Shown here piece by piece: positions 1 through 64,000 of a stretch of 64,000 nucleotides of DNA. The notes under the pieces were generated by a model. The model searched no databases. It was not told the origin of the DNA and saw only the letters and a list, made by a program, of their open reading frames with translations. A program made the translations under genes and the position numbers. Numbering within the stretch: the stretch's first letter is position 1; the number at the start of each line of letters is the position of its first letter. The stretch is from Saccharothrix obliqua (GTDB lineage Bacteria > Actinomycetota > Actinomycetes > Mycobacteriales > Pseudonocardiaceae). Where the stretch lies: the NCBI RefSeq assembly GCF_019375475.1, contig NZ_JAHXGQ010000001.1, forward strand, positions 620,001-684,000, in the 5' to 3' direction.

Positions 1-109
1 ACGCCGTGACGGTCACCAGCCCCGACGGGTGGGTGGCCGTCCCGGTCACCCGCGCCAGCACCTCGGCCAGCCGGTCCGCCGCCGCGATCCGCTCCTCCTG
101 CGCGCTCAC
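1..109 (-). CDS. YbaB/EbfC-like protein, N-terminal part only (runs off the window)
   Basis: A GTG codon at 109-107 overlaps the TGA of the preceding gene (106-108) as GTGA. The 36 visible codons read VSAQEERIAAADRLAEVLAR and onward to a TVTA strand. This is the layout of the next gene upstream: an amphipathic helix followed by the start of a beta strand, as in small YbaB-type DNA-binding proteins. It is probably a paralogue of the 106-480 gene and the next member of the type VII accessory cassette. The 3' end is outside the window, so the length is unknown. Confidence 0.6.
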   Translation of the reverse strand, partial: MSAQEERIAAADRLAEVLARVTGTATHPSGLVTVTA

Positions 110-480
110 CGCGGTCCCCGCAGGTACGAGGTGCCGAAGTCGTCCTCCACCGCACCCGCCGGGAAACCGATGTCGTCCAGCGCGCGGCTGGTCGCCGGGT
201 CCACCAGCCGCGCGAGCGACTGGTGCATCCGGGCCGCCGCGTCGGCCGCCGCGCGTTCGGCGACCCGCACGATCTCGGCGCCCAGCGCGTCCGCGCCCAT
301 GTTCAGCGCGGCCTTGGAGATGCGGATCTCCCGCGGTGGCGCGCCGGGCGCGCTCACCACGGTCACCGCGCCGTCCGCGGACGACGCCCGCCCGAGCACC
401 GGCCCGGTGCGCGCGATGTGCGCGGACACCCGCGCCTCCACTTCGGCGACCCGGTCGGCCGCGCGTGCCGTCTCGTCCAC
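106..480 (-). CDS. YbaB/EbfC-like nucleoid-associated family protein (type VII cassette)
   Basis: A 124-residue protein starting at GTG 480. It has an N-terminal helix (DETARAADRVAEVEARVSAH), a TVVSAPGAPPREIRIS strand region and a long Ala-rich helix, matching the small YbaB/EbfC fold that often accompanies ESX-type genes in Pseudonocardiales. It starts 4 bases after the NlpC/P60 gene and overlaps the following gene by 4 bases, so it lies in one operon. Its role is unknown: either DNA binding or a chaperone-like partner of the EspC-type protein. A similar YbaB-like/EspC-like pair occurs at 57157-57908. Confidence 0.6.
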   Translation of the reverse strand: MDETARAADRVAEVEARVSAHIARTGPVLGRASSADGAVTVVSAPGAPPREIRISKAALNMGADALGAEIVRVAERAAADAAARMHQSLARLVDPATSRALDDIGFPAGAVEDDFGTSYLRGPR

Positions 481-484
481 GTCC

Positions 485-1654
485 TCAGCCCGTCGGTCGG
501 TAGAAACCCATGAAACCCATGCCGATGTTGCTGGTGCGCACCGGGTTCACCTGCACCGGGTCACCGGCCTCCACCATCTGCCCGTTGCCGATCACCATCG
601 CCACGTGCCCGTCCCACACCACCAGGTCGCCGGGCAGCAACTGGTCCGGCGGCACGGACGCGCCCATCGCCTGCGACGACGCGGGCCGCGGGATGTCGAA
701 CCCGGCGCCCTTGTACGCCCACTGGGTGAGCCCGGAGCAGTCGGTGCCCTGCGGCGGGTTCGCGCCGCCCCACACGTACGGGGTGCCGAGCGCGGACAGG
801 GCGTTGCGCACGGCCCGCGCGGCGGTCTCGTTGGGTGCTTCGGCGGAACTCCCGTCCGGCAGGTTCACGCCGACACCCGTGCCCGGCTGCGGCGGGATCG
901 CGACCGGCAACCGCGGTCCGGTCGCACCGCCGCCGCCACCGCCGCCACCACCCGAGCCACCGCCGCCACCGCCCGAACCGCCACCCGAGCCCGAACCGCC
1001 GGAGCCCGAGGGACCACCGGGGGACGACGGGTCGCGCCCGCCGCCGTCGGTCGCGCCGGCCGTCCGCGTGACACCGCCGGACTCCGCGCCGAGCGGATCG
1101 CCCAGACCGGCGAAATCCGGTTTCGGCAACCCCCGGAGCTGCGCCACGACGGCGGTCAGCTCCGTGCGCACCTTGTCCAGCTCCCGCTTCGACCGGCCCT
1201 CGTAGTCGCGGGCCTTCGCGGTCACCTCGGCGGCCACCGCGAGGGTCGCGCCCGCACCGCCGAACAACCCCGCCGCGACGGCCGCCGCGAGCCGGGGCTC
1301 CGCCCAGCCGGTGAACTCGTCGATGAGTCCCTGCACGGCCTTCCGGCCGCCCTCGACGGCGGACACCGCCGTGGTCGCGGCCTGCTGCGTGGCGGTGGCG
1401 TTGCGGGTCAACGTCCCGACACCACCGGAGAACTTCGCGACGCGTTGCTGGAACGCGTTCGCGCGGTCGCCGTACCAGGTGCCGAGCGCGGCGTTCGCCG
1501 CGCCGGTGTGCCTGCCGTCGACCTCCGACAACGCGGACGAAGCCCGCCCGAAGGCGTCCGCGGCCCGGCTCGCGCCGCCCGTGTCGCCCGCCAACCTGGC
1601 CAAGTCGTCCTTCATCGGGCGCACGAGGCCCGCCAGGAATCCCGCGACGTCCAC
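485..1654 (-). CDS. NlpC/P60 family peptidoglycan hydrolase with glycine-rich linker
   Basis: A 389-residue protein. GTG at 1654 is chosen because it follows the upstream TGA (1656-1658) by one base. Residues 1-160 are helical and Ala-rich with a GTWYGDRA motif, resembling a WXG100/EspA-like substrate domain. Next comes a linker of about 50 residues of mainly Gly and Ser (around 920-1035). The C-terminal NlpC/P60 domain has YVWGGANPPQGTDCSGLTQ (nucleophile Cys) and WDGHVAMVIG (catalytic His). Enzymes of this family cut peptide bonds in the cell-wall peptide stem. There is no signal peptide, so export by the type VII pathway is inferred from the N-terminal domain and neighbours. Confidence 0.8.
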   Translation of the reverse strand: MDVAGFLAGLVRPMKDDLARLAGDTGGASRAADAFGRASSALSEVDGRHTGAANAALGTWYGDRANAFQQRVAKFSGGVGTLTRNATATQQAATTAVSAVEGGRKAVQGLIDEFTGWAEPRLAAAVAAGLFGGAGATLAVAAEVTAKARDYEGRSKRELDKVRTELTAVVAQLRGLPKPDFAGLGDPLGAESGGVTRTAGATDGGGRDPSSPGGPSGSGGSGSGGGSGGGGGGSGGGGGGGGGATGPRLPVAIPPQPGTGVGVNLPDGSSAEAPNETAARAVRNALSALGTPYVWGGANPPQGTDCSGLTQWAYKGAGFDIPRPASSQAMGASVPPDQLLPGDLVVWDGHVAMVIGNGQMVEAGDPVQVNPVRTSNIGMGFMGFYRPTG

Positions 1655-1655
1655 G

Positions 1656-1979
1656 TCAGACCTGGTACGCCCGGGTGAAGTCGGCGCTGTTGCGCGCCTC
1701 CTGCTCGCGGTAGGCGGTGGCGGTGTCGGACACGGCCGTCGCGAACGCGTCCAACCCCTCCGCGGCGGCGGCCACGCCGTCCACCTGCGCCCGCGCCGCC
1801 TGCTGGAACGCCGCGCCCAGCCCCACCTCGTCGCCGATCGCGCCGAAGCTGCCCGCGGCGAGCGACGTGGTGCCCGCCAACGTCGACGTGCCGATCGCGC
1901 CGACCTCGCCGGCCAACCCGGACGCGGCGCCGCGGTACGTCGCCAGCGCCGCGAGGTCGACGCCGAAACCCCGTTCCAC
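1656..1979 (-). CDS. EspC/WXG100-like small type VII secreted protein
   Basis: About 107 residues, helical and Ala-rich (FGVDLAALATYRGAASGLAG ... ADFTRAYQV), with no Cys or signal peptide. It fits the excreted EspC-like (DUF2580) type VII substrates. Start GTG 1979 is chosen because a GAGGGGGG ribosome site lies at 1985-1992; GTG 1982 and ATG 2024 are in-frame alternatives. It is the first gene of the leftward cassette. The same kind of protein precedes the TNT toxin at 57600. The exact family is inferred from size, composition and position. Confidence 0.6.
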   Translation of the reverse strand: MERGFGVDLAALATYRGAASGLAGEVGAIGTSTLAGTTSLAAGSFGAIGDEVGLGAAFQQAARAQVDGVAAAAEGLDAFATAVSDTATAYREQEARNSADFTRAYQV

Positions 1980-2109
1980 CACAACCCCCCTCGAATACAC
2001 CATCCGGTCGCGATACTGCCCCATCGAACGGCGTCCCGTGCGGGCTTTGACGCAGATCCTCCCCTGATGGGCGGTACCGCCCGGAGCTTTTTCACTCGAT
2101 CATGGGTGA

Positions 2110-2676
2110 GTGGGTGTTCTGCGCCATTGGGAACGGATCGTGGCGTGGCTCGACTACCACGCCCCCTCGACCGCTGCCGCGTTCGTCCCCGGTGAGACCG
2201 CCGCGGCGGTGGAGGCGCTGGCGGTCGCGAGCGGCCTCGACCTGCCCGACGAACTGCGTGCCTGGTGGGCCGTGTGCGGCGGCACCGCCGACTTGGCGTT
2301 CGCGGAGGTGCTGCCGCCGTTCTACACGCCCCTCGGCCCCACCAACGCGCTGCGGTCGTGGCAGCTCAAGGAGCAGTTCTGGCCACGTGACCTGGACACC
2401 GAGGCAGGCGCGCCCACGGTCGGCTTCCACCCGCGTTGGCTGCCCATAGCGTTCGACGGGTGCGGTGACGCGCTCGCCGTGGACATGCGGCCCGGTGTGC
2501 TGTCCGGCTGCGTGGTCGAGTGGGACCGCGAGCGCGGCGAGATGCTGAAGCCCGAGTGGACCGGCCTGGACGAGATGCTCGACCAGGTGGCGACCTCCCT
2601 GGAGCACCTGAGCCGGATCGGCCACTGCGAACCGCTGATCACCACCGACGGCCGCCTCGGGTGGCGGACCGACTGA
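2110..2676 (+). CDS. SMI1/KNR4 (SUKH) family protein
   Basis: A 188-residue protein starting at GTG 2110. The early motif LDLPDELRAWWAVCGGTADL, then FHPRWLPIAFDGCGDALAVD and LEHLSRI near the end, are hallmarks of the SUKH/SMI1 fold: an LPxxxxxxY/W segment, then a PFA-like strand and D-x-D region. In bacteria many SUKH proteins are immunity proteins against polymorphic toxins, and others bind partner proteins. It is divergent from the type VII cassette starting at 1979, so an immunity role for that system is possible. No toxin partner is visible next to it. Confidence 0.75.
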   Translation: MGVLRHWERIVAWLDYHAPSTAAAFVPGETAAAVEALAVASGLDLPDELRAWWAVCGGTADLAFAEVLPPFYTPLGPTNALRSWQLKEQFWPRDLDTEAGAPTVGFHPRWLPIAFDGCGDALAVDMRPGVLSGCVVEWDRERGEMLKPEWTGLDEMLDQVATSLEHLSRIGHCEPLITTDGRLGWRTD

Positions 2677-2731
2677 CGTGCCGGGTGGTGCTCCGCCGAG
2701 CGCACCCGCCCGGGATCGTGACAATGGGGCC

Positions 2732-3568
2732 ATGGCGAAGGTGTTCGTCGCGGGACCGGTGTCGTGGAACCGCCTCGTGCGGCTGGCCGAGCTGCCCCGG
2801 CCCCGACCGCACACCACGTTCGCGCGCGGCCACCGCGCGGCGGTCGGCGGCACGTCCGCGGGCAAGGCGCTGAACCTGGCCCGGCTCGGCGCGGACGTCA
2901 CGCTGCGCACCGTGCTCGGCGACGACGCGCCGGGCCGCGCGGTCGCGGACGTCCTCGCCGCCGGCGGCGTGCACCTGATCGCCGAACGGGCCGCCGTCAC
3001 CGAGCAGCACCTGAACCTGATGTCCGACGCGGGCGAGCGCGTGTCGATCTACCTGGAGCTGCCGGAGCTGCCCGAGCCCAGGCACGACGACCGCGCCCTG
3101 GCCGCGTTGGCGGAGGCGGACGCGGCGGTGGTCGACCTGTCCGAGCCGTCCCGCCCGCTGCTGGCCGCCGCACGCCGCATGGGCGTCCCGGTGTGGTGCG
3201 ACGTGCACGACTACGACGGCACGGCCGACTACCACCGCGACTTCGTGTCCGCCGCCGACTACTTGTTTCTCAACGACGACGGCATGTCCGCCGACCGCCT
3301 GACCGCGTTCCTGGCGGACGTCACGGCGAACGGCACCCGCACCGCCGTGGCGACCCTCGGCGCACAGGGCGCCGTGGCCGCCGTGTCGGGCGGGACGCAC
3401 CGTGTCGCCGCCGTGCCCGTGGACGACATCGTGGACGTCAACGGCGCGGGCGACGCGTTCTTCGCGGGCTTCCTGGTCGCCCACCTGAACGGCGCGGACG
3501 TGCCCGCGGCGCTCACCGCGGGCGCGGCCCAGGCCGCCCGGTGCCTCTGCTCGCCCGACCTGGTGTGA
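2732..3568 (+). CDS. PfkB-family carbohydrate kinase
   Basis: 278 residues from ATG 2732. The PfkB signature regions are present: GGTSAGKALNLARLGADVTL near residues 35-55, LNDDG mid-protein, and IVDVNGAGDAFFAGF near residue 240. The latter contains the GAGD anion hole and catalytic Asp, with Val where the usual motif has Thr before the Gly pair. The family phosphorylates ribose, fructose, adenosine or related sugars. It converges on the deoC operon (20 bases between stops), so a deoxyribose- or nucleoside-related substrate is a fair guess only. A GACAAT -10-like box sits just before the start. Confidence 0.8.
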   Translation: MAKVFVAGPVSWNRLVRLAELPRPRPHTTFARGHRAAVGGTSAGKALNLARLGADVTLRTVLGDDAPGRAVADVLAAGGVHLIAERAAVTEQHLNLMSDAGERVSIYLELPELPEPRHDDRALAALAEADAAVVDLSEPSRPLLAAARRMGVPVWCDVHDYDGTADYHRDFVSAADYLFLNDDGMSADRLTAFLADVTANGTRTAVATLGAQGAVAAVSGGTHRVAAVPVDDIVDVNGAGDAFFAGFLVAHLNGADVPAALTAGAAQAARCLCSPDLV

Positions 3569-3587
3569 CGCCCTCACACCCCCACTG

Positions 3588-4478
3588 TCACACCCCTACT
3601 GGATGCCAGACGGTCTTCGACTCCAGGAAAGCCCGCATCCGGGACAGGTCCGGTTCCCGCGTGAAGTCCTCCGCCGCCCGTGCCCGCAGCACCCGCTTCA
3701 CCGTGCCCGCCGCCGACCGCTCCAGGTCGGCCCGCAACGCCTCCGGCGCACCGGTCAGGTCCAGCGCGTTCACGTCGGCGTGCGAGGCGAGCCACGGCGC
3801 GATCTCCGCGGTGCGCCCGGTCAGCACGTTCACCACGCCGCCCGGCACGTCGGAGGTGGCCAGCACCTCGGACAGCGTCACGGCGGGCAGCGGGCGGTCC
3901 TGGGACGCCACCACGACCGCCGTGTTGCCCACCGCGATCACCGGCGCGATCACGCTCACCAGCCCGAGCAACGACGACTGCCGCGGCGCGAGCACCGCCA
4001 CCACACCGGTCGGCTCCGGCACGGAGAACGAGAAGTACGGCCCCGCCACCGGGTTCGCCGCCCCGAGCACGGCCGCGACCTTGTCCGTCCACCCGGCGTA
4101 CCAGACGAGCCGGTCGACGGCCGCGTCCACCAGCGCCTGCGCCTTCTTGGCGGCGACGCCCTCCGCCGCGCCGACCTCGGCGGTGAACTGCTCGCGCCTG
4201 CCCTCCAGCACCTCGGCCACCCGGTACAGCACCTGGCCGCGGTTGTAGGCCGTCGCACCGGACCAGCCGCCGAACGCCTTGCGCGCCGCGACGACCGCGT
4301 CCCGCGCGTCCTTGCGGGAACCCTGCGCCGCGTTCGCCAGGAAGCCGCCCTTGGCGTCCGTCACCGGGTAGGAGCGACCGGACTCGGAACGCGGGAACGC
4401 GCCGCCGATGTAGAGCTTGTACGTCTTGGCCACGGTGACGCGGTTGTCGGTCCGCCCCAGGGAAATGCGCTCAGACAT
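3588..4478 (-). CDS. Vestigial aldehyde dehydrogenase domain protein lacking the catalytic half
   Basis: 296 residues from ATG 4478, overlapping the upstream dehydrogenase by 8 bases. It follows the ALDH fold through the N-terminal and Rossmann parts: YKLYIGGAFPRSESGRSY, WYAGWTDK, PTGVVAVLAPRQSSLLGL where active enzymes have PWN, and GNTAVVVAS. It then ends after a short tail. The LELGG catalytic Glu and the GQxC Cys are both absent. Family knowledge: in ALDH16 enzymes a second, inactive ALDH domain is fused to the active one. This pair looks like the same arrangement in two overlapping genes, so it may be a subunit of the 4471-5898 product. Confidence 0.75.
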   Translation of the reverse strand: MSERISLGRTDNRVTVAKTYKLYIGGAFPRSESGRSYPVTDAKGGFLANAAQGSRKDARDAVVAARKAFGGWSGATAYNRGQVLYRVAEVLEGRREQFTAEVGAAEGVAAKKAQALVDAAVDRLVWYAGWTDKVAAVLGAANPVAGPYFSFSVPEPTGVVAVLAPRQSSLLGLVSVIAPVIAVGNTAVVVASQDRPLPAVTLSEVLATSDVPGGVVNVLTGRTAEIAPWLASHADVNALDLTGAPEALRADLERSAAGTVKRVLRARAAEDFTREPDLSRMRAFLESKTVWHPVGV

Positions 4479-5898
4479 CGAGGTACGCCTCCAGCCCCGT
4501 GCGACCGCCCTCGCGGCCGAAGCCCGACTCCTGGTAGCCCCCGAACGGGGCCGTGGGGTCGAAGCGGTTGAACGTGTTGGCCCACACCACGCCGGCACGC
4601 ATCTTCTGCGCCGCCCACAGGATGCGTGAGCCCTTCTCGGTCCAGATGCCCGCGGACAGGCCGTAGGGCGTGTTGTTCGCCTTCGCCACGGCCTCGTCGG
4701 GCGTGCGGAACGTCAGCACCGACAGCACCGGCCCGAAGATCTCCTCGCGTGCGATCCGCATCGCCTGCGACACGTTGGAGAACACCGTCGGCGCGAAGTA
4801 GAAACCCTTGTCCGGCAACGCGCACGACGACGTCCAGCGCTCCGCGCCCTCCGCCTCGCCGGACGCGGTCAGCTCCTCGATCTTCGCCAGCTGCTCACGC
4901 GAGTTGATCGCGCCGACGTCGGTGTTCTTGTCCAACGGGTCGCCGACGCGCAGCGTCGACACCCGCGCCCGCAGCTTCTCCAGCAGCTCCTCGGCCACCG
5001 ATTCCTGCACCAGCAACCGGGAACCGGCACAGCACACGTGGCCCTGGTTGAAGAAGATGCCGTTCACGATGCCCTCGACGGCCTGGTCCAGCGGCGCGTC
5101 GTCGAACACGATGTTCGCCGCCTTGCCGCCCAGCTCCAGGGTGAGCCTCCGACCGGTGCCCGCGAGCTGCCGCTGGATGACCTTGCCGACCTCGGTGGAA
5201 CCGGTGAACGCCACCTTGTCCACGTCGTCGTGCGACACGAGGGCCGCGCCGACGTCACCCGCGCCCGGGAGGATGTTCACCACGCCCGGCGGCAGGTCCG
5301 CCTGCTGGATGATCTCGGCCAGCACCAGCGCGGTCAGCGGCGTCGTCTCGGCGGGCTTGAGCACCACGGTGTTGCCGCACGCCAGCGCGGGCGCGATCTT
5401 CCACGCCGCCATCAGCAGCGGGAAGTTCCACGGGATCACCTGGCCCGCCACGCCCAGCGGCTTCGGGTCGGGGCCGTAACCCGCGTAGCCGAGCTTGTCC
5501 GCCCAGCCCGCGTGGTAGAAGAAGTGCGCGGCGGCCGTGGGGATGTCGACGTCCCGCGATTCCCTGATGGGCTTGCCGTTGTCCAGGGATTCCAGCACGG
5601 CCAGCTCACGGGCGCGTTCCTGCACCAGGCGCGCGATGCGGAAGATGTACTTGGCGCGTTCCGAGCCGGGCATCCGGCCCCAGGCGCGCTCGTAGGCGCG
5701 ACGTGCCGCTTTGACGGCCTTGTCGACGTCGGCGGTGGTCGCCGTGGACACCTCGGCGAGGACTTCCTCCGTGCCGGGGTTGACGGTCTTCAGGGGTTCG
5801 CCGCCGCCCTCCACGAACTGACCGTCGACGAACATCCGGTAGGTCGGCTTGAGGTTCGCGATGTCCCGCGACTCCGGCGCGGGGGCGTAGTCCCACAT
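4471..5898 (-). CDS. NAD(P)-dependent aldehyde dehydrogenase
   Basis: 475 residues, the normal ALDH length. Motifs in order: GQVIPWNFPL near residue 155, KPAETTPL, FTGSTEVGK, LTLELGGKAANIV with the general-base Glu, FFNQGHVCCAGSR with the nucleophile Cys, EEIFGPVLSV and a C-terminal NTFNRFDPTAPFGGY oligomerisation segment. It starts one base after deoC ends. DeoC releases acetaldehyde, so oxidation of acetaldehyde to acetate is the likely job here. That substrate assignment is inference from context; the enzyme class is secure. It overlaps the vestigial ALDH gene by 8 bases. Confidence 0.92.
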   Translation of the reverse strand: MWDYAPAPESRDIANLKPTYRMFVDGQFVEGGGEPLKTVNPGTEEVLAEVSTATTADVDKAVKAARRAYERAWGRMPGSERAKYIFRIARLVQERARELAVLESLDNGKPIRESRDVDIPTAAAHFFYHAGWADKLGYAGYGPDPKPLGVAGQVIPWNFPLLMAAWKIAPALACGNTVVLKPAETTPLTALVLAEIIQQADLPPGVVNILPGAGDVGAALVSHDDVDKVAFTGSTEVGKVIQRQLAGTGRRLTLELGGKAANIVFDDAPLDQAVEGIVNGIFFNQGHVCCAGSRLLVQESVAEELLEKLRARVSTLRVGDPLDKNTDVGAINSREQLAKIEELTASGEAEGAERWTSSCALPDKGFYFAPTVFSNVSQAMRIAREEIFGPVLSVLTFRTPDEAVAKANNTPYGLSAGIWTEKGSRILWAAQKMRAGVVWANTFNRFDPTAPFGGYQESGFGREGGRTGLEAYLDV

Positions 5899-5899
5899 G

Positions 5900-6865
5900 T
5901 CAGTCCACCGTCACGTAATCGGGGCCGCTGTAGTGGCCGTCCAACTGGGTGCGCCGCTGCATCAGCAGGTCGTTGAGCAGCGTCGAGGCGCCGAACCGGA
6001 ACAGGTCGGGCGTCAGCCACCCGGGACCGGCGACCTCGTTGACCGCCACCAGGTACTTGACCGCGTCCTTGGTGGTGCGGATGCCGCCCGCGGGCTTCAC
6101 GCCCCGCCGCTGCCCGGTCTGGGCGTGCCAGTCGCGGACCGCCTGGAGCATCACGTGCGTGACGGGCAGCGTCGCGGCGGGCGACACCTTGCCCGTGGAC
6201 GTCTTGATGAAGTCCCCGCCCGCCAGCAGCGCCAGCCACGAGGCGCGGCGCACGTTGTCGTAGGTGGCGAGTTCGCCGGTCTCCAGGATGACCTTCAGGT
6301 GCGCGTCGCCGCAGGCGTGCTTGACCTGCACGATCTCGTCGAAGACCTGCCCGTAGCGGCCGGACAGGAACGCGCCGCGGTCGATCACCATGTCGATCTC
6401 GGTCGCGCCCGCGTCCACCGCGAACGCCGTGTCCTCCAGCTTCACCTTCAGGCTGGACCGGCCGGACGGGAACGCCGTCGCCACCGAGGCGACGCCGATG
6501 CCCGTGCCACCGAGTTCACCGACGGCCGCGGCCACCATGTCCGGGTACACGCAGACCGCCGCGACCCGCGGCACGTCCGGTCGCTCCGGGTCGGGGCGGC
6601 GGGCCTTCGCGGCGAGCGACCGCACCTTGCCGGGCGTGTCCGCGCCTTCCAGCGTGGTCAGGTCCACCATCGAGATGGCCGTGTCGATCGCCCACAGCTT
6701 GGCGGCCTTCTTGATGCTGCGCGTGCCCAGCCCGGCCGCGCGCTGCTCCACCCCGACCTGGTCGACACCGGGCAGTCCGTGCAGGAAGCGGCGCAGCGAC
6801 GCGTCGTCGCGCACCGCGTCCGCGAGCGCCGGCGGCAACGGCGGCGCGGTCGATGTGGCAGCCAT
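5900..6865 (-). CDS. deoC: Deoxyribose-phosphate aldolase
   Basis: 321 residues, ATG 6865. DeoC splits 2-deoxyribose 5-phosphate into acetaldehyde and glyceraldehyde 3-phosphate. Class I aldolase landmarks: VCVYPDMV, ATAFPSG, EIDMVIDRGA, LKVILETGEL, DFIKTSTGK with the Schiff-base Lys, and VKPAGGIRTTKDA with the second essential Lys. It is longer than the E. coli enzyme because of an N-terminal extension of about 60 residues, as in eukaryotic-type and many actinobacterial DeoC. It leads an operon with the two ALDH genes. The promoter TAGACT ends 6 bases before the ATG, so the mRNA is probably leaderless. Confidence 0.95.
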   Translation of the reverse strand: MAATSTAPPLPPALADAVRDDASLRRFLHGLPGVDQVGVEQRAAGLGTRSIKKAAKLWAIDTAISMVDLTTLEGADTPGKVRSLAAKARRPDPERPDVPRVAAVCVYPDMVAAAVGELGGTGIGVASVATAFPSGRSSLKVKLEDTAFAVDAGATEIDMVIDRGAFLSGRYGQVFDEIVQVKHACGDAHLKVILETGELATYDNVRRASWLALLAGGDFIKTSTGKVSPAATLPVTHVMLQAVRDWHAQTGQRRGVKPAGGIRTTKDAVKYLVAVNEVAGPGWLTPDLFRFGASTLLNDLLMQRRTQLDGHYSGPDYVTVD

Positions 6866-6871
6866 GCACCG

Positions 6872-6877
6872 AGTCTA
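6872..6877 (-). promoter_or_regulatory. -10 box of deoC, leaderless promoter
   Basis: On the minus strand TAGACT lies 6 bases upstream of the deoC ATG. A start of transcription at or next to the ATG leaves no room for a ribosome site, and none is seen. No clear -35 box was recognised. Confidence 0.5.
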
Positions 6878-6920
6878 AGCGGACCCGGTGCGGGGTCCTA
6901 AGCGAGCGGGTTCGCGCAGG

Positions 6921-7574
6921 TCAGGCGTTCAGTTCGGGGTTGTCGGACCCCTTGAGCCACTTCTTCTTGGGCCGCCGCACCTCGACGCCCGCCATCATCG
7001 CGACCCCGGTGATCCGCACGACCGGACCGCCCGGGATGGTGGGCGTCTTGTAGGTGGTGTCGTCGAACGCGCCCATGATCCCGGCGCCGTCGACGCGCAC
7101 GGTCACGTCCTCCGGCACGAAGATCTCCACGCCACCCCACATGGCGAACACGCTGATGGTCGTCTCGGCCGCCGCGAAGCGCGCCCTGGACAGGTCGAGC
7201 ACCACCCCGCCCATGATCGCGACCACGGTGTGGGTGGCGGGCACCACCCACTCACCCCGGCGGTCCACGCCGGACCAGAAGGCGATCGACGTGGAAGGTC
7301 CGGGCTCGCCCCCGACGCGGTTGGCGGGCAGGTGGGCCTGGAGCGGGTGCGCGACGGGCGGTACCAGCGACGTGCCGGGAATCCCCAGGTCAGCGGTCAG
7401 CGGCACCAGTTCGCCGTAGGTCTTGGCGGCGTACACCGACGCCAGCCGCTCGTCCAACTCGTGCAGGTCCAGCCGCCCCTCGCCGTGGGCCTGCTGGAGC
7501 ACCTTGGCGACCTTCTCGCGATCGGCGTCCGAGGCGCGCATCTGACGGGGGTCCGGCACCAACTCGTCGCTCAC
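6921..7574 (-). CDS. DUF1707 plus LiaF-like C-terminal domain protein
   Basis: 217 residues from GTG 7574. The N-terminal DUF1707/SHOCT-like module MRASDADREKVAKVLQQAHG...GRLDLHELDERLASVYAAKT is followed by a linker. A beta-rich repeat region resembles the LiaF/cell-wall-active-antibiotic-response domain (VVAIMGGVVLDLSRARF, ISVFAMWGGVEIFVPEDV, VRITGVAMMAGVEVRRP). No membrane segment is visible. Such proteins are thought to sense or anchor cell-envelope stress functions, but the exact role is unknown. TAGACT at 7582-7587 gives a leaderless promoter. Confidence 0.8.
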   Translation of the reverse strand: MSDELVPDPRQMRASDADREKVAKVLQQAHGEGRLDLHELDERLASVYAAKTYGELVPLTADLGIPGTSLVPPVAHPLQAHLPANRVGGEPGPSTSIAFWSGVDRRGEWVVPATHTVVAIMGGVVLDLSRARFAAAETTISVFAMWGGVEIFVPEDVTVRVDGAGIMGAFDDTTYKTPTIPGGPVVRITGVAMMAGVEVRRPKKKWLKGSDNPELNA

Positions 7575-7581
7575 CCGGGTG

Positions 7582-7587
7582 AGTCTA
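7582..7587 (-). promoter_or_regulatory. -10 box of the DUF1707 gene, leaderless
   Basis: TAGACT on the minus strand is followed by 7 bases and then GTG 7574. The geometry is the same as at deoC, PNP, maf and birA. It overlaps the 3' end of the last DUF397 gene, so the gene can be transcribed separately from the DUF397 array. Confidence 0.45.
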
Positions 7588-7752
7588 GGCCCCGATCCGC
7601 CGCACGAACCCCCGCCAGCTCACCTCAGCCACGCTCAGCACGGGGCCGTGGGGGTTCTTGGAGTCCCGAACCGCGATGGAGTCGGCTACGTGTCGGACTT
7701 CCACGCAGTTGGCCTGGCTGCTGCTGTAGCTGCTCTTGCGCCATGTGTTCAT
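7585..7752 (-). CDS. DUF397 protein, copy 4 of the array
   Basis: A 55-residue DUF397 protein starting MNTWRKSSYSSSQANCVEVR, ATG 7752. Conserved features are W-R/H-K-SS-S/Y-S at the N-terminus, ANCVEV, the VAVRDSKNPHGPVL core and a terminal W-R-F-R tail. The start overlaps the previous stop as ATGA. It is the last of four tandem copies. DUF397 proteins are found next to Scr1-type HTH regulators in actinomycetes and have been proposed to form toxin-antitoxin-like or developmental (Bld/Whi-type) pairs. The molecular role is unknown. Confidence 0.85.
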   Translation of the reverse strand: MNTWRKSSYSSSQANCVEVRHVADSIAVRDSKNPHGPVLSVAEVSWRGFVRRIGA

Positions 7753-7904
7753 CGCGCGAACCTTCGCCAGTTGACCTTGGGCACGGTCAGGACGGGACCG
7801 TGGGGGTTCTTGGAGTCGCGTACCGCGACGGAGTCGGCGACGTGTCGGACTTCCACGCAGTTCGCCTGACTGGTGCTGTGGCTGCTCTTGTGCCATGCGC
7901 TCAT
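7749..7904 (-). CDS. DUF397 protein, copy 3 of the array
   Basis: 51 residues: ATG 7904, stop TGA 7751-7749. The sequence starts MSAWHKSSHSTSQANCVEVR and ends VPKVNWRRFAR. It overlaps its neighbours by 4 bases on both sides, so translation is probably coupled. It differs from copy 4 mainly at positions 4-12 and in the tail. It was read directly from the nucleotide sequence. Confidence 0.85.
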   Translation of the reverse strand: MSAWHKSSHSTSQANCVEVRHVADSVAVRDSKNPHGPVLTVPKVNWRRFAR

Positions 7905-8056
7905 CGGAGGAACCTCCGCCAGCTCACCGCAGTCACGTTCAGCACGGGGCCGTGGGGGTTCTTGGAGTCCCGTACCGCGATGGAGCCCGTCGTGCGTCGG
8001 ACCTCCACGCAGTTGGCCTGGTCGCTACTGTGGCTGCTCTTGCGCCAAGCGTTCAC
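7901..8056 (-). CDS. DUF397 protein, copy 2 of the array
   Basis: 51 residues: GTG 8056, stop TGA 7903-7901. The sequence starts VNAWRKSSHSSDQANCVEVR, continues RTTGSIAVRDSKNPHGPVL and ends VSWRRFLR. Four-base overlaps join it to the copies before (GTGA) and after (ATGA). It is the most divergent in the middle (RTTGS for HVADS or HLAGA). Confidence 0.85.
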   Translation of the reverse strand: MNAWRKSSHSSDQANCVEVRRTTGSIAVRDSKNPHGPVLNVTAVSWRRFLR

Positions 8057-8205
8057 CGCGTGAACCCCCGCCAGTTGACCTTGGGCACGATCAGGACGGG
8101 ACCGTGGGGGTTCTTGGAGTCCCGAACGGCGACCGCGCCGGCCAGGTGTCGGACTTCCACGCAGTTGGCCTGGTCGGTGCTGTAGCTGCTCTTGCGCCAG
8201 GACAT
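8053..8205 (-). CDS. DUF397 protein, copy 1 of the array
   Basis: 50 residues: ATG 8205, stop TGA 8055-8053. The sequence starts MSWRKSSYSTDQANCVEVRH and ends KVNWRGFTR. A ribosome site (GAGGAGCGG) precedes the ATG. It lies 17 bases after the Scr1-type regulator gene and is the first of the four DUF397 genes, so the set probably forms one transcript with the regulator. Confidence 0.85.
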   Translation of the reverse strand: MSWRKSSYSTDQANCVEVRHLAGAVAVRDSKNPHGPVLIVPKVNWRGFTR

Positions 8206-8222
8206 GGGTTCCGCTCCTCGCA

Positions 8223-9059
8223 TCAGGTCACCTTGCCGATCAGCTTGGCGATCAGCGCCGCGGACTCATCGGGCGAGAGCGCCAAGGCACACAGCCTGTG
8301 CCAGGCAAGCGTAGCGCTTTCCAGGAAGTCGTCTTCCTCCAAGAAGGTGCTGCTGTTGCGACTTTCGACGTAAACCAGTGATGGTTGGTCGCTGAATTCC
8401 AGCATCATGAACGGGCCACTCAGTCCCGGGTGCGCCGGGCCGTCGAATGGGACCACCTGCACGATGATCCTCGGTCGTTGCGCCATGGCGGCGAGGTGTT
8501 GCAGCTGGGACCGCATCATTTCGGGGTTGCCCAGGTGCCGCCGGAGGACCGGTTCGTCGATGACCAGGTGCACACCGGCCCGGGTGAGGGCGACCTGCCT
8601 GCCCATCCGAGTCGCCACCAGCGCTTCGACCTCTGCGGCGTCGAGGGTGTCGTTGACCCCGCGCATCACCGTCGCGGCGTACTCCGCCGTCTGCGCCAGG
8701 CCCGGGATCACCAGCGGCTCGTAGTTGTGGATGCCGATCGCCTCCGCCTCGAAGTCGATCAGGTTCTTCCAGTTGCCAGGCAGCTTGCCGTGGATCGTGT
8801 GCCAGTTCCGGGTCTCTCCCGCCCGCACCAGGGCGACCAGTTCTTGCCGCAACCCGGCAGGCGCCTGGAGGAAGCCGAGTATCGCCGCCACCTCGTCCGC
8901 GTACAAACCCCGGTTCGCGGTTTCCATGCGGCTGATCTTGCTCTCTGAACACCCGATCGCCGCGGCCACCTCCGCGCAGCTCAAACCCCTCGCCAAGCGC
9001 AACGCGCGCAATTCCGTGGACACCCGGCGCTGGCGCACGGAAGCTCCCCTGCGTGTCAT
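8223..9059 (-). CDS. Scr1-type helix-turn-helix regulator (XRE family, DUF5753 C-terminal domain)
   Basis: 278 residues, ATG 9059. The N-terminal XRE helix-turn-helix is ELRALRLARGLSCAEVAAAIGCSESKISRMETANRG. The rest is the domain typical of Scr1 regulators: LIDFEAEA...IHNYEPLVIPGLAQTAEYA, VATRMGRQ, HLVIDEPVLRRHLG, MMRSQLQHLA and VPFDGPAHPGLSGPFMMLEF. Such regulators are regularly encoded directly upstream of DUF397 proteins and act as antitoxin-like or signalling partners. Here one regulator serves four DUF397 genes. It diverges from the small ORF at 9156. Confidence 0.9.
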   Translation of the reverse strand: MTRRGASVRQRRVSTELRALRLARGLSCAEVAAAIGCSESKISRMETANRGLYADEVAAILGFLQAPAGLRQELVALVRAGETRNWHTIHGKLPGNWKNLIDFEAEAIGIHNYEPLVIPGLAQTAEYAATVMRGVNDTLDAAEVEALVATRMGRQVALTRAGVHLVIDEPVLRRHLGNPEMMRSQLQHLAAMAQRPRIIVQVVPFDGPAHPGLSGPFMMLEFSDQPSLVYVESRNSSTFLEEDDFLESATLAWHRLCALALSPDESAALIAKLIGKVT

Positions 9060-9155
9060 GGCGAAAGCGTTCCTCCTTGCCCGACGGGCAAGAAAGGGCT
9101 GTCACCCGAAGGTGCGCATTGCCGGACCCGGGCGCAAGAGAGGAGCGTATTCCAC

Positions 9156-9347
9156 ATGCGGCAGACCTGGCAGATCAGTGGTGCATTCGCGGATTGGCGG
9201 TTGACCGTCGCGATCGTCCCGCCGGACGGCGCGCCGGTGCACCCGGAACCCGACCTGGAACCGCTCGCCGAGCACTTCCGGGTGCTCGCCGAAATGGTGG
9301 AGGCGCACCACGAACTGGACCGACTCGCCACGCGCGACAGCCGCTGA
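9156..9347 (+). CDS. Small hypothetical protein
   Basis: 63 residues, ATG 9156, with a GAGGAG ribosome site about 10 bases upstream. It has a predicted strand-rich N-terminus (RQTWQISGAFADWRLTVAIV) and an acidic C-terminal helix (EPLAEHFRVLAEMVEAHHEL). The family is not recognised. It diverges from the Scr1 regulator and converges on the NACHT gene with 2 bases between stops. It may belong to the DUF397/Scr1 module. Confidence 0.45.
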   Translation: MRQTWQISGAFADWRLTVAIVPPDGAPVHPEPDLEPLAEHFRVLAEMVEAHHELDRLATRDSR

Positions 9348-9349
9348 CC

Positions 9350-12300
9350 TCACCGGCGGATCGGCAACGGCTCCCGGATCGCGAGCCGGCGGATCTCCGG
9401 GTAGTACGGGTCCAGCTCACCCATCTCGAACCGGCAGTCCCGCACCATCCAGAACACGTCCTTGCTCCGCCCGCTCGGACACTTGTAAGAACCATCCGGC
9501 AGCAACGCCACATGGCCGTCCTCGTCGGCCACGAAAGTCACCAGCTCCACCCCGTCACGCGAATGCCACAGCCGAGCCGTCCGGTCCTCACCTCCGGTCG
9601 CGAGGTACCGGCCATCCAGCGAAAACGCCACCGCGCGCACCGCACCCGTGTGCCGCACAAGGCTGTGCAACAGGTTCCCGCTCGCATCCCACACGCGCGC
9701 CACGCCGTCCGACGACGCCGTGGCGATCCGTCCATCCGACGCGATGGCCACGTCCCACACGGCGCGCCCGACGGAAATCTCCCCGAGCTGCACGCCATCC
9801 ACCGACCACAACAACACGTGGCCGTCCAAGGAGCCGGTGGCGACGATCCGCCCGTCCCGCGAGAACGCCACGGACACGATGTCGGACAGGTGGTTGACGA
9901 GTTCCCGATCAACCCCACGGCGCCATATCCGCGCCACGCCGCCCTCATGGCCGACAACGATGCGTGAGCCGTCGGGGGAGTAGGCGACGCACGTGGCAGC
10001 CCGGGTGCTGCTCGGCTGGAGTCCCGATTGTTGGTCCGGACTGTTCGTGTTCCAGAACAACAACCCACCGGTGTCCGTCACCCCAACGACTCGGCGGCCA
10101 CGCGGCGCGAACGCCACCGACCGCACCCGGACACCGGTGTCGAAGGTGATGTCCTCCTCCCCGGGCGCCTCCAGGTACGCGCCGGCGTTGCTGCTCACCG
10201 CCAACGCGCCGTCCTCGGCCAGGTCGGCCGCCTCGATCCGGCCGGGGAAGATGTGGTGCTCGTCGACCACCCCGTCACCGATGTCCCACAACCGCACCCC
10301 GGTCTCCGACGCCACCATCAACCGCCGACCGTCCGCCGTGAACCGCACGGCGACCACCGCCGAGTAGGTCAACGGCGTCGTCAGCACTGCCAGGAAGCGC
10401 TCGCTGTCCGTGCGCTCGTCCTGCCGGATGACGACCCGCGCCCGGTCCCGCGTGCTGGACGCCGCGGCGGCCAGCTCCGGCCGGTCCGCACCCGTCACAC
10501 CGAGCAGCGCGGCGCCCTCCCACCGGCTGCCGGTGAGGACCGCGTCGGTGAGGCTGCCGCCGAACACCCGCACCCCGCGGCAATCCGCGCCGGTCAGGTC
10601 CGCGTCGCCGAGGTCCATCCCCACCAGGCGCTGCCCGCTGAGGTCCGCGCCCGCCAGGTTCGCGCCACGCAGGTTCAACGCACCGAGGTCCGCACCACGC
10701 AGGTCGACGCCTTCCAGGCCGAGCACCTGCCTCCGCAACCGGGTCGCGACCGCGGTGGCGTTCTGCTTCGCCGCGTCGCCCGCGTCGTCGGCCGCCAGCA
10801 CCGCCCGCGCCCACGCCAGCGCGGCGTCGTGACCCGCCAGGTCGCAGAAGAAGTCGACCATCAGCCTGGACATCCGGCGGTCCGCGACGACGACCTCGTC
10901 CCGCCCGGCACGCAGGTCGTCCGCCGCGACCTTCGCGACCAGCCACTCCACCACCGACTGGTGCACGAACGCGAAACCCTCGTCGGTGCGCACCAGCAGC
11001 GTCCCCGACCCGACGGCGTGCGCGGCCTGGTCGATGGTGTAGCCGCGGTCGGCGAGCCTGGTCAGCCGCGACACCACGGCGTCGGTGAGGTCGCCGGTCT
11101 GCACGGTGGTCGCGGTCGTCTGCCACAGGCGCAACGCCAGCGCGGTGCACGCCGCCAGCCGTTCCGCGCCGTCGAACGACGGCGTGCCGAGCCGGTGCTG
11201 CTGCCGGTCGGCCTCGTGCACCAGCCAGAAGTCCACCAGCTCCCGGTACAGCTCGGCCGCGCTGATCCGGCCGTGCTCGCGGCGGATCTCCAGCAGCCGG
11301 TCCTCGTCCAGGTCGGCGATGAACGACAGCATCCGCGGGTTGCGGGACAGCCCCAGCAGGTCGCTGATCACGCCGAGCAACGCGAAGCGCCGCGTCGCCC
11401 GGCCCGGGTCGCCGTAGTGGCGGGTCAGGAAGTCCACGATCTGGTCGTCGCCGAAGTCCTCCAGCACCACGCCCCGGCTCGCGGACAACGCCGACACCCG
11501 CTGCCCCAGCGCGGTCAGCACCTGGTTGGTGGACCGGAAGTGCTGGGTGCGGCTGGTCAGCACGACCTTCGCCCGGTCGGTGACGGCCTGGAGCAGCGTG
11601 CCGAGGTAGTCGGCGGCGTTGTCGTAGCCGACGCGCAGCTCCAGCTCGTCGAAGCCGTCGAACAACAACGCCAGCCGCCCGCTGCTGATCATGTACCGGA
11701 GCTTGGTCACGTCCACCGCGTCGACGCCCTCGCGCACCAGGTGCTGCGCCAGCAGCTCGTCCAGCGACGGCGCCTTCTCCAACCGGCGCAGCTCCACCAG
11801 CACCGGCAGCAGGCCGGGCAGGTGCTCGGGCAGCACGCGCGTCAACTGCCGCAGCAGGAACGACTTGCCGCGCCCGAAGTCGCCCAGCACCACGACGAAC
11901 CGGGCCTGCTCGCGGCCGAGCGCGTCGATGACGTGCGCCAGGACGTCGTCCGCCACCTCCGCCGCTCCGAGCACCGTGAACCGTTGCGGGACGTAGAGTT
12001 CCGCCGGGTACACGCGGTCCGATGCGAGCGCACGCGCCTGACGCTCGACCAGCGGTCGCAGGTCCACCAAGCCCTGGTACTCCACGAAGCTCCGCAGTCG
12101 GACACCTCGGCGTTGCGCGAAGAGCGTCACTTCCGGTTCGGCGGGCGGTCCGCTGTAGACGAGTTCGGACGGCACCGAGGGATCGGCCGCCGCGAACGCC
12201 TCGTGCACCCGCGTGACGAACTGACGGACGTCATCGGTGGTCACGGGCCCCGAAGCCACACCCACGGGCCACTGCTCGAAACCACCGCCCACGCGGGGTT

Positions 12301-13819
12301 TCGACACGCGCAGGTACCACTCGTCGGGCCGTGGCGTGATGGTCGCCGTCGGGTGGGACACGGTTGTCGCCTCGTGCACGCGCTCGAAGAACGTGCCGCG
12401 CAACGACGGCGACCGGTCCACCAGCATCCGGTTGACCGAGCCGAACGCGACCTGCGCCGACTCCCACTCGACCGCGATGTCCTCCGTCCCGGCCGTCACC
12501 CACCCGTCGCGGAACCGGCGCACGGTGCGGCCGATCTCCATGGGGCGCAACGAGAGCAACTGGTACGTGCCCTCGGTGACGGGCAGCAGCGGCACGCCGC
12601 CGGGCAGCCGGCCCGCGTCGCCCGGACCCGTCAGGCACAGGCTCAGGCGGTCGCGCTCGCCGAACCGGTGGTCGGCCACCCAGCGGTGCACCGCGCCCAG
12701 CCGCAGCCACCCGCGCAGCCGGTAGTCCCGCAGCAGCGCCAGGAACCGGGTGGTCTGCCGCTCGCCGAGGTGCGCGCCCGAGTCCCGGTGGCTGTCGTGG
12801 AACGTGGAGTTGAACCCGGCCACCACCACCGCCAGGTCCGGCACCTCGAACAACGACCACGGCTCGTCCGGCGTGAACGTCGCCCGGCCCTGGTAGAACT
12901 CGTCGAACGCCGCCGCGTACGGGCCCCACTTCGGCCAGTACGGCGGCACCGGCGCCCGTTCCAGCGCCTCCTCCTGCGCGAAGTACGCCTGGCACGCCAA
13001 CCGGTTCACGTCCCGCGTGCCCGGCACCACCACGACCCGGTCGCGCGGCAGCTCCACCGCCTCCGCCAGGTGCGCGAGGAACCGGAACCCGCGTTCGAAC
13101 CCGCTCGGCCGGCCGTCCTCGGTCAGGTCGCCGGTGAACACCACGAGGTCCGGGCGCTCGTCGGCGAGCGAGTCGTGCAGCGGCCCGAACCAGCGCTCGT
13201 CCGGGCCGAACCGCACCGATGCCACGTGCAGCGCGGTGATCGCGTCGGCCCGGCGCGTCGGGCGCGGCCACACCGCGCGCAACCGCTCGGCCGGGATCGC
13301 CTGCCCGGCCGCCGTGACGACGCCCACGACCCGGTCGGTGGCCGGGTCCCACACCGGTCCGCCGAGGTAGCCGGGTCCGGTGCCCGTCGGGCCGACGTCG
13401 AGCCGCACCAGGCGTTCGTCCTCCTCGCCGTGCACGACCGCACGCACCCGTGCGCCGTCCGGCCGGTCGTAGAGGAAGCCGAACACCTCCACCGGGTGTC
13501 CCGGCCGCGGTGGCGTGGCGACCAGCTTCACGGGCGTCGCGGCAGGTGGCAGGTCCAGCGCCAGGACGCACACGTCGTCGCCGGGGAGCCCCGGCGGCGT
13601 CCAGGTGTGGACGGTCGCCGTGACGACTTCCCTCGCGAAACGCACGCGCACCGGCCCGTCCGGGCGTTCCACCGCACGGGCGTCTCGACCCAGTGCGACG
13701 TTGACGACGTGTGAGGGGGTGATGACGCGCGTAGGGCTCATCACGACACCCACGCCCACCGTGTGCCCCGCGCTGTCCGTGAACCGCACGACGGAGGTCG
13801 ATAAGGAGCCGGCGGGCAT
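9350..13819 (-). CDS. Trypsin-like / phosphoesterase-like / NACHT / pentapeptide / WD40 fusion protein, front domains degenerate
   Basis: 1489 residues counted from ATG 13819; ATG 13837 is in frame but would leave only 11 bases before divergent upp. Order: trypsin-like fold 1-190 (His37 in TPSHVV, Asp81/82 in DDVCVLAL, but GYLGGP where active enzymes have GDSGGP, so Leu152 replaces Ser). Calcineurin-like phosphoesterase fold 195-410 follows: HVASVRFG for H-x-SDLHFG, GDLTEDG kept, VPGTRDV for PGNHDV, TGPGDA for HGHTH, so most metal ligands are lost. NACHT/STAND NTPase has P-loop GDFGRGKS near 646-653 and Walker [10 protein letters not shown] near 716. Pentapeptide repeats span about 1037-1090 and WD40 repeats about 1140-1430. 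A sensor or conflict protein is inferred. Confidence 0.88.
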
Positions 13820-13848
13820 CGCTAACTGGTACCACATACTGTTCGGCC

Positions 13849-14472
13849 ATGGACGTCTTCGTTGTCGAACATCCCCTGGCCAGGGCGCGCTTGACCACCA
13901 TGCGCGACGCCCGCACGGACAACGCGGCGTTCCGCGCCGCGTTGCACGAGTTGACCGTGATGCTCGTGTACGAAGCCACCCGCGACATGCCCGTGGCCGA
14001 GGAGAAAGTGCACACGCCCGTGGCGCGCACCACCGGCTACCGGCTGGCGAACCCGCCGTTGCTGGTGCCCGTGCTGCGCGCCGGGCTCGGCATGGCCGAC
14101 CAGGCGCACAAGCTGATCCCGGACGCGCAGATGGGTTTCGTGGGCCTCGCCCGCGACGAGGAAACCCTCCAGCCGACGCCCTACATGGAATCGCTGCCCG
14201 AATCGCTCGCCGGGCGTCCGGTGTTCGTCCTGGACCCGATGCTCGCCACGGGCGGCTCGATGCTCTACACGATCCGGTTGTTGATCGACCGCGGCGCGAC
14301 GGACGTGACGGCCGTGTGCGCGCTCGCCGCGCCGGAAGGCATCCGCAAGCTGGAGGAGTCGGGGCTGCCGATGCGCATGGTGACCGCCAGCGTCGACGAG
14401 CGCCTGAACGACTCGGGTTTCATCGTCCCGGGGCTCGGCGACGCCGGCGACCGCCAGTACGGCGCGGTCTGA
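13849..14472 (+). CDS. upp: Uracil phosphoribosyltransferase
   Basis: 207 residues, ATG 13849, normal length. It makes UMP from uracil and PRPP (pyrimidine salvage). Motifs: [40 protein letters not shown] (the PRPP loop), and [20 protein letters not shown] (uracil binding). It is divergent from the NACHT fusion gene, so its promoter must lie within or next to that gene's 5' end. In mycobacteria upp also sits close to pmmB and deoD, which occur here at 23669-26082. Confidence 0.95.
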
Positions 14473-14476
14473 CCCG

Positions 14477-15316
14477 TCAGCCCAGTTCGGCGGCGTGGTC
14501 GGCCGCCCACTCCGCGAGGGTCCGGCCGCGCCTGCCCACGACCTCCTGGAACGTCGGCTGCACGCTCGGCGGTTCCTCGTTGTGCTGGGCGGCGTAACCC
14601 ATCAGGTACTCGGCGGCGTCCCACGGCACGCCCACGTCGCGGATCAGCGCCGCCCGCGCCTGCCCGTAGGTGACCTGCTCGAACCCGATCGCCCGGCCGA
14701 GGCCCGCCCCGATCGCCGCGGCCTGCTGCCGGTGGGTCAGCGCTTCGGGTCCGCTGAGCCGGTACGCGCGACCGTGGTGCCCGTCCTCCAGCAACGCGCG
14801 CACGGCGACCTCCGCGATGTCCGCCTCGTGCACGGGCGCGCCGACGGCGTCCGGGTACGCGAAGCGCACGACGTTCTCCTTCCGGATCGTGTCGGCCCAG
14901 ATGAGCTTGTTGGACATGAACTCGCCGGGCCGCACGTGCGTCCACTCCAGACCGGACGCCTCGACGACCTTCTCCACCGTCTCCAACGCCTCGTAGCTGC
15001 CGGGGCGTCGCACGGCCACCGCGTCGCTGGAGAGCAGCACGACCCGGCGGAGGTCTGTGGCGTGCCGGAGGAAGTCCTCGGCGAGGGCGGCCACGTCGGG
15101 CGCGACCACCACCGGGTTGAGGAAGACCGCCGTCACGCCCGCCAGCGGCAGTTCGGCGGGCCGGGTCAGGTCGCCTTTCACAGTCACCACGCCCGCGGGC
15201 AGGTCCGCTTTGTCCGGGTTGCGGGTCAGCGCCCGGAAGTCGACACCCGCCGTCACCAGTTGCCGGACCACGTGCCCACCCACGTTGCCGGTCGCTCCGG
15301 TCACCAGGATCGTCAC
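14477..15316 (-). CDS. NmrA-like NAD(P)H-binding oxidoreductase (atypical SDR)
   Basis: 279 residues from GTG 15316, preceded by a GGGGGAA ribosome site. The N-terminal nucleotide-binding motif ILVTGATGNVGGHVVRQL is followed by ALTRNPDKA, VVLLSSDAVA (no YxxxK catalytic pair) and HVRPGEFMSN. This is the atypical NmrA/a5 group that senses or reduces with NAD(P). The substrate is unknown. It converges on upp with 4 bases between stops. A TGCAAA-CT-TTTGCA palindrome about 70 bases upstream is a possible operator. Confidence 0.85.
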   Translation of the reverse strand: MTILVTGATGNVGGHVVRQLVTAGVDFRALTRNPDKADLPAGVVTVKGDLTRPAELPLAGVTAVFLNPVVVAPDVAALAEDFLRHATDLRRVVLLSSDAVAVRRPGSYEALETVEKVVEASGLEWTHVRPGEFMSNKLIWADTIRKENVVRFAYPDAVGAPVHEADIAEVAVRALLEDGHHGRAYRLSGPEALTHRQQAAAIGAGLGRAIGFEQVTYGQARAALIRDVGVPWDAAEYLMGYAAQHNEEPPSVQPTFQEVVGRRGRTLAEWAADHAAELG

Positions 15317-15388
15317 CGTTCCCCCTAGTCGATAGCTGTTCAAACTTGAGGACGGCGACGTTAGCGCGCTGCCCCGCCACCGCGCACA

Positions 15389-15402
15389 TGCAAACTTTTG
15401 CA
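15389..15402. promoter_or_regulatory. Palindromic operator candidate between the NmrA-like gene and chitinase
   Basis: TGCAAA-CT-TTTGCA has perfect 6-base arms. It stands out as AT-rich in a very GC-rich region and lies upstream of the NmrA-like gene. No adjacent regulator (for example HxlR type) is present, so the binding protein is unknown. Confidence 0.4.
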
Positions 15403-15471
15403 ACAACTGTGAAATGTGAGTCCGAAGGCAACTCACCGGTATGCCCTGATTCGGCCGTTCGGCCGTAGAGG

Positions 15472-15506
15472 TGGTCTAGACCTCAGCCCTACCGTGGTCT
15501 GGACCA
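15472..15506 (+). promoter_or_regulatory. Two dre-like (DasR) sites in the chitinase promoter
   Basis: Two near-palindromes, TGGTCTAGACCT (15472-15483) and TGGTCTGGACCA (15495-15506), start 23 bases apart. They resemble the ACTGGTCTAGACCACT dre consensus bound by DasR, the GntR-family N-acetylglucosamine regulator of streptomycete chitinases. Paired direct repeats in chitinase promoters are a known arrangement. DasR itself is not in this window. Confidence 0.75.
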
Positions 15507-15540
15507 CACTTCCGCTGCCGCCGTCACCGCGAGGAGAAGC

Positions 15541-16842
15541 ATGAAGAGCAGGAGATGGGTGTTCCCCGCCCTCCTGGTTTCCGCTCTCACCCTGTCGCTC
15601 GCCCCGACCGCGCAGGCCCACGGGTCCGGCGGCCACGGCGGGGGGCACGGGAAAGCGCCTCGCACCGTCGGTTACTACACCAACTGGAGCGGCTACGACC
15701 GCAACTTCCTGGTGAAGGACCTGGTCACCAACGGCACCGCACCGCGGCTCACGCACCTGAACTACGCGTTCGGGTTCCTGGACGAGAGCGGCAAGTGCGT
15801 CAGCTCCGACCCGTGGGCCGACTACCAGCGCCCGTTCAGCGCGGAGCAGAGCGTCAACGGCCGGACCGACGACGCCGGCCAGCCGCTGCTCGGCAACCTC
15901 AACCAGCTCAAGCAGCTCAAGGCCAAGTACCCGAAGCTGCGGGTGAACATCTCGCTCGGCGGGTGGACCGGCTCCAAGTTCTTCTCCAACGCGGCCCTGA
16001 CGCCGGAGTCGCGTGCGGCGCACGTGCGGTCGTGCATCGACCTGTGGCTCAAGGGGAACCTCGTCGGCGCGGCGCCCGGTGCGGCGGCCGGTCTGTTCGA
16101 CGGCATCGACCTCGACTGGGAGTGGCCCGCGAGCGAAGGCGCGCCGGGCAACGTGATCCGGGCCGAGGACCGCGAGAACTTCACCGCCCTGCTGCGTGAG
16201 TACCGCTCGCAGCTCGGCCGGCTCACCTGGCGCACCGGCAAGACGTACGACCTGACGGCGTTCCTGCCGGCGAACCCGGCCATGGTGGACCGCGGCTTCG
16301 AGGTCCCGAAGGTGTTCAACCTGCTCACTTTCGCGACCGTGCAGGGCTACGACTACCACGGCGCGTGGGAGTCCGTGACGAACCAGCAGTCGGCCGTGCG
16401 CACACCCGCCGCGGACCCGACGTCGCCGAAGTTCAGCACGCAGGTCACCGTGGACCACTACCTGCGCAAGGGCGCGCCACGCGACAAGATCGTGCTCGGG
16501 GTGCCGTTCTACAGCCGCGGCTGGACCGGTGTGCGCAACCAGGACAACGGCCTCTTCCAGCCCGCGACCGGACCCGCGCCCGCCACCTACGAGGCCGGGT
16601 ACGAGGACTACCGCATCCTCAAGGCGCAGTTGGGCAAGTTCAAGGTGCACCGCGACGCCAAGGCGGGCCACGCCTGGTTGTTCGACGGCACGACGTTCTG
16701 GACGTGGGACGACCCGACGGAGATGAAGCGCAAGGGTCGGTACGTGGCGGAGCGGCGGCTCGGTGGCGCGATGGCCTGGTCGCTCGACGGCGACACCGCC
16801 GACGGCGAGCTGATCCGCGCCCTCAAAGACGGACTGTCCTGA
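15541..16842 (+). CDS. Secreted GH18 chitinase
   Basis: 433 residues. It has a Sec signal peptide (MKSRR, hydrophobic stretch, cleavage near AQA-HG), a short His/Gly linker, then a GH18 barrel: TVGYYTNWSGYDR, NISLGGWTGS and GLFDGIDLDWEWP (the DxxDxDxE catalytic motif near residues 187-194), YDYHGAWE, VPFYSRGW and GGAMAWSLDGD. There is no chitin-binding or cellulose-binding domain. It should hydrolyse chitin outside the cell. Regulation by N-acetylglucosamine through DasR is suggested by two dre-like sites; a GAGGAGAAG ribosome site precedes the ATG. Two hairpins follow the stop codon. Confidence 0.95.
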   Translation: MKSRRWVFPALLVSALTLSLAPTAQAHGSGGHGGGHGKAPRTVGYYTNWSGYDRNFLVKDLVTNGTAPRLTHLNYAFGFLDESGKCVSSDPWADYQRPFSAEQSVNGRTDDAGQPLLGNLNQLKQLKAKYPKLRVNISLGGWTGSKFFSNAALTPESRAAHVRSCIDLWLKGNLVGAAPGAAAGLFDGIDLDWEWPASEGAPGNVIRAEDRENFTALLREYRSQLGRLTWRTGKTYDLTAFLPANPAMVDRGFEVPKVFNLLTFATVQGYDYHGAWESVTNQQSAVRTPAADPTSPKFSTQVTVDHYLRKGAPRDKIVLGVPFYSRGWTGVRNQDNGLFQPATGPAPATYEAGYEDYRILKAQLGKFKVHRDAKAGHAWLFDGTTFWTWDDPTEMKRKGRYVAERRLGGAMAWSLDGDTADGELIRALKDGLS

Positions 16843-16857
16843 TCGGGGCAGTTCACC

Positions 16858-16899
16858 GGGGTCCGGGGAGGTTTCGCGGCGGCCGCCTCCCCGGACCCC
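16858..16899. terminator. Chitinase terminator, first hairpin
   Basis: A perfect 14-base stem (GGGGTCCGGGGAGG with its complement) and a 14-base loop start 16 bases after the chitinase stop codon. No T-tract follows, as is common in high-GC actinobacteria. Confidence 0.7.
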
Positions 16900-16905
16900 A
16901 CCCTG

Positions 16906-16941
16906 ACGCCACCGGCGGACCTCCGGGTCCACCGGTGGCGT
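16906..16941. terminator. Second hairpin between chitinase and TetR gene
   Basis: ACGCCACCGG pairs with CCGGTGGCGT across a 16-base loop; a short TTT follows on the plus strand. It lies between the convergent chitinase and TetR genes and may stop transcription from both sides. Confidence 0.55.
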
Positions 16942-16992
16942 TTCGGCGCTGGTGGCTGGTGACGCCCGGCCGGCACGCGGGCGTGCGACCGG

Positions 16993-17586
16993 TCACCTGC
17001 GGCGCCAGCCCTCCACCTGTGCGCGGATGGCCTGCTCGTAGCCGGGGGCGATCTCCACGCCCGGCGGCAGGTTGCCGTTCAGCTCCAGGCTGACCAGGCC
17101 GTGCACCATGCCCCAGAGGGAGAGGGCGATCCGCTCCTGCGGTTCGGCCACGAACGCGCCCGCCTCGATGGCGCGGGCGACGCTCTCCAGCAGCGGCACG
17201 AACGTCTGGGCCGCCGCGGTGTAGGTGTCCTCGGACGGTTCGAAGTTCGGGACCACCTTGCTGAACATGACGAGGTAGAACTGCGGGTCGGCCAGGGCGC
17301 TGTCGCGGTAGACGAGGCCCAGCCGGACGATGTCCTCGACGGGGTCGTCGGTCGGCGGCAGGGTGGCGAGGCGTTCCCCGAAGCGGCGGAACGCCTCCTC
17401 GTAGAGGGCGTCGAGGAGCGCGGGTTTGCCGCCGAACAGCGAGTACACGGCGGTGGTCGAGGTGTTGACATCCGCTGCCAGCCTGCGCAAGCTCAGTGCG
17501 CCCGGTCCTTCCGTGGACAGCAACTCGCCCGCTCTGTGCAGCAGGCGCGCCCGGAGGGCGTCGTCGTGCGTTTTGGGTCTCGGCAT
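16993..17586 (-). CDS. TetR-family transcriptional regulator
   Basis: 197 residues, ATG 17586. The N-terminal helix-turn-helix is LLSTEGPGALSLRRLAADVNTSTTAVYSLFGGKPALLDALYEEAF. The C-terminal ligand domain has the WHG-like features VMFSKVVPNF, IALSLWGMVHGLVSLEL. Target genes and ligand are unknown. It diverges from the CopG-type gene at 17662, and an AT-rich stretch with TATAA and GATAGAAT elements lies between them, a likely autoregulatory site. Confidence 0.85.
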   Translation of the reverse strand: MPRPKTHDDALRARLLHRAGELLSTEGPGALSLRRLAADVNTSTTAVYSLFGGKPALLDALYEEAFRRFGERLATLPPTDDPVEDIVRLGLVYRDSALADPQFYLVMFSKVVPNFEPSEDTYTAAAQTFVPLLESVARAIEAGAFVAEPQERIALSLWGMVHGLVSLELNGNLPPGVEIAPGYEQAIRAQVEGWRRR

Positions 17587-17635
17587 CGGCTGATTCTATC
17601 GGCAACAGCGTTATAAAACTCGGTCTGGTCAGCGT

Positions 17636-17652
17636 GGTATCAAGTTGGTACC
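17636..17652 (+). promoter_or_regulatory. Operator candidate upstream of the RHH antitoxin
   Basis: GGTATCAA-G-TTGGTACC is an inverted repeat with one mismatch, 9 bases before the ATG of the ribbon-helix-helix gene. RHH antitoxins usually repress their own promoter through short inverted repeats. Confidence 0.45.
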
Positions 17653-17661
17653 GTCCTGGGC

Positions 17662-17868
17662 ATGGCGATGACCCTGCGTCTGAACGACGAGGAGAACCGG
17701 CGGCTCGGCGAGCTGGCCGCCGCGGAAGGCCGGTCGAAGCAGGAGGTCGTGCGGCTGGCGCTGGCCGAGCGGTGGGCGCGGTTGCAGAAGGAGGAGCAGC
17801 TGTCCGAGGTGCTCGGGCGGGTGCTGCCGAAGTACCGCGGGCTGCTGGAGCGCCTCGGCTCTTCCTGA
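17662..17868 (+). CDS. Ribbon-helix-helix (CopG-type) antitoxin
   Basis: 68 residues, ATG 17662. MTLRLNDEENRRLGELAAAEGRSKQEVVRLALAERW has the RHH pattern: a beta strand with alternating residues (TLRL), then two helices with G-R-S in the turn. The tail is basic and helical (LGRVLPKYRGLLERLG). This type of antitoxin is normally followed at once by a Doc-type toxin in actinobacteria. Here a Doc-like gene starts only 380 bases downstream, after an unrelated-looking segment that carries an SOS box. Confidence 0.8.
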   Translation: MAMTLRLNDEENRRLGELAAAEGRSKQEVVRLALAERWARLQKEEQLSEVLGRVLPKYRGLLERLGSS

Positions 17869-17937
17869 GGGCTGTTCGCGTTTTTTCCTTGCTGCACGCG
17901 GCGCATGTGACTAGTCCACACGTTCGAGTGATCACCG

Positions 17938-17966
17938 CTGACGTTCGAACTGATGTTCGATAGTCT
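17938..17966 (+). promoter_or_regulatory. Promoter with SOS (LexA) box in its spacer
   Basis: CTGACG (17938-17943) and TAGTCT (17961-17966) are 17 bases apart. In the spacer TCGAAC-TGAT-GTTCGA (17945-17960) is a perfect dyad matching the actinobacterial LexA consensus. Transcription would start near ATG 17973, giving a leaderless message. Confidence 0.65.
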
Positions 17967-17972
17967 GAGTTC

Positions 17973-18248
17973 ATGCAGCTCAATCGCCGTAAGCAGATCC
18001 TGTCCCGCGTGGCCCGGTGCGAACGCGCCCGAACGGCGCCGGCGCCCCGGTATGGTGCGCCGTTGAAGATCGGGCCACGTCCGGTGCGCACCCCCTCGGT
18101 GCCCCGCGAGGTCGACAACATCCTCGCCGCCGGACGGGCGGTCAGGCGATACAGACCTGAGGTGATGAGCGGTGATGCCGGTGGCATCCCGGACGCGGCG
18201 TGGCCGCGCCGCCGTACCCATCGCCCAGGACAGGGAGCGCGTCAAGCA
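17973..18248 (+). other. Unassigned in-frame segment between SOS promoter and Doc-like domain
   Basis: 92 codons from ATG 17973 (MQLNRRKQILSRVARCERAR...) run in frame into the Doc-like domain without a stop. The segment is Arg/Pro-rich and shows no recognised fold. It may be a genuine N-terminal extension expressed from the SOS promoter, or the scar of an inserted and deleted gene. LexA boxes of this form often precede 13E12/DUF222 HNH genes in actinobacteria, but no such domain remains here. Confidence 0.35.
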
Positions 18249-18632
18249 GTGGTCAACTACCTCGACGCCGGCGACTTGCTCGTGCTGGCGACCGCCGTCA
18301 CCGGTGGAGACCTGGTCGTGCGCGACTTAGGTCTACTCGACTCCGCCGCGCACCGTCCCCGAGCTACCGTGCTCGGCGTCGAGGCGTACGACACGCTCTG
18401 GCAAAAAGCCGCGGCCCTGCTCGACTCCATAGTCCGCACCCGCCCCCTCGTCGAGGGCAACTGGCGCCTGGGCTGGGTGGCCGCCGTGACCCTGTGCGAC
18501 ATCAACGGCTGGTGGGTCGACGCCGACGAGGACGAGGCTTTGGACCTGGTACGTGCTTTGGGGCGGGACCAACTGGACGTCCCCGGCATCGCGACCCATT
18601 TGGAGGCGTGGGCCAGCCCAAAAGCCCAATGA
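18249..18632 (+). CDS. Doc/Fic-like (death-on-curing) toxin, probably inactive
   Basis: 127 residues if started at GTG 18249; the frame extends back to ATG 17973. It has the actinobacterial Doc pattern: NYLDAGDLLVLATA, LVVRDLGLLDSAAHRPRATV, YDTLWQKAAALLDSIVR, then the Fic motif as RPLVEGNWRLGW and a closing LDVPGIATHLE. Active homologues have HPLVDGNKRLGW: here His is Arg (one-base change CAC to CGC), Asp is Glu and Lys is Trp. Fic/Doc proteins transfer nucleotidyl or phosphoryl groups to targets and need that His, so loss of activity is predicted. Its antitoxin is probably the 17662 gene. Confidence 0.65.
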   Translation: MVNYLDAGDLLVLATAVTGGDLVVRDLGLLDSAAHRPRATVLGVEAYDTLWQKAAALLDSIVRTRPLVEGNWRLGWVAAVTLCDINGWWVDADEDEALDLVRALGRDQLDVPGIATHLEAWASPKAQ

Positions 18633-19328
18633 CCCCACCAGAGCCGACCGAAACGGACCCGCCAGACCAACCCATCCCACCGCCCAGGCGCCCCTAACCC
18701 CAGCGCCTCACCCGCGCCCCTCAACCCTGCGCCCTAACCCGCGCCTTCAACCCGCGCCTTCAACCCTGCTACTAACCCCTGTGCCCTAACCCCTGCGCCG
18801 GCCCACCCACCCTCGTCCTCCCGGGCCGGCCCCTCACCCCGTCATCACCCATCCCTGCCGCCTCCAACCAGCCCACCCCCAGGCCCTGCCGTGCCCTGCT
18901 CTGCCGCACCCTGCTCCGCGGCGCGCTGTCGCTGCTGCGATCCGGCTCTGCCGCGGTCCACGCTCCGGCGCTCTCACTCCTCGCCCGTCGCCCTCCAAGC
19001 CCCATCACCTCATCTCCTCGTCTGCCGCCCCATCCCCCTGCGCCTGCCCGCTTCCCCTTCCCCCTTCCGTCTTCCCGCGTCCTGCACCCGCTCCGCACCC
19101 CTGTCACCGACCTTCGGCCCCCTCCTGCGCTCCGCCCGCGCCGGCTCCTGCTCCCGCTCCGGCCCGCCGCTTCCACCCCGCAGGCTTGCCCTGCACCGCG
19201 ACCCGGCCCCTCAGCCCTCGCCTCCCATCCCCACCCCCAGCCCGCAGGCATCAGAGCCCAGCGCTGGCACCCAGGAACCCAACCCAGCACGTCAGGTAAC
19301 GGAAACAGTCCCGAGTAGACAGAACGGG
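18633..19328. other. C-rich intergenic region with degenerate short repeats
   Basis: About 700 bases without a credible gene. From about 18690 to 18800 there are imperfect units of the form AACCC(T/G)GCGCC(C)T; the rest is C/T-rich on the plus strand. Open frames here are made of low-complexity Pro/Arg/Ser codons and have no family features. Confidence 0.6.
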
Positions 19329-19359
19329 TTGACCTGGAGCGCGCTCCAACTCCTACCGT
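19329..19359 (+). promoter_or_regulatory. MerR-type promoter with 19-base spacer and palindrome
   Basis: TTGACC (-35) and TACCGT (-10) are separated by 19 bases, the extended spacing typical of MerR-controlled promoters. The spacer holds the perfect palindrome TGGAGCGCGCTCCA (19335-19348). The -10 ends 6 bases before GTG 19366, so the message is probably leaderless. Confidence 0.75.
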
Positions 19360-19365
19360 CTGGGC

Positions 19366-19739
19366 GTGACTTACTCGATCGCTCAAGCAGCCGGGCGTAG
19401 TGGGTTGTCGGTCGACACCCTGCGCTACTACGAACGGATCGGGCTGATCGACCCGCCTGCCCGGGACTCCGGTGGGCGGCGTAGTTACAGCGAGGACGAC
19501 CTCGGGTGGTTGTTCTTCCTCACCCGGTTGCGCACGACGGGTATGCCGATCCGCATGATGCGTGAGTACGCCCAGCTCAGGCACCGCGGCACGACCACCG
19601 CGGTGCAGCGCAAGCAGATGCTCCTCGAGCACCGCGCCGCGGTCCGCGCACGGATCGCCGAACTCCAGTCGTGCCTGGAGGTGCTGGACTACAAGATCAC
19701 GCACTACGAGCAGTTCGAGCACAGCGAAGGGATCACCGC

Positions 19740-19743
<4 letters not shown>
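19366..19743 (+). CDS. MerR-family transcriptional regulator
   Basis: 125 residues, GTG 19366. [26 protein letters not shown] is the MerR winged-helix start, [32 protein letters not shown] the second half, followed by a coiled-coil helix ([22 protein letters not shown]). It lacks the Cys residues of metal-sensing MerR proteins, so an organic ligand is likely. It overlaps the first aldo/keto reductase gene by 4 bases (GTGA) and probably activates its own operon from the 19-base-spacer promoter. Confidence 0.92.
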
Positions 19744-20696
<953 letters not shown>

Positions 20697-20709
20697 GGAG
20701 AGGGAAACC

Positions 20710-21696
<987 letters not shown>

Positions 21697-22056
21697 AGCC
21701 CACCGCCGAACCCGGCAGCCCCGCACCGCTCACCAGCGGCCGGGATTGCCGGGACGGGCGGTCGGGCAGGGGCTCTGATGGCGGCCGGAAGTCTGCCGAC
21801 GGCAGGGGAGTGGCCGGCGGCTGGGACTCGCCGGGCCGGGCGGCCGGGCAGGGCCTGCTGGAACCGGGGCTCCGGAAGTGGCCGGGGCCTGCTGGCGGCC
21901 GAGGTCCGCTCGGGCTGGAATCTGCCGGGGCGAGGGGCCGGGCCTGGCCCAGGGATGCCGGCGGCCGGGGGCCTCCCGGGCGGGGGACCTCCCAGGCCGG
22001 GGGCTTGCCGGGCGGGGCTTGCCGGGCCGGGGGCCTGCCCGGCCGGAGGTGGGGTG
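21697..22056. other. G-rich intergenic region
   Basis: 360 bases between convergent genes. It begins with AGAGCCC and has GGGCTCT 70 bases later, a possible long-loop terminator. From 21780 to 22050 the plus strand is a run of GGCCGGG/GGCCGGGG-like motifs, able to form G-quadruplex structures. No gene is supported. Confidence 0.5.
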
Positions 22057-22572
22057 CTACTGGACCATGATTCCGTTGCGGAGGTTGAATTCTCTTGTGC
22101 CCTGTGCGGCGAAGATGGTGGCGACCACCACCAGGATCACCCAGATCGGGAAGGCGATGAACCAGCCCAGGATGGTCAGCGCGAGCAGCCACAGCGGGAA
22201 GTTCACGATGATCAGCACGACGCCCAGCGCGGTCTGCCCGGCGTAGAGGTTGCCCGCACCCAGCCACAGCAGCGACAGCAGCACCGCGACCCCGGACGAC
22301 TTGGCCGTCACGATGCCGCGCACCGGAACGCCGTAGGGCTGCGCGACACCGGGAGGATAGGCGCCGGGAGGATAGGCACCGGGAGGCTGGGCCACGGGCG
22401 GCTGCACGCCGTAGGGCTGGGCCGCTTCCGGCGCGGGCGGGGCGTGGGGGATGTAGACGGGCGGCTGCTGCGGCCACTGGTTGGTGCCGCACACGGGGCA
22501 CGTGGTGTTCGGCGGCTGTAAGTACGCACCGCAGGAGCCGCACATCGGGGGCGGCCCGGCCGTGTTGGTCAT
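22057..22572 (-). CDS. TM2-domain membrane protein with N-terminal zinc ribbon
   Basis: 171 residues, ATG 22572. A zinc ribbon (CGSCGAYLQPPNTTCPVCG) is followed by a Pro/Ala/Tyr-rich linker with repeated PPGAYPPG. Then come two or three membrane segments (GVAVLLSLLWLGAGNLYAGQ, LGVVLIIVNFPLWLLAL, WFIAFPIWVILVVVATIFAA). The first hairpin with GAGNLYAG is the TM2-type motif. It ends FNLRNGIMVQ. The function is unknown; such proteins are common single genes in actinobacteria. Confidence 0.75.
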   Translation of the reverse strand: MTNTAGPPPMCGSCGAYLQPPNTTCPVCGTNQWPQQPPVYIPHAPPAPEAAQPYGVQPPVAQPPGAYPPGAYPPGVAQPYGVPVRGIVTAKSSGVAVLLSLLWLGAGNLYAGQTALGVVLIIVNFPLWLLALTILGWFIAFPIWVILVVVATIFAAQGTREFNLRNGIMVQ

Positions 22573-22642
22573 GTGGCGCCTCCGTCTGCTCCGCTACGCC
22601 GTTACGGCTACCAATCGCCTCCGGACAGCCCCGTGTTACGGG

Positions 22643-23092
22643 TCACGCCAGGTTCGCCGCGACCGTCGCACCGAGTTCCCGGCACGCCTCCAACGCCTCC
22701 TTGCCGGGCGGCCCCGCGACCAGCACGTGTTCCGCGACCTTCCGCCACCCCAAGCCCTTCACGATGGCTTCGACACCGCGCACGGCGCCCGTGGTGTCGT
22801 TGTCGCCGTGCACGTACAAGCCGAACGGACGGCCCTTCGTGGCGTCCAGACAGGGGTAATAGACGACGTCGAAGAACACCTTCAACGCGCCGCTCATGTA
22901 CCCCAGGTTGGCGGGCGTGCCCAGCAGGTACCCGTCGGCCGCCAGCACGTCCGCGGGGGTCGCCGCGAGGGCGGGTCGCCGAACCACCTCGACGTCCTCG
23001 ATCTCGGGATCGGTCGCCCCGGCCAGCGTTGCCTCGAACATGGCCTGGAGGTTCGGCGACGGCGTGTGGTGCACGATCAGCAACCGGGACAT
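22643..23092 (-). CDS. Flavodoxin-like NAD(P)H-dependent FMN reductase family protein
   Basis: 149 residues, ATG 23092. It starts RLLIVHHTPSPNLQAMFEA (flavodoxin phosphate loop), then YLLGTPANLGYMSGALKVFFD (FMN ring loop), GRPFGLYVHGDNDTTGAV and a C-terminal helix. Length and motifs suit a small FMN-binding flavodoxin/NADPH-dependent oxidoreductase. The redox partner is unknown and it stands alone between the TM2 gene and divergent 23327. Confidence 0.8.
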   Translation of the reverse strand: MSRLLIVHHTPSPNLQAMFEATLAGATDPEIEDVEVVRRPALAATPADVLAADGYLLGTPANLGYMSGALKVFFDVVYYPCLDATKGRPFGLYVHGDNDTTGAVRGVEAIVKGLGWRKVAEHVLVAGPPGKEALEACRELGATVAANLA

Positions 23093-23326
23093 GCGCGTGA
23101 GGCTGCCGGGTCTCACCCGTCCCCGCAACCAGGACACGGCCGAGTGGGTGACATCCGGTGTGACCGGCTGCGTCCCCGCGGTCGACCCACCGGCCATAAC
23201 GCCTGGTCAGAACGTGATCAAAAACCCAGGCCCAGGTCAGGGGAGGGTCGGCGCGGTCGGTACTTTGGGTGCGCACGGGAACCCGGTGCGGGGTCGTGCG
23301 TCCAGGTAGGTGACCGGGAGGGAGAA

Positions 23327-23650
23327 ATGGACACTCGCAGCATCGCGACCATGGCGAGGAACCGGCGGATCACGTGGGGCGGCGGCGGCGGGATCGGCCT
23401 GGCGCTGATCGGACTGCCGCTCGTGTTCATCGCGGTGTGGCCGGGCGTGGACCACAGCCCGTGGGACGTCAACACGATGATCCTCGCATTCGGCGTGGCG
23501 GTGTCCACGCTGAGCTACATCGCGGTGCGGATCGCGGTCGCCGCGGCGACCGACGACCGGGTCGGCCCGCCGACCAGGCGTCCTTGGCTGGTGGCGGGCG
23601 GCGCCCTGGCGATCTCGGTGCTCTGCCTGCTGATCGCCTTCGTGTCGTGA
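23327..23650 (+). CDS. Small membrane protein of unknown function
   Basis: 107 residues, ATG 23327, with a GGGAGGGAG ribosome site. Three membrane segments are visible: IGLALIGLPLVFIAVW, MILAFGVAVSTLSYIAVRIAVA and WLVAGGALAISVLCLLIAFV. The N-terminus is basic. The family is not recognised. It converges on the phosphosugar mutase gene. Confidence 0.7.
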   Translation: MDTRSIATMARNRRITWGGGGGIGLALIGLPLVFIAVWPGVDHSPWDVNTMILAFGVAVSTLSYIAVRIAVAAATDDRVGPPTRRPWLVAGGALAISVLCLLIAFVS

Positions 23651-23668
23651 GCGGTTCCTGACGGCCCG

Positions 23669-25285
23669 TCAGCGGGCGGTCAGGAGTTCGGTCACCCGGT
23701 CGCGGAGGGCCGCCAGCTTCGCGGTGGCCCTGGTGCGGGTCTCGGCGAGGTCGTCGACGGGTTCGACGACCTCCAGGTACGCCTTCAGCTTCGGTTCGGT
23801 GCCCGACGGCCGCACGACCACCCGCACGCCGTCGGCGGTCAGCCGCACCACGTCCGCCTCCGGCAGCAGGTCCTCGAACGCGAACCCGGCCGGCGGGTCG
23901 CGCCGCAGCTCCGCCATCAACGCGCCGATCCGGCTCAGGTCGGTGAACCGCAGCGAGACCTGGTCGGTCAGGTGCAGGCCGTGGTCCAGCGCGAGCTGGT
24001 CCAACGCGTCCAGCAGGTCGCGGCCGGCGGCCTTGAGCCCCGCCGCCAGGTCGCACGCCACGACGGCCGCCGAGATGCCGTCCTTGTCGTTGACGTGCTG
24101 CGGGTCGACGCAGTTGCCCAGCGCCTCCTCGTAGGCGAACACCAGCCCCTCGCCCGCGCGGACCAGCCACTTGAACCCGGTCAGCGTCTCCGCGTACCGC
24201 GCGCCGTGCGCGGCGGCGATCGACTTGAGCAGGGACGACGACACGATCGTCGTCGCCACCAGCGGATCGGGTGTGTCCACAGTGGACAGCACCAGGGAGC
24301 CGAGCAGGACGCCGGTCTCGTCGCCACGCAGCATCCGCCACGCGCCGTCGCGGTCCCGGACGCCCAGGGCGCACCGGTCGGCGTCCGGGTCGAGCGCGAT
24401 CGCCAGGTCGGCGTCCTCCTCGGCGGCCAGCGCGAGCAGGCGGTCCGCCGCGCCCGGTTCCTCCGGGTTGGGGAACGCCACGGTCGGGAAGTCCGGGTCG
24501 GGCGCCGCCTGCTCGCGGACCACCCGCACGTCGGTGAAACCCGCGCGCCGCAACGCTTCCACGGCCATCTGACCGCCCACGCCGTGCATCGGGGTGAGCA
24601 CCACGCGCAGGTCGCGCGACCTGCCCCGGGGCAGCGAGGCGACCCGTTCCAGGTACTCGTCCACCTCGGCGTCGCTCACCGGCAGGTGGTCGTCGGACAG
24701 CGGCACGGAGACGGCGGCGGGCACGGCGGCGATGGCGGCCTCGATCTCGCGGTCGGCGGGCGGCACGATCTGGCCGCCGCCCGCCAGGTACAGCTTGTAG
24801 CCGTTGTCGGCGGGCGGGTTGTGCGACGCGGTGATCTGCACGCCCGCGACCGCGCCGTGCCGCCGCACCAGGAACGCCAGCACGGGCGTCGGCAGCGGGC
24901 CGGGCAGCACCCGCACGGTGAAGCCCGCGCCCGCCAGCACACCCGCGGCGGCGGTGGCGAACTCCTCCGAGCCGTGCCTGGCGTCGCGGCCGACGAACAC
25001 CGTCCCGTCGTGCCCCTTGGCACGCAGCCACGCCGCGAGCCCGGCCGTGGTGCGGATCACCACGGCCCGGTTCATGCCGTTGGACCCGGCGCGCACCGGT
25101 CCGCGCAGCCCGGCCGTGCCGAAGGTGAGCGGTCCGGCCATGCGGTCCGCCAGGTCGTCCGCGGCGGCGGCGTCGCCACCCATCGCGCGGGCGAGCACGG
25201 CCTGCAACTCGGCCCGCGTGTCGGGCGACGGGTCGTCGGCGATCCACCGGAACGTCGCGTCGCGCAGCGCCGGGAGCAGGGTCAT
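23669..25285 (-). CDS. pmmB: Phosphosugar mutase (phosphoglucomutase/phosphomannomutase family)
   Basis: 538 residues. Alpha-D-phosphohexomutase landmarks: [22 protein letters not shown], the catalytic loop [17 protein letters not shown] (phosphoserine), metal loop [10 protein letters not shown], sugar-binding [10 protein letters not shown] and phosphate-binding [16 protein letters not shown]. It interconverts 1- and 6-phosphates of hexoses or 1- and 5-phosphates of ribose. Overlap with the purine nucleoside phosphorylase gene (4 bases) suggests it isomerises the ribose/deoxyribose 1-phosphate that enzyme releases. It matches pmmB next to deoD in mycobacteria. Confidence 0.9.
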
Positions 25286-26082
25286 GCCCGCGTCACCAGC
25301 TCCCGCAGCAGCTCACCCATGCGGCCCGCCGCGGCGGCGCCCGCGTCCAGCACCTCCTGGTGGTTGAGCGGTTCGCCGGTGATGCCCGCGGCGAGGTTCG
25401 TCACCAGCGACAGGCCGAACACCTCGACGCCCTCGGCGCGGGCGGCGATGGCCTCCAGCACGGTGGACATGCCGACCAGGTCCGCGCCCAGGGTGCGCAG
25501 CATCCGGATCTCGGCGGGCGTCTCGAAGTGCGGTCCGGGCAGGCCCGCGTACACGCCCTCCTCCAGCGACGGGTCGATCTCCCGCGCCAGGTCGCGCAAC
25601 CGCGCCGAGTAGAGGTCGGTCAGGTCCACGAACCGCGCGCCGACCAGGGGCGACGACGCCGTGAGGTTCAGGTGGTCGCTGATCAGCACCGGCTGGCCGA
25701 CCGACATGCCCTGCCGGAGGCCGCCGGCGGCGTTGGTCAGGACCACCGACTTGACGCCGCTGGCGGCGGCCGTGCGCACGCCGTGCACGACCTTGTCGAT
25801 GCCCTTGCCCTCGTAGCCGTGGGTGCGGCCGAGGAGGACGAGCACGTTCTTGTCGCCCACGGGCACGGATCGGATCGTGCCCCCGTGGCCGAACGCGGTG
25901 GGGGGCGCGAAGCCGGGCAGGTCGCCCATGGGCACCTCGGCGGCCGGTGCGCCGATGAGGTCGGCGGCGGGCCGCCAGCCCGACCCGAGCACCACGGCGA
26001 TGTCGTGGCGCGGCACGCCGGTCCGTTCGGCGAGCGCGGCGGCGGCCTGTGCTTCGAGGCTGTCTTCACTGATGGCGGTCAC
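25282..26082 (-). CDS. Purine nucleoside phosphorylase
   Basis: 266 residues, GTG 26082. It has the trimeric PNP family pattern: [89 protein letters not shown] and [20 protein letters not shown] (base-binding Asn). It cleaves inosine or guanosine and deoxy forms with phosphate. TAGGCT lies 7 bases before the GTG, so it is probably leaderless, and translation of the mutase is coupled by the ATGA overlap. Its mycobacterial counterpart is called deoD or punA. Confidence 0.93.
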
Positions 26083-26089
26083 GGCCGCG

Positions 26090-26095
26090 AGCCTA
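26090..26095 (-). promoter_or_regulatory. -10 box of the purine nucleoside phosphorylase operon
   Basis: TAGGCT on the minus strand, then 7 bases and GTG 26082. This is a leaderless geometry shared with deoC, maf and birA. Confidence 0.5.
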
Positions 26096-26099
26096 ATGG

Positions 26100-26510
26100 G
26101 CGGCTCGTCGGGGTGCCGTCGCGCTCGCCCGGGGAGGGCAGGTGCGTGAGGAGGGGGAGGGACGAAGGGGGCGGCGGGGAGGACGAGGGGACGAGGGAGA
26201 AGCGAGGCGGAGGAGGGGGAGGGCGGGGTGCGGCGGGCGGTTTTGGGGCGGGGAGGGCGAAGGCCGGGCGAGGAGGGGAGGGGGCGAGGAGGGGGGCGAG
26301 GGCGGGTGCGGCGGGTGTGGAGGTGGGCGGGGTTTTGGGGGCGCGGCGGTGGGGAGGGAGGGCCGCGGCGGTGGAGGGGGAGCGGCGAAGAGAGGGGCGA
26401 GAGCGGGGCGTGGCGGCGGGCGCGGTCGAGGGGCGCGGCGGGAGGGGGAGAGGAGTGGGGCTGCGTGCGGGGCGCGGGGGCGGTTCGGCAGGGGTGCGGG
26501 TGGGCGCGTG
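26100..26510. other. Purine-rich (GGGGA-type) low-complexity region
   Basis: About 400 bases in which the plus strand is almost all G and A (GGAGGGGGAG, GGGGCGAGG and similar). Frames in it encode only Arg/Gly/Glu on one strand and Pro/Ser on the other, so no gene is called. It lies between two minus-strand genes and may form G-quadruplex or triplex DNA. Confidence 0.6.
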
Positions 26511-26511
26511 G

Positions 26512-28173
26512 TCAGCCGGTTACCGCGAACGTGCGGGCGATGGTGTTGAACAGCTTGTCCCGCCCGGCCTCCTCCTGCTCGGTCGGGAACACCACCTCCA
26601 CCACCCACAGGTCCGCCCCGCGCGGCAGGACGCGGGAGTAGCGGGAGCGGCGGAGGTCGGGGCCCGGCGGGTTGGACGCCGGGCCCAGTTCGGTTGCCTT
26701 CTCGACGGTTCGGTAGCTGAACTGCACCGGGCTCGCCATCGCGGTCGGGTCGATGGGGTCGGTGACGTCCGTGGCCTCGCCGAAGATCCGGCCCTCCGGC
26801 CACCGGGAGCGCACCAGGGCCAGGTAGTCGCCCACCTCGTGCTTGGGGAAGTAGCCGGCGAAGCGCTGCACCGTCACCTCGTACGCGCCGGACGGGGCCA
26901 CCAGGTGCACGACGGTGCTCGGCACCAGGCCCTTGTTGGCGCGCTGCTCCAGGAAGCTCGTCCAGTCCTCGCCCACCTCGATGGTGAAACCCGCGCCCTG
27001 CTCGCCGTTGGCGGTGGCGGCGGACGCCGTGGTGGGGCTCAGGCGCACCTCGTCGGACAGGGCGGGCAGCGGTGGTGCGGTGGTGGCCCGCGGCGGCAGC
27101 AGGGGCGCGCCCGCCAACGCCCTGGTGATGGCGAAGCCCGCGCTGCCGCCGATCGCGAACAGCACGGCGGCGGCGACCACGACCAGCGCGGTCAGCCGCC
27201 TGCGCGGCGACGCGGCCGGCGACGGGGTGAACGGCAGCGGGCCGGGGTCGGGCGCCAGCGGGGTTTCCGGCGGGATCGGGGCCTTGACCAGCGCGGCCGG
27301 GCGGGTCACCGGCACGACCGGGCGGGCCCGCGCGTCCGCCGGGAACACGTCCACGCCGGGCTCGGGCAGCAGCGGCCGGACGCGGCGGCGCACCTCGGCC
27401 AGCGACATGCGTTCCCCGGCGGCCTTGGCCATCAGGCCCGCGACGACCGGTTCCAGCGCACCGCACGCCGACGCGGGCGGCACGTCGCCGTGGATCACCT
27501 GGTTGATGGTCTGCATGATGTTCGCGCCCTCGTAGGGCTCCTGACCGGTCATGACGGCGAACAACGTCGCGCCGAGCGACCACTGGTCGGCGGCCTCGGT
27601 GACGTCGCCGCCCGCCGCGACCTCGGGCGCGATGAACGCGGGCGTGCCGAGCGCGATGCCGCGCGCGGTGAGCGTGGCCTCGGCGACGTTGCGCGCGATC
27701 CCGAAGTCGGTCAGCTTCACCCGGCCGTCCTCGGCGACCAGCACGTTGCCCGGCTTCACGTCCCGGTGCGTGATGCCCGCGCGGTGCGCGGCCTCCAGCG
27801 CGGCGGCCACGGCGTCGGCGACCACCGCGCCCTGCCGCGCGTCCAGCGGCCCGAGCCTGCGCACCAGGTCGGCCAGCGACTCCGACGGCACCAGCTCCAT
27901 CACCACGTACGGGTCGCCGTCGACCCGCGCCACGTCGTACAGCGTCACGACGTTCGGGTGGGCCAGCTGCGCGACCGAGCGGGCCTCGCGGAGGGTGCGC
28001 TCACGCAGCAGGTCGGCCTCCGCCTCGGGCATCCCCGGCGGGACCAGGACCTCCTTCACCGCCACGTCGCGGCGCAGCGTCTCGTCGTGCGCGGCCCACA
28101 CCGTGCCCATCGACCCGCGTCCCAGCACGTGGCGCAGGCGGTAGCGGCCCGCGATCAGGCGCTCGGTATCCAC
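26512..28173 (-). CDS. Transmembrane serine/threonine protein kinase
   Basis: 553 residues, GTG 28173, with a GACAAT -10-like box 6-7 bases upstream. The Hanks-type kinase domain (1-270) has GRGSMGTVW (glycine loop), VAVKEVL (Lys), ITHRDVKPGNVL (catalytic loop), LTDFGIARN and GTPAFIAPEV. The middle is a Pro-rich linker, then one membrane span (LTALVVVAAAVLFAIGGSAGFAI near residue 330) and an extracellular domain of about 200 residues without PASTA repeats (SYRTVEKA, YSRVLPRGADLWVVEVVFPT). The topology suits sensing outside and phosphorylation inside; ligand and targets are unknown. Confidence 0.93.
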   Translation of the reverse strand: MDTERLIAGRYRLRHVLGRGSMGTVWAAHDETLRRDVAVKEVLVPPGMPEAEADLLRERTLREARSVAQLAHPNVVTLYDVARVDGDPYVVMELVPSESLADLVRRLGPLDARQGAVVADAVAAALEAAHRAGITHRDVKPGNVLVAEDGRVKLTDFGIARNVAEATLTARGIALGTPAFIAPEVAAGGDVTEAADQWSLGATLFAVMTGQEPYEGANIMQTINQVIHGDVPPASACGALEPVVAGLMAKAAGERMSLAEVRRRVRPLLPEPGVDVFPADARARPVVPVTRPAALVKAPIPPETPLAPDPGPLPFTPSPAASPRRRLTALVVVAAAVLFAIGGSAGFAITRALAGAPLLPPRATTAPPLPALSDEVRLSPTTASAATANGEQGAGFTIEVGEDWTSFLEQRANKGLVPSTVVHLVAPSGAYEVTVQRFAGYFPKHEVGDYLALVRSRWPEGRIFGEATDVTDPIDPTAMASPVQFSYRTVEKATELGPASNPPGPDLRRSRYSRVLPRGADLWVVEVVFPTEQEEAGRDKLFNTIARTFAVTG

Positions 28174-28283
28174 CCGAGCGATTGTCCACGAGCGTGGAAG
28201 ACTGGCGACGCGGTCGACCCCGGGCCGCGTGACACCCCGACCGCACGGTCGCGGCGGTGAAACTCACATAGCCGCCGTGATAC

Positions 28284-28298
28284 CAGTGGGTAACACTG
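28284..28298 (+). promoter_or_regulatory. Dyad upstream of mutA
   Basis: CAGTG-GTAA-type dyad: CAGTG (28284-28288) and CACTG (28294-28298) flank GGTAA, 7 bases before ATG 28305. It may be an operator or part of the promoter. No B12 riboswitch was recognised upstream of mutA. Confidence 0.3.
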
Positions 28299-28304
28299 CG
28301 GAGC

Positions 28305-30071
28305 ATGATGGAGCCGACTGGTGAACCGGCGCTCGCCGCCGAATTCCCCGCGCCCGACCGGGAGCAGTGGCTGGACCTGGTCCGGGGCGTGCTCCGCAAG
28401 TCCGGCGCGGACTTCGAGTCGCTGGTGACGACCACCTACGACGGCATCCGCGTCCAACCCCTCTACACCGCCGACGACACCGCGCCGCCCGCGGGCTTCC
28501 CCGGCCTGCCGCCGTACACGCGTGGCGGTCGGCCGCAGGGCCGGGTGGGCGGCTGGGACGTCCGCCAGCAGCACGCCGTGCCCGACCGCGCCGCGGTGCT
28601 GACCGACCTGGAGAACGGCGTCACGTCGCTGTGGCTCAAGGACGTGCCCGCCGACCGGCTGGCCGACGTGCTGACCGGCGTCCACCTCGACCTCGCGCCG
28701 GTGGTGGTGGACGCGGGCGCGGACTTCCACGCCGCCGGCCGCGCCGCGCTGCGGCTGTGGGGGGAGGCGACCGGCGAGGTCCGGGGCAACGTGGGCGCGG
28801 ACCCCCTGGGCGTGCGGGCGCGCACCGGCGCCGAGCCGGACTTCGCGGCGCTCGGCGACCTGGTCGACGCGGCACGTGCCTTCCCCGGCCTGCGGGTGGT
28901 CGTAGTGGACGGCCTGCCGTTCCACGAGGCGGGCGGCTCGGACGCGGAGGAGCTGGGCGCGTCGCTCGCGGCGGGCGTGACCTACCTGCGCGAGCTGACC
29001 GCGCTCGGCCTGTCCGCGGCGGATGCCGCGCGGCTGCTGGAGTTCCGCTACGCGGCGACCACCGACCAGTTCCTCACCACCGCGAAGTTCCGCGCCGCGC
29101 GGCGGTTGTGGGCACGCGTGACGGAGGTCGTGGGCACGCCGACGCCGCAGCTCCAGCACGCCGTCACCTCGCCCGCGATGATGACCCGTCGCGACCCGTG
29201 GGTGAACATGCTGCGCACCACCGTGGCGTGCTTCGGCGCGGGCCTCGGCGGCGCGGACGCGGTGACCGTGCTGCCGTTCGACCACGCGATCGGCAAACCC
29301 GACGACTTCGCCCGCCGGATCGCGCGCAACACGCAGTCCCTGCTGCTGGAGGAATCCCGGCTGGCGAGCGTGATCGACCCGGCGGGCGGCTCCTGGTACG
29401 TGGAGCGGCTGACCGACGACCTGGCACGCACCGCGTGGGCGTGGTTCCAGGAGATCGAGGCGGCGGGCGGGCTGCCCGCGGCGTTCCCGCTGGTGGCGGA
29501 GCGGCTGGCGGCGACCTGGGCGCGGCGGTCGGCGAACCTGGCCGACCGGGTGGACGCCATCACGGGCGTCAGCGAGTTCCCCGACCTCGACGAGCGGCCG
29601 GTGGTGCGCGAGCCGTGGCCCGCGCCGCCGGGCGGCGGGTTGCCCCGCGTGCGGTACGCGCAGGCGTTCGAGGCGTTGCGGGACGCGGCCGACGCCGCGC
29701 CGGTGCGCCCCGCGGTCTTCCTCGCCACGCTCGGCCCGGTCGCCACGCACACCGCGCGGGCGTCGTTCGCCGCGAACCTGTTCCAGGCGGGCGGTATCGC
29801 GACGCCGCGGGCGGGTGCGACGCGGGACGTGGCCGACGTGGTGGCGGCGTTCCGGGCGAGCGGCACGCGGATCGCGTGCCTGTGCGGCAGCGACGAGGGT
29901 TACGCGGAGCTGGCCGCGCCGGTCGCCGACGCGTTGCGCGCCGCGGGCGCCGAACGGGTGCTGCTGGCGGGCCGGGGTTCCGCCGCGGCGGTCGACGGGC
30001 ACGTGCACGCCGGGTGCCCGGCGCTGCGGGTGCTGGAGGACACCTTCGACTTCCTCGGAGTGGAGCGATGA
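28305..30071 (+). CDS. mutA: Methylmalonyl-CoA mutase small subunit
   Basis: 588 residues. It is homologous to the large subunit but without cobalamin ligands: the C-terminal domain has no DxHxxG motif ([20 protein letters not shown] instead). N-terminal mutase barrel motifs are present ([44 protein letters not shown]). It forms the heterodimer with MutB that interconverts methylmalonyl-CoA and succinyl-CoA. The stop overlaps the mutB start (ATGA), so translation is coupled. It is first in mutA-mutB-meaB. Confidence 0.95.
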
Positions 30072-32239
30072 TCCCGAACTTCGCCGAGATCGACCTCGGT
30101 GAGCCGACCACCGCCGACGCCGACGGGTGGCGTGCCGCGTTGCGCGCCGCCACCGGCGAGGACGTGGACGCCCTGGTGCGGGAGACGCCGGAGGGCATCG
30201 CCGTGCGGCCGGTGTACTCGGCGGCCGACACCGAGGGCCTGGACTTCCTGGCCACCTACCCGGGCATCGCGCCGTTCCTGCGCGGCCCGTACCCGACGAT
30301 GTACGTCAACCAGCCGTGGACCGTCCGGCAGTACGCGGGCTTCTCCACGGCCGAGGAGTCCAACGCCTTCTACCGCCGCAACCTCGCGGCCGGGCAGAAG
30401 GGCCTGTCCGTGGCGTTCGACCTGGCCACGCACCGGGGCTACGACTCCGACCACCCGCGCGTGGCGGGTGACGTGGGCATGGCGGGCGTGGCGATCGACT
30501 CCATCTACGACATGCGGCAGCTCTTCGACGGCATCCCGCTGGACCGGATGTCGGTGTCGATGACCATGAACGGCGCGGTGCTGCCCGTGCTCGCGCTGTA
30601 CGTGGTGGCGGCGGAGGAGCAGGGCGTCGCGCCCGAGCAGCTGGCGGGGACCATCCAGAACGACATCCTCAAGGAGTTCATGGTCCGCAACACCTACATC
30701 TACCCGCCGGGCCCGTCGATGCGGATCATCTCGGACATCTTCGCGTACACGTCGCGGCGGATGCCGAAGTTCAACTCCATCTCGATCTCCGGCTACCACA
30801 TGCAGGAGGCGGGTGCGACGGCCGACCTGGAGCTGGCGTACACGCTGGCCGACGGCGTCGAGTACCTGCGGGCCGGGCGGGACGCGGGCCTGGACGTCGA
30901 CGCCTTCGCGCCCCGGCTGTCGTTCTTCTGGGCGATCGGCATGAACTTCTTCACCGAGGTCGCCAAGATGCGTGCCGCGCGGCTGCTGTGGGCGAAGCTG
31001 GTGAAGGGCTTCGACCCGAAGTCGCCGAAATCGCTGTCGCTGCGCACGCACTGCCAGACGTCGGGCTGGTCGCTCACCGCGCAGGACGTGTTCAACAACG
31101 TCGCCCGCACGTGCGTGGAGGCGATGGCCGCCACGCAGGGGCACACGCAGTCGTTGCACACCAACGCGCTGGACGAAGCGCTCGCGCTCCCGACGGACTT
31201 CTCCGCGCGCATCGCCCGCAACACGCAACTGCTGCTGCAACAGGAATCCGGCACGACGCGCGTCATCGACCCGTGGGGCGGCAGCGCGTTCGTGGAACGC
31301 CTGACGCACGACCTGGCGCACCGCGCGTGGGCGCACATCACGGAGGTCGAGGCGGCCGGCGGGATGGCGCGGGCGATCGACGCGGGCATCCCGAAGCTGC
31401 GCATCGAGGAGGCCGCCGCCCGGACCCAGGCACGCATCGACTCCGGCCGCCAGCCGGTGATCGGCGTGAACAAGTACCGGGTGGACGTCGACGAGCAGAT
31501 CGACGTGCTCAAGGTGGACAACGCGGGCGTGCGCGCGCAGCAGCTCGCGAAGCTGGCCCGGTTGCGCGCGGAACGGGACCAGTCCGCCGTGGACGACGCG
31601 TTGCGGGCGTTGACCGGCGCCGCGAACGGTGCCGGCAACCTGCTGGAGCTGGCCGTCGACGCCGCACGCGCCAAGGCGACCGTCGGCGAGATCTCCGAGG
31701 CGCTGAGCCGGGTGTGGGGTCGTCACTCCGCGCAGATCCGTACCATCACGGGTGTCTACCGGGAGGAGGCCGGCTCGGTGTCCAACGTGGAGCGGACGCG
31801 GGCGGCGGTGGCCGGGTTCGCCGAGGAGGAGGGCCGCCGGCCACGCATCCTGGTCGCCAAGATGGGCCAGGACGGGCACGACCGGGGGCAGAAGGTGATC
31901 GCCACGGCGTTCGCCGACCTCGGTTTCGACGTCGACGTCGGCCCGCTGTTCCAGACGCCCGACGAGGTGGCGCGGCAGGCCGTGGAGGCGGACGTGCACA
32001 TCGTGGGCGTGTCCTCGCTCGCCGCCGGTCACCTCACGCTGGTGCCCGCGTTGCGCGCGGCGCTCGCCGAGCTGGGTCGGCCGGACATCGTGGTCGTGGT
32101 CGGCGGCGTGATCCCGCCGCAGGACTTCGACGCGTTGCGCGCGGCGGGCGCGGCGGCGATCTTCCCGCCGGGCACGGTCATCGCGGACGCGGCGGGCGAC
32201 CTGCTGCGCGAGCTGGCGGCACGACTCGGGCATGGCTAG
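30068..32239 (+). CDS. mutB: Methylmalonyl-CoA mutase large subunit
   Basis: 723 residues from ATG 30068. The substrate barrel carries [25 protein letters not shown] and [18 protein letters not shown], with [14 protein letters not shown] and [16 protein letters not shown]. The C-terminal B12 domain has [13 protein letters not shown] (DxHxxG, the cobalt-ligand His) and [12 protein letters not shown]. It is the catalytic subunit of the B12-dependent mutase, which channels propionate and branched-chain carbon into the TCA cycle or supplies methylmalonyl units for polyketides. It overlaps meaB by 8 bases. Confidence 0.97.
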
Positions 32240-33248
32240 GCCCGTCGACGTGGGCGAGTACGCGCGTGGCGTGCTCGCCGGTGACCGGAGCACGCTGGCA
32301 CGCGCGATCACGCTGGTCGAGTCGACCCGCGCGGACCACCGCCGGCTCGCGCAGCGGCTCCTGGTCGAGCTGCTGCCGCACGCGGGCGGTGCGCACCGGG
32401 TCGGCATCACCGGCGTGCCGGGCGTCGGCAAGTCGACGTTCATCGACGCGTTCGGCTCGATGCTGACCGGGCTCGGCCACCGGGTCGCGGTGCTGGCGGT
32501 CGACCCGTCGTCCACCCGGACCGGCGGCTCGATCCTCGGCGACAAGACCCGGATGGCGCGGCTCGCCGTCGACCCGGCGGCGTTCATCCGGCCCTCGCCC
32601 ACGTCCGGCACGTTGGGCGGCGTCGCGAAGGCCACCCGGGAGACCATCGTGCTGGTCGAGGCGGCCGGGTACGACGTGGTGCTGGTGGAGACCGTCGGCG
32701 TCGGCCAGTCCGAGGTGGCGGTGGCGAACATGACCGACTGCTCGCTGCTGCTGACCCTCGCCCGGACGGGCGACCAGCTCCAGGGGATCAAGAAGGGCGT
32801 CCTGGAACTCGCCGACGTGATCGCGGTGAACAAGGCCGACGGCACGCACGAGCCGGACGCCCGGCAGGCCGCGCGGGAACTCGCGGGCGCGCTGCGGCTG
32901 CTGCGCGTGCCGGACGCGGTGTGGCACCCGCCGGTGCTCACGTGCAGCGGCCTCACCGGCGCCGGGCTGGACGACGTGTGGCGGCAGGTGCGCCGGCACC
33001 GGGAGGCGTTGCTGCCCGGTGGCGGGGTGGCCGAGCGGCGGCGGCGTCAGCAGGTGGAGTGGACCTGGGCGATGGTGCGGGACCGGCTGCTGGGCGAGCT
33101 GCACGCCGACCCGGCGGTGCGCGCGGTCGCGCCGGAGGTGGAGCGGCTGGTGCGGGACGGGGAGCTGACCGCGACGCTGGCCGCGGAACGCATCCTGGAG
33201 GCGTTCACGGGTCGTGAGGGCCGAGTCCGAGGTGCGCACGGGACGTGA
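32232..33248 (+). CDS. meaB: Methylmalonyl-CoA mutase GTPase chaperone MeaB (ArgK family)
   Basis: 338 residues, ATG 32232. The G3E-type GTPase has Walker [52 protein letters not shown] and base-recognition VNKADG. MeaB loads adenosylcobalamin and protects the mutase from inactivation. The C-terminal helices end in [21 protein letters not shown]. The last codons are built from a 22-base sequence that is repeated just after the gene, so the extreme C-terminus may be a recent addition. Confidence 0.95.
33201..33222 (+). repeat. 22-base direct repeat, copy A (inside 3' end of meaB)
   Basis: GCGTTCACGGGTCGTGAGGG followed by CC, identical to copy B at 33264-33285. The copies are 63 bases apart, a multiple of three. 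Copy A encodes the AFTGREG part of MeaB. Confidence 0.85.
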
Positions 33249-33263
33249 GGGCGGGGGCGGCGG

Positions 33264-33285
33264 GCGTTCACGGGTCGTGAGGGCC
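33264..33285 (+). repeat. 22-base direct repeat, copy B (intergenic)
   Basis: An exact copy of 33201-33222, lying between meaB and the small membrane protein gene. It may be a scattered intergenic repeat of this genome; only a genome-wide count could tell. Confidence 0.85.
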
Positions 33286-33296
33286 AAGCTGGTTTG

Positions 33297-33319
33297 GGTG
33301 ACCACTGAGAGTGGTAACC
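33297..33319 (+). promoter_or_regulatory. Inverted-repeat operator candidate before the small membrane protein
   Basis: GGTGACCACT-GAG-AGTGGTAACC: 10-base arms with one mismatch. It lies 15 bases upstream of a TAGTCT -10 box (33335-33340), where a regulator would block or recruit RNA polymerase. Confidence 0.55.
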
Positions 33320-33342
33320 ACGGTGAGCGGTGGCTAGTCTTG

Positions 33343-33651
33343 GTGACCGTGACCAAGTGGCGATCTGTCCTCGCGGCGTGCCTCTTCGTGCTGATGAGCG
33401 CGCTGACCGTGAGTGGTGTGGCGCAGGCCACACCTCAGCAGCGGAGCGCCCCGGTCGTGGTCGCCCAGCCGACTGAATCGGTTCCTCCTGGGCCGGAGGT
33501 CAACGCCCCACAGCAGGAAGACCGGGGCATCGCCACCGACACGCGGAAGAAGTTGTGGATCGGTGGTATCGCGCTGGTCCTGTTCGCCCTCGTTTACTGG
33601 CGTAACAAGAAGCGCTGGGACAAGTGGCGGAAGGCCAGGAAAGCCGGCTGA
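33343..33651 (+). CDS. Small secreted/membrane-anchored protein of unknown function
   Basis: 102 residues from GTG 33343 (GTG 33349 is two codons later; TAGTCT at 33335-33340 suggests a leaderless message). It has a signal-peptide-like start (KWRSVLAACLFVLMSALTVSGVAQA), a Pro/Gln-rich external loop, then one membrane span (LWIGGIALVLFALVYW) and a basic tail (RNKKRWDKWRKARKAG). So two membrane elements flank a short external segment. The family is not recognised; the inverted repeat upstream suggests control by a dedicated regulator. Confidence 0.6.
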   Translation: MTVTKWRSVLAACLFVLMSALTVSGVAQATPQQRSAPVVVAQPTESVPPGPEVNAPQQEDRGIATDTRKKLWIGGIALVLFALVYWRNKKRWDKWRKARKAG

Positions 33652-33847
33652 GCGGTCGTTGGGGGCGGCCTGGTTCTCAGCACGTGGGAGTCCGGGCTCG
33701 TAGCGCGGTCCTCCTGCGGGACCCCTCGCGCGGCTTGATCGGTCTGACCGAAACTCGCGCGCCGCTCGGCGCAGCCGTGCGACCGGCCGGCGGTTGATCA
33801 ACGGGGCGAGCGACGGCACCGCCAGGGCTGATGCAGGATGGACGCAA

Positions 33848-35014
33848 ATGGGCACCGACTTCAAGACGAGGACGCGCTCGGCCGTCGAGCGGTACTCGAA
33901 TGCGCTGGTAGAACTCTCGCACAGCATCCACGCGGAGCCCGAGGTCGCGTTCGCGGAGCACCGCAGCGCGGCCAAGGTGGCGGACCTCGTGGCCGCCGAG
34001 GGCTTCGCGGTGGACCGCGGTGTCGCCGACCTGGAGACGGCTTTCGTCGCCTCCTACGGCTCCGGTGACCTCGTGCTCGCGCTGTGCGCGGAGTACGACG
34101 CGCTGCCCGAGGTGGGCCACGCGTGCGGGCACAACGTGATCGCCGCCGCCTCGACGGGCGCGGCGCTCGCGTTGCGCGACGTGGCGGACGAACTGGGGTT
34201 GACGGTCCGCCTCGTCGGCACGCCCGCCGAGGAGGTCGGCGGCGGCAAGGTCCTCATGCTGGAGCGCGGCGTCTTCGACGACGTGTCGTTGTCCATGATG
34301 GTGCACCCCGCGCCGTACGAGGCGATCGGCGCCCGCTCGCTCGCGATCACCGACGTCGAGGTGCACTACACCGGCAAGCCCTCGCACGCCGCCGCCGCGC
34401 CGCACCTCGGCGTGAACGCGGCGGACGCGATCACCGTCGCCCAGGTCGCCATCGGCCTGGCGCGGCAGCACCTGGAGCCCGGCCAGATGGTCAGCGGCAT
34501 CGTCACGCGCGGCGGCGCGGTGCCCAACGTGGTGCCCGCCCGCACGTCGGCGATGTTCGACCTGCGTGCCGAAGACCTGGAGTCGCTCCGGCGGCTGGAG
34601 GAGCGGATCAACCGCTGCTTCGCCGCGGGCGCGCTCGCCACCGGCTGCACGCACGAGGTCGTCAAGGTCTCGCCCGTCTACGCCGAGCTGACCCCGGACC
34701 CGTGGCTCGCCGACGCCTACCGGCGTGCGATCACGGAACTGGGGCGCACCCCGCTTGACCCCGCCGAGGAGCGGGGCAGGCGAATAGGCAGCACCGACAT
34801 GGGGAACGTCACCCGTGCACTGCCCGCAATCCACCCGACCATCGCCATCGACTGCGGAGACGCGGTGAACCACCAAATCGAGTTCGCGACCGCCTGTGCG
34901 TCGGCGTCCGCCGACCGAGCTGTGCTCGACGGAGCACTCGCCCTTGCCTGGACAACCATCGCCGCCGCCTGTGACGACGCGCAGCGGGACCGGCTCGTGG
35001 GCGGTGCGGCATGA
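33848..35014 (+). CDS. M20-family metallo-amidohydrolase, first copy
   Basis: 388 residues, ATG 33848. M20 landmarks: VLALCAEYDALPEVGHACGHNVI, VRLVGTPAEEVGGGKVLML (catalytic Glu pair), MMVHPAPYEAIGARSLAI, then the dimerisation lid (VHYTGKPSHAAAAPHLGVNAADAI) and AIHPTIAIDCGD. The fold is that of p-aminobenzoyl-glutamate/amino-acid N-acyl hydrolases. It overlaps the next M20 gene by 4 bases. The two M20 genes next to deoD/pmmB in mycobacteria are called amiB1 and amiA1. The substrate is unknown. Confidence 0.88.
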   Translation: MGTDFKTRTRSAVERYSNALVELSHSIHAEPEVAFAEHRSAAKVADLVAAEGFAVDRGVADLETAFVASYGSGDLVLALCAEYDALPEVGHACGHNVIAAASTGAALALRDVADELGLTVRLVGTPAEEVGGGKVLMLERGVFDDVSLSMMVHPAPYEAIGARSLAITDVEVHYTGKPSHAAAAPHLGVNAADAITVAQVAIGLARQHLEPGQMVSGIVTRGGAVPNVVPARTSAMFDLRAEDLESLRRLEERINRCFAAGALATGCTHEVVKVSPVYAELTPDPWLADAYRRAITELGRTPLDPAEERGRRIGSTDMGNVTRALPAIHPTIAIDCGDAVNHQIEFATACASASADRAVLDGALALAWTTIAAACDDAQRDRLVGGAA

Positions 35015-36282
35015 CGGTCCTCGACTCGCGCCCCGAGCTGCCGGGGGAGGAGGATCCCGAGGTGCTGTTGACCGAACGCGGGGTCAGCATTGCCCCTGTG
35101 GCTGATCCCGGCGAGGGCCGAGGACCCTCCTGGCTGGACGAGTGGCTGGCCGCCAACGCCGCCGAAGTGGTGGCCTGGCGGCGGCACATCCACGCGCATC
35201 CCGAACTGTCCCGCAACGAGCACGCGACCACGGAGCTGATCGCGCGCCTGCTGCGCTCCGCCGGCCTCAAGCCGCGGGTGCTGCCCGGCGGCACGGGTCT
35301 GGTGTGCGACGTCGGCAGTGGACCGAGGTGCGTGGCGCTGCGCGCGGACATCGACGCGCTGCCGCTCACCGAGAACACCGGCGCGCCCTACTCGTCCACT
35401 GTGGACGGGGTCGCGCACGCGTGCGGCCACGACGCGCACACCACCGTCCTGCTGGGCGCGGCGCTCGCGCTGGCCTCGGCGACCGAGCTGCCCGGCCGCG
35501 TGCGGCTGGTGTTCCAGCCCGCCGAGGAGGTCATGCCGGGCGGCGCGCTGGACGTGCTCGCGGCGGGCGGCCTGGACGGCGTGGAGCGGATCTTCGGCCT
35601 GCACTGCGACCCGCGCCTGCCGGTCGGCCGGATCGGCACGCGCATCGGACCCATCACGTCGGCCAGCGACCTGCTGGAGCTGCGCCTGACCTCGCCCGGC
35701 GGCCACACCTCGCGCCCGCACCTCACGGCCGACCTGGTGCACGCGCTGGGCACCGTCATCACCGGCCTGCCGACGTTGCTGTCCCGCCGGGTCGACCCCA
35801 GGTCGGGCACCGTCCTGGTGTGGGGCGCGGTGCACGCGGGCGAGGCGGCGAACGCCGTGCCGCAGGACGGCGTGCTGCGCGGCACCCTGCGCACCGGCGA
35901 CCGCGACATCTGGGCCGAGCTGGAGCCGTTGATCAAGGAGCTGGTCGGCGCGCTGCTCGCGCCCACCGGCGTCGGCTTCGACCTGCACCACCGCCGCGGC
36001 GTGCCGCCCGTGGTGAACGACCGCGAGAGCACGGTGCTGCTGCGGGCGGGCATCGAGGCGGCGCTGGGTGAGGACGCCCTGGCGGGCACCGAGCAGTCCT
36101 CGGGCGGCGAGGACTTCGGCTGGTACCTGGAGCACGTGCCGGGCTCGTTCGCGCGCCTGGGCGTGTGGGACGGCGTGGGCAAGCAGCGCGACCTGCACCA
36201 GCCCGGTTTCGACCTGGACGAGCGCGCCCTCCTGGTGGGCATCCGCGTGCTGGTGCACGCGGCGCTGGCGTCGCTGGCCTGA
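35011..36282 (+). CDS. M20-family metallo-amidohydrolase, second copy
   Basis: 423 residues, ATG 35011. Typical M20/IAA-amino-acid hydrolase motifs: RRHIHAHPELSRNEHATT, VALRADIDALPLTENTG, VAHACGHDAHTTVLLGAALAL, VRLVFQPAEEVMPGGALDVL, LTSPGGHTSRPHLTADLVHAL, GGEDFGWYLEHVPGSFARLG. It lacks a signal peptide. Tight coupling with the first copy suggests a shared pathway or heteromer. Possible substrates are N-acyl amino acids or peptides; not determinable here. A strong hairpin follows. Confidence 0.9.
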   Translation: MTVLDSRPELPGEEDPEVLLTERGVSIAPVADPGEGRGPSWLDEWLAANAAEVVAWRRHIHAHPELSRNEHATTELIARLLRSAGLKPRVLPGGTGLVCDVGSGPRCVALRADIDALPLTENTGAPYSSTVDGVAHACGHDAHTTVLLGAALALASATELPGRVRLVFQPAEEVMPGGALDVLAAGGLDGVERIFGLHCDPRLPVGRIGTRIGPITSASDLLELRLTSPGGHTSRPHLTADLVHALGTVITGLPTLLSRRVDPRSGTVLVWGAVHAGEAANAVPQDGVLRGTLRTGDRDIWAELEPLIKELVGALLAPTGVGFDLHHRRGVPPVVNDRESTVLLRAGIEAALGEDALAGTEQSSGGEDFGWYLEHVPGSFARLGVWDGVGKQRDLHQPGFDLDERALLVGIRVLVHAALASLA

Positions 36283-36289
36283 CCGACCA

Positions 36290-36317
36290 CGCCGGAGCAC
36301 CGCCCGGTGCTCCGGCG
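36290..36317. terminator. Bidirectional hairpin terminator
   Basis: CGCCGGAGCACCG pairs with CGGTGCTCCGGCG across 2 bases. It lies between the convergent M20 and glpD genes. Confidence 0.8.
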
Positions 36318-36324
36318 CGACCGG

Positions 36325-38061
36325 TCAGCCCACCGGCTCCACCAGCTCCGGGCGCGCCTCGGGCGCGGCCGACCGCACCGCGTCCGCCGCCTGGTCGTCG
36401 GGTTCGGTCTGCGACGCCCGCTCGGCCTCCACGCGGGCCGTGTACACCTCGACCTCGTGCGTCACGCGTGCCTCGTCCCAGCCGTGCACCCGCGCCACCA
36501 GCTCCGCCACCTGCCGGGCGCAGTCCACGCCCCGGTGCGGGTACTCGATGGAGATCCGGGTGCGCCGGGTGAGGACGTCCTCCAGGTGCAGCGCGCCCTC
36601 GTGCGACGCCGCGTACACCACCTCCACCTGGAGGTAGTCCGGCGCGTGGGGCAGCGGCTTGAGCAGTTCCGGGTCGGCGGAACCCAGCACCTCGTGCACC
36701 AGCGACCCGTAGCGGTCGAGCAGGTGGCGCACCCGGTACGGGTGCAGGCCGTAGCGGGTGGCGAGCTGGTCCACCTGGTTCACCAGCGCGTGGTAGCCGT
36801 CCGCGCCGACCAGCGGCACGCGGTCCGTGATGGACGGTTGGGTGCGGCCCGGCAGGTCGACCGACGCCGCGTCCACGGCGTCCGCGCCCATCACCCGGTA
36901 CGTCGTGTACTTGCCGCCCGCGATCGCCACCAGTCCCGGCGCGACGCGGGCCACGGCGTGCTCGCGGGACAGCTTGGACGTCGACTCGCTCTCGCCCGCG
37001 AGCAGCGGCCGGAGCCCGGCGTAGACGCCCTCGATGTCGTCGTGCGTCAGCGGTGTCGCGAGGACCGAGTTCACGTGCTCCAGCAGGTAGTCGATGTCGT
37101 GCTTGGTGGCCGCCGGGTGCGCCAGGTCCAGGTTCCAGTCGGTGTCCGTGGTTCCCACGATCCAGTGATTCCGCCACGGGATCACGAACAACACGGACTT
37201 CTCGGTGCGCAGGATCAACCCGGACTCCGACACGATCCGGTCGCGCGGCACCACGATGTGCACGCCCTTGCTGGCCCGCACCCGGAACCGGCCGCGGCTG
37301 CCCGACAGGCGCTGCAACTCGTCGGTCCACACGCCGGTCGCGTTGATCACGGCGTGCGCGTGCACGTCGACCTCGCGACCGTCCTCCACGTCCCGCACGC
37401 GCACGCCGGACACCCGGTCCGCCTCCCGCAGGAACGCGATGACCTGTGTGGACGTTCGCACGACCGCGCCGTAGTGGGCGGCCGTGCGGCCGACCATCAT
37501 GGTGTGCCGCGCGTCGTCGGCCTGCGCGTCGTAGTACCGGATGCCGCCGATCAACGCGTCCCGCCGCAGGGCCGGCACCAGCCGCAGCGCGCCCGCCCGG
37601 GTGAGGTGCTTCTGGCCGGGCACGGAGCGCGCGCCGCCCATCGTGTCGTACATGAGCAGCCCGGCCGCCGTGTACGGGCGCTCCCAGATCCGGTGCGTCA
37701 GCGGGTACAGGAAGCTCACCGGTTTCACCAGGTGCGGCGCGATCCGGGTGAGCATCAGCTCCCGCTCCCGCAGCGCCTCGCGGACGAGGCCGAACTCCAG
37801 CTGCTCCAGGTACCGCAGGCCGCCGTGGAACAGCTTCGAGGAGCGGCTGGACGTGCCGGACGCCAGGTCGCGCGCCTCCACCAACGCCACCCGCAGGCCA
37901 CGCGTCGCGGCGTCGAGGGCCGCGCCGACGCCGACCACGCCCCCGCCGACGATCACCAGGTCGAAGGTCCCCGATCCCAGGCGCTGCCAGGAGTCCTCGC
38001 GCTCGCCGGGTCCGAGGCGGGCTGTGGTGGCGGCTTCCGCCGGCGGCTTGCGCGTGGCCAC
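36325..38061 (-). CDS. glpD: FAD-dependent glycerol-3-phosphate dehydrogenase
   Basis: 578 residues from GTG 38061 (GGGAGGCG ribosome site). The N-terminal FAD site is DLVIVGGGVVGVGAALDAATRG, followed by ARDLASGTSSRSSKLFHGGLRYLEQLE, NATGVWTD, WIVGTTDTDWN and GLRPLLAG. The C-terminal DAO-cap helices carry AHRDVLTRRTRISIEYP-type GlpD features. It oxidises glycerol 3-phosphate to dihydroxyacetone phosphate at the membrane, passing electrons to quinone. It diverges from glpF-glpK; three inverted repeats or promoter elements sit in between. It is the counterpart of glpD2 beside lpdA in mycobacteria. Confidence 0.95.
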   Translation of the reverse strand: MATRKPPAEAATTARLGPGEREDSWQRLGSGTFDLVIVGGGVVGVGAALDAATRGLRVALVEARDLASGTSSRSSKLFHGGLRYLEQLEFGLVREALRERELMLTRIAPHLVKPVSFLYPLTHRIWERPYTAAGLLMYDTMGGARSVPGQKHLTRAGALRLVPALRRDALIGGIRYYDAQADDARHTMMVGRTAAHYGAVVRTSTQVIAFLREADRVSGVRVRDVEDGREVDVHAHAVINATGVWTDELQRLSGSRGRFRVRASKGVHIVVPRDRIVSESGLILRTEKSVLFVIPWRNHWIVGTTDTDWNLDLAHPAATKHDIDYLLEHVNSVLATPLTHDDIEGVYAGLRPLLAGESESTSKLSREHAVARVAPGLVAIAGGKYTTYRVMGADAVDAASVDLPGRTQPSITDRVPLVGADGYHALVNQVDQLATRYGLHPYRVRHLLDRYGSLVHEVLGSADPELLKPLPHAPDYLQVEVVYAASHEGALHLEDVLTRRTRISIEYPHRGVDCARQVAELVARVHGWDEARVTHEVEVYTARVEAERASQTEPDDQAADAVRSAAPEARPELVEPVG

Positions 38062-38248
38062 TGGGCAACGCCTCCCTGATACTGACGACTGGTCCGACCA
38101 GGACTGACTTGACCACGTTACCCACGGGTACGCCACCGTGGACAACCGATCACCACCGGAACTAGCGTCAGAGCACATCGTTGGGCGGGCAGCGCGGCCG
38201 GCTCCGGGCACGGTGCGCCGCCCCTTGCCAACGCGAGGAGGTCGGCGA
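38062..38248. promoter_or_regulatory. Divergent glpD / glpF promoter region with two dyads
   Basis: For glpF: TGGACA (38139-38144), 18 bases, TAGCGT (38163-38168). For glpD on the minus strand: TTGTCC (38140-38145), 19 bases, TAACGT (38115-38120). CTGGTC-C-GACCAG (38089-38101) is a perfect dyad downstream of the glpD start, and TACCC-AC-GGGTA (38119-38130) overlaps the glpD -10. Both are possible sites for a glycerol regulator (GlpR or IclR type), not seen in this window. Confidence 0.5.
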
Positions 38249-38989
38249 ATGGGCAACGGCGAGGTCTTCGCCTACGAGACGGTCGGCACGGCGATCCTGA
38301 TCCTGATGGGCGCGGGCGTCGTCGCGAACGTCGTCCTGAAGAACACCGCCGGCAACAGCGGCGGCTACCTGCTGATCAACTTCGGCTGGGGTTTCGCGGT
38401 GTTCGCGGGCGCGAGCGTGGCCGCGCCGAGCGGCGCGCACCTCAACCCCGCCGTCACCCTCGGCCTGGCCGTGGCCGACAAGGTCGGCTGGGGCACCGTG
38501 CCGTACTACGTCGCCGGGCAGATGCTCGGCGCGTTCATCGGCGCCGTGCTCGCGTGGCTGGCCTACAAGAAGCAGTTCGACACGCACGACGACCCGCGCG
38601 GCACCCGTGGCATCTTCTGCACCGCGCCCACCGTGCCCGCGCCGGCGTGGAACGTGCTGACCGAGGTGATCGGCACGTTCGTCCTGGTCATCTGGGTGCT
38701 GCTGAGCCCCGGCGCGAAGGCCGCGCAGGACGGCGTACCGCAGTTCGGCAACTCCGCGCTGGGTTACGCGGGCGTCGCGTTCGTCGTGATCGGCATCGGC
38801 AACTCGCTCGGCGGACCCACGGGGTACGCCATCAACCCGGCGCGCGACCTCGCGCCGCGCATCGCGTACGCCGTGCTGCCCATCCGCGGCAAGGGCGGCG
38901 CGGAGTGGGGGTACGCATGGGTCCCGGTGGTCGGCCCGCTGGTCGGCGGCCTGCTCGCGGCCCTGCTCTACCTGGCCCTCCCGGTCTGA
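38249..38989 (+). CDS. glpF: Glycerol facilitator (MIP/aquaporin family)
   Basis: 246 residues, ATG 38249 with a GAGGAG ribosome site. Six membrane segments and both NPA boxes: [14 protein letters not shown] and [15 protein letters not shown]. The Asp after NPAR in the second box is the glyceroporin signature. It also has [19 protein letters not shown] and an extended periplasmic loop before TM4. It carries glycerol across the membrane by facilitated diffusion. It is followed at once by glpK. Confidence 0.94.
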
Positions 38990-39008
38990 CCACACGAAAG
39001 GACGACGC

Positions 39009-40514
39009 ATGACCAAGTACGTGGCCGCGATCGACCAGGGCACGACCTCGACCCGGTGCATGGTCTTCGACCACTCCGGCCGGGTGGTCTCGGTGGACCA
39101 GGTCGAGCACAAGCAGATCTTCCCGCGGGCCGGGTGGGTGGAGCACGACCCGGTCGAGGTGTGGACGAACACCCGGCAGGTCGCGGCCGGCGCGCTCGCC
39201 CGCGGCGACCTGACCATCGCGGAGATCGCCGCGGTCGGCATCACCAACCAGCGCGAGACGGCCGTGGTGTGGGACCGCACCACCGGCGAGCCGGTCTACA
39301 ACGCGATCGTGTGGCAGGACACCCGCACCGACCGGATCTGCCGTGAGCTGGGCGCGCTCGGCGGCGGCCAGGAGCGGTACCGGGCGAAGACCGGCCTGCC
39401 GCTGGCGACGTACTTCTCCGGGCCGAAGGTCAAGTGGGTGCTGGACAACGTCGAGGGCGCGCGGGAGCGCGCCGAGGCGGGCGACCTGCTGTTCGGCAAC
39501 ATGGACACCTGGGTGCTGTGGAACCTCAGCGGCGGCGTGGAGGGCGGCGTGCACGTCACCGACCCGACGAACGCGTCCCGCACCCTGCTGATGGACCTGG
39601 ACACGCTCCAGTGGGACGCCGGGATCGCGGCCGACATGGGCATCCCGCTGTCCATGCTGCCGGAGATCAAGTCGTCGTCCGAGGTGTACGGGCACGTGCG
39701 GGTGCGCAGCGCCCTCGCGGGCATCCCCATCGCCGGCATCCTCGGCGACCAGCAGGCCGCGACCTTCGGGCAGGCGTGCTTGTCGCCGGGCGAGGCGAAG
39801 AACACCTACGGCACCGGCAACTTCGTGCTGCTCAACACCGGCACGGAGAAGGTGATGAGCGAGAACGGCCTGCTCACGACGGTGTGCTACCAGCTCGGCG
39901 ACGCCGCGCCGGTGTACGCGCTGGAGGGGTCCATCGCCGTCACCGGCTCGCTGGTCCAGTGGCTGCGCGACAACCTGGGCATCATCGGCACCGCCGCCGA
40001 GGTCGAGCAGCACGCGCGCGCGGTGGAGGACAACGGCGGCGCGTACTTCGTGCCCGCGTTCTCCGGCCTGTTCGCACCGCACTGGCGGTCCGACGCGCGT
40101 GGCGCGATCGTCGGCCTCACCCGGTACGTCAACAAGGGCCACCTGTGCCGGGCGGTGCTGGAGGCGACGGCCTTCCAGAGCCGCGAGGTGATCGACGCGA
40201 TGAACGCCGACTCGGGCGTGGCGCTGACGTCGTTGAAGGTCGACGGCGGCATGGTGGTCAACGAGCTGCTGATGCAGTTCCAGGCGGACATCCTGGGCGT
40301 GCCGGTGATCCGGCCGGTGGTGAACGAGACGACCGCGCTGGGCGCGGCGTACGCGGCGGGCCTGGCCGTCGGGTTCTGGGCGTCCGAGGACGACGTCCGG
40401 CAGAACTGGGCGCGGGACAAGCAGTGGGAGCCGCAGCTCGACGCGGAGTCCCGCGAACAGCGGTACCACTACTGGAAGAAGGCCGTGACCAGGACCTTCG
40501 ACTGGGTGGAGTGA
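39009..40514 (+). CDS. glpK: Glycerol kinase
   Basis: 501 residues, ATG 39009, with a GAAAGGACG ribosome site. FGGY-kinase motifs: [92 protein letters not shown] and [19 protein letters not shown]. It phosphorylates glycerol to glycerol 3-phosphate, the GlpD substrate. The length is standard. It forms an operon with glpF (20 bases apart). A strong terminator hairpin follows. Confidence 0.97.
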
Positions 40515-40516
40515 CA

Positions 40517-40554
40517 CCGGTCGGGGCGTCGCCCGCGGGCGACGCCCCGACCGG
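40517..40554. terminator. Bidirectional hairpin terminator after glpK
   Basis: An 18-base perfect stem (CCGGTCGGGGCGTCGCCC with its complement) and a minimal loop, 3 bases after the glpK stop and directly before the LpdA-like stop (minus strand). Confidence 0.9.
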
Positions 40555-40555
40555 C

Positions 40556-41956
40556 TCAGTCCAGGTCGTCGTGCCGCATGAGCTGGCGGCCCGCCTCGGT
40601 GATCGAGCCGGTCAGCGACGGGTACACGGAGAACGTGGTGGCCAGGTCCTCCACCGTGAGCTGGTTCTGCACGGCCAGCGCGATCGGCAGGATCAGCTCG
40701 CTCGCGTTCGGCGCGACCACGACGCCGCCGATCACCACGCCCGTCGCCGGGCGGCAGAACAGCTTCACGAAGCCACGCCGCAGGCCCTCCATCTTGGCGC
40801 GCGGGTTCGTGGCCAGCGGCAGCACCACGGTGCGCGCGGGCACCTCGCCGGAGTCGATCGCGTGCTGACTGATGCCGACCGTCGCGATCTCCGGGTTGGT
40901 GAACACGTTCGCGGCGACCGTCTTGAGCTTGATCGGGCTGACGCCCTCGCCCAGCGCGTGCCACATGGCGATGCGGCCCTGCATGGCGGCGACGCTGGCG
41001 AGCAGCAGGACGCCCGTGCAGTCGCCCGCCGCGTACACGCCGGGCACCGTCGTCCGGGACACGCGGTCCACGGTGATGTAGCCGCCGCGCCCCGGCTCGA
41101 TACCGATCCGCTCCAGGCCGATGTCCGCGGTGTTGGGCACCGAGCCGACCGTCATCAGGGCGTGGCTGGCCTCGATCGTGCGACCGTCTTCCAGGTGAAT
41201 CAGGACGCCGTCGCCGACGTTCTCCACGCGGCTCGCGCGGGCGTGTTTCACCACGGCCGTGCCGCGTTCGGCGAACACGTCCTCCAGCACGGCCGCCGCG
41301 TCGGCGTCCTCGTGCGGCAGCACGCGGTCCCGGCTGGACACCATGGTCACCTTCACGCCCAGCTCGGTGTAGGCGGAGGCGAACTCGACGCCCGTGACGC
41401 CCGAGCCGATCACGGCCAGGTGCTCCGGCAGTTCCGGCAGGTCGTAGATCTGCCGCCAGGTCAGCACCCGCTCGCCGTCCGGCTCCGCGCCGGGCAGCAC
41501 GCGTGGCGTCGCGCCGGTCGCGATCAGCACCACGTCGGCGGGCAGCACCTCGTCGCCGTCGTCGCCGCTCACCACCACGCGGTGCTGGGCGAGGCCGCGT
41601 TCGTCGTCGCAGAACCGGGCCCGGCCGTTGACGATCCGGACGCCCTCGCGCTGGAGGCGGGCCCGGATGTCGGCGGACTGCGCCAGCGCGAGGCCCTTGA
41701 CCCGGCCGTGGACCACCGGGAGGTCGACCGCGGCCTCCGTGTCGGAGGTGCGGATGCCCAGCTCACCGGCGTTGCGGAAGGCGCTGCGGCCACCCGCCGA
41801 GGCGATGAACGTCTTGGACGGCACGCAGTCGTAGAGCACGCACGCGCCCCCGACGCCCTGGTTCTCGACGACGGTCACGTCGGCGCCGTGCTGGGCCGCG
41901 ACCAGCGCCGCCTCGTAACCAGCGGGACCGCCGCCCATGATGACGATGCGGGTCAC
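40556..41956 (-). CDS. lpdA: FAD-dependent NAD(P)H quinone/disulfide reductase, LpdA-like
   Basis: 466 residues from GTG 41956, with a GAGGAGGAC ribosome site. The two-dinucleotide-binding-fold protein has VIMGGGPAGYEAALVAAQHGADVTVVE, GVGGACVLYDCVPSKTFIA, VLIATGATPRVLP, AVIGSGVTGVEFASAY and AAGDCTGVLLLASVA. The two Cys of CVLYDC are spaced as in other members. The family includes lipoamide dehydrogenase and LpdA (Rv3303c), an NAD(P)H:quinone reductase that sits beside glpD2 in mycobacteria. Quinone reduction linked to GlpD is plausible; the substrate is not proven. Confidence 0.85.
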   Translation of the reverse strand: MTRIVIMGGGPAGYEAALVAAQHGADVTVVENQGVGGACVLYDCVPSKTFIASAGGRSAFRNAGELGIRTSDTEAAVDLPVVHGRVKGLALAQSADIRARLQREGVRIVNGRARFCDDERGLAQHRVVVSGDDGDEVLPADVVLIATGATPRVLPGAEPDGERVLTWRQIYDLPELPEHLAVIGSGVTGVEFASAYTELGVKVTMVSSRDRVLPHEDADAAAVLEDVFAERGTAVVKHARASRVENVGDGVLIHLEDGRTIEASHALMTVGSVPNTADIGLERIGIEPGRGGYITVDRVSRTTVPGVYAAGDCTGVLLLASVAAMQGRIAMWHALGEGVSPIKLKTVAANVFTNPEIATVGISQHAIDSGEVPARTVVLPLATNPRAKMEGLRRGFVKLFCRPATGVVIGGVVVAPNASELILPIALAVQNQLTVEDLATTFSVYPSLTGSITEAGRQLMRHDDLD

Positions 41957-42060
41957 GACACGTCCTCCTCAGTTCAGCTGCGGCCGGGACAACCGTACGC
42001 GGTCGGGTTCCGACGCGTGTCGTCCGGTCTTCTGGTGCCTCGCGGTGATCGCGGGGTCGC

Positions 42061-42066
42061 TAGGCT
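42061..42066 (+). promoter_or_regulatory. -10 box before the cyclotransferase gene, leaderless
   Basis: TAGGCT ends 6 bases before GTG 42073. It supports GTG 42073 over GTG 42067 as the start codon. Confidence 0.45.
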
Positions 42067-42072
42067 GTGGGC

Positions 42073-42522
42073 GTGCCGCTCTATGCCGCGTACGGGTCCA
42101 ACATGGACCCGAACCAGATGATGGAGCGAGCCCCGTACTCCCCCATGGCGGGGACCGGTTGGCTCGTCGGCTGGCGTCTGTCGTTCGGTGGCGAGGACCT
42201 CGGCTGGGAGGGCGCGCTCGCCACGATCGTGGAGGACCCGGACGCGCAGGTGTTCTGCGTCCTCTACGACGTCAGCCCGAGGGACGAGTCCCGCCTCGAC
42301 CGGTGGGAGGGCGCGCTCGGCCTCTACAAGAAGATCCGCCTCCGGGTGCAGACCCTGGAGGGCTCGGTCACGGCCTGGCTGTACGTGCTGGACGCCTACG
42401 AGGGCGGCCTGCCGTCGGCCCGGTACATCGGGGTGGTGGCCGACGCCGCGGAGGCGGCGGGCGCGCCCGACGACTACGTGGCCGACCTGCGCACCCGGCC
42501 GTGCCGGGGCATCGGACCGTGA
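42073..42522 (+). CDS. Gamma-glutamylcyclotransferase-like (AIG2 family) protein
   Basis: 149 residues from GTG 42073. VPLYAAYGSNMDPNQMMERA is the family start (YGSN substrate loop). GWRLSFGGEDLGWEGALATIV and VLYDVSPRDESRLDRWEGA, then YKKI, follow. Members cyclise gamma-glutamyl peptides or amines to pyroglutamate or 5-oxoproline. In mycobacteria a similar small protein lies between lpdA and amiA1. It is alone here, divergent from lpdA. Confidence 0.75.
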   Translation: MPLYAAYGSNMDPNQMMERAPYSPMAGTGWLVGWRLSFGGEDLGWEGALATIVEDPDAQVFCVLYDVSPRDESRLDRWEGALGLYKKIRLRVQTLEGSVTAWLYVLDAYEGGLPSARYIGVVADAAEAAGAPDDYVADLRTRPCRGIGP

Positions 42523-42656
42523 TCCACGCCGGGTGGGGCCGCGAGCCGGTCCCACCCGGACCGGGGGGTGATCCCACCGGGGGTCGGCACCAGGGCCGGT
42601 CCTCGACGCCGGACCGCCCTGCCGGCGGGGGGAGGTCGGGCGAACCCGGACCCGGC

Positions 42657-43457
42657 CTACCGGGTTGGCGGCAGCAGGTCGGTGAGGTGTTGGGCCAGCC
42701 GACGCGGGTCGGCGGGTGACACCGTGCTCCACGGCTCCTGCCCGGGCGCGGCGCGGCGCAGTTGCACGTACCGGCCGTGCGGGTTGTCGAAGAACGCCAC
42801 GACGTGCTCCGGGCGCACCCGCTTGCCCCACTTGTCGCGGACGGCCGCGCCGAACTGGCCGCGGTGACCCGCGTCCTGGAACATCTCGGCGAGCGTCCGC
42901 GCGTCCTCCGCCCGCGTGCCGCGTGCCCGCAGCGCCGCCTCCAGCTTGTCCGGCGTGCCCGCCGCGGCAGCCGCCGCGTCCAGGTCCGCGCTCGGCAGCG
43001 TCACCGAGTGGCCCGGACCGGCCGGCGCGGGCGGCAGCACGCTCAACGCCTCCCGGGGCAGGCCCTCGCTGGACGCCGGGCGCAGCGTGAGCCGGTCGCC
43101 GTCCAGCACGGCCAGCACCGCCGACTGCCCCTTCGCCGCCGCCAGCACCCGCACGCTGCGACCCAGCCACAGCCTGCCGTCGACCTCCTGCTGCGGCCGG
43201 TCCAGCAGGTGCAGCAGGTCCTCCAGCAACGGGTCCAGCGACACGGGGCGGCCGAGGCCGCGGCGGTCCAGGCCCGCCCAGACCCGCCGCTCCAGCTCCG
43301 CCCGCTCCTCGTGCGTCCGACCCGGCGACGGCACCTTCAGCACCAGCGGCATGGTCTCCAGCCGCAGGTGCTCCCAGAGCACGTCGAACTCCAGCGCGGA
43401 GATGGTCACGGGCTCGCGGACGTCGTGCACGCCGAGGTCCACACCGAACGTCGTCAT
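42657..43457 (-). CDS. EspG-like type VII secretion chaperone
   Basis: 266 residues, ATG 43457 (TTG 43460 is one codon upstream). EspG pattern: VTISALEFDVLWEHLRLETMPLVL at the start, then LRRGLGRPVSLDPLL-type helices, SVRVLAAAKGQSAVLAVLDGDRLTLRP and a terminal WSTVSPADPRRLAQHLTDLL. EspG proteins bind PE-PPE dimers in the cytosol and deliver them to the ESX channel. It overlaps the PPE-like gene stop by one base (TGATG), so the pair is translationally coupled. Confidence 0.85.
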   Translation of the reverse strand: MTTFGVDLGVHDVREPVTISALEFDVLWEHLRLETMPLVLKVPSPGRTHEERAELERRVWAGLDRRGLGRPVSLDPLLEDLLHLLDRPQQEVDGRLWLGRSVRVLAAAKGQSAVLAVLDGDRLTLRPASSEGLPREALSVLPPAPAGPGHSVTLPSADLDAAAAAAGTPDKLEAALRARGTRAEDARTLAEMFQDAGHRGQFGAAVRDKWGKRVRPEHVVAFFDNPHGRYVQLRRAAPGQEPWSTVSPADPRRLAQHLTDLLPPTR

Positions 43458-44737
43458 CAACTGGTGGTGCTCTCCCCGATCACCGGCGGCGAGATGATCC
43501 CGCCGACGCCGTAGATGTCATCGGTCTCGCGGAGGTAGTCGGCGCCGTTGTGCGTGCCGTCCTCCTCCTCGTCCGCCCGTCCGCGACCCAGCCCGCCGAA
43601 CGGGTCGAACGCCTGCTGCTGCGGCGCGGCGGGCACGCCGACGGTGCGCTTGTGGACGGTGTCGCCGCTGTTCTGCTGGCCCGCGCCGAGCACGCTGCCC
43701 GGCGCCGCGCTCGAACCGGCCGCCGCGTGCTGCGCGTTGGCCGCCGCGATCGCGCCGAAATCCGCCGAGCTGGCCGCGGTGGTGCCGCTCGGCCTGCCCA
43801 GCGGCTGGTCGGCGGGGTTCGCCAACTGGTGCTGCTCGGTCGTGGTGTCGGAGGAGGACTTCCGGCGGTCGTCGCGGCCGTGCGCCGCACCGCCGAGCAC
43901 ACCGCCCACGCCGAGCACGGGGTGCGCGGAGGACGTGGCCGGGCCGCCGTTCGCGGTGCGCGTCGTCGCACCGGGCGTGCTGCCCGGCGTGGTGCCGGCG
44001 GTCGAACCGGAGGTGCCGGACGTGCCGGTCGTGCCGCCCGGCTGGGCCACGGGCCGCGACTGCCCCGGGTACCGGCCGCGCTCACCGCGCCCGCCGCCGC
44101 GCTGCCACCCGCCTCGGTTCCAGCCGTGGCCGCCGCGCCCGCCGAGGTAGCCGTGGTGGCCGCCCACGCCGACGTCGCCGTTGCGGACCAGGTCCGGTGC
44201 GGAGATCAAGAGCTGCGGCGGCTGGTGGAACTGGCCCAGCGTGCTGACGTTCGACGTCGTGGACGACGCGTAGGTGGTCATCACCTCGCGTGCCCGCTGC
44301 TCGGCCGCGTTCTGCGCCCGCTCCTGCTTCTCGTAGTCCGTCTGCCCGCCCACGAGGTGCGTCAGCCCGGTCAGCAGCAGGCCCGGGTCCTCCGCCGTGA
44401 CCTTGACCGGCGGCGGCATGTCCGCGCGGGCCTTCGCGATGTAGTCGGCCTGGAGTTCGGCGGACAGGCGCATCACCTCCGCGCCGCCGCGGGCGTCGTC
44501 CGCCCACGCGGCCAGCGGGTTGATGCCCTGCCGCGCCTGGTCGGCCGCCGCGCCCTCCCAGGACGCGCCCGACTTCAGCACGCCGGTCAGCAGCTCGGCG
44601 TTGATCTCGGACAGCGCGGCCGAGACACCCGCCCAGCGCTCCACCGAGGCGTGCGACGCCTGCGGACCGGGCCCGGCGTGGATCTTCTCGTACAGCTCCT
44701 GGTGGCTGTAGCCGTTCCAGCGGTGTCCATCGGGCAT
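43457..44737 (-). CDS. PPE-like type VII secretion substrate with Gly/Arg-rich tail
   Basis: 426 residues, ATG 44737. Residues 1-190 are a helical PPE/WXG-like domain: GYSHQELYEKIHAGPGPQAS, WAGVSAALSEINAELLTGVL, WEGAAADQARQGINPLAAWA. The middle is a Gly/Arg/His-rich stretch (VGGHHGYLGGRGGHGWNRGG ...) then Thr/Gly/Ser-rich repeats, and an acidic end (RADEEEDGTHNGADYLRETDD). There is no catalytic domain. It is the partner of the EspG downstream and of the helical protein upstream. The tail is probably exposed outside. Confidence 0.75.
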   Translation of the reverse strand: MPDGHRWNGYSHQELYEKIHAGPGPQASHASVERWAGVSAALSEINAELLTGVLKSGASWEGAAADQARQGINPLAAWADDARGGAEVMRLSAELQADYIAKARADMPPPVKVTAEDPGLLLTGLTHLVGGQTDYEKQERAQNAAEQRAREVMTTYASSTTSNVSTLGQFHQPPQLLISAPDLVRNGDVGVGGHHGYLGGRGGHGWNRGGWQRGGGRGERGRYPGQSRPVAQPGGTTGTSGTSGSTAGTTPGSTPGATTRTANGGPATSSAHPVLGVGGVLGGAAHGRDDRRKSSSDTTTEQHQLANPADQPLGRPSGTTAASSADFGAIAAANAQHAAAGSSAAPGSVLGAGQQNSGDTVHKRTVGVPAAPQQQAFDPFGGLGRGRADEEEDGTHNGADYLRETDDIYGVGGIISPPVIGESTTS

Positions 44738-44766
44738 TGAAGATTCCCCTTGCCTGCGACGGGCGC

Positions 44767-45147
44767 TCAGCGGCCGCCCTGCTGCCCCATCAACCCGGTG
44801 TTGTCGTCCTCGATGGACCGGTACTGCTGCTCGACCAGCGCGAGCGCGTCCATCGCGCCCTTGAGCTGCTGCTGGTAGTCGCGCAGGGCGGTCAGCGCCG
44901 AGTCGCCCGACTCCAGCGAGCGCTGGTTGAACCGCTGCGCGGCGTCCTGGCTCACCGGGTCGCCCGCCCAGGGGCGCACGCGGACCTCGGTGAGGGCCAG
45001 TTCGATCTGCTGGTCCAGCTTCGACAACGCGCCCGCGAACGCGCTGCGGAGACTGGGTATGGCGCTGGGTTCCACGTTCAGGGTGTGCGACACCGACGGC
45101 GGCGTGCCGCCCGTGTCCGCACCACGACCGCGGTCTTCCGACGGCAT
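44767..45147 (-). CDS. Helical type VII cassette protein (PE/WXG-like)
   Basis: 126 residues from ATG 45147 with a GGGGAGG ribosome site. An N-terminal acidic linker is followed by helices: IPSLRSAFAGALSKLDQQIELALTEVRV, AAQRFNQRSLESGDSALTALRDYQQQLKGAMDALALVEQQYRS. The position directly before a PPE-like gene and the helical hairpin pattern suggest the PE/ESAT-6-like partner. No strict WxG or YxxxD/E motif is seen, so the family is unsure. Confidence 0.6.
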   Translation of the reverse strand: MPSEDRGRGADTGGTPPSVSHTLNVEPSAIPSLRSAFAGALSKLDQQIELALTEVRVRPWAGDPVSQDAAQRFNQRSLESGDSALTALRDYQQQLKGAMDALALVEQQYRSIEDDNTGLMGQQGGR

Positions 45148-45254
45148 GGACGACCTCCCCGTCTTCCTCTGTCGTCTGCACCGGGTTCGACCGCCGGTCG
45201 GGCCGGCGGGTTCCGTCAGCACGGTCACTCTAGCCACCCGGTCCGACAGCGGGG

Positions 45255-45271
45255 AGTGGGTGCGACCCACT
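45255..45271 (-). terminator. Short hairpin after the DUF3558 gene
   Basis: AGTGGG-TGCGA-CCCACT on the plus strand, 14 bases beyond the DUF3558 stop codon on the minus strand. It could act as a weak terminator separating the lipoprotein from the type VII genes. Confidence 0.35.
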
Positions 45272-45284
45272 TCCCCCACGCGGG

Positions 45285-45869
45285 TCAGCCGCGTTGCAGC
45301 AAACCGGCCACCGCCGCCTCTGCCGCCCGTTGCGCGCCCTGGCACAGGACGTCCTGCTTCACCCTGGTCCTGTTGCCGCCGTCGCGGAACATCACGTCCA
45401 GGAACTGCCCGTCGGCCACGTCCACCTCGACGTTGCACACGTCGTCCATCCCCGGTGTCCGCACGGTCAGCGCCGGGAAACCCGCCACCGCCGTCACCCT
45501 CGCGTCGACCTGCGCGTTCTCGCTCAGCCACACGCCGACGCCCTCCACCGTGACCAGCGCGAGCCGCACCACGTTGCCGCTGATGTTGCTGCGCATGGTG
45601 CACGCCTTCGCGTTGCCGAAGCTCGACTCGACGTACGAGCTGGGCGGGTTGTCCAGGCTGAGCCGCAGCCGCTGCTCGGTGGACAGCACGTCGCACGGGT
45701 CCAGGCCGTCCAAGGGCACCGCTTTGGGGCGTGGCGGGAGGGATAACGTCGTCGTGGTCGTCACGGAGAGTGCTTCCTCGACATGCCCGTCGGCCTTCTC
45801 CTCAGGCGTGGGGGTGCACGCGACGAGCGCCGACGCGGTGAGCGCGACGATCGAACGTGCGGCCCTCAT
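45285..45869 (-). CDS. DUF3558-family lipoprotein
   Basis: 194 residues, ATG 45869. A lipoprotein signal peptide is visible (RAARSIVALTASALVACTPT, lipobox LVAC). The DUF3558 core follows: VPLDGLDPCDVLSTEQRLRLSL, then SSFGNAKACTMRSN and a late Cys pair. Proteins of this family are common actinobacterial exported lipoproteins without assigned function. TACGGT at 45878-45883 is a -10 candidate. It is the first gene of the leftward type VII cassette, but the 137-base gap and hairpin before the next gene leave linkage uncertain. Confidence 0.8.
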   Translation of the reverse strand: MRAARSIVALTASALVACTPTPEEKADGHVEEALSVTTTTTLSLPPRPKAVPLDGLDPCDVLSTEQRLRLSLDNPPSSYVESSFGNAKACTMRSNISGNVVRLALVTVEGVGVWLSENAQVDARVTAVAGFPALTVRTPGMDDVCNVEVDVADGQFLDVMFRDGGNRTRVKQDVLCQGAQRAAEAAVAGLLQRG

Positions 45870-46049
45870 GAGCACCTACCGTAGCCGTGTCCACACGGCT
45901 TGTGGACCCCCGGACCGGAAGCCGCACCCGGCCGCGACCCGTTCGGCCGCCGCGCCGTGCGGTCACGCGGTGCACCGGGCGTCACCCGGCAGCGGGCCTC
46001 GCCGGACGCGGGGTTCGCCAACCGGTCGCACACCGCCCACGCGGCGAGG

Positions 46050-46295
46050 TCAGTCCGTCACGAAGCCGTCGTGGTCCTCGGCCAGCGCTTCGAGTTCGGC
46101 GCGACGCCCGTGCGCGGGCCCGCCGCCGGGCGCGGTGGCCAGCTCCACCACCCAGTCCGCGTCCTCGGCGTCGTCCTCGCCGGCCAGCAGGTCCCGGTGC
46201 ACCGCGCCCGGCGCCCAGCCCGCCGTGCGCAACCGGTGCGCGACGTGCTCGGCCGCGTCCCGGTCGTGCAGGACGAGCAGCAGGAACTCACCCAT
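46050..46295 (-). CDS. Small RraB-like protein
   Basis: 81 residues from ATG 46295: GEFLLLVLHDRDAAEHVAHR, then LRTAGWAPGAVHRDLLAGEDDAEDADW and a charged tail. The beta-alpha-beta layout and Asp/Glu-rich loop resemble the RraB ribonuclease E inhibitor fold. It overlaps the HAD gene by 8 bases. The assignment to RraB is by resemblance only. Confidence 0.55.
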   Translation of the reverse strand: MGEFLLLVLHDRDAAEHVAHRLRTAGWAPGAVHRDLLAGEDDAEDADWVVELATAPGGGPAHGRRAELEALAEDHDGFVTD

Positions 46296-46881
46296 CGAGC
46301 AGCCCGCGCGCGTGCAGGGCGGCGTGCAGCGCGACGGCGTCCGGCGTGTGCACGCCGTCGATCCCGACCGCGACCGCGCCGGCCGCGTTGTCCGCGCGGT
46401 CGTCGCAGAACACGGTCTCCGCCGCCGGGACGCCCAGCCGGGCCAACGCCTTCCGGAACGCCTCGGGTCCGGGCTTCGCCGCGCCCAGCTCCGCCGACGT
46501 GACCACGTCGTCCAGCTCGCGGTCCAGGCCGAGCACGCGCAGGTCGGCGGCCAGCCGGTCGGTCGCGTTGCTGAACAACGCCACCCGGTGCCGCGCACGC
46601 ACCCGCCGGACCAGTGCCAGCGCTTCGGGGACGACCTCGCCGACGCGGGACCACGCGGCGACCGCCGAACGCGCCTTCGCCTCACCGAAGTCGACGGCCA
46701 GCGCGTCGACCACCTCCCGCCGCCACCGCGCGTCCGCCACCTCGCCCAGGATCGCCGGTCCGGCGAGCGCGAACGCGGTGCGGGCGAGCACGCCGCGCGG
46801 CAGCCCGTGCGCGTCCTCGATCGGGTCGTCCGGCCCGAACGCGCGCAGCACACCGTCGAGGTCGAGCAGCACCAGGGTCAT
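46288..46881 (-). CDS. HAD-family hydrolase
   Basis: 197 residues from ATG 46881. VLLDLDGVLRAF (motif I, nucleophile Asp and second Asp), VALFSNATDR (motif II), AAKPGPEAFRKAL (motif III Lys) and VFCDDRADNAAGAVAVG (motif IV). The cap is of the small C1 type. The substrate is a phosphorylated metabolite, not identifiable. It overlaps the DUF1707 gene by 4 bases and the RraB-like gene by 8, forming a tightly coupled three-gene operon. Confidence 0.88.
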   Translation of the reverse strand: MTLVLLDLDGVLRAFGPDDPIEDAHGLPRGVLARTAFALAGPAILGEVADARWRREVVDALAVDFGEAKARSAVAAWSRVGEVVPEALALVRRVRARHRVALFSNATDRLAADLRVLGLDRELDDVVTSAELGAAKPGPEAFRKALARLGVPAAETVFCDDRADNAAGAVAVGIDGVHTPDAVALHAALHARGLLDG

Positions 46882-47264
46882 CGGCGGTTGCCCCACCGGC
46901 CGATCAGCAGCGCCGCGGCGGGCACCAGCAGGAACACCAGGGGCGTGCGGAAGGCGAAGAACGCGATCACGCAGAGCAGCCCCACCACCGGGACGATCGC
47001 TGCGGCCACGCGTGGTTCGAGCTGGAAGCGGCCGGGTCGCACGGCGGGTTGCCGCAGCGGTGGCACCGCCCCGAACACCGGCCGCGGCGCGGGCAGGTCG
47101 GCGAACAGGGCGAGCAGCTCACCCCGCGTGCGGGCGGTGGTCACGCGCGCCGACCGGTCGCCGTACTCGTCGACCGCCAGCCTGCCCTCGGCGAGGTGCT
47201 CGCCGAGCAGGCGGAGCGCGTCCTCGCGCTCCGCGTCGCCGATCCGGATGTCCTGGTCACCCAC
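46878..47264 (-). CDS. DUF1707-domain membrane protein
   Basis: 128 residues from GTG 47264. The N-terminal DUF1707 domain is DIRIGDAEREDALRLLGEHLAEGRLAVDEYGDRSARVTTA, followed by a Pro-rich linker and two membrane segments (AAAIVPVVGLLCVIAFFAF and PLVFLLVPAAALLIGRWG). Small membrane DUF1707 proteins are common in actinobacteria and are thought to be linked to envelope functions. It leads the DUF1707-HAD-RraB-like operon. Confidence 0.8.
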   Translation of the reverse strand: MGDQDIRIGDAEREDALRLLGEHLAEGRLAVDEYGDRSARVTTARTRGELLALFADLPAPRPVFGAVPPLRQPAVRPGRFQLEPRVAAAIVPVVGLLCVIAFFAFRTPLVFLLVPAAALLIGRWGNRR

Positions 47265-47274
47265 GTGTCCGAGC

Positions 47275-49062
47275 TTATGCGGTGCCGCCCGCGATGTCGG
47301 TGTCGTCCGTGATCTCGCAGATGACCGCGCCCTGGGCGACGGCCGCGCCGGGCTCGGCGGCCAGGCCGGTGACCACGCCCGCCTTGTGCGCGGTCACCGG
47401 GTTCTCCATCTTCATGGCCTCCAGCACGACGACCAGCTCACCCGCCTCGACCCGCTGCCCGTCCGCCACGGCCACCTTCACGATGGTGCCCTGCATGGGC
47501 GCGGCCACCGCGTCGCCGGACACCGCCGCGCCGCCCTTGCCGCCACCGCGCTTGCGCGGCTTGGCCTTCGCGGCGGACTTCGGCGCGACACCGGCCGCGA
47601 GGTCGCCGGGCAGCGACACCTCCAGCCGCCGACCGCCGACCTCGACCACCACGGTCTGCCGCGGTTCGTCGTCGGTGGTCTCCGCGTCGCCGGTGAACGG
47701 CGGCACCGTGTTGTCGAACTCGGTCTCGATCCACCGGGTGTGCACGGTGAAGCCGTCCTCGGAGCCGACGAAGGCCGGGTCGCGCACCACCAGGCGGTGG
47801 AACGGCAGGACCGTCGCCATGCCCGTCACGACCATCTCGTCCAGCGCCCGCCGCGCCCGCTCCAGGGCCTGCGCCCGGTCCTCGCCGGTCACGACCAGCT
47901 TGGCCAGCAGCGAGTCGAACTGGCCGCCGATCACGGTGCCGCTCTCCACGCCCGCGTCCACGCGGACGCCGGGCCCGCTCGGTGCGACGAACTCGGCGAC
48001 CACGCCGGGCGCGGGCAGGAAGTTGCGGCCCGCGTCCTCGCCGTTGATGCGGAACTCGATGGAGTGGCCGCGCGGCGCGGGGTCCTCGGTGAACCGGAGC
48101 CGCTCGCCCGCCGCGATGCGGAACTGCTCGCGCACCAGGTCGATGCCCGCGGTCTCCTCGCTCACCGGGTGCTCGACCTGGAGCCGGGTGTTGACCTCCA
48201 GGAACGAGATCGTGCCGTCCAACGCGACCAGGTACTCCACCGTGCCCGCGCCGTGGTAGCCGGCCTCCCGGCAGATGGCGCGCGCGGACCGGTGGATCTC
48301 CGCGCGCTGCGCGTCGGTCAGGAACGGCGCGGGCGCCTCCTCCACCAGCTTCTGGTGGCGGCGCTGGAGCGAGCAGTCACGCGTGCCGACGACGACCACG
48401 TTGCCGTGCTGGTCGGCCAGCACCTGCGCCTCCACGTGGCGCGGCTTGTCCAGGTAGCGCTCCACGAAGCACTCGCCGCGGCCGAACGCCGCGACGGCCT
48501 CGCGCACCGCGCTGTCGAACAGTTCGGGGATCTCCTCCAACGTGCGGGCGACCTTCAGGCCGCGCCCGCCGCCGCCGAACGCCGCCTTGATCGCGACCGG
48601 CAGGCCGTGCTCCCGCGCGAACGCGACCACCTCGTCCGGACCGGACACCGGGTCCTTCGTACCGGGCACCAGCGGCGCGCCCGCGCGCATCGCGATGTGG
48701 CGGGCGGTGACCTTGTCGCCCAGCGCGCGGATGGCCTGCGGGGTCGGCCCGATCCAGGTCAGTCCCGCGTCGGCGACGGCCTGGGCGAAATCGGCGTTCT
48801 CGGACAGGAAGCCGTAGCCGGGGTGCACCGAGTCCGCGCCGGCGCGCTTGGCGACGTCCAGCAGCTTGTCGACGGAGAGGTAGCTGTCGCCGGGCGTGCT
48901 GCCGCCGAGGGCGAACGCCTCGTCGGCGAGGCGGACGAAGGGTGCGTCGCGGTCCGGGTCGGCGTAGACGGCGACACTGGCGAGGCCGGCGTCCCGGCAG
49001 GCGCGGATGACCCGGACGGCGATCTCACCGCGGTTGGCGACGAGGACCTTGCGCAGCGACAC
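47275..49062 (-). CDS. accA: Acyl-CoA carboxylase alpha subunit (biotin carboxylase plus biotin carrier)
   Basis: 595 residues from GTG 49062 with an AGGAGG ribosome site. Biotin carboxylase: [35 protein letters not shown], the ATP-grasp segment [36 protein letters not shown]. The C-terminal biotin domain has [15 protein letters not shown] (biotinylated Lys). A Lys/Gly-rich linker joins them. It carboxylates biotin for the AccB/PccB subunit at 52979, together making malonyl- or methylmalonyl-CoA. It corresponds to accA3 in mycobacteria. Confidence 0.95.
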
Positions 49063-49176
49063 GACGTCCTACCTCCTGCAACGCTGGTGTGGAGTGGCGA
49101 TGGACGGGGAGTTTAGTGACCCACCAGTAGCGCGCGGCGGAGAGACAGCTCACGTGCGGGTGGGACAATCGGCATC

Positions 49177-49848
49177 GTGACACGTCCGCCCGCCGCCGCG
49201 CTGTTCACCGCCCTCGCGGCCGTGTCCATCACTATCGCGGGCATGGTCTTCGCCTGGTCACTGCGCCCTCCCGCGCCGGTCGCGCCCGTCACCGCCGCGT
49301 CCTCCGACGAGCTGCGCTGCGGCTCGGTCGCGTGCCGGGTCGTGGACCGCGCGGAGGTGGGCCAGGACGTGGTGGAGGTGCTGGTGGGTGAGGGCGTCGG
49401 CCGCATCCGCACCAGCGGCGCGTCCGGGCGCAACGTGTTCGAGGTGACCATCGCCGAGTCGGGCGCGGCGGTCACCGACCGGTCGCTGGAGTGCGTGGCG
49501 GCGGAGGTCGCCGTGTGCCTGGTGCGCGGCCCGGTCGGCGAAGAGGTGTGGGGCGAGCTGCTGGTCCGCCGGGGCACCGCGTGGACGCGGGCGCAGTTGC
49601 CGTACGTGGCGGACGGCGCGTACCTCGGGCTGCACGACGTGGACGCGGACGGTGTCGCCGACGTGGTCGCGGTGCAGCGGGCGTGCGGGCCGGAGGCGTC
49701 CTGCGCGCGGCGGTTCGCGCAGGTGTTCTCGCTGGTGGCGGCCCAGCCCGCGGTGGGCTGCACCGCCGTCGTGCCGGCCGCCGAGCAGTTGCCCGGCTGG
49801 CCGGACGTCGCGCCTGCCCGTGCTCAGCTCCGACCCTGCGGGACGTGA
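49177..49848 (+). CDS. Hypothetical exported protein
   Basis: 223 residues, GTG 49177. A single N-terminal hydrophobic segment (AALFTALAAVSITIAGMVFAWSL) suggests a signal anchor. The rest has Cys pairs (LRCGSVACRVVD, ECVAAEVAVCL) and a DVDADGVADVVAVQRACG loop rich in Asp, possibly calcium-binding. The family is not recognised. It diverges from accA and converges on the symporter with a strong hairpin between. Confidence 0.6.
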   Translation: MTRPPAAALFTALAAVSITIAGMVFAWSLRPPAPVAPVTAASSDELRCGSVACRVVDRAEVGQDVVEVLVGEGVGRIRTSGASGRNVFEVTIAESGAAVTDRSLECVAAEVAVCLVRGPVGEEVWGELLVRRGTAWTRAQLPYVADGAYLGLHDVDADGVADVVAVQRACGPEASCARRFAQVFSLVAAQPAVGCTAVVPAAEQLPGWPDVAPARAQLRPCGT

Positions 49849-49852
49849 CGCG

Positions 49853-49886
49853 GCGAAGGCCCGGCGGCGGTGTGCCGGGCCTTCGC
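49853..49886. terminator. Bidirectional hairpin terminator
   Basis: GCGAAGGCCCGGC pairs perfectly with GCCGGGCCTTCGC across an 8-base loop, between the convergent 49177 and symporter genes. Confidence 0.88.
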
Positions 49887-49892
49887 GGTCGA

Positions 49893-51215
49893 TCAGGCGG
49901 GTACGGGCGTAGCGCCGGGGCCGGAGAGCAGCGGCGGCTCGCTCGGCGCGTTCAGCACCTCGTCGTCCAGCAGGCCCTCGGAGCGGGCGACCAGGACGGG
50001 CACCGTGATCTGGCCCGCGACGTTGGTCGCGGTGCGGACCATGTCCAGGATCGGGTCGATGGCGTACACCACGGCCACACCGGTCGCGATGACCTCCGGC
50101 GGCAGGTTCACCGCGCCCAGGGTCAGCGTCAGCATGGTGAACCAGCCGGTGGTGCCGGCCGTGGCCAGCGCGCCGAACACGGCGACCGCGACGATGGCGA
50201 CGTACTGCCACAGCCCGAGCTGGATGCCGAAGAGGTTCGCGATGAACACCGTGGCGATCGCCGGGTACACCGCGGCGCAACCGTCCATCTTGGTGGTCGT
50301 GCCCAGCGGGACCGCGAACGACGCGTAGTCGGCGTCCACGCCCAGGTTCGCGGCGGTCTGCCTGCTCAGCGGCAGCGTCGCGCCCGACGACCGGGACACG
50401 AACGCGAACTGGATCGCCGTCCACGCCTTCGAGAAGAACGTCACCGGGCTGACCCTGCCGACGAACCGCAGCAGCACCGGGTACACCACGAACAGCACCA
50501 GCAGCGTCCCGCCGTACACCGACGCGATCAGGCTGAACAGCGGCTGCACGAACGAGTTGCCGTAGGTCGCGAACGCCGTGCCGAGGAGGCCGAACACGCC
50601 GATCGGCGCGAACAGCACGATCCAGCCGACGATCTTCTGCACGAGGTCGAACGCCGAGCGCGTGAACGTCACGAACGGCGCGGCCTTGTCACCCAGCGCG
50701 TACGCGGCGAAGCCCACCAGGATCGCGATGAACACCACCTGGAGCACCTGGCCGTCGGTGAACGCGCTGAACAGGTTCGACGGCACGAGGTTGTCGAGCA
50801 GCGCGTCCCACGAACCGCCCTCGCGGCTCGCCAGCTTCTTCACCGCCGCCTCCGACGGCGTCACCTGGACGCCGGAGCCCGGCTTGAAGACGATCGCGAT
50901 GACCAGCCCGATCAGCACGGCGATCAACGACGTGAGGGCGAACCAGCCGACCGTCTTGCCGCCGAGGCGGGCCGCCCGCGCGCCGCCGAGCCGGCGCAGG
51001 CTGGTGATGCCCACGACGATGGCCGTGAACACCAGGGGTATCACTGTGAACTGGAGCAGGCTGGTGAACACGTCGCCGATCTTGCTCAACGTCGTGGCCA
51101 GCCAGGACAGCTCGGCGGTCTTCGCCAGCCAGCCCGCGAGCGCGCCCAGGACGAGCGCGGCGAGCACGGTCACGCCGAAGACCTTCGGCTTCGTGTAGGT
51201 GCGGATGAACGACAT
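49893..51215 (-). CDS. DAACS-family amino acid (probably cystine) or dicarboxylate:cation symporter
   Basis: 440 residues, ATG 51215. Membrane protein of the glutamate/aspartate/cystine symporter fold: VFGVTVLAALVLGALAGWLA, SLLQFTVIPLVFTAIVVGITSL, SRSSGATLPLSRQTAANLG (Ser-rich hairpin), VPLGTTTKMDGCAAVYPAIATVFIANL (NMDG-type motif as KMDG) and ATNVAGQITVPVLVAR. A 23-residue Cys-containing leader peptide of the RRHxDF-xxSxxCR type lies 42 bases upstream. Such leaders usually precede sulfur genes, so cystine uptake like TcyP is likely. That specificity is inference. Confidence 0.85.
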   Translation of the reverse strand: MSFIRTYTKPKVFGVTVLAALVLGALAGWLAKTAELSWLATTLSKIGDVFTSLLQFTVIPLVFTAIVVGITSLRRLGGARAARLGGKTVGWFALTSLIAVLIGLVIAIVFKPGSGVQVTPSEAAVKKLASREGGSWDALLDNLVPSNLFSAFTDGQVLQVVFIAILVGFAAYALGDKAAPFVTFTRSAFDLVQKIVGWIVLFAPIGVFGLLGTAFATYGNSFVQPLFSLIASVYGGTLLVLFVVYPVLLRFVGRVSPVTFFSKAWTAIQFAFVSRSSGATLPLSRQTAANLGVDADYASFAVPLGTTTKMDGCAAVYPAIATVFIANLFGIQLGLWQYVAIVAVAVFGALATAGTTGWFTMLTLTLGAVNLPPEVIATGVAVVYAIDPILDMVRTATNVAGQITVPVLVARSEGLLDDEVLNAPSEPPLLSGPGATPVPA

Positions 51216-51257
51216 AGCGGGCTCCGGGTGGGTGCGCGGGGACGACGGGGGGCGGCG

Positions 51258-51329
51258 TCAGCCGCGACAACCCGTGCTCGTCCGGCGCCCGAAGTCGATG
51301 TGACGGCGGCGCGTCAGCAATTCGTTCAT
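51258..51329 (-). CDS. Cysteine-containing leader peptide upstream of the symporter
   Basis: 23 residues, ATG 51329, TGA 51260-51258, with a GGGGGAG ribosome site. Sequence MNELLTRRRHIDFGRRTSTG then CRG: the RRHxDF...SxxCR pattern of the putative leader peptides that NCBI annotates upstream of actinobacterial sulfur and cysteine genes. Family knowledge: translation through the Cys codon near the end can sense cysteine supply and attenuate the downstream gene. Only one Cys is present here. It was read from nucleotides. Confidence 0.75.
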   Translation of the reverse strand: MNELLTRRRHIDFGRRTSTGCRG

Positions 51330-51390
51330 CGGCTCCCCCAACGCCTCCTGCTCAGGGGAGCTTCCCGGATCTGCGGAAATGTGACAACGG

Positions 51391-51996
51391 CTACCAGATG
51401 TCGGACACCCCGACCCCGATGCCGGCCAGCAGCCGGCGGGTCAGCGGCAGGCTGATGCCGATGACGCTGGACGGGTCGCCCTCGATGCCCTCCACGAACC
51501 ACCCGCCACGCCCGTCGAGCGTGAACGCGCCCGCCACGCCCAGCGGCTCGCCGGACGCCAGGTACGCCTCCAGCTCGGCGTCCGTCGGCGTGCCGAACCG
51601 CACCACCGTGGCCTCGTGGTCGGCGGCGCGGTCCACGACCCGGCCGTCCACCACGCGCAGCACGGCGTGCCCGGTCAGCAGCGTGCCCGCCCGCCCGGCC
51701 ATCCGCCGCCACCGCTCACGCGCCACGTCCGCCGTGCCGGGCTTGCCCTCCACCGCGCCGTCCGGGGTGAGCAGCATCGAGTCGCAGCCGACGACCACGG
51801 CGTCCCGCTCGTCGGCCGCGATCGCCTCCGCCTTCGCCACGGCGAGGGCCGTGACCAGTTCGGTGGGCTTCGGGTCGGTGAGGGCGGCGGCCACGGCGTC
51901 CTCGTCGACGCCGGACACGCGGACCACCGGCTCGACGCCGGCGTTGCGCAGCACGGTGAGGCGGGCGGGTGAGGCGGAAGCAAGAACGAATCGCAC
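51391..51996 (-). CDS. maf: Maf-family nucleoside triphosphate pyrophosphatase
   Basis: 201 residues from GTG 51996. FVLASASPARLTVLRNAGV (the S-x-SP-R loop), VVVGCDSMLLTPDGAVEGKPGT and FTLDGRGGWFVEGIEGDPSSVIGISLP are the family signatures. It hydrolyses non-canonical dTTP/UTP-type nucleotides to monophosphates. TAGGGT about 7 bases upstream suggests a leaderless promoter. In mycobacteria maf (Rv3282) follows accD5-accE5, as here. Confidence 0.9.
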   Translation of the reverse strand: MRFVLASASPARLTVLRNAGVEPVVRVSGVDEDAVAAALTDPKPTELVTALAVAKAEAIAADERDAVVVGCDSMLLTPDGAVEGKPGTADVARERWRRMAGRAGTLLTGHAVLRVVDGRVVDRAADHEATVVRFGTPTDAELEAYLASGEPLGVAGAFTLDGRGGWFVEGIEGDPSSVIGISLPLTRRLLAGIGVGVSDIW

Positions 51997-52033
51997 GTCG
52001 GCACCCTAACCGTGGCGGTGCGTAGAACTACCG

Positions 52034-52477
52034 ATGCGCGCCGACGCGGGGTTCGGCAACCTCGAACGCGTGCAGCGCTGGGCTCTGGTGGTCCGCCGGG
52101 CCGAACGGGCACGTGGCCGGCTCCGGTGGTGGTTCGCCGTGCCCGTCGTCCTCCTGGCGGCGGTCGCGGCGCTGGTGGTGTCCACCGACCCGGTCGGTTA
52201 CGGCGTGCCGTTCTGGCCGTTCGCCAACGTGGCCGATCTCGCCGAGCACCGGGTGATGGACGCCGTCACGGCCGCCGCGCGGTCGCAGGGCGATCCCGCC
52301 CGCGTGCCGGGCGCCGTCGCCGCGGACGGGGTGGAGGTGCTGGACACCCGCCTGCACCCGCCCGGCGGCGACGTCTGGTTGCGGCTGCGGCTGGACCTGC
52401 CCGACGGCGCCCGGTGCCGCGAGGTGATGGTGCTCGGCGACGGCGTCCAGGTGAGCAGCCGCCGGGTGGACTGCTAG
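52034..52477 (+). CDS. Hypothetical membrane-anchored protein
   Basis: 147 residues, ATG 52034. One membrane segment (WWFAVPVVLLAAVAALVVS) near residues 32-50, then an external domain with GVPFWPFANVADLAEHRVMDAV and two Cys near the end (ARCREVM, RRVDC). The family is not recognised. It is divergent from maf with 37 bases between starts. Its last codons overlap, on the other strand, the remnant of an accE copy. Confidence 0.55.
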   Translation: MRADAGFGNLERVQRWALVVRRAERARGRLRWWFAVPVVLLAAVAALVVSTDPVGYGVPFWPFANVADLAEHRVMDAVTAAARSQGDPARVPGAVAADGVEVLDTRLHPPGGDVWLRLRLDLPDGARCREVMVLGDGVQVSSRRVDC

Positions 52478-52530
52478 CGCGGCAGGCCGGAGGCGCTGTG
52501 CGCCTGGTCCGGGGGCAGCGGGTGGCGAGG
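52474..52530 (-). pseudogene. Degenerate duplicate of the 3' end of the epsilon subunit gene
   Basis: The 23 bases at 52474-52496 (CTAGCGCGGCAGGCCGGAGG and CGC) are identical to 52764-52786, the 3' end of the epsilon subunit gene. The minus-strand frame reads HPLPPDQAHSASGLPR and stop, matching [17 protein letters not shown] of the intact gene. Upstream of HPL, small deletions break the frame. It lies 290 bases from the intact copy, with two 26-base repeats in between. Confidence 0.7.
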
Positions 52531-52562
52531 CGGGACCGTTCGAACCGAGCTGTCGCCGCCGC

Positions 52563-52588
52563 GAAACTTTCAGGGAGCCTGCCTGATA
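52563..52588 (+). repeat. 26-base direct repeat, copy 1
   Basis: GAAACTTTCAGGGAGCCTGC followed by CTGATA, identical to copy 2 at 52659-52684. The flanking 60 bases are also similar, ending GGCGGGGTGGTCC in both. The period is 96 bases. It lies between the accE remnant and accE. Confidence 0.85.
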
Positions 52589-52658
52589 ATTAGGGCGGCC
52601 CTGCCCGCCCGCCGCCCTCCCCGCGTCGGCGGGGTGGTCCTGCAAGCTGTCGGCCCGT

Positions 52659-52684
52659 GAAACTTTCAGGGAGCCTGCCTGATA
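52659..52684 (+). repeat. 26-base direct repeat, copy 2
   Basis: An exact copy of 52563-52588. The adjoining sequence (GTTAGCGCCCTGCC in place of ATTAGGGCGGCCCTGCC) has diverged. No gene is supported in 52531-52763. Confidence 0.85.
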
Positions 52685-52763
52685 GTTAGCGCCCTGCCCC
52701 GCCGCCGTCCTCCTCGCGCCGGCGGGGTGGTCCGGGCCGCGCTCCGGCTGCCGCAGACAGCCC

Positions 52764-52982
52764 CTAGCGCGGCAGGCCGGAGGCGCGCCACGCGCCGGGT
52801 CCGTGCGGCAGCGGGTGGCGGACGAGGCGGGACCGGTCCGACCACGCCGACGGGCGTGGTCGGGTGCCCGCGCCGTTCGCCGCGGCCGGGCCCGACAAGC
52901 CCGCCACGACCGCGGTGAGTGCGGCCAGTTCGACGTCGTCGGGGTTGCCGCGGACGACGCGCAGGTACGGGTGTTCGCTCAT
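52764..52982 (-). CDS. accE: Acyl-CoA carboxylase epsilon subunit
   Basis: 72 residues, ATG 52982. [26 protein letters not shown] is the conserved epsilon-subunit motif, and the tail [20 protein letters not shown] is typical. The subunit stimulates and stabilises the AccA-AccD/B holoenzyme in actinobacteria. The start overlaps the beta-subunit stop as ATGA. A degenerate copy of its end lies at 52474-52530. Confidence 0.9.
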
Positions 52983-54610
52983 AGTGGGATGTTCCCGTGC
53001 TTCTTGGGCGGCAGCACCTCGCGCTTGTCGCGGAGCATCGAGAGCGCCCGCGCGACGTGCGCCCGCGTGTACGAGGGTGGGATCACAGCATCAACATAGC
53101 CGCGTTCCGCCGCCACGTAAGGGTTGCAGAGGGCGTCCTCGTACTGCTGCTGCAACTCGGCACGCAGCGCGTCGACGTCCTGCCCCTCGGCCGAGGCGTT
53201 CGCCAGCGTCTTGCGGTGCACGATGTTCGCCGCACCCTGCGCGCCCATGACCGCGATCTGCGCCGTCGGCCACGCCAGGTTGATGTCCGCACCCAGGTGC
53301 TTGGACCCCATCACGTCGTACGCGCCGCCGTACGCCTTGCGCGTGATCACGGTCACCAACGGCACCGTCGCTTCGGCATACGCGTAGATCAGCTTCGCGC
53401 CGCGGCGGATGATGCCGTTCCACTCCTGGTCCGTCCCCGGCAGGAATCCCGGCACGTCCACGAACGTCAGCACCGGGATGTTGAACGCGTCGCACGTCCG
53501 CACGAACCGCGCGGCCTTCTCCGACGCGTCGATGTCCAGGCAGCCCGCGAACTGCGTCGGCTGGTTGGCCACGACACCCACCGAACGCCCGTCCACCCGG
53601 CCGAACCCAACCAGGATGTTCGGCGCGAACAGCGGCTGCACCTCCAGGAACTCGCCGTCGTCCAGCACGCGGGTGATCACCTCGTGCATGTCGTACGGCT
53701 GGTTCGCCGAGTCCGGGATCAGCACGTCCAGCTCGCGGTCCTCGTCCGTGACGGATTCCTCGACCGAACCGGTGACCACGTCGTCCGGGGCGTCGAACAC
53801 CGGTGGCTCGGACATGTTGTTCGCGGGCAGGTAGGAGAGCAGGTCCTTCACGTAGGAGATCGCGTCCTCCTCGTCACCCGCGAGGTAGTGCGCGTTGCCC
53901 GACTTGGTGTTGTGCGTGCGACCGCCACCCAGGTCCTCGAAGCCGACGTCCTCGCCGGTGACGGTCTTGATGACGTCCGGGCCGGTGATGAACATGTGCG
54001 ACGTCTGGTCGACCATGACCACGAAATCGGTCAACGCCGGCGAGTACACGTGCCCGCCCGCGTTCGCGCCCATGATCAGCGAGATCTGCGGCACGACACC
54101 CGACGCGGCCACGTTCCGGCGGAAGATCTCGCCGTACAGGCCCAGCGACACGACACCCTCCTGGATGCGCGCGCCACCGCCCTCGTTGATGCCGACGATC
54201 GGCCGACCGGTCTTGACCGCCAGGTCCATCACCTTGACGATCTTCTCGCCGTACACCTCGCCGAGCGAGCCGCCGAACACCGTGACGTCCTGGCTGAACA
54301 CGCACACCGGACGGCCGTCGACGGTGCCGTAGCCGGTCACGACGCCGTCGCCGTAGGGCCGGTTGCGCTCCTGCCCGAAGTTCGTGGACCGGTGCCGGGC
54401 CAGCTCGTCCAGCTCGACGAACGAACCCGGGTCGAGCAGCAGCTCGATCCGCTCGCGGGCGGTCTTCTTGCCCTTGGCGTGCTGCTTCTCCACCATCCGC
54501 GCCGAACCGGCGTGCACGGCCTCGTCGTTGCGGCGGCGCAGGTCGGCCAGCTTCCCGGCCGTGGTGTGGACGTCCGGCTCCTCGCCGGAGGGGGCGGTCG
54601 CACTGCTCAT
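52979..54610 (-). CDS. accB: Acyl-CoA carboxylase beta subunit (propionyl/acetyl-CoA carboxyltransferase)
   Basis: 543 residues, ATG 54610. Carboxyltransferase motifs: [44 protein letters not shown] (oxyanion region), [60 protein letters not shown] and [31 protein letters not shown]. It transfers CO2 from biotin to propionyl- or acetyl-CoA. It works with AccA (47275) and the epsilon subunit. The methylmalonyl-CoA it can make is the substrate of the mutA-mutB mutase. It is the accD5-like subunit. Confidence 0.95.
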
Positions 54611-54771
54611 GACCAGGCACCCTAGTTGACCGCCGGCGTCACTTCGGGGACGGACCGGGGGTCCGCGTGCGCACGGGGCTTGACCTCCACCGGGGTCGAG
54701 GTCGCAGGCTGTGCGGGGTGGCCCGCCCCACGATCCACACCGCTCCGACAGCGCGTGGGGCGGGCCGCTCC

Positions 54772-54777
54772 TAGGCT
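54772..54777 (+). promoter_or_regulatory. -10 box of birA, leaderless
   Basis: TAGGCT ends 7 bases before GTG 54785, again with no ribosome site. The region between accB and birA (54611-54784) carries no gene. Confidence 0.45.
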
Positions 54778-54784
54778 CGGTCCC

Positions 54785-55567
54785 GTGAGCACGCCACTGG
54801 ACGCCGGAGCGCTGCGCGCCCGGCTCGTCGGTCCCTACGCCAAGCTCGACGTGGTCGCCTCGACCGGGTCGACGAACGCCGACCTGCGCACCGAGACGGT
54901 CGACCGCTCGGTGCTGATCGCCGAGGAGCAGACCGCCGGTCAGGGCAGGCGCGGCCGGGGGTGGGTCTCGCCCGGCGGTGGCCTCTACGTGAGCGTGTTG
55001 TTCAAACCGGCCGACGTGCCCGCGTGGCGGCTGCCGTGGCTGACCCTGCTGGCCGGGGTGGCGCTGGTGCGCACGGCCGCGTCGTTCGGCGTGACCGCGG
55101 AGCTGAAGTGGCCCAACGACCTGCTGGTGGGCGGCGCGAAGGCGGCCGGCGTGCTGGCGGAGATCACCGGCGACCACGCGGTGGTGGTGGGCATCGGCGT
55201 GAACGTCGCGCCGCTGCCGCCGGACGTCGAACCGGGCGCGGGCGGCTTGGCGCCGACCAGCCTGGCGGACCACGCGGACCGGCCGGTCGACCGCGCCGAC
55301 GTGGCGTTGACCCTGCTGGCGGAGCTGGCCGGGCTGGAGCGCCGGTGGCGGGAGGCGGGCGGCGACCCGGAGCGCGCCGGCGTGCTGGACGAGTACCGCC
55401 GGCACTGCGGCACGCTCGGCCGCCCGGTGCTGGTGAGGCTGGCCGGTGGCGAGCTGTCCGGCACGGCCCGCGCGGTGGCGGCGGACGGCACGCTGGAGGT
55501 GCGCGACGAGTCCGGCGCGGACCACGTGATTTCCGCCGGGGACGTGGTGCACCTGCGGGTACGGTGA
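54785..55567 (+). CDS. birA: Biotin--protein ligase (no DNA-binding domain)
   Basis: 260 residues, GTG 54785. The catalytic domain has [44 protein letters not shown] (ATP/biotinyl-AMP loop GRGRRGRxW-type) and [22 protein letters not shown]. The N-terminal helix-turn-helix of regulatory BirA is absent, so this is a monofunctional ligase. It biotinylates the Lys of the AccA biotin domain. Its place beside accB-accE fits. It is the counterpart of Rv3279c. Confidence 0.93.
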
Positions 55568-55600
55568 GAGCCGGCACCAGTGCCTGGCGAAAGGACCGTC

Positions 55601-56131
55601 GTGGCCTACCCGGACGACCTGCTCAGCCCCGGCGAGCACGTCGTGCTCCACAAGCACCCGCACTGGAAGGCGTTGCTGCTGCCGGTGCTCGCGTTCCTCG
55701 TCGTGGTCGGCGCCGGGTCCTGGCTGGCCGCGGTGGTGTCGGACCTGTCCTGGGCGTCCGCCGCCCGGATCGCCATCGCCGCCGCGGCGCTGGTCCTGGT
55801 GTGGTGGCTGACGTTGACGCCGGTGCTCCGGTGGCGCACCACCCACTTCATCGTCACGAGTGATCGGGTGATGTACCGGGAGGGCGTGCTCAAGCGCACC
55901 GGCCTGGACATCCCGCTGACCCGCATCAACAGCGTGCGCTTCGAGCACAGCCTGCTCGACCGCGTCCTGGGCTGCGGCACGCTGGTCGTGGAGTCGGCGT
56001 CGGACGAACCCCTGGAGTTCGACGACATCCCCGGCGTGGAGCGGGTCCACTCCCTGCTCTACCGCGAGATCAACGACAACCCGGACGACGATTTCCGACC
56101 GGAGGACAGGGTCAGCGATGGGCGCGCGTGA
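55601..56131 (+). CDS. PH-domain (DUF304) membrane protein
   Basis: 176 residues. GTG 55601 is chosen because a GAAAGGA ribosome site lies 7 bases upstream; ATG 55580 is in frame but weaker. Two membrane spans ([21 protein letters not shown] and [17 protein letters not shown]) are followed by a bacterial PH domain: [52 protein letters not shown]. Its role in the membrane is unknown. It corresponds to Rv3278c beside birA. It overlaps the HMG-CoA lyase gene by 14 bases. Confidence 0.88.
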
Positions 56132-57047
56132 AGTCGGGCTGCCGGACCGGGTGACCGGTCCGGGGCTGCCGGAGAGCGTGACGATCTGGGAGGTCGGTCC
56201 CCGCGACGGCCTCCAGAACGAGGACGTGGTCGTCCCCGTGGACGTGAAGCTGGAGTTCCTGGACCGGCTCGCCGACGCGGGTGGGGTGGTGCTGGAGGCG
56301 ACGAGCTTCGTGCACCCGAAGTGGGTTCCGCAGCTCGCCGACGCGGAGGAGCTGCTGGCCCGGCTGGACCGGCGGTCCGGTGTGGACTACCCGGTGCTGG
56401 TGCCCAACGAGAAGGGCCTGGACCGCGCGTTGCGGGCGGGCGTCGGGCACATCGCGATCTTCGCCAGCGCGACGGAGACGTTCGCGCGCAAGAACCTCAA
56501 CTCGTCGTTGGACGAGCAGTTCACCATGTTCGACCCGGTCGTGACGCGTGCCAAGGCGGAGGGCCTGAAGGTGCGCGGCTACGTTTCGATGTGCTTCGGC
56601 GACCCGTGGGAGGGTGCCGTCGCGCGTGAGCAGGTTCTCGGCGTGGGCAAGAAGCTGCTGGACATGGGCTGCGACCAGCTCTCCCTCGGCGACACGATCG
56701 GCGTCGCGACACCGGGCCAGGTGACGGCGTTGATCAACGGGTTCGACCGGGTGGACCAGCTCGCCGTGCACTTCCACGACACGTACGGGCAGGCGTTGGC
56801 CAACACGTACGCGGCGCTGCTGGCGGGTGTCCGCACGGTCGACTCGTCGGCGGGCGGCCTCGGCGGTTGCCCGTACGCCGAATCGGCCACCGGCAACCTC
56901 GCCACCGAGGACCTGGTGTGGATGCTGGACGGCCTCGGCGTGGCGCACGGCGTCGACCTGGACAAGCTGTGCGACACCAGCGCGTGGCTGGCGGGTCGGC
57001 TCGGTCGGCCCAGCCCGTCGCGGGTCGTGCGGGCGTTGCGCGGCTGA
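56118..57047 (+). CDS. mvaB: Hydroxymethylglutaryl-CoA lyase
   Basis: 309 residues, ATG 56118. [21 protein letters not shown] is the family start (metal-binding Asp). [26 protein letters not shown] and [15 protein letters not shown] follow, with [13 protein letters not shown] (metal-binding HxH) and [23 protein letters not shown] (flexible loop with the catalytic Cys). It cleaves HMG-CoA to acetoacetate and acetyl-CoA, the last step of leucine degradation. No methylcrotonyl-CoA carboxylase is next to it. Confidence 0.92.
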
Positions 57048-57156
57048 GCCCGCGGGTCGGCGAATCCCACCGGATCACGCGGAACCGGGCGGGCGGTCGC
57101 GACGTCCAACGCGCACCGCCGACCACGTCCGGCGGCGGTGTAGCCCGGAGGTGGCC

Positions 57157-57603
57157 GTGACGACCGATCACCGCGCCCAGGTCGAGGAGCTGCTGGCCGA
57201 CTACCGCCGCAGCCGCGAGCAGTTGGCGGCCGTGCAGCGGGAGCTGGCGCGCGTCCGCGCGCACGCCACCAGCCCGGACGGCGCGGTCACCGTCGAGGTC
57301 GGCGCGCAGGGCGGGTTGACCGACCTCGAACTCGCCGACGACGCCTACCGGTTGCGGCCCGCGCAGCTCGCCGCGCTGATCGTGCGGACGGCGGGTGAGG
57401 CGGCGGCGAAGGCGGCCGAGCGGACCTACCGGGTGATCGACCCCGTGCTGCCCGGTGGCGCCGACCCGGAGGCCGTCGTGCGCGGCACGGCCGACCTGCG
57501 GCCGGAGGAGATCGCGCCGCCGGAGCGGGCACGTCCGGACGACGACGAGGACTTCGAGCAGCGCGACTGGTTGAACGTCGAGATCTCAGGGGGACTCCGG
57601 TGA
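57157..57603 (+). CDS. YbaB/EbfC-like protein (type VII cassette)
   Basis: 148 residues from GTG 57157 (GGAG ribosome site 6 bases before; GTG 57151 also possible). HRAQVEELLADYRRSREQLAAVQRELARV is a helix, then TSPDGAVTVEVGAQGGLTDLEL and PAQLAALIVRTAGEAAAKAAERT. This is the YbaB fold with an added acidic tail. It overlaps the next gene by 4 bases (GTGA). It opens the TNT-toxin cassette in the same order as the YbaB-like/EspC-like pair in other type VII loci. Confidence 0.75.
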   Translation: MTTDHRAQVEELLADYRRSREQLAAVQRELARVRAHATSPDGAVTVEVGAQGGLTDLELADDAYRLRPAQLAALIVRTAGEAAAKAAERTYRVIDPVLPGGADPEAVVRGTADLRPEEIAPPERARPDDDEDFEQRDWLNVEISGGLR

Positions 57604-57908
57604 CCGGTTTCGAGATCGACCTCGCCCGGCTCGACGCGGGGGCGGCCGACTTCGGCGGTTTCGCCGAGCGCGCCGGGAAGGTCTTCGGCGAACTCGGCGG
57701 CGCGCTCGACGCGCTCGGCGCGTGCTGGGGTGACGACGCCGTCGGACGGAGCTTCGCGTCCTCGCACGTCGGTCCGGCGTCCGACGCGTTGACCGGTGTC
57801 GGCGACCTCGGTCCGGGCCTGCGTGGCGTCGGGCAGCGCTTCGGCGACACCGCCCGCACCTACCGCGCCGCCGAAGACGGCAACAGCACCGCGTTCCGCG
57901 CGTTCTGA
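57600..57908 (+). CDS. EspC/WXG100-like type VII secreted protein
   Basis: 102 residues, GTG 57600. FEIDLARLDAGAADFGGFAERAGKVF and CWGDDAVGRSFASSHVGPASD are helical; the pattern is that of the EspC-like/WXG-like small proteins. It is placed between the YbaB-like gene and the TNT toxin, and may be the secretion partner or adaptor for the toxin. It resembles the 1656 product in length and composition. Confidence 0.75.
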   Translation: MTGFEIDLARLDAGAADFGGFAERAGKVFGELGGALDALGACWGDDAVGRSFASSHVGPASDALTGVGDLGPGLRGVGQRFGDTARTYRAAEDGNSTAFRAF

Positions 57909-57925
57909 CACGAGGGGCCACCGAC

Positions 57926-60367
57926 ATGGGGATCGAGCTGCCGGCCGAACTCGCCGAGGTCGCCGCCAAAGCAGGCGTGTCCTGGCCGAAGGCGGACGAG
58001 GACGCGTTGCGCGCGTCGGCCGTCGCGTGGCGGGAGGCGGGCGCCAAGCTGACCGCGCTGGCGGGCGAGTCGGACGCCGCGGCGGGCACCGCGCTGTCCG
58101 CGATGACCGGTGAGACCGCGGACGCGGCCCGCCGCCACTGGAACACGTTCACCGCGCCCGACGGCAAGCTCAACCAGGCGATCCGCCGCTGCACCGCCGC
58201 CGCCGACCGCCTGGACCACGCCGCACGCCAGGTGGGCGCGGCGAAGGTCGAGCTGGTGCGCGAACTGGTCAACCTGGCGAAGAACACCGAGGCCGCCAAC
58301 CAGGCCGCCGCCGCGGGGCACCCCAACGCGCTGCTGGGCCTGGACACGGCCATCCGCGGCGCGGCGGCCAACGTCAACCACCTGACCAACACCCTCGCCG
58401 CGGCCGTCCGCCTGGACAGCGGCGTCGAGATGGGCGGACGCCTGCCGGTCGACACCAACCCCGGCGCGCACGCGCCGACCGAGCCCGGCGCGGGGCCCGG
58501 ACGCGGTGGCCTGCTGGGCGACCTGGTGGACACCCTCATCGGCGGTGGCGACGCGCCCGACACCTCCGAAGCCCCCGGTGATCACGACGCGCCCGGTGCT
58601 CCGGGGGCCGCGCCGGGTGGCCTCCTCGGGAACCTGCTCGGCGGCGGTCAGCAGGGCGGTGGCCTGGTCGGCGGTGTGGTCGGCGGTGTGGTGGACGCGG
58701 TCACCGGTGTCGTGAACCCGGTGGTGGACACCGCGACCGAGGTCGTGGACGGCGTGGTGGAAACCGTCGACCGGACCGTCGAGGGCGCGGTGGACATCCT
58801 GCCGGGCGGCCCCGAGCACGGTCCGGACCACGGACCGGATCGCGGTCCCGACAACGGTTCCGGCCACGGCCCGGGTCCGAACCACGGCCAGGGACCCGTC
58901 GTGGACCGCGGCCCGGACCGGGGTCCGGACCGCGGACCGGTGCACCAGGTGATCGCCCCGGTCACGGGCGACCTGCCGGGTGTCGCCGCCCCGATCACCG
59001 AGCCGGTCGGCCGCGTCGCGGACACCGTCACGTCATCGGCCGCGGCGGTCCTGGACCGCCCGGTGCTGCCGATCGACACCCACACCCCGCCACCCACGAC
59101 CTCCGCCCCCGCCACGAACGTGCCGCCCGCGGTCGGCAGCGCCCCGGTGGGTGGTGCGCCGGTGGGTGGTGCACCCGTGGCGCAGGTCGGCGGGGCGCCG
59201 ACGACCGCCGCACCCGCCGCGGGCGCGGTCTCGGCGGGTGCGCAGCCGGCTGCTCCCGGCCAGACCGCACCGGGAACGGCCCAGCCCGGCCAGACCACGC
59301 AGCCCGGCCAACGCGGCACGTCCCCGGGACTCCCGGGCCAGTCCGCGCAACCCGGCCAGCCGGCCCCCGGCGGCCAGCCCGCCGCCAAGGACGCGGCCCA
59401 GCCCACGCCCGGCAAGGACCCGGCCGCGCAGCACAAGGACACCCAGCCGAAGGAGCCACCGGCCAAGGACAACCGCCCGGAATCGGCGAAGCGCGATGAC
59501 GGGCTGCTCGGCTTCGCCGTCGTGCCGCTGGCCGGCAAGCGCGACCTCCTCGTCCGCGGCGGCCAGGGAACCGCACCCGGCCAGGGCGTGCCCATCGCGG
59601 GCACGGGCGTTCCCGCCGCCGGGGCGGGCATCGGCGGCAAGGAGGCGTACGGGTCGCTGTCCGGCGTGCTCGGCGAGGGCCACCCGGCACCCGAGCCCTC
59701 GCGGCAGGTCGGGCAGGAGGTCCGGTCGGCCGACGACGCCGTCACCGCCTTCCTCGCCCACATGTTCCCCGGCGGTGTGCTGCCGCCGCCCCGGTCGGCG
59801 CCCGCGCGTCAGCTGCCCGCCCCGCCCGAGGACCGCGATTTCGCGCCCGGCCTCCGCTTCGAGCCGCAGGGCCACCCGGACGGCCACCTCGTCGACACGT
59901 CCGCGCGTGAGCTGCCACGCCGACCAGCCGCACCGGCCGGCCCGCCCGACCCGGCGCTGCTCGACGGCTACGACCCGCAGGCCGGGCTGCACGAGCGGGA
60001 CTGGGACCGGCGGTTCCTGGTGCGCGCCGAGCCGCCCGAGCACGCGTGGCCGCCCGCCGAGCTGTTCCCCGAGGGCGGCTACGAGGCCGGTCAGCCGGGT
60101 GTCCTCGCGGTCGGCGTCGAGCTGGACCGGTTCGGCACGCCGGAGGGCCGGGTGCTGTCCGAGACGGGCACGCCGTTCACCCAGCGGTCGCTGCCGCCCA
60201 CCGCGTTGACCGCCGGTTACCGCCGGTACCGGGTGACCCGGGAGCTGCCGGTGTGGTTCACGCTGTCCGCCGGCTGGTTCGGGCAGCCCGGCGGCGGTGT
60301 CCGCTACCGCACGACGCACCCGGTGGCCGAACTGGTCGCGCTGGGCCACCTGGAGGAGGTCCGATGA
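57926..60367 (+). CDS. Type VII polymorphic toxin with C-terminal TNT (NAD+ glycohydrolase) domain
   Basis: 813 residues, ATG 57926. An N-terminal helical WXG-like domain (1-160, ARRHWNTFTAPDGKLNQA) precedes a Pro/Gly/Asp linker of about 500 residues with RGPDRGPDRGP-type and HGPDHGP repeats and QPG/PGQ stretches. The C-terminal TNT domain (about 680-813) has GYDPQAGLHERDW, LDRFGTPEGRVLSETGTPF and WFGQPGGGVRYRTTHPVAEL. Gln787 in GQPGGG corresponds to the essential Gln of M. tuberculosis TNT. Family knowledge: TNT hydrolyses NAD+ and kills the target cell. The immunity gene follows with ATGA overlap. Confidence 0.85.
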   Translation: MGIELPAELAEVAAKAGVSWPKADEDALRASAVAWREAGAKLTALAGESDAAAGTALSAMTGETADAARRHWNTFTAPDGKLNQAIRRCTAAADRLDHAARQVGAAKVELVRELVNLAKNTEAANQAAAAGHPNALLGLDTAIRGAAANVNHLTNTLAAAVRLDSGVEMGGRLPVDTNPGAHAPTEPGAGPGRGGLLGDLVDTLIGGGDAPDTSEAPGDHDAPGAPGAAPGGLLGNLLGGGQQGGGLVGGVVGGVVDAVTGVVNPVVDTATEVVDGVVETVDRTVEGAVDILPGGPEHGPDHGPDRGPDNGSGHGPGPNHGQGPVVDRGPDRGPDRGPVHQVIAPVTGDLPGVAAPITEPVGRVADTVTSSAAAVLDRPVLPIDTHTPPPTTSAPATNVPPAVGSAPVGGAPVGGAPVAQVGGAPTTAAPAAGAVSAGAQPAAPGQTAPGTAQPGQTTQPGQRGTSPGLPGQSAQPGQPAPGGQPAAKDAAQPTPGKDPAAQHKDTQPKEPPAKDNRPESAKRDDGLLGFAVVPLAGKRDLLVRGGQGTAPGQGVPIAGTGVPAAGAGIGGKEAYGSLSGVLGEGHPAPEPSRQVGQEVRSADDAVTAFLAHMFPGGVLPPPRSAPARQLPAPPEDRDFAPGLRFEPQGHPDGHLVDTSARELPRRPAAPAGPPDPALLDGYDPQAGLHERDWDRRFLVRAEPPEHAWPPAELFPEGGYEAGQPGVLAVGVELDRFGTPEGRVLSETGTPFTQRSLPPTALTAGYRRYRVTRELPVWFTLSAGWFGQPGGGVRYRTTHPVAELVALGHLEEVR

Positions 60368-60636
60368 ACGCCGAGTCGATCCAGGGCTGGCTGCTCGCGG
60401 TGGGCGTGCCCGCCGAGGTGGTCTCGGTGGGCGCGGAGGCGGACAACGCCTGGTGCCTGGTCGCCGACGACGAGGGTTTCGAGGTCTTCTGGCGGGAACA
60501 GGGCAACCGCTACGACTGGGCCCGGTTCACCAGCGAGGACGTCGCCTGCCACTACCTCTTCGGCCGCCTGGTGTGGGCGCAGGTGGTGCGTGGCGCGGTC
60601 GGCCTGCTGCCGCGGCAGGCGGCTAGCGGGGCGTGA
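60364..60636 (+). CDS. Probable immunity protein for the TNT toxin
   Basis: 90 residues, ATG 60364, overlapping the toxin stop by 4 bases. It has acidic features (SIQGWLLAVGVPAEVVSVGA, CLVADDEGFEVFWREQGNRYDW) and a helical FGRLVWAQVVRGAVGLL. Small acidic proteins encoded directly after a TNT domain neutralise it, like IFT in mycobacteria; no clear similarity to IFT is seen. The role is inferred from position. It converges on the histidine kinase gene, overlapping by 14 bases. Confidence 0.7.
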   Translation: MNAESIQGWLLAVGVPAEVVSVGAEADNAWCLVADDEGFEVFWREQGNRYDWARFTSEDVACHYLFGRLVWAQVVRGAVGLLPRQAASGA

Positions 60637-61897
60637 GGTCGGAGCGCCAGGTCACGTTCACCACGTCGTCGGCCTTGGGCACCGGCAGGTAGACGGCGAA
60701 CGTCGCGGGCCGGGCGGTGGACAGCTCCAGCCGCCCGCCGTCGGCGTCCACCAGCGCCCGCGCGAGCGCCAGGCCGACGCCGGTCGAACCGCCACCGGAC
60801 ACACCGCGCTCGAAGATGTGCGCCGCCAGCTCGTCGGGCACGCCCACGCCGCTGTCCGCGACCTCCACCACCACCGTGCCCTCGTCGCTGCGCGCGGACA
60901 CCACGACCGTGCCCTCGCCGTGCCGCAGGGCGTTGTCCAGCAGCACGCCGATGGCTTCCCGCAGCCGCGCCGGCGTGGCCCGCGCCAGCAGACCCTCCGG
61001 CACGCGCACCCGCAGCACGCGGCCGGCGCCACGCATCGGCTCCCGCCACTCCTCGGCGATCGCGGCCAGCTCCACGCCCAGGTCCAGCGGTTCCGCGCCG
61101 ACCGCGCGGGCGGCACGCGCGGCGGCCAGCAGCTCGTTCAGCACGCCCGCCAACCGTTCCGCCTGCTCCAGCGCGGCCCGCGCCTCGGCCGCCGTCTCCG
61201 GCTCGGGGTGCTCGGCCAACGCCTCCAACCGCAGCTGCAACGCGGTGAGCCGGCTGCGCAACTGGTGCGACACGTCGCCGACCAGCTCGCGCTCCCGCTG
61301 CACCAGCAACGCGAGCGCGCCCGCCGACCGGTCCAGCGCGTCCGCCACGAGGTCCAGCTCGGGCACGCCGTGCCGCCGGTCGTCGCGCCGGAAGTCGCCC
61401 GCGCCGAGCCGGGCCGCGCGCACCGCCACGTGCCGCAGCGGTTTGGCGAGCTTGCGCGCGGTCACCGTCGCCACCACGGTCCCGGTGCCCACCGACAACA
61501 CCACCAGCAGCACCACCAGCGCCGCCACCTGGTACTGGACCGTGCGCATCGGCCCGTCCGACACCTCCAGCGTCACGGTGCCCTGCTGCGCGATCGGCAC
61601 GTCGATGGACAGCACGTCGGGTCCGGGCGACGCGCCCAGCTCCTGCCTGCCGTGGTTGGACGAGACCACCAGGTGCCCGCCCTCGGGCACGAGGATCTCC
61701 ACCGGCTCCAGGTCGATCGGCTGCCCGGAGGCGATCTGGTCGTCCACGGACGCCGCGATCTGCTGGGCACGCACCCCGAGGTCGCCCCGCGCGGCGTCGT
61801 CGACCAGGCGCAGCGCGGTGTAGCCGAGCGGTATGCCGAGCGCGAACCCGGTCACCGCGACCGCGAGCAGGATGGCTCGCAGGATGCGGCTGCGCAT
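60623..61897 (-). CDS. Sensor histidine kinase
   Basis: 424 residues. Two membrane spans (ILRAILLAVAVTGFALGIPLG, and VAALVVLLVVLSVGTGTVVAT near residue 120) enclose an external domain (VPEGGHLVVSSNHGRQELGAS). A HAMP region follows, then the H-box VGDVSHQLRSRLTALQLRLEAL (His), N-box EAIGVLLDNALRHG, G1 VVEVADSGVGVPDEL and G2 SGGGSTGVGLALARALVDADGG. Arg replaces the usual Pro after the His (LRSR). The partner response regulator starts directly upstream. Confidence 0.93.
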   Translation of the reverse strand: MRSRILRAILLAVAVTGFALGIPLGYTALRLVDDAARGDLGVRAQQIAASVDDQIASGQPIDLEPVEILVPEGGHLVVSSNHGRQELGASPGPDVLSIDVPIAQQGTVTLEVSDGPMRTVQYQVAALVVLLVVLSVGTGTVVATVTARKLAKPLRHVAVRAARLGAGDFRRDDRRHGVPELDLVADALDRSAGALALLVQRERELVGDVSHQLRSRLTALQLRLEALAEHPEPETAAEARAALEQAERLAGVLNELLAAARAARAVGAEPLDLGVELAAIAEEWREPMRGAGRVLRVRVPEGLLARATPARLREAIGVLLDNALRHGEGTVVVSARSDEGTVVVEVADSGVGVPDELAAHIFERGVSGGGSTGVGLALARALVDADGGRLELSTARPATFAVYLPVPKADDVVNVTWRSDLTPR

Positions 61898-62569
61898 CTA
61901 GTCGACCGTGTTGAACCGGAAGCCCACGCCGCGCACGGTGGCGATGCGCCGCTCCACCGAGCGCACGTCGCCCAGCTTCCGGCGCAGCCACGACATGTGC
62001 ATGTCGAGGGTCTTGCTGCTCTTCAGCTCCGGGTCGTTCCACACCTCGGACAGGATCTCGTCCCGGTGCACCACCTGCCCGGCGCGCTGGATGAGCACCC
62101 GCAGCAGCTCGAACTCCTTGTTCGCGAGCTGCACCTCCTGCCCGTCCACGGTGACGCGCCGCGCGGCGAGGTCGACCCGCACGCCGTTGACCTCCAGCGT
62201 GCCCGGCGCGCGCCTGCGCAGCAGCGCCCGGATGCGGGCCATCAGCTCGGCCAGCCGGAACGGCTTGGCGACGTAGTCGTCCGCGCCCGCGTCCAGGCCC
62301 ACCACGAAGTCCACCTCGTCGGACCGCGCGGTGAGCATCAGCACCGGGATGGCCCGCCCGCCGGCGCGCAGCCGGCGGCACACCTCCAGGCCGTCCATGC
62401 CGGGCAGCCCCAGGTCGAGCACCAGCAGGTCCACGCCACCGTGCGAGGTCGCCCGGAGCGCGCCGGGGCCGTCACCGACCACCTGCACCTGATAACCCTC
62501 CCGCTGCAACGCGCGGGACAGGGGATCCGCGATCGCCGGATCATCCTCCGCCAACAAGACCACGCTCAC
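61898..62569 (-). CDS. OmpR-family response regulator
   Basis: 223 residues from ATG 62569. The receiver domain has VLLAEDDPAIADPL, LLVLDLGLPGMDGLEV (phospho-acceptor Asp), VLMLTARSD and DYVAKPFRLAEL. The C-terminal winged-helix DNA-binding domain includes LLRVLIQRAGQVVHRDEILSEVWN and VDMHMSWLRRKLGDVRSVERRIATVRGVGFRF-type features. It is adjacent to the sensor kinase (0 bases between). The targets are unknown. Confidence 0.95.
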   Translation of the reverse strand: MSVVLLAEDDPAIADPLSRALQREGYQVQVVGDGPGALRATSHGGVDLLVLDLGLPGMDGLEVCRRLRAGGRAIPVLMLTARSDEVDFVVGLDAGADDYVAKPFRLAELMARIRALLRRRAPGTLEVNGVRVDLAARRVTVDGQEVQLANKEFELLRVLIQRAGQVVHRDEILSEVWNDPELKSSKTLDMHMSWLRRKLGDVRSVERRIATVRGVGFRFNTVD

Positions 62570-62601
62570 GCCACCCAGCGTAGGCGTGGGACGATCCCCG
62601 C

Positions 62602-63375
62602 GTGTCCTCCGATCTGACGCTCGCGTTGCGGCTGGCCGATGCGGCCGACGCGATCACCACGTCCCGGTTCCGCGCGCGTGACCTCCAGGTGGAGCGCAAA
62701 CCCGACCGGACACCCGTGACGGACGCCGACGTGGCCGTGGAGGACGCGATCCGCGCGGTGCTCGCCGACACCGGTGACCAGGTGGCGGGCGAGGAACGCG
62801 GTGGCGTGGTGGGCGCGGGCCGGACGTGGGTCGTGGACCCGATCGACGGCACCAAGAACTTCCTGCGCGGCGTACCCGTGTGGGCGACGCTGATCGCCCT
62901 GGTCGTGGACGGGACGCCGCGGGTCGGCGTGGTCAGCGCGCCCGCGCTGGGCCGCCGGTGGTGGGCCGCCGAGGGGCAGGGCGCGTTCACGCTGGACGCG
63001 ACGGGGGAGCGGCGCATCGGCGTGAGCGCGGTGGCCGACCTCTCCGACGCCTACCTGTCCACCACGCACCTCGGGTCGTGGGTGGAGCACCACTCGCGGG
63101 AGGCGTACCTGCGGCTGGTGGACGCGTGCTGGGAGAACCGGGCGTTCGGCGACTTCTGGCAGCACTGCCTGGTGGCCGAGGGCGCGATCGACGTGGCCGC
63201 CGAGGCGGTCGTGAACCCGTGGGACGTGGCCCCGTTCCAGGTCCTGGTGCGCGAGGCGGGCGGGCGGTTCAGCGACCTGTCCGGCGCGGACCGGTTCGAC
63301 GGAGGGGACGCGTTGTCGACGAACGGTCGGCTGCACGAGGCGGCGTTGGCGTTGCTGGCGCGGCACCGGGCGTGA
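62602..63375 (+). CDS. hisN: Inositol-monophosphatase-family phosphatase, probably histidinol-phosphatase
   Basis: 257 residues, GTG 62602. Metal-binding motifs: PVTDADVAVEDAIR, AGEERGG (Glu), WVVDPIDGTKNFLRGVPVW and NPWDVAPFQVLVREAGGRFSDLSG. These are the sites of the Li-sensitive phosphatase family; histidinol-phosphate phosphatase HisN, inositol and fructose bisphosphatases belong here. Assignment to HisN is by resemblance of the W-D-V-A-P-F end. Divergent from the two-component genes. Its 3' end overlaps the GtrA gene on the other strand by 107 bases. Confidence 0.8.
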   Translation: MSSDLTLALRLADAADAITTSRFRARDLQVERKPDRTPVTDADVAVEDAIRAVLADTGDQVAGEERGGVVGAGRTWVVDPIDGTKNFLRGVPVWATLIALVVDGTPRVGVVSAPALGRRWWAAEGQGAFTLDATGERRIGVSAVADLSDAYLSTTHLGSWVEHHSREAYLRLVDACWENRAFGDFWQHCLVAEGAIDVAAEAVVNPWDVAPFQVLVREAGGRFSDLSGADRFDGGDALSTNGRLHEAALALLARHRA

Positions 63376-63871
63376 CCCTGGGCCGGGCGTCGGCCTGCGG
63401 GAACACCCACTTCTTGTAGCCGTACCACCGGAACGCCATGGCGACGAGCGTGCCGATGATCTGGGCGCTGGTGAAGTCGGCGACCTCCTGCACGAGGCGG
63501 CTGACCTCCGGCTCCTGGAGGTGCAGCAGGTAGCGCGAGACGCCCAGCGGCAGCGAGTTGAGGCCGATCGCGAGGCCGTTGACGATGAAGAACAACGCCG
63601 CCTCGTGGTGGCGTTCCCGACCGCCCCTGGTGCGGAACGACCACTCGCGGTTCAGGACGTACGACACGATCGTGGCGACCAGGGTCGCCACCACCTTCGC
63701 CGTCACCGGCTTCTCGTGCAGCACGGTCGTCTTGAGGACGAGGAAGATGACCGTGTCGATCACGAAGCAGATGCCGCCGACCACCGCGAACTTCAGCAGT
63801 TCCCGGTGCCGGAGCGCCAGGGAGCGCAGCGGCTCGGGCAGTCGGCGGACGACGTTCTCGACGGAAGACAC
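63269..63871 (-). CDS. GtrA-like membrane protein
   Basis: 200 residues from GTG 63871. Four membrane segments of the GtrA/DPMS type: ELLKFAVVGGICFVIDTVIFLVLK, VVATLVATIVSYVLNREWSF, ALFFIVNGLAIGLNSLPLGV and FTSAQIIGTLVAMAFRWYGYKKWVFP. GtrA proteins carry or flip polyprenyl-linked sugars at the membrane. The end (DARPRVTPGAAPATPTPPRA ...) is a Pro/Arg-rich tail lying antisense to the last 107 bases of hisN. It corresponds to Rv3277 near birA in mycobacteria. A second GtrA tail follows. Confidence 0.85.
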   Translation of the reverse strand: MSSVENVVRRLPEPLRSLALRHRELLKFAVVGGICFVIDTVIFLVLKTTVLHEKPVTAKVVATLVATIVSYVLNREWSFRTRGGRERHHEAALFFIVNGLAIGLNSLPLGVSRYLLHLQEPEVSRLVQEVADFTSAQIIGTLVAMAFRWYGYKKWVFPQADARPRVTPGAAPATPTPPRAADRSSTTRPLRRTGPRRTGR

Positions 63872-63907
63872 TCCGACGAGTGTACGGAGAACGGGTGAGA
63901 GCGCTGT

Positions 63908-64000
63908 TCAGGCGACGTCGCGCTGGTCGTCGGACACCACGCGGAGGCGGCGCACGGCGGGCCGCGCGTCGGCCTCCGGGAACACCACCCGGCGCATCGC
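63908..64000 (-). CDS. GtrA-like protein, C-terminal part only (runs off the window)
   Basis: 30 codons before the TGA at 63908-63910 read AMRRVVFPEADARPAVRRLR then VVSDDQRDVA. The VVFPEADARP segment matches KKWVFPQADARP of the adjacent GtrA protein. So this is probably the C-terminus of a second GtrA copy transcribed the same way and upstream of it. The N-terminal membrane part lies outside the window. Confidence 0.65.
   Translation of the reverse strand, partial: AMRRVVFPEADARPAVRRLRVVSDDQRDVA

Follow-up and report, generated by a model that had tools for sequence, protein, structure and literature searches.

A NACHT protein of the NA-iREase3 subfamily beside upp in Saccharothrix obliqua whose trypsin-like front domain lacks its nucleophile

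What can a large NACHT protein still do when the enzyme folds at its front appear to have lost their catalytic residues? The question is raised by one gene (Table 1) in the window, by which we mean the whole stretch of 64,000 nucleotides of Saccharothrix obliqua that was analysed. The reading that we favor, and hold to be fairly probable, is that its product is a protease-dead, immune-type STAND/NACHT switch of the NA-iREase3 subfamily, which acts, if it acts at all, by binding or assembly. About two thirds of this confidence belongs to the anatomy and history of the protein and about one third to a continued non-proteolytic function. By its domain composition the protein would be of an immune type, with a putative anti-phage role.

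Table 1. Positions in the window of the gene, the domains it encodes and the adjoining spacer.
Feature	Position	Strand	Remarks
Whole gene, 1,489 aa	9350..13819	-	open reading frame
HtrA/V8-like trypsin-fold domain, residues 1-186	13262..13819	-	Ser nucleophile position 152 is Leu
Codon 152, CTC (Leu)	13364..13366	-	
Calcineurin-like phosphoesterase (MPE) fold without metal set, residues 192-465	12425..13246	-	
NA-iREase3 (PF22739), NACHT-associated inactive restriction endonuclease, residues 475-587	12059..12397	-	Pfam 3e-39; inactivity from the family name
NACHT NTPase, residues 640-801, Walker A GDFGRGKS and Walker B LLFDGFDE	11417..11902	-	Pfam 1.3e-10
Pentapeptide repeats, residues 1053-1091	10547..10663	-	Pfam
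Single WD40 propeller, residues 1157-1428	9536..10351	-	six blades by HMM, seventh by eye
Divergent spacer, gene to upp, 29 bases	13820..13848	.	start codon to start codon

The order of the domains in the window protein is trypsin-like, calcineurin-like phosphoesterase (MPE), NA-iREase3, NACHT, pentapeptide and one WD40 propeller, and most trypsin-type relatives begin at an aligned MPxGSLPxS start. The preliminary description had named all of these modules but one; those that it named are there, and NA-iREase3, between MPE and NACHT, was overlooked. Measured against the curated Pfam cut-offs, NA-iREase3 reaches 134.8 bits (cut-off 27) and NACHT 41.8 bits (cut-off 26.7), the latter with Walker A and Walker B both present. 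The motifs quoted earlier (GDFGRGKS, LLFDGFDE, GYLGGP, HVASVRFG, PGTRDV and TGPGDA) are all found in the frame, and those of the NTPase are intact, as had been said. An AlphaFold model of residues 1-635 (16 sequences in the alignment; mean pLDDT 76.7, pTM 0.62) matches HtrA-type proteases over residues 1-186, which have a chymotrypsin-like fold, and 9a6c_B over residues 192-465; the list of structural matches (VIA-align) consists mostly of protease rows with one MPE row, and its silence on other folds is uninformative. The sequence shows the front half of the protein to be a stack of three enzyme folds, of which the MPE and the restriction fold form a constant core with NACHT. The restriction fold is called inactive here after the name of its Pfam family.

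Is the protease at the very front dead? Proteases of the V8 and HtrA types are matched by the profile of this region, and their triad falls on H37, D82 and position 152; the window protein keeps H37 and D82 and has Leu at 152. Activity through another nucleophile, or a Ser hidden by a shifted alignment, would be in keeping with the retained His and Asp, but the flank GY-GGPVWD aligns free of gaps with 15 relatives and the codon at the position itself is one for Leu; we regard a protease that still works as very improbable. The Ser (GxSG) is present in all 15 full-frame trypsin-type relatives, with the codon AGC each time, from which CTC is at least two base changes away. Of the 46 Pfam families matched by the window protein, the best 25 do not include Trypsin_2, which is found in L040 at 6.6e-17.

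The change in this domain goes well beyond one residue. Over 16 sequences, with three fragments left out, we take the columns that are invariant in the 15 others and ask which of them the window protein breaks privately: for the trypsin domain these are 14 of 53 columns, against one of 48 in the MPE, none of 29 in iREase3, one of 177 in NACHT and one of 16 in the stretch that follows. The contrast of 14/53 with 3/270 for the rest gives a Fisher p of about 1e-9, in a test that treats columns as independent and singles out the trypsin domain because of the reported loss of Ser. The next highest private count for this domain among the 16 is 2/41, and within the near clade of seven sequences the window protein breaks 30 of 101 columns against at most 5/76 in the others. 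On a fixed topology the terminal branch of the window protein, compared with that of its sister, is 0.560 against 0.202 for trypsin; it is also longer for iREase3 (0.244 against 0.134) and nearly equal for NACHT (0.155 and 0.132) and the MPE (0.225 and 0.254). The tree place of the protein differs between analyses, as sister of three relatives in a 75-row tree and of L041 in the fixed-topology tree. By NG86 the trypsin domain has a dN of 0.30 and a dS of 0.55, the latter probably saturated, against the nearest relative (G021), while the dN between G021 and G007 is 0.15; dN is alike for both pairs in the MPE and NACHT, and is 0.14 and 0.10, respectively, in iREase3. With the private breaks concentrated in the trypsin domain and few elsewhere, this domain has lost its nucleophile and much conserved sequence in the lineage of the window protein, and proteolysis with them, whereas purifying selection has continued to act on the core.

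The MPE behind the protease has another history. An active calcineurin-like phosphoesterase carries the motifs D-x-H, GD, GNHD, a single H and GHxH as its metal-binding and catalytic set. The profile of the MPE region matches Rv0805 and SbcD/Mre11-type enzymes, and in the alignment with Rv0805 all that the window protein retains of it is the D in GD and a single His further on. With Leu at 152 and this incomplete metal set, the earlier statement that both modules are without their catalytic residues is borne out. The metal set is also incomplete in 61 of the 63 aligned MPE rows, the window protein included, with D-x-H in none, D-x-Q in two, the N-H of GNHD in four, GHxH in three and the D of GD in 41 (the rows include L155, with motif I masked, and L158, with its 5' end missing, both without GHxH). 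A near-complete set is found only in L168, where a TIR domain precedes the near-intact MPE, and in L163, where nothing recognised does; nothing is recognised ahead of the degenerate MPE of L039 either. A scan of genome contigs with the first 490 residues adds a single locus, in a distant MAG, and its MPE is degenerate too. These motif counts, together with what precedes the MPE in L163 and L168, indicate that the metal site has been lost widely and independently of trypsin, and this loss appears to be old and family-wide. Since members with TIR and members with trypsin both have a degenerate MPE, it looks like an inherited non-catalytic part, and 48 of its columns are still invariant when the 15 other trypsin-type sequences are compared. 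The preliminary description took the two losses as one development, and this is not supported: the loss of the protease is private among full-frame relatives. Whether close relatives lack the same residues has a divided answer, in that they share the defect of the MPE and all 15 full-frame ones keep the Ser.

Dead folds may nevertheless be put to use, and one can picture, as the preliminary description proposed, the protease and phosphoesterase folds as decoys or sensors that would bind phage inhibitors or substrates. Prediction confidence for the trypsin fold is good (pLDDT blocks of 81-93 across residues 11-130), and there is a precedent in the MoxR-vWA ternary conflict systems, where inactive trypsins in effector position are proposed to be dominant-negative regulators or peptide-binding domains, according to the part of the source available (PMC7159879). 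The window protein resembles them in having a dead trypsin at that place; it differs, as far as that part of the source goes, in having another core, and nearly all of their effector-position trypsins are said to be dead (PMC7159879), whereas here all 15 full-frame relatives keep the Ser. Against a decoy, the trypsin domain gives no sign of diversifying selection by NG86 (dN is below dS, with dS probably saturated), its private changes are not significantly clustered along the chain around the residues of the active site (Fisher p 0.34-0.53), and a degenerate MPE is common to the family. The evolution of the domain appears relaxed rather than demonstrably diversifying, and we consider a decoy improbable.

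We turn to the wider family to see what else the core can carry. NA-iREase3 occurs in 29 of 249 sampled family genomes and in 37 of 394 sampled class genomes. At the family level 18 loci were fetched (L105 is without a core frame, and two weak rows are left out); at the class level there are 61 rows, of which one is the window, and 40 of the 60 others were fetched. Of the 76 core frames mapped, 50 have a TIR domain ahead of the core according to a local HMM built from two sequences, to which Pfam adds TIR_2 in L157, and the Glu of the TIR motif, which is catalytic, is kept in 48 of the 50. Some TIR members have no MPE, and one has SEFIR and TIR. Since the same core carries TIR in other relatives, the N-terminus is a swappable effector slot; the outermost position is exchangeable, trypsin-like in the genus and TIR in most other mapped relatives. 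In most members the outermost enzyme is intact, in contrast to the MPE that follows it; the exceptions are the window protein, L039 and L168. Among the matches listed for the 249 family genomes, none from outside the genus spans the full model of the trypsin-MPE-iREase3 set (positions 1-639). The restriction of this set to the genus, in samples of 249 family genomes and 40 of 60 class rows, favors an arrival of trypsin there; the direction of the exchange between TIR and trypsin is not fixed by the tree, a midpoint-rooted FastTree tree of 75 rows without the short frames L057 and L104. That STAND NTPase cores exchange their effector domains, with trypsin, TIR and calcineurin among those exchanged, is stated in the available part of PMC8195603.

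As a separate observation, nothing in Pfam matches at E 0.001 the roughly 600 residues ahead of NA-iREase3 in L152 (540-2759), which may be an unrecognised effector.

Is the gene, then, simply on its way out? The sample of the genus is 25 genomes, that of the window included. Thirteen hold a full-frame trypsin-type protein, two of them (G011 and G012) with a second, tandem copy, which makes 15 frames; a TIR version lies elsewhere in the genome in G013 and G017. Among 18 loci compared, blocks on both flanks are common with the window in 15 and on one flank in L047, and two TIR loci share none; the gene thus appears to be inherited at a fixed chromosomal site. At this site beside upp it is broken or absent in 11 of the 25 genomes, so that loss is common in the genus and early decay becomes the main rival to a switch that has lost only its protease: the protease would have died, a propeller would have been deleted, and the remainder would not have decayed yet. 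Fragments in three genomes, the absence of any copy within the 18-kb locus around upp in eight, and remnants of the start of the gene, visible by eye at some emptied sites, all fit such a course. So does the fragment of G017, which has lost the Ser too (it is kept in those of G004 and G016).

The sensor end also bears on this point. The 13 full-length trypsin-type relatives have 9 to 14 WD40 blades by HMM (14 in eight of them) over about 560 aa, and the span in the window protein, about 270 aa, is roughly half of theirs, which would fit decay. What is missing amounts to about one whole propeller, though, and the C-terminal tail common to the protein and its relatives is kept, which argues against it. 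At the rate of the trypsin domain, with 26% of invariant columns broken, decay of the whole gene since the loss of the Ser predicts about 47 of 177 broken columns in NACHT, where one is observed; the 1489 codons run without a stop or frameshift, which is weak evidence at this G+C. We consider an early pseudogene rather unlikely and keep to the protease-dead switch as the better reading. Beside full-length copies, the tandem extra copies at L048 (10729-14256) and L049 (5775-8942) keep the Ser and have one and no WD40 blade, respectively.

How does this protein compare with known systems? The bNACHT proteins combine C-terminal sensing, oligomerisation by NACHT and an N-terminal effector (PMC12169576), and the window protein has the layout of these anti-phage proteins; in the available part of that paper the effector of their members is an active nuclease or cannot be made out, whereas here there are three enzyme folds ahead of the NACHT, none apparently active. 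AVAST type 1 resembles it at the front: its STAND-fused trypsin-like protease (Avs1b) has such a domain at the N-terminus too and, in the part of PMC12799240 available, cleaves and activates a partner pro-nuclease. The Avs1b model gives the window protein 14.9 bits against a cut-off of 1500, the Ser is gone, the direct neighbors are the divergent upp upstream and an XRE-DUF5753 gene, and no partner effector or nuclease is recognised among the ten neighboring ORFs scanned at the window; we do not assign the protein to AVAST type 1. PADLOC returns weak matches only. The NCBIfam model of the DS-9 phosphoesterase matches residues 221-286 of the window protein at 4e-8 (32.5 bits, cut-off 420), in a domain whose metal set is lost. 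The near-intact MPE of L163 (3122-7228, minus strand) is matched by the same anti-phage model at 2e-29, with 102.8 bits, also under the cut-off. Within our partial coverage of the literature, no paper was recognised as describing this architecture, none was found with an old and a private loss contrasted in one chain or with domain-limited relaxation, and none holds both "inactive restriction endonuclease" and NACHT.

By analogy with such systems, the relatives probably activate their protease on assembly: the propellers would sense a target, the proteins would assemble through NACHT, and crowding would then switch on the protease. The window protein would still sense and assemble, but any action of it would have to be non-proteolytic: it may bind or sequester a partner, recruit another effector or damp related assemblies. 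Selection on the core argues for some remaining role, and conservation is what a continued function without the protease is drawn from. Other frames with a trypsin domain, one of them 1,572 aa long, are present in the genome, so that protease help in trans is possible. A broader idea, which we offer as no better than tentative, is that NA-iREase3 NACHTs are built by effector stacking, in which a live enzyme is added or swapped at the N-terminus and older ones turn structural, and that the window protein is a switch left without any enzyme, which would work by binding or would help or restrain other assemblies. The layout would then be one of a swappable live effector on fossil enzymes as a fixed core, and the window protein would go one step past its relatives in that its outermost effector is dead too. 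The case separates, domain by domain, which parts of an NLR-like protein selection still sees once the enzyme is lost, and the genus offers natural variants for testing the layout, since at a single chromosomal site its genomes have the gene intact, protease-dead, in fragments or not at all.

The surroundings of the gene have features of their own. Among 17 trypsin-type loci, the window included, 13 have a spacer to upp of 29 bases, two one of 31 bases and two one of about 470-530 bases. Twelve of the 13 spacers of 29 bases, that of the window among them, have the same core, AACAGTATGTGGTAC, which suggests overlapping promoters; the core may be kept for upp. At L042 and L049 an ORF, presumably oxidoreductase-like, lies in the gap downstream of the gene. 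Downstream of the XRE-DUF5753 gene (8223-9059), the window holds about four tandem 152-base repeats (7601-8199), each a small ORF that we take to be DUF397-like, and their copy number, from DNA matches judged by eye, seems to vary among relatives.
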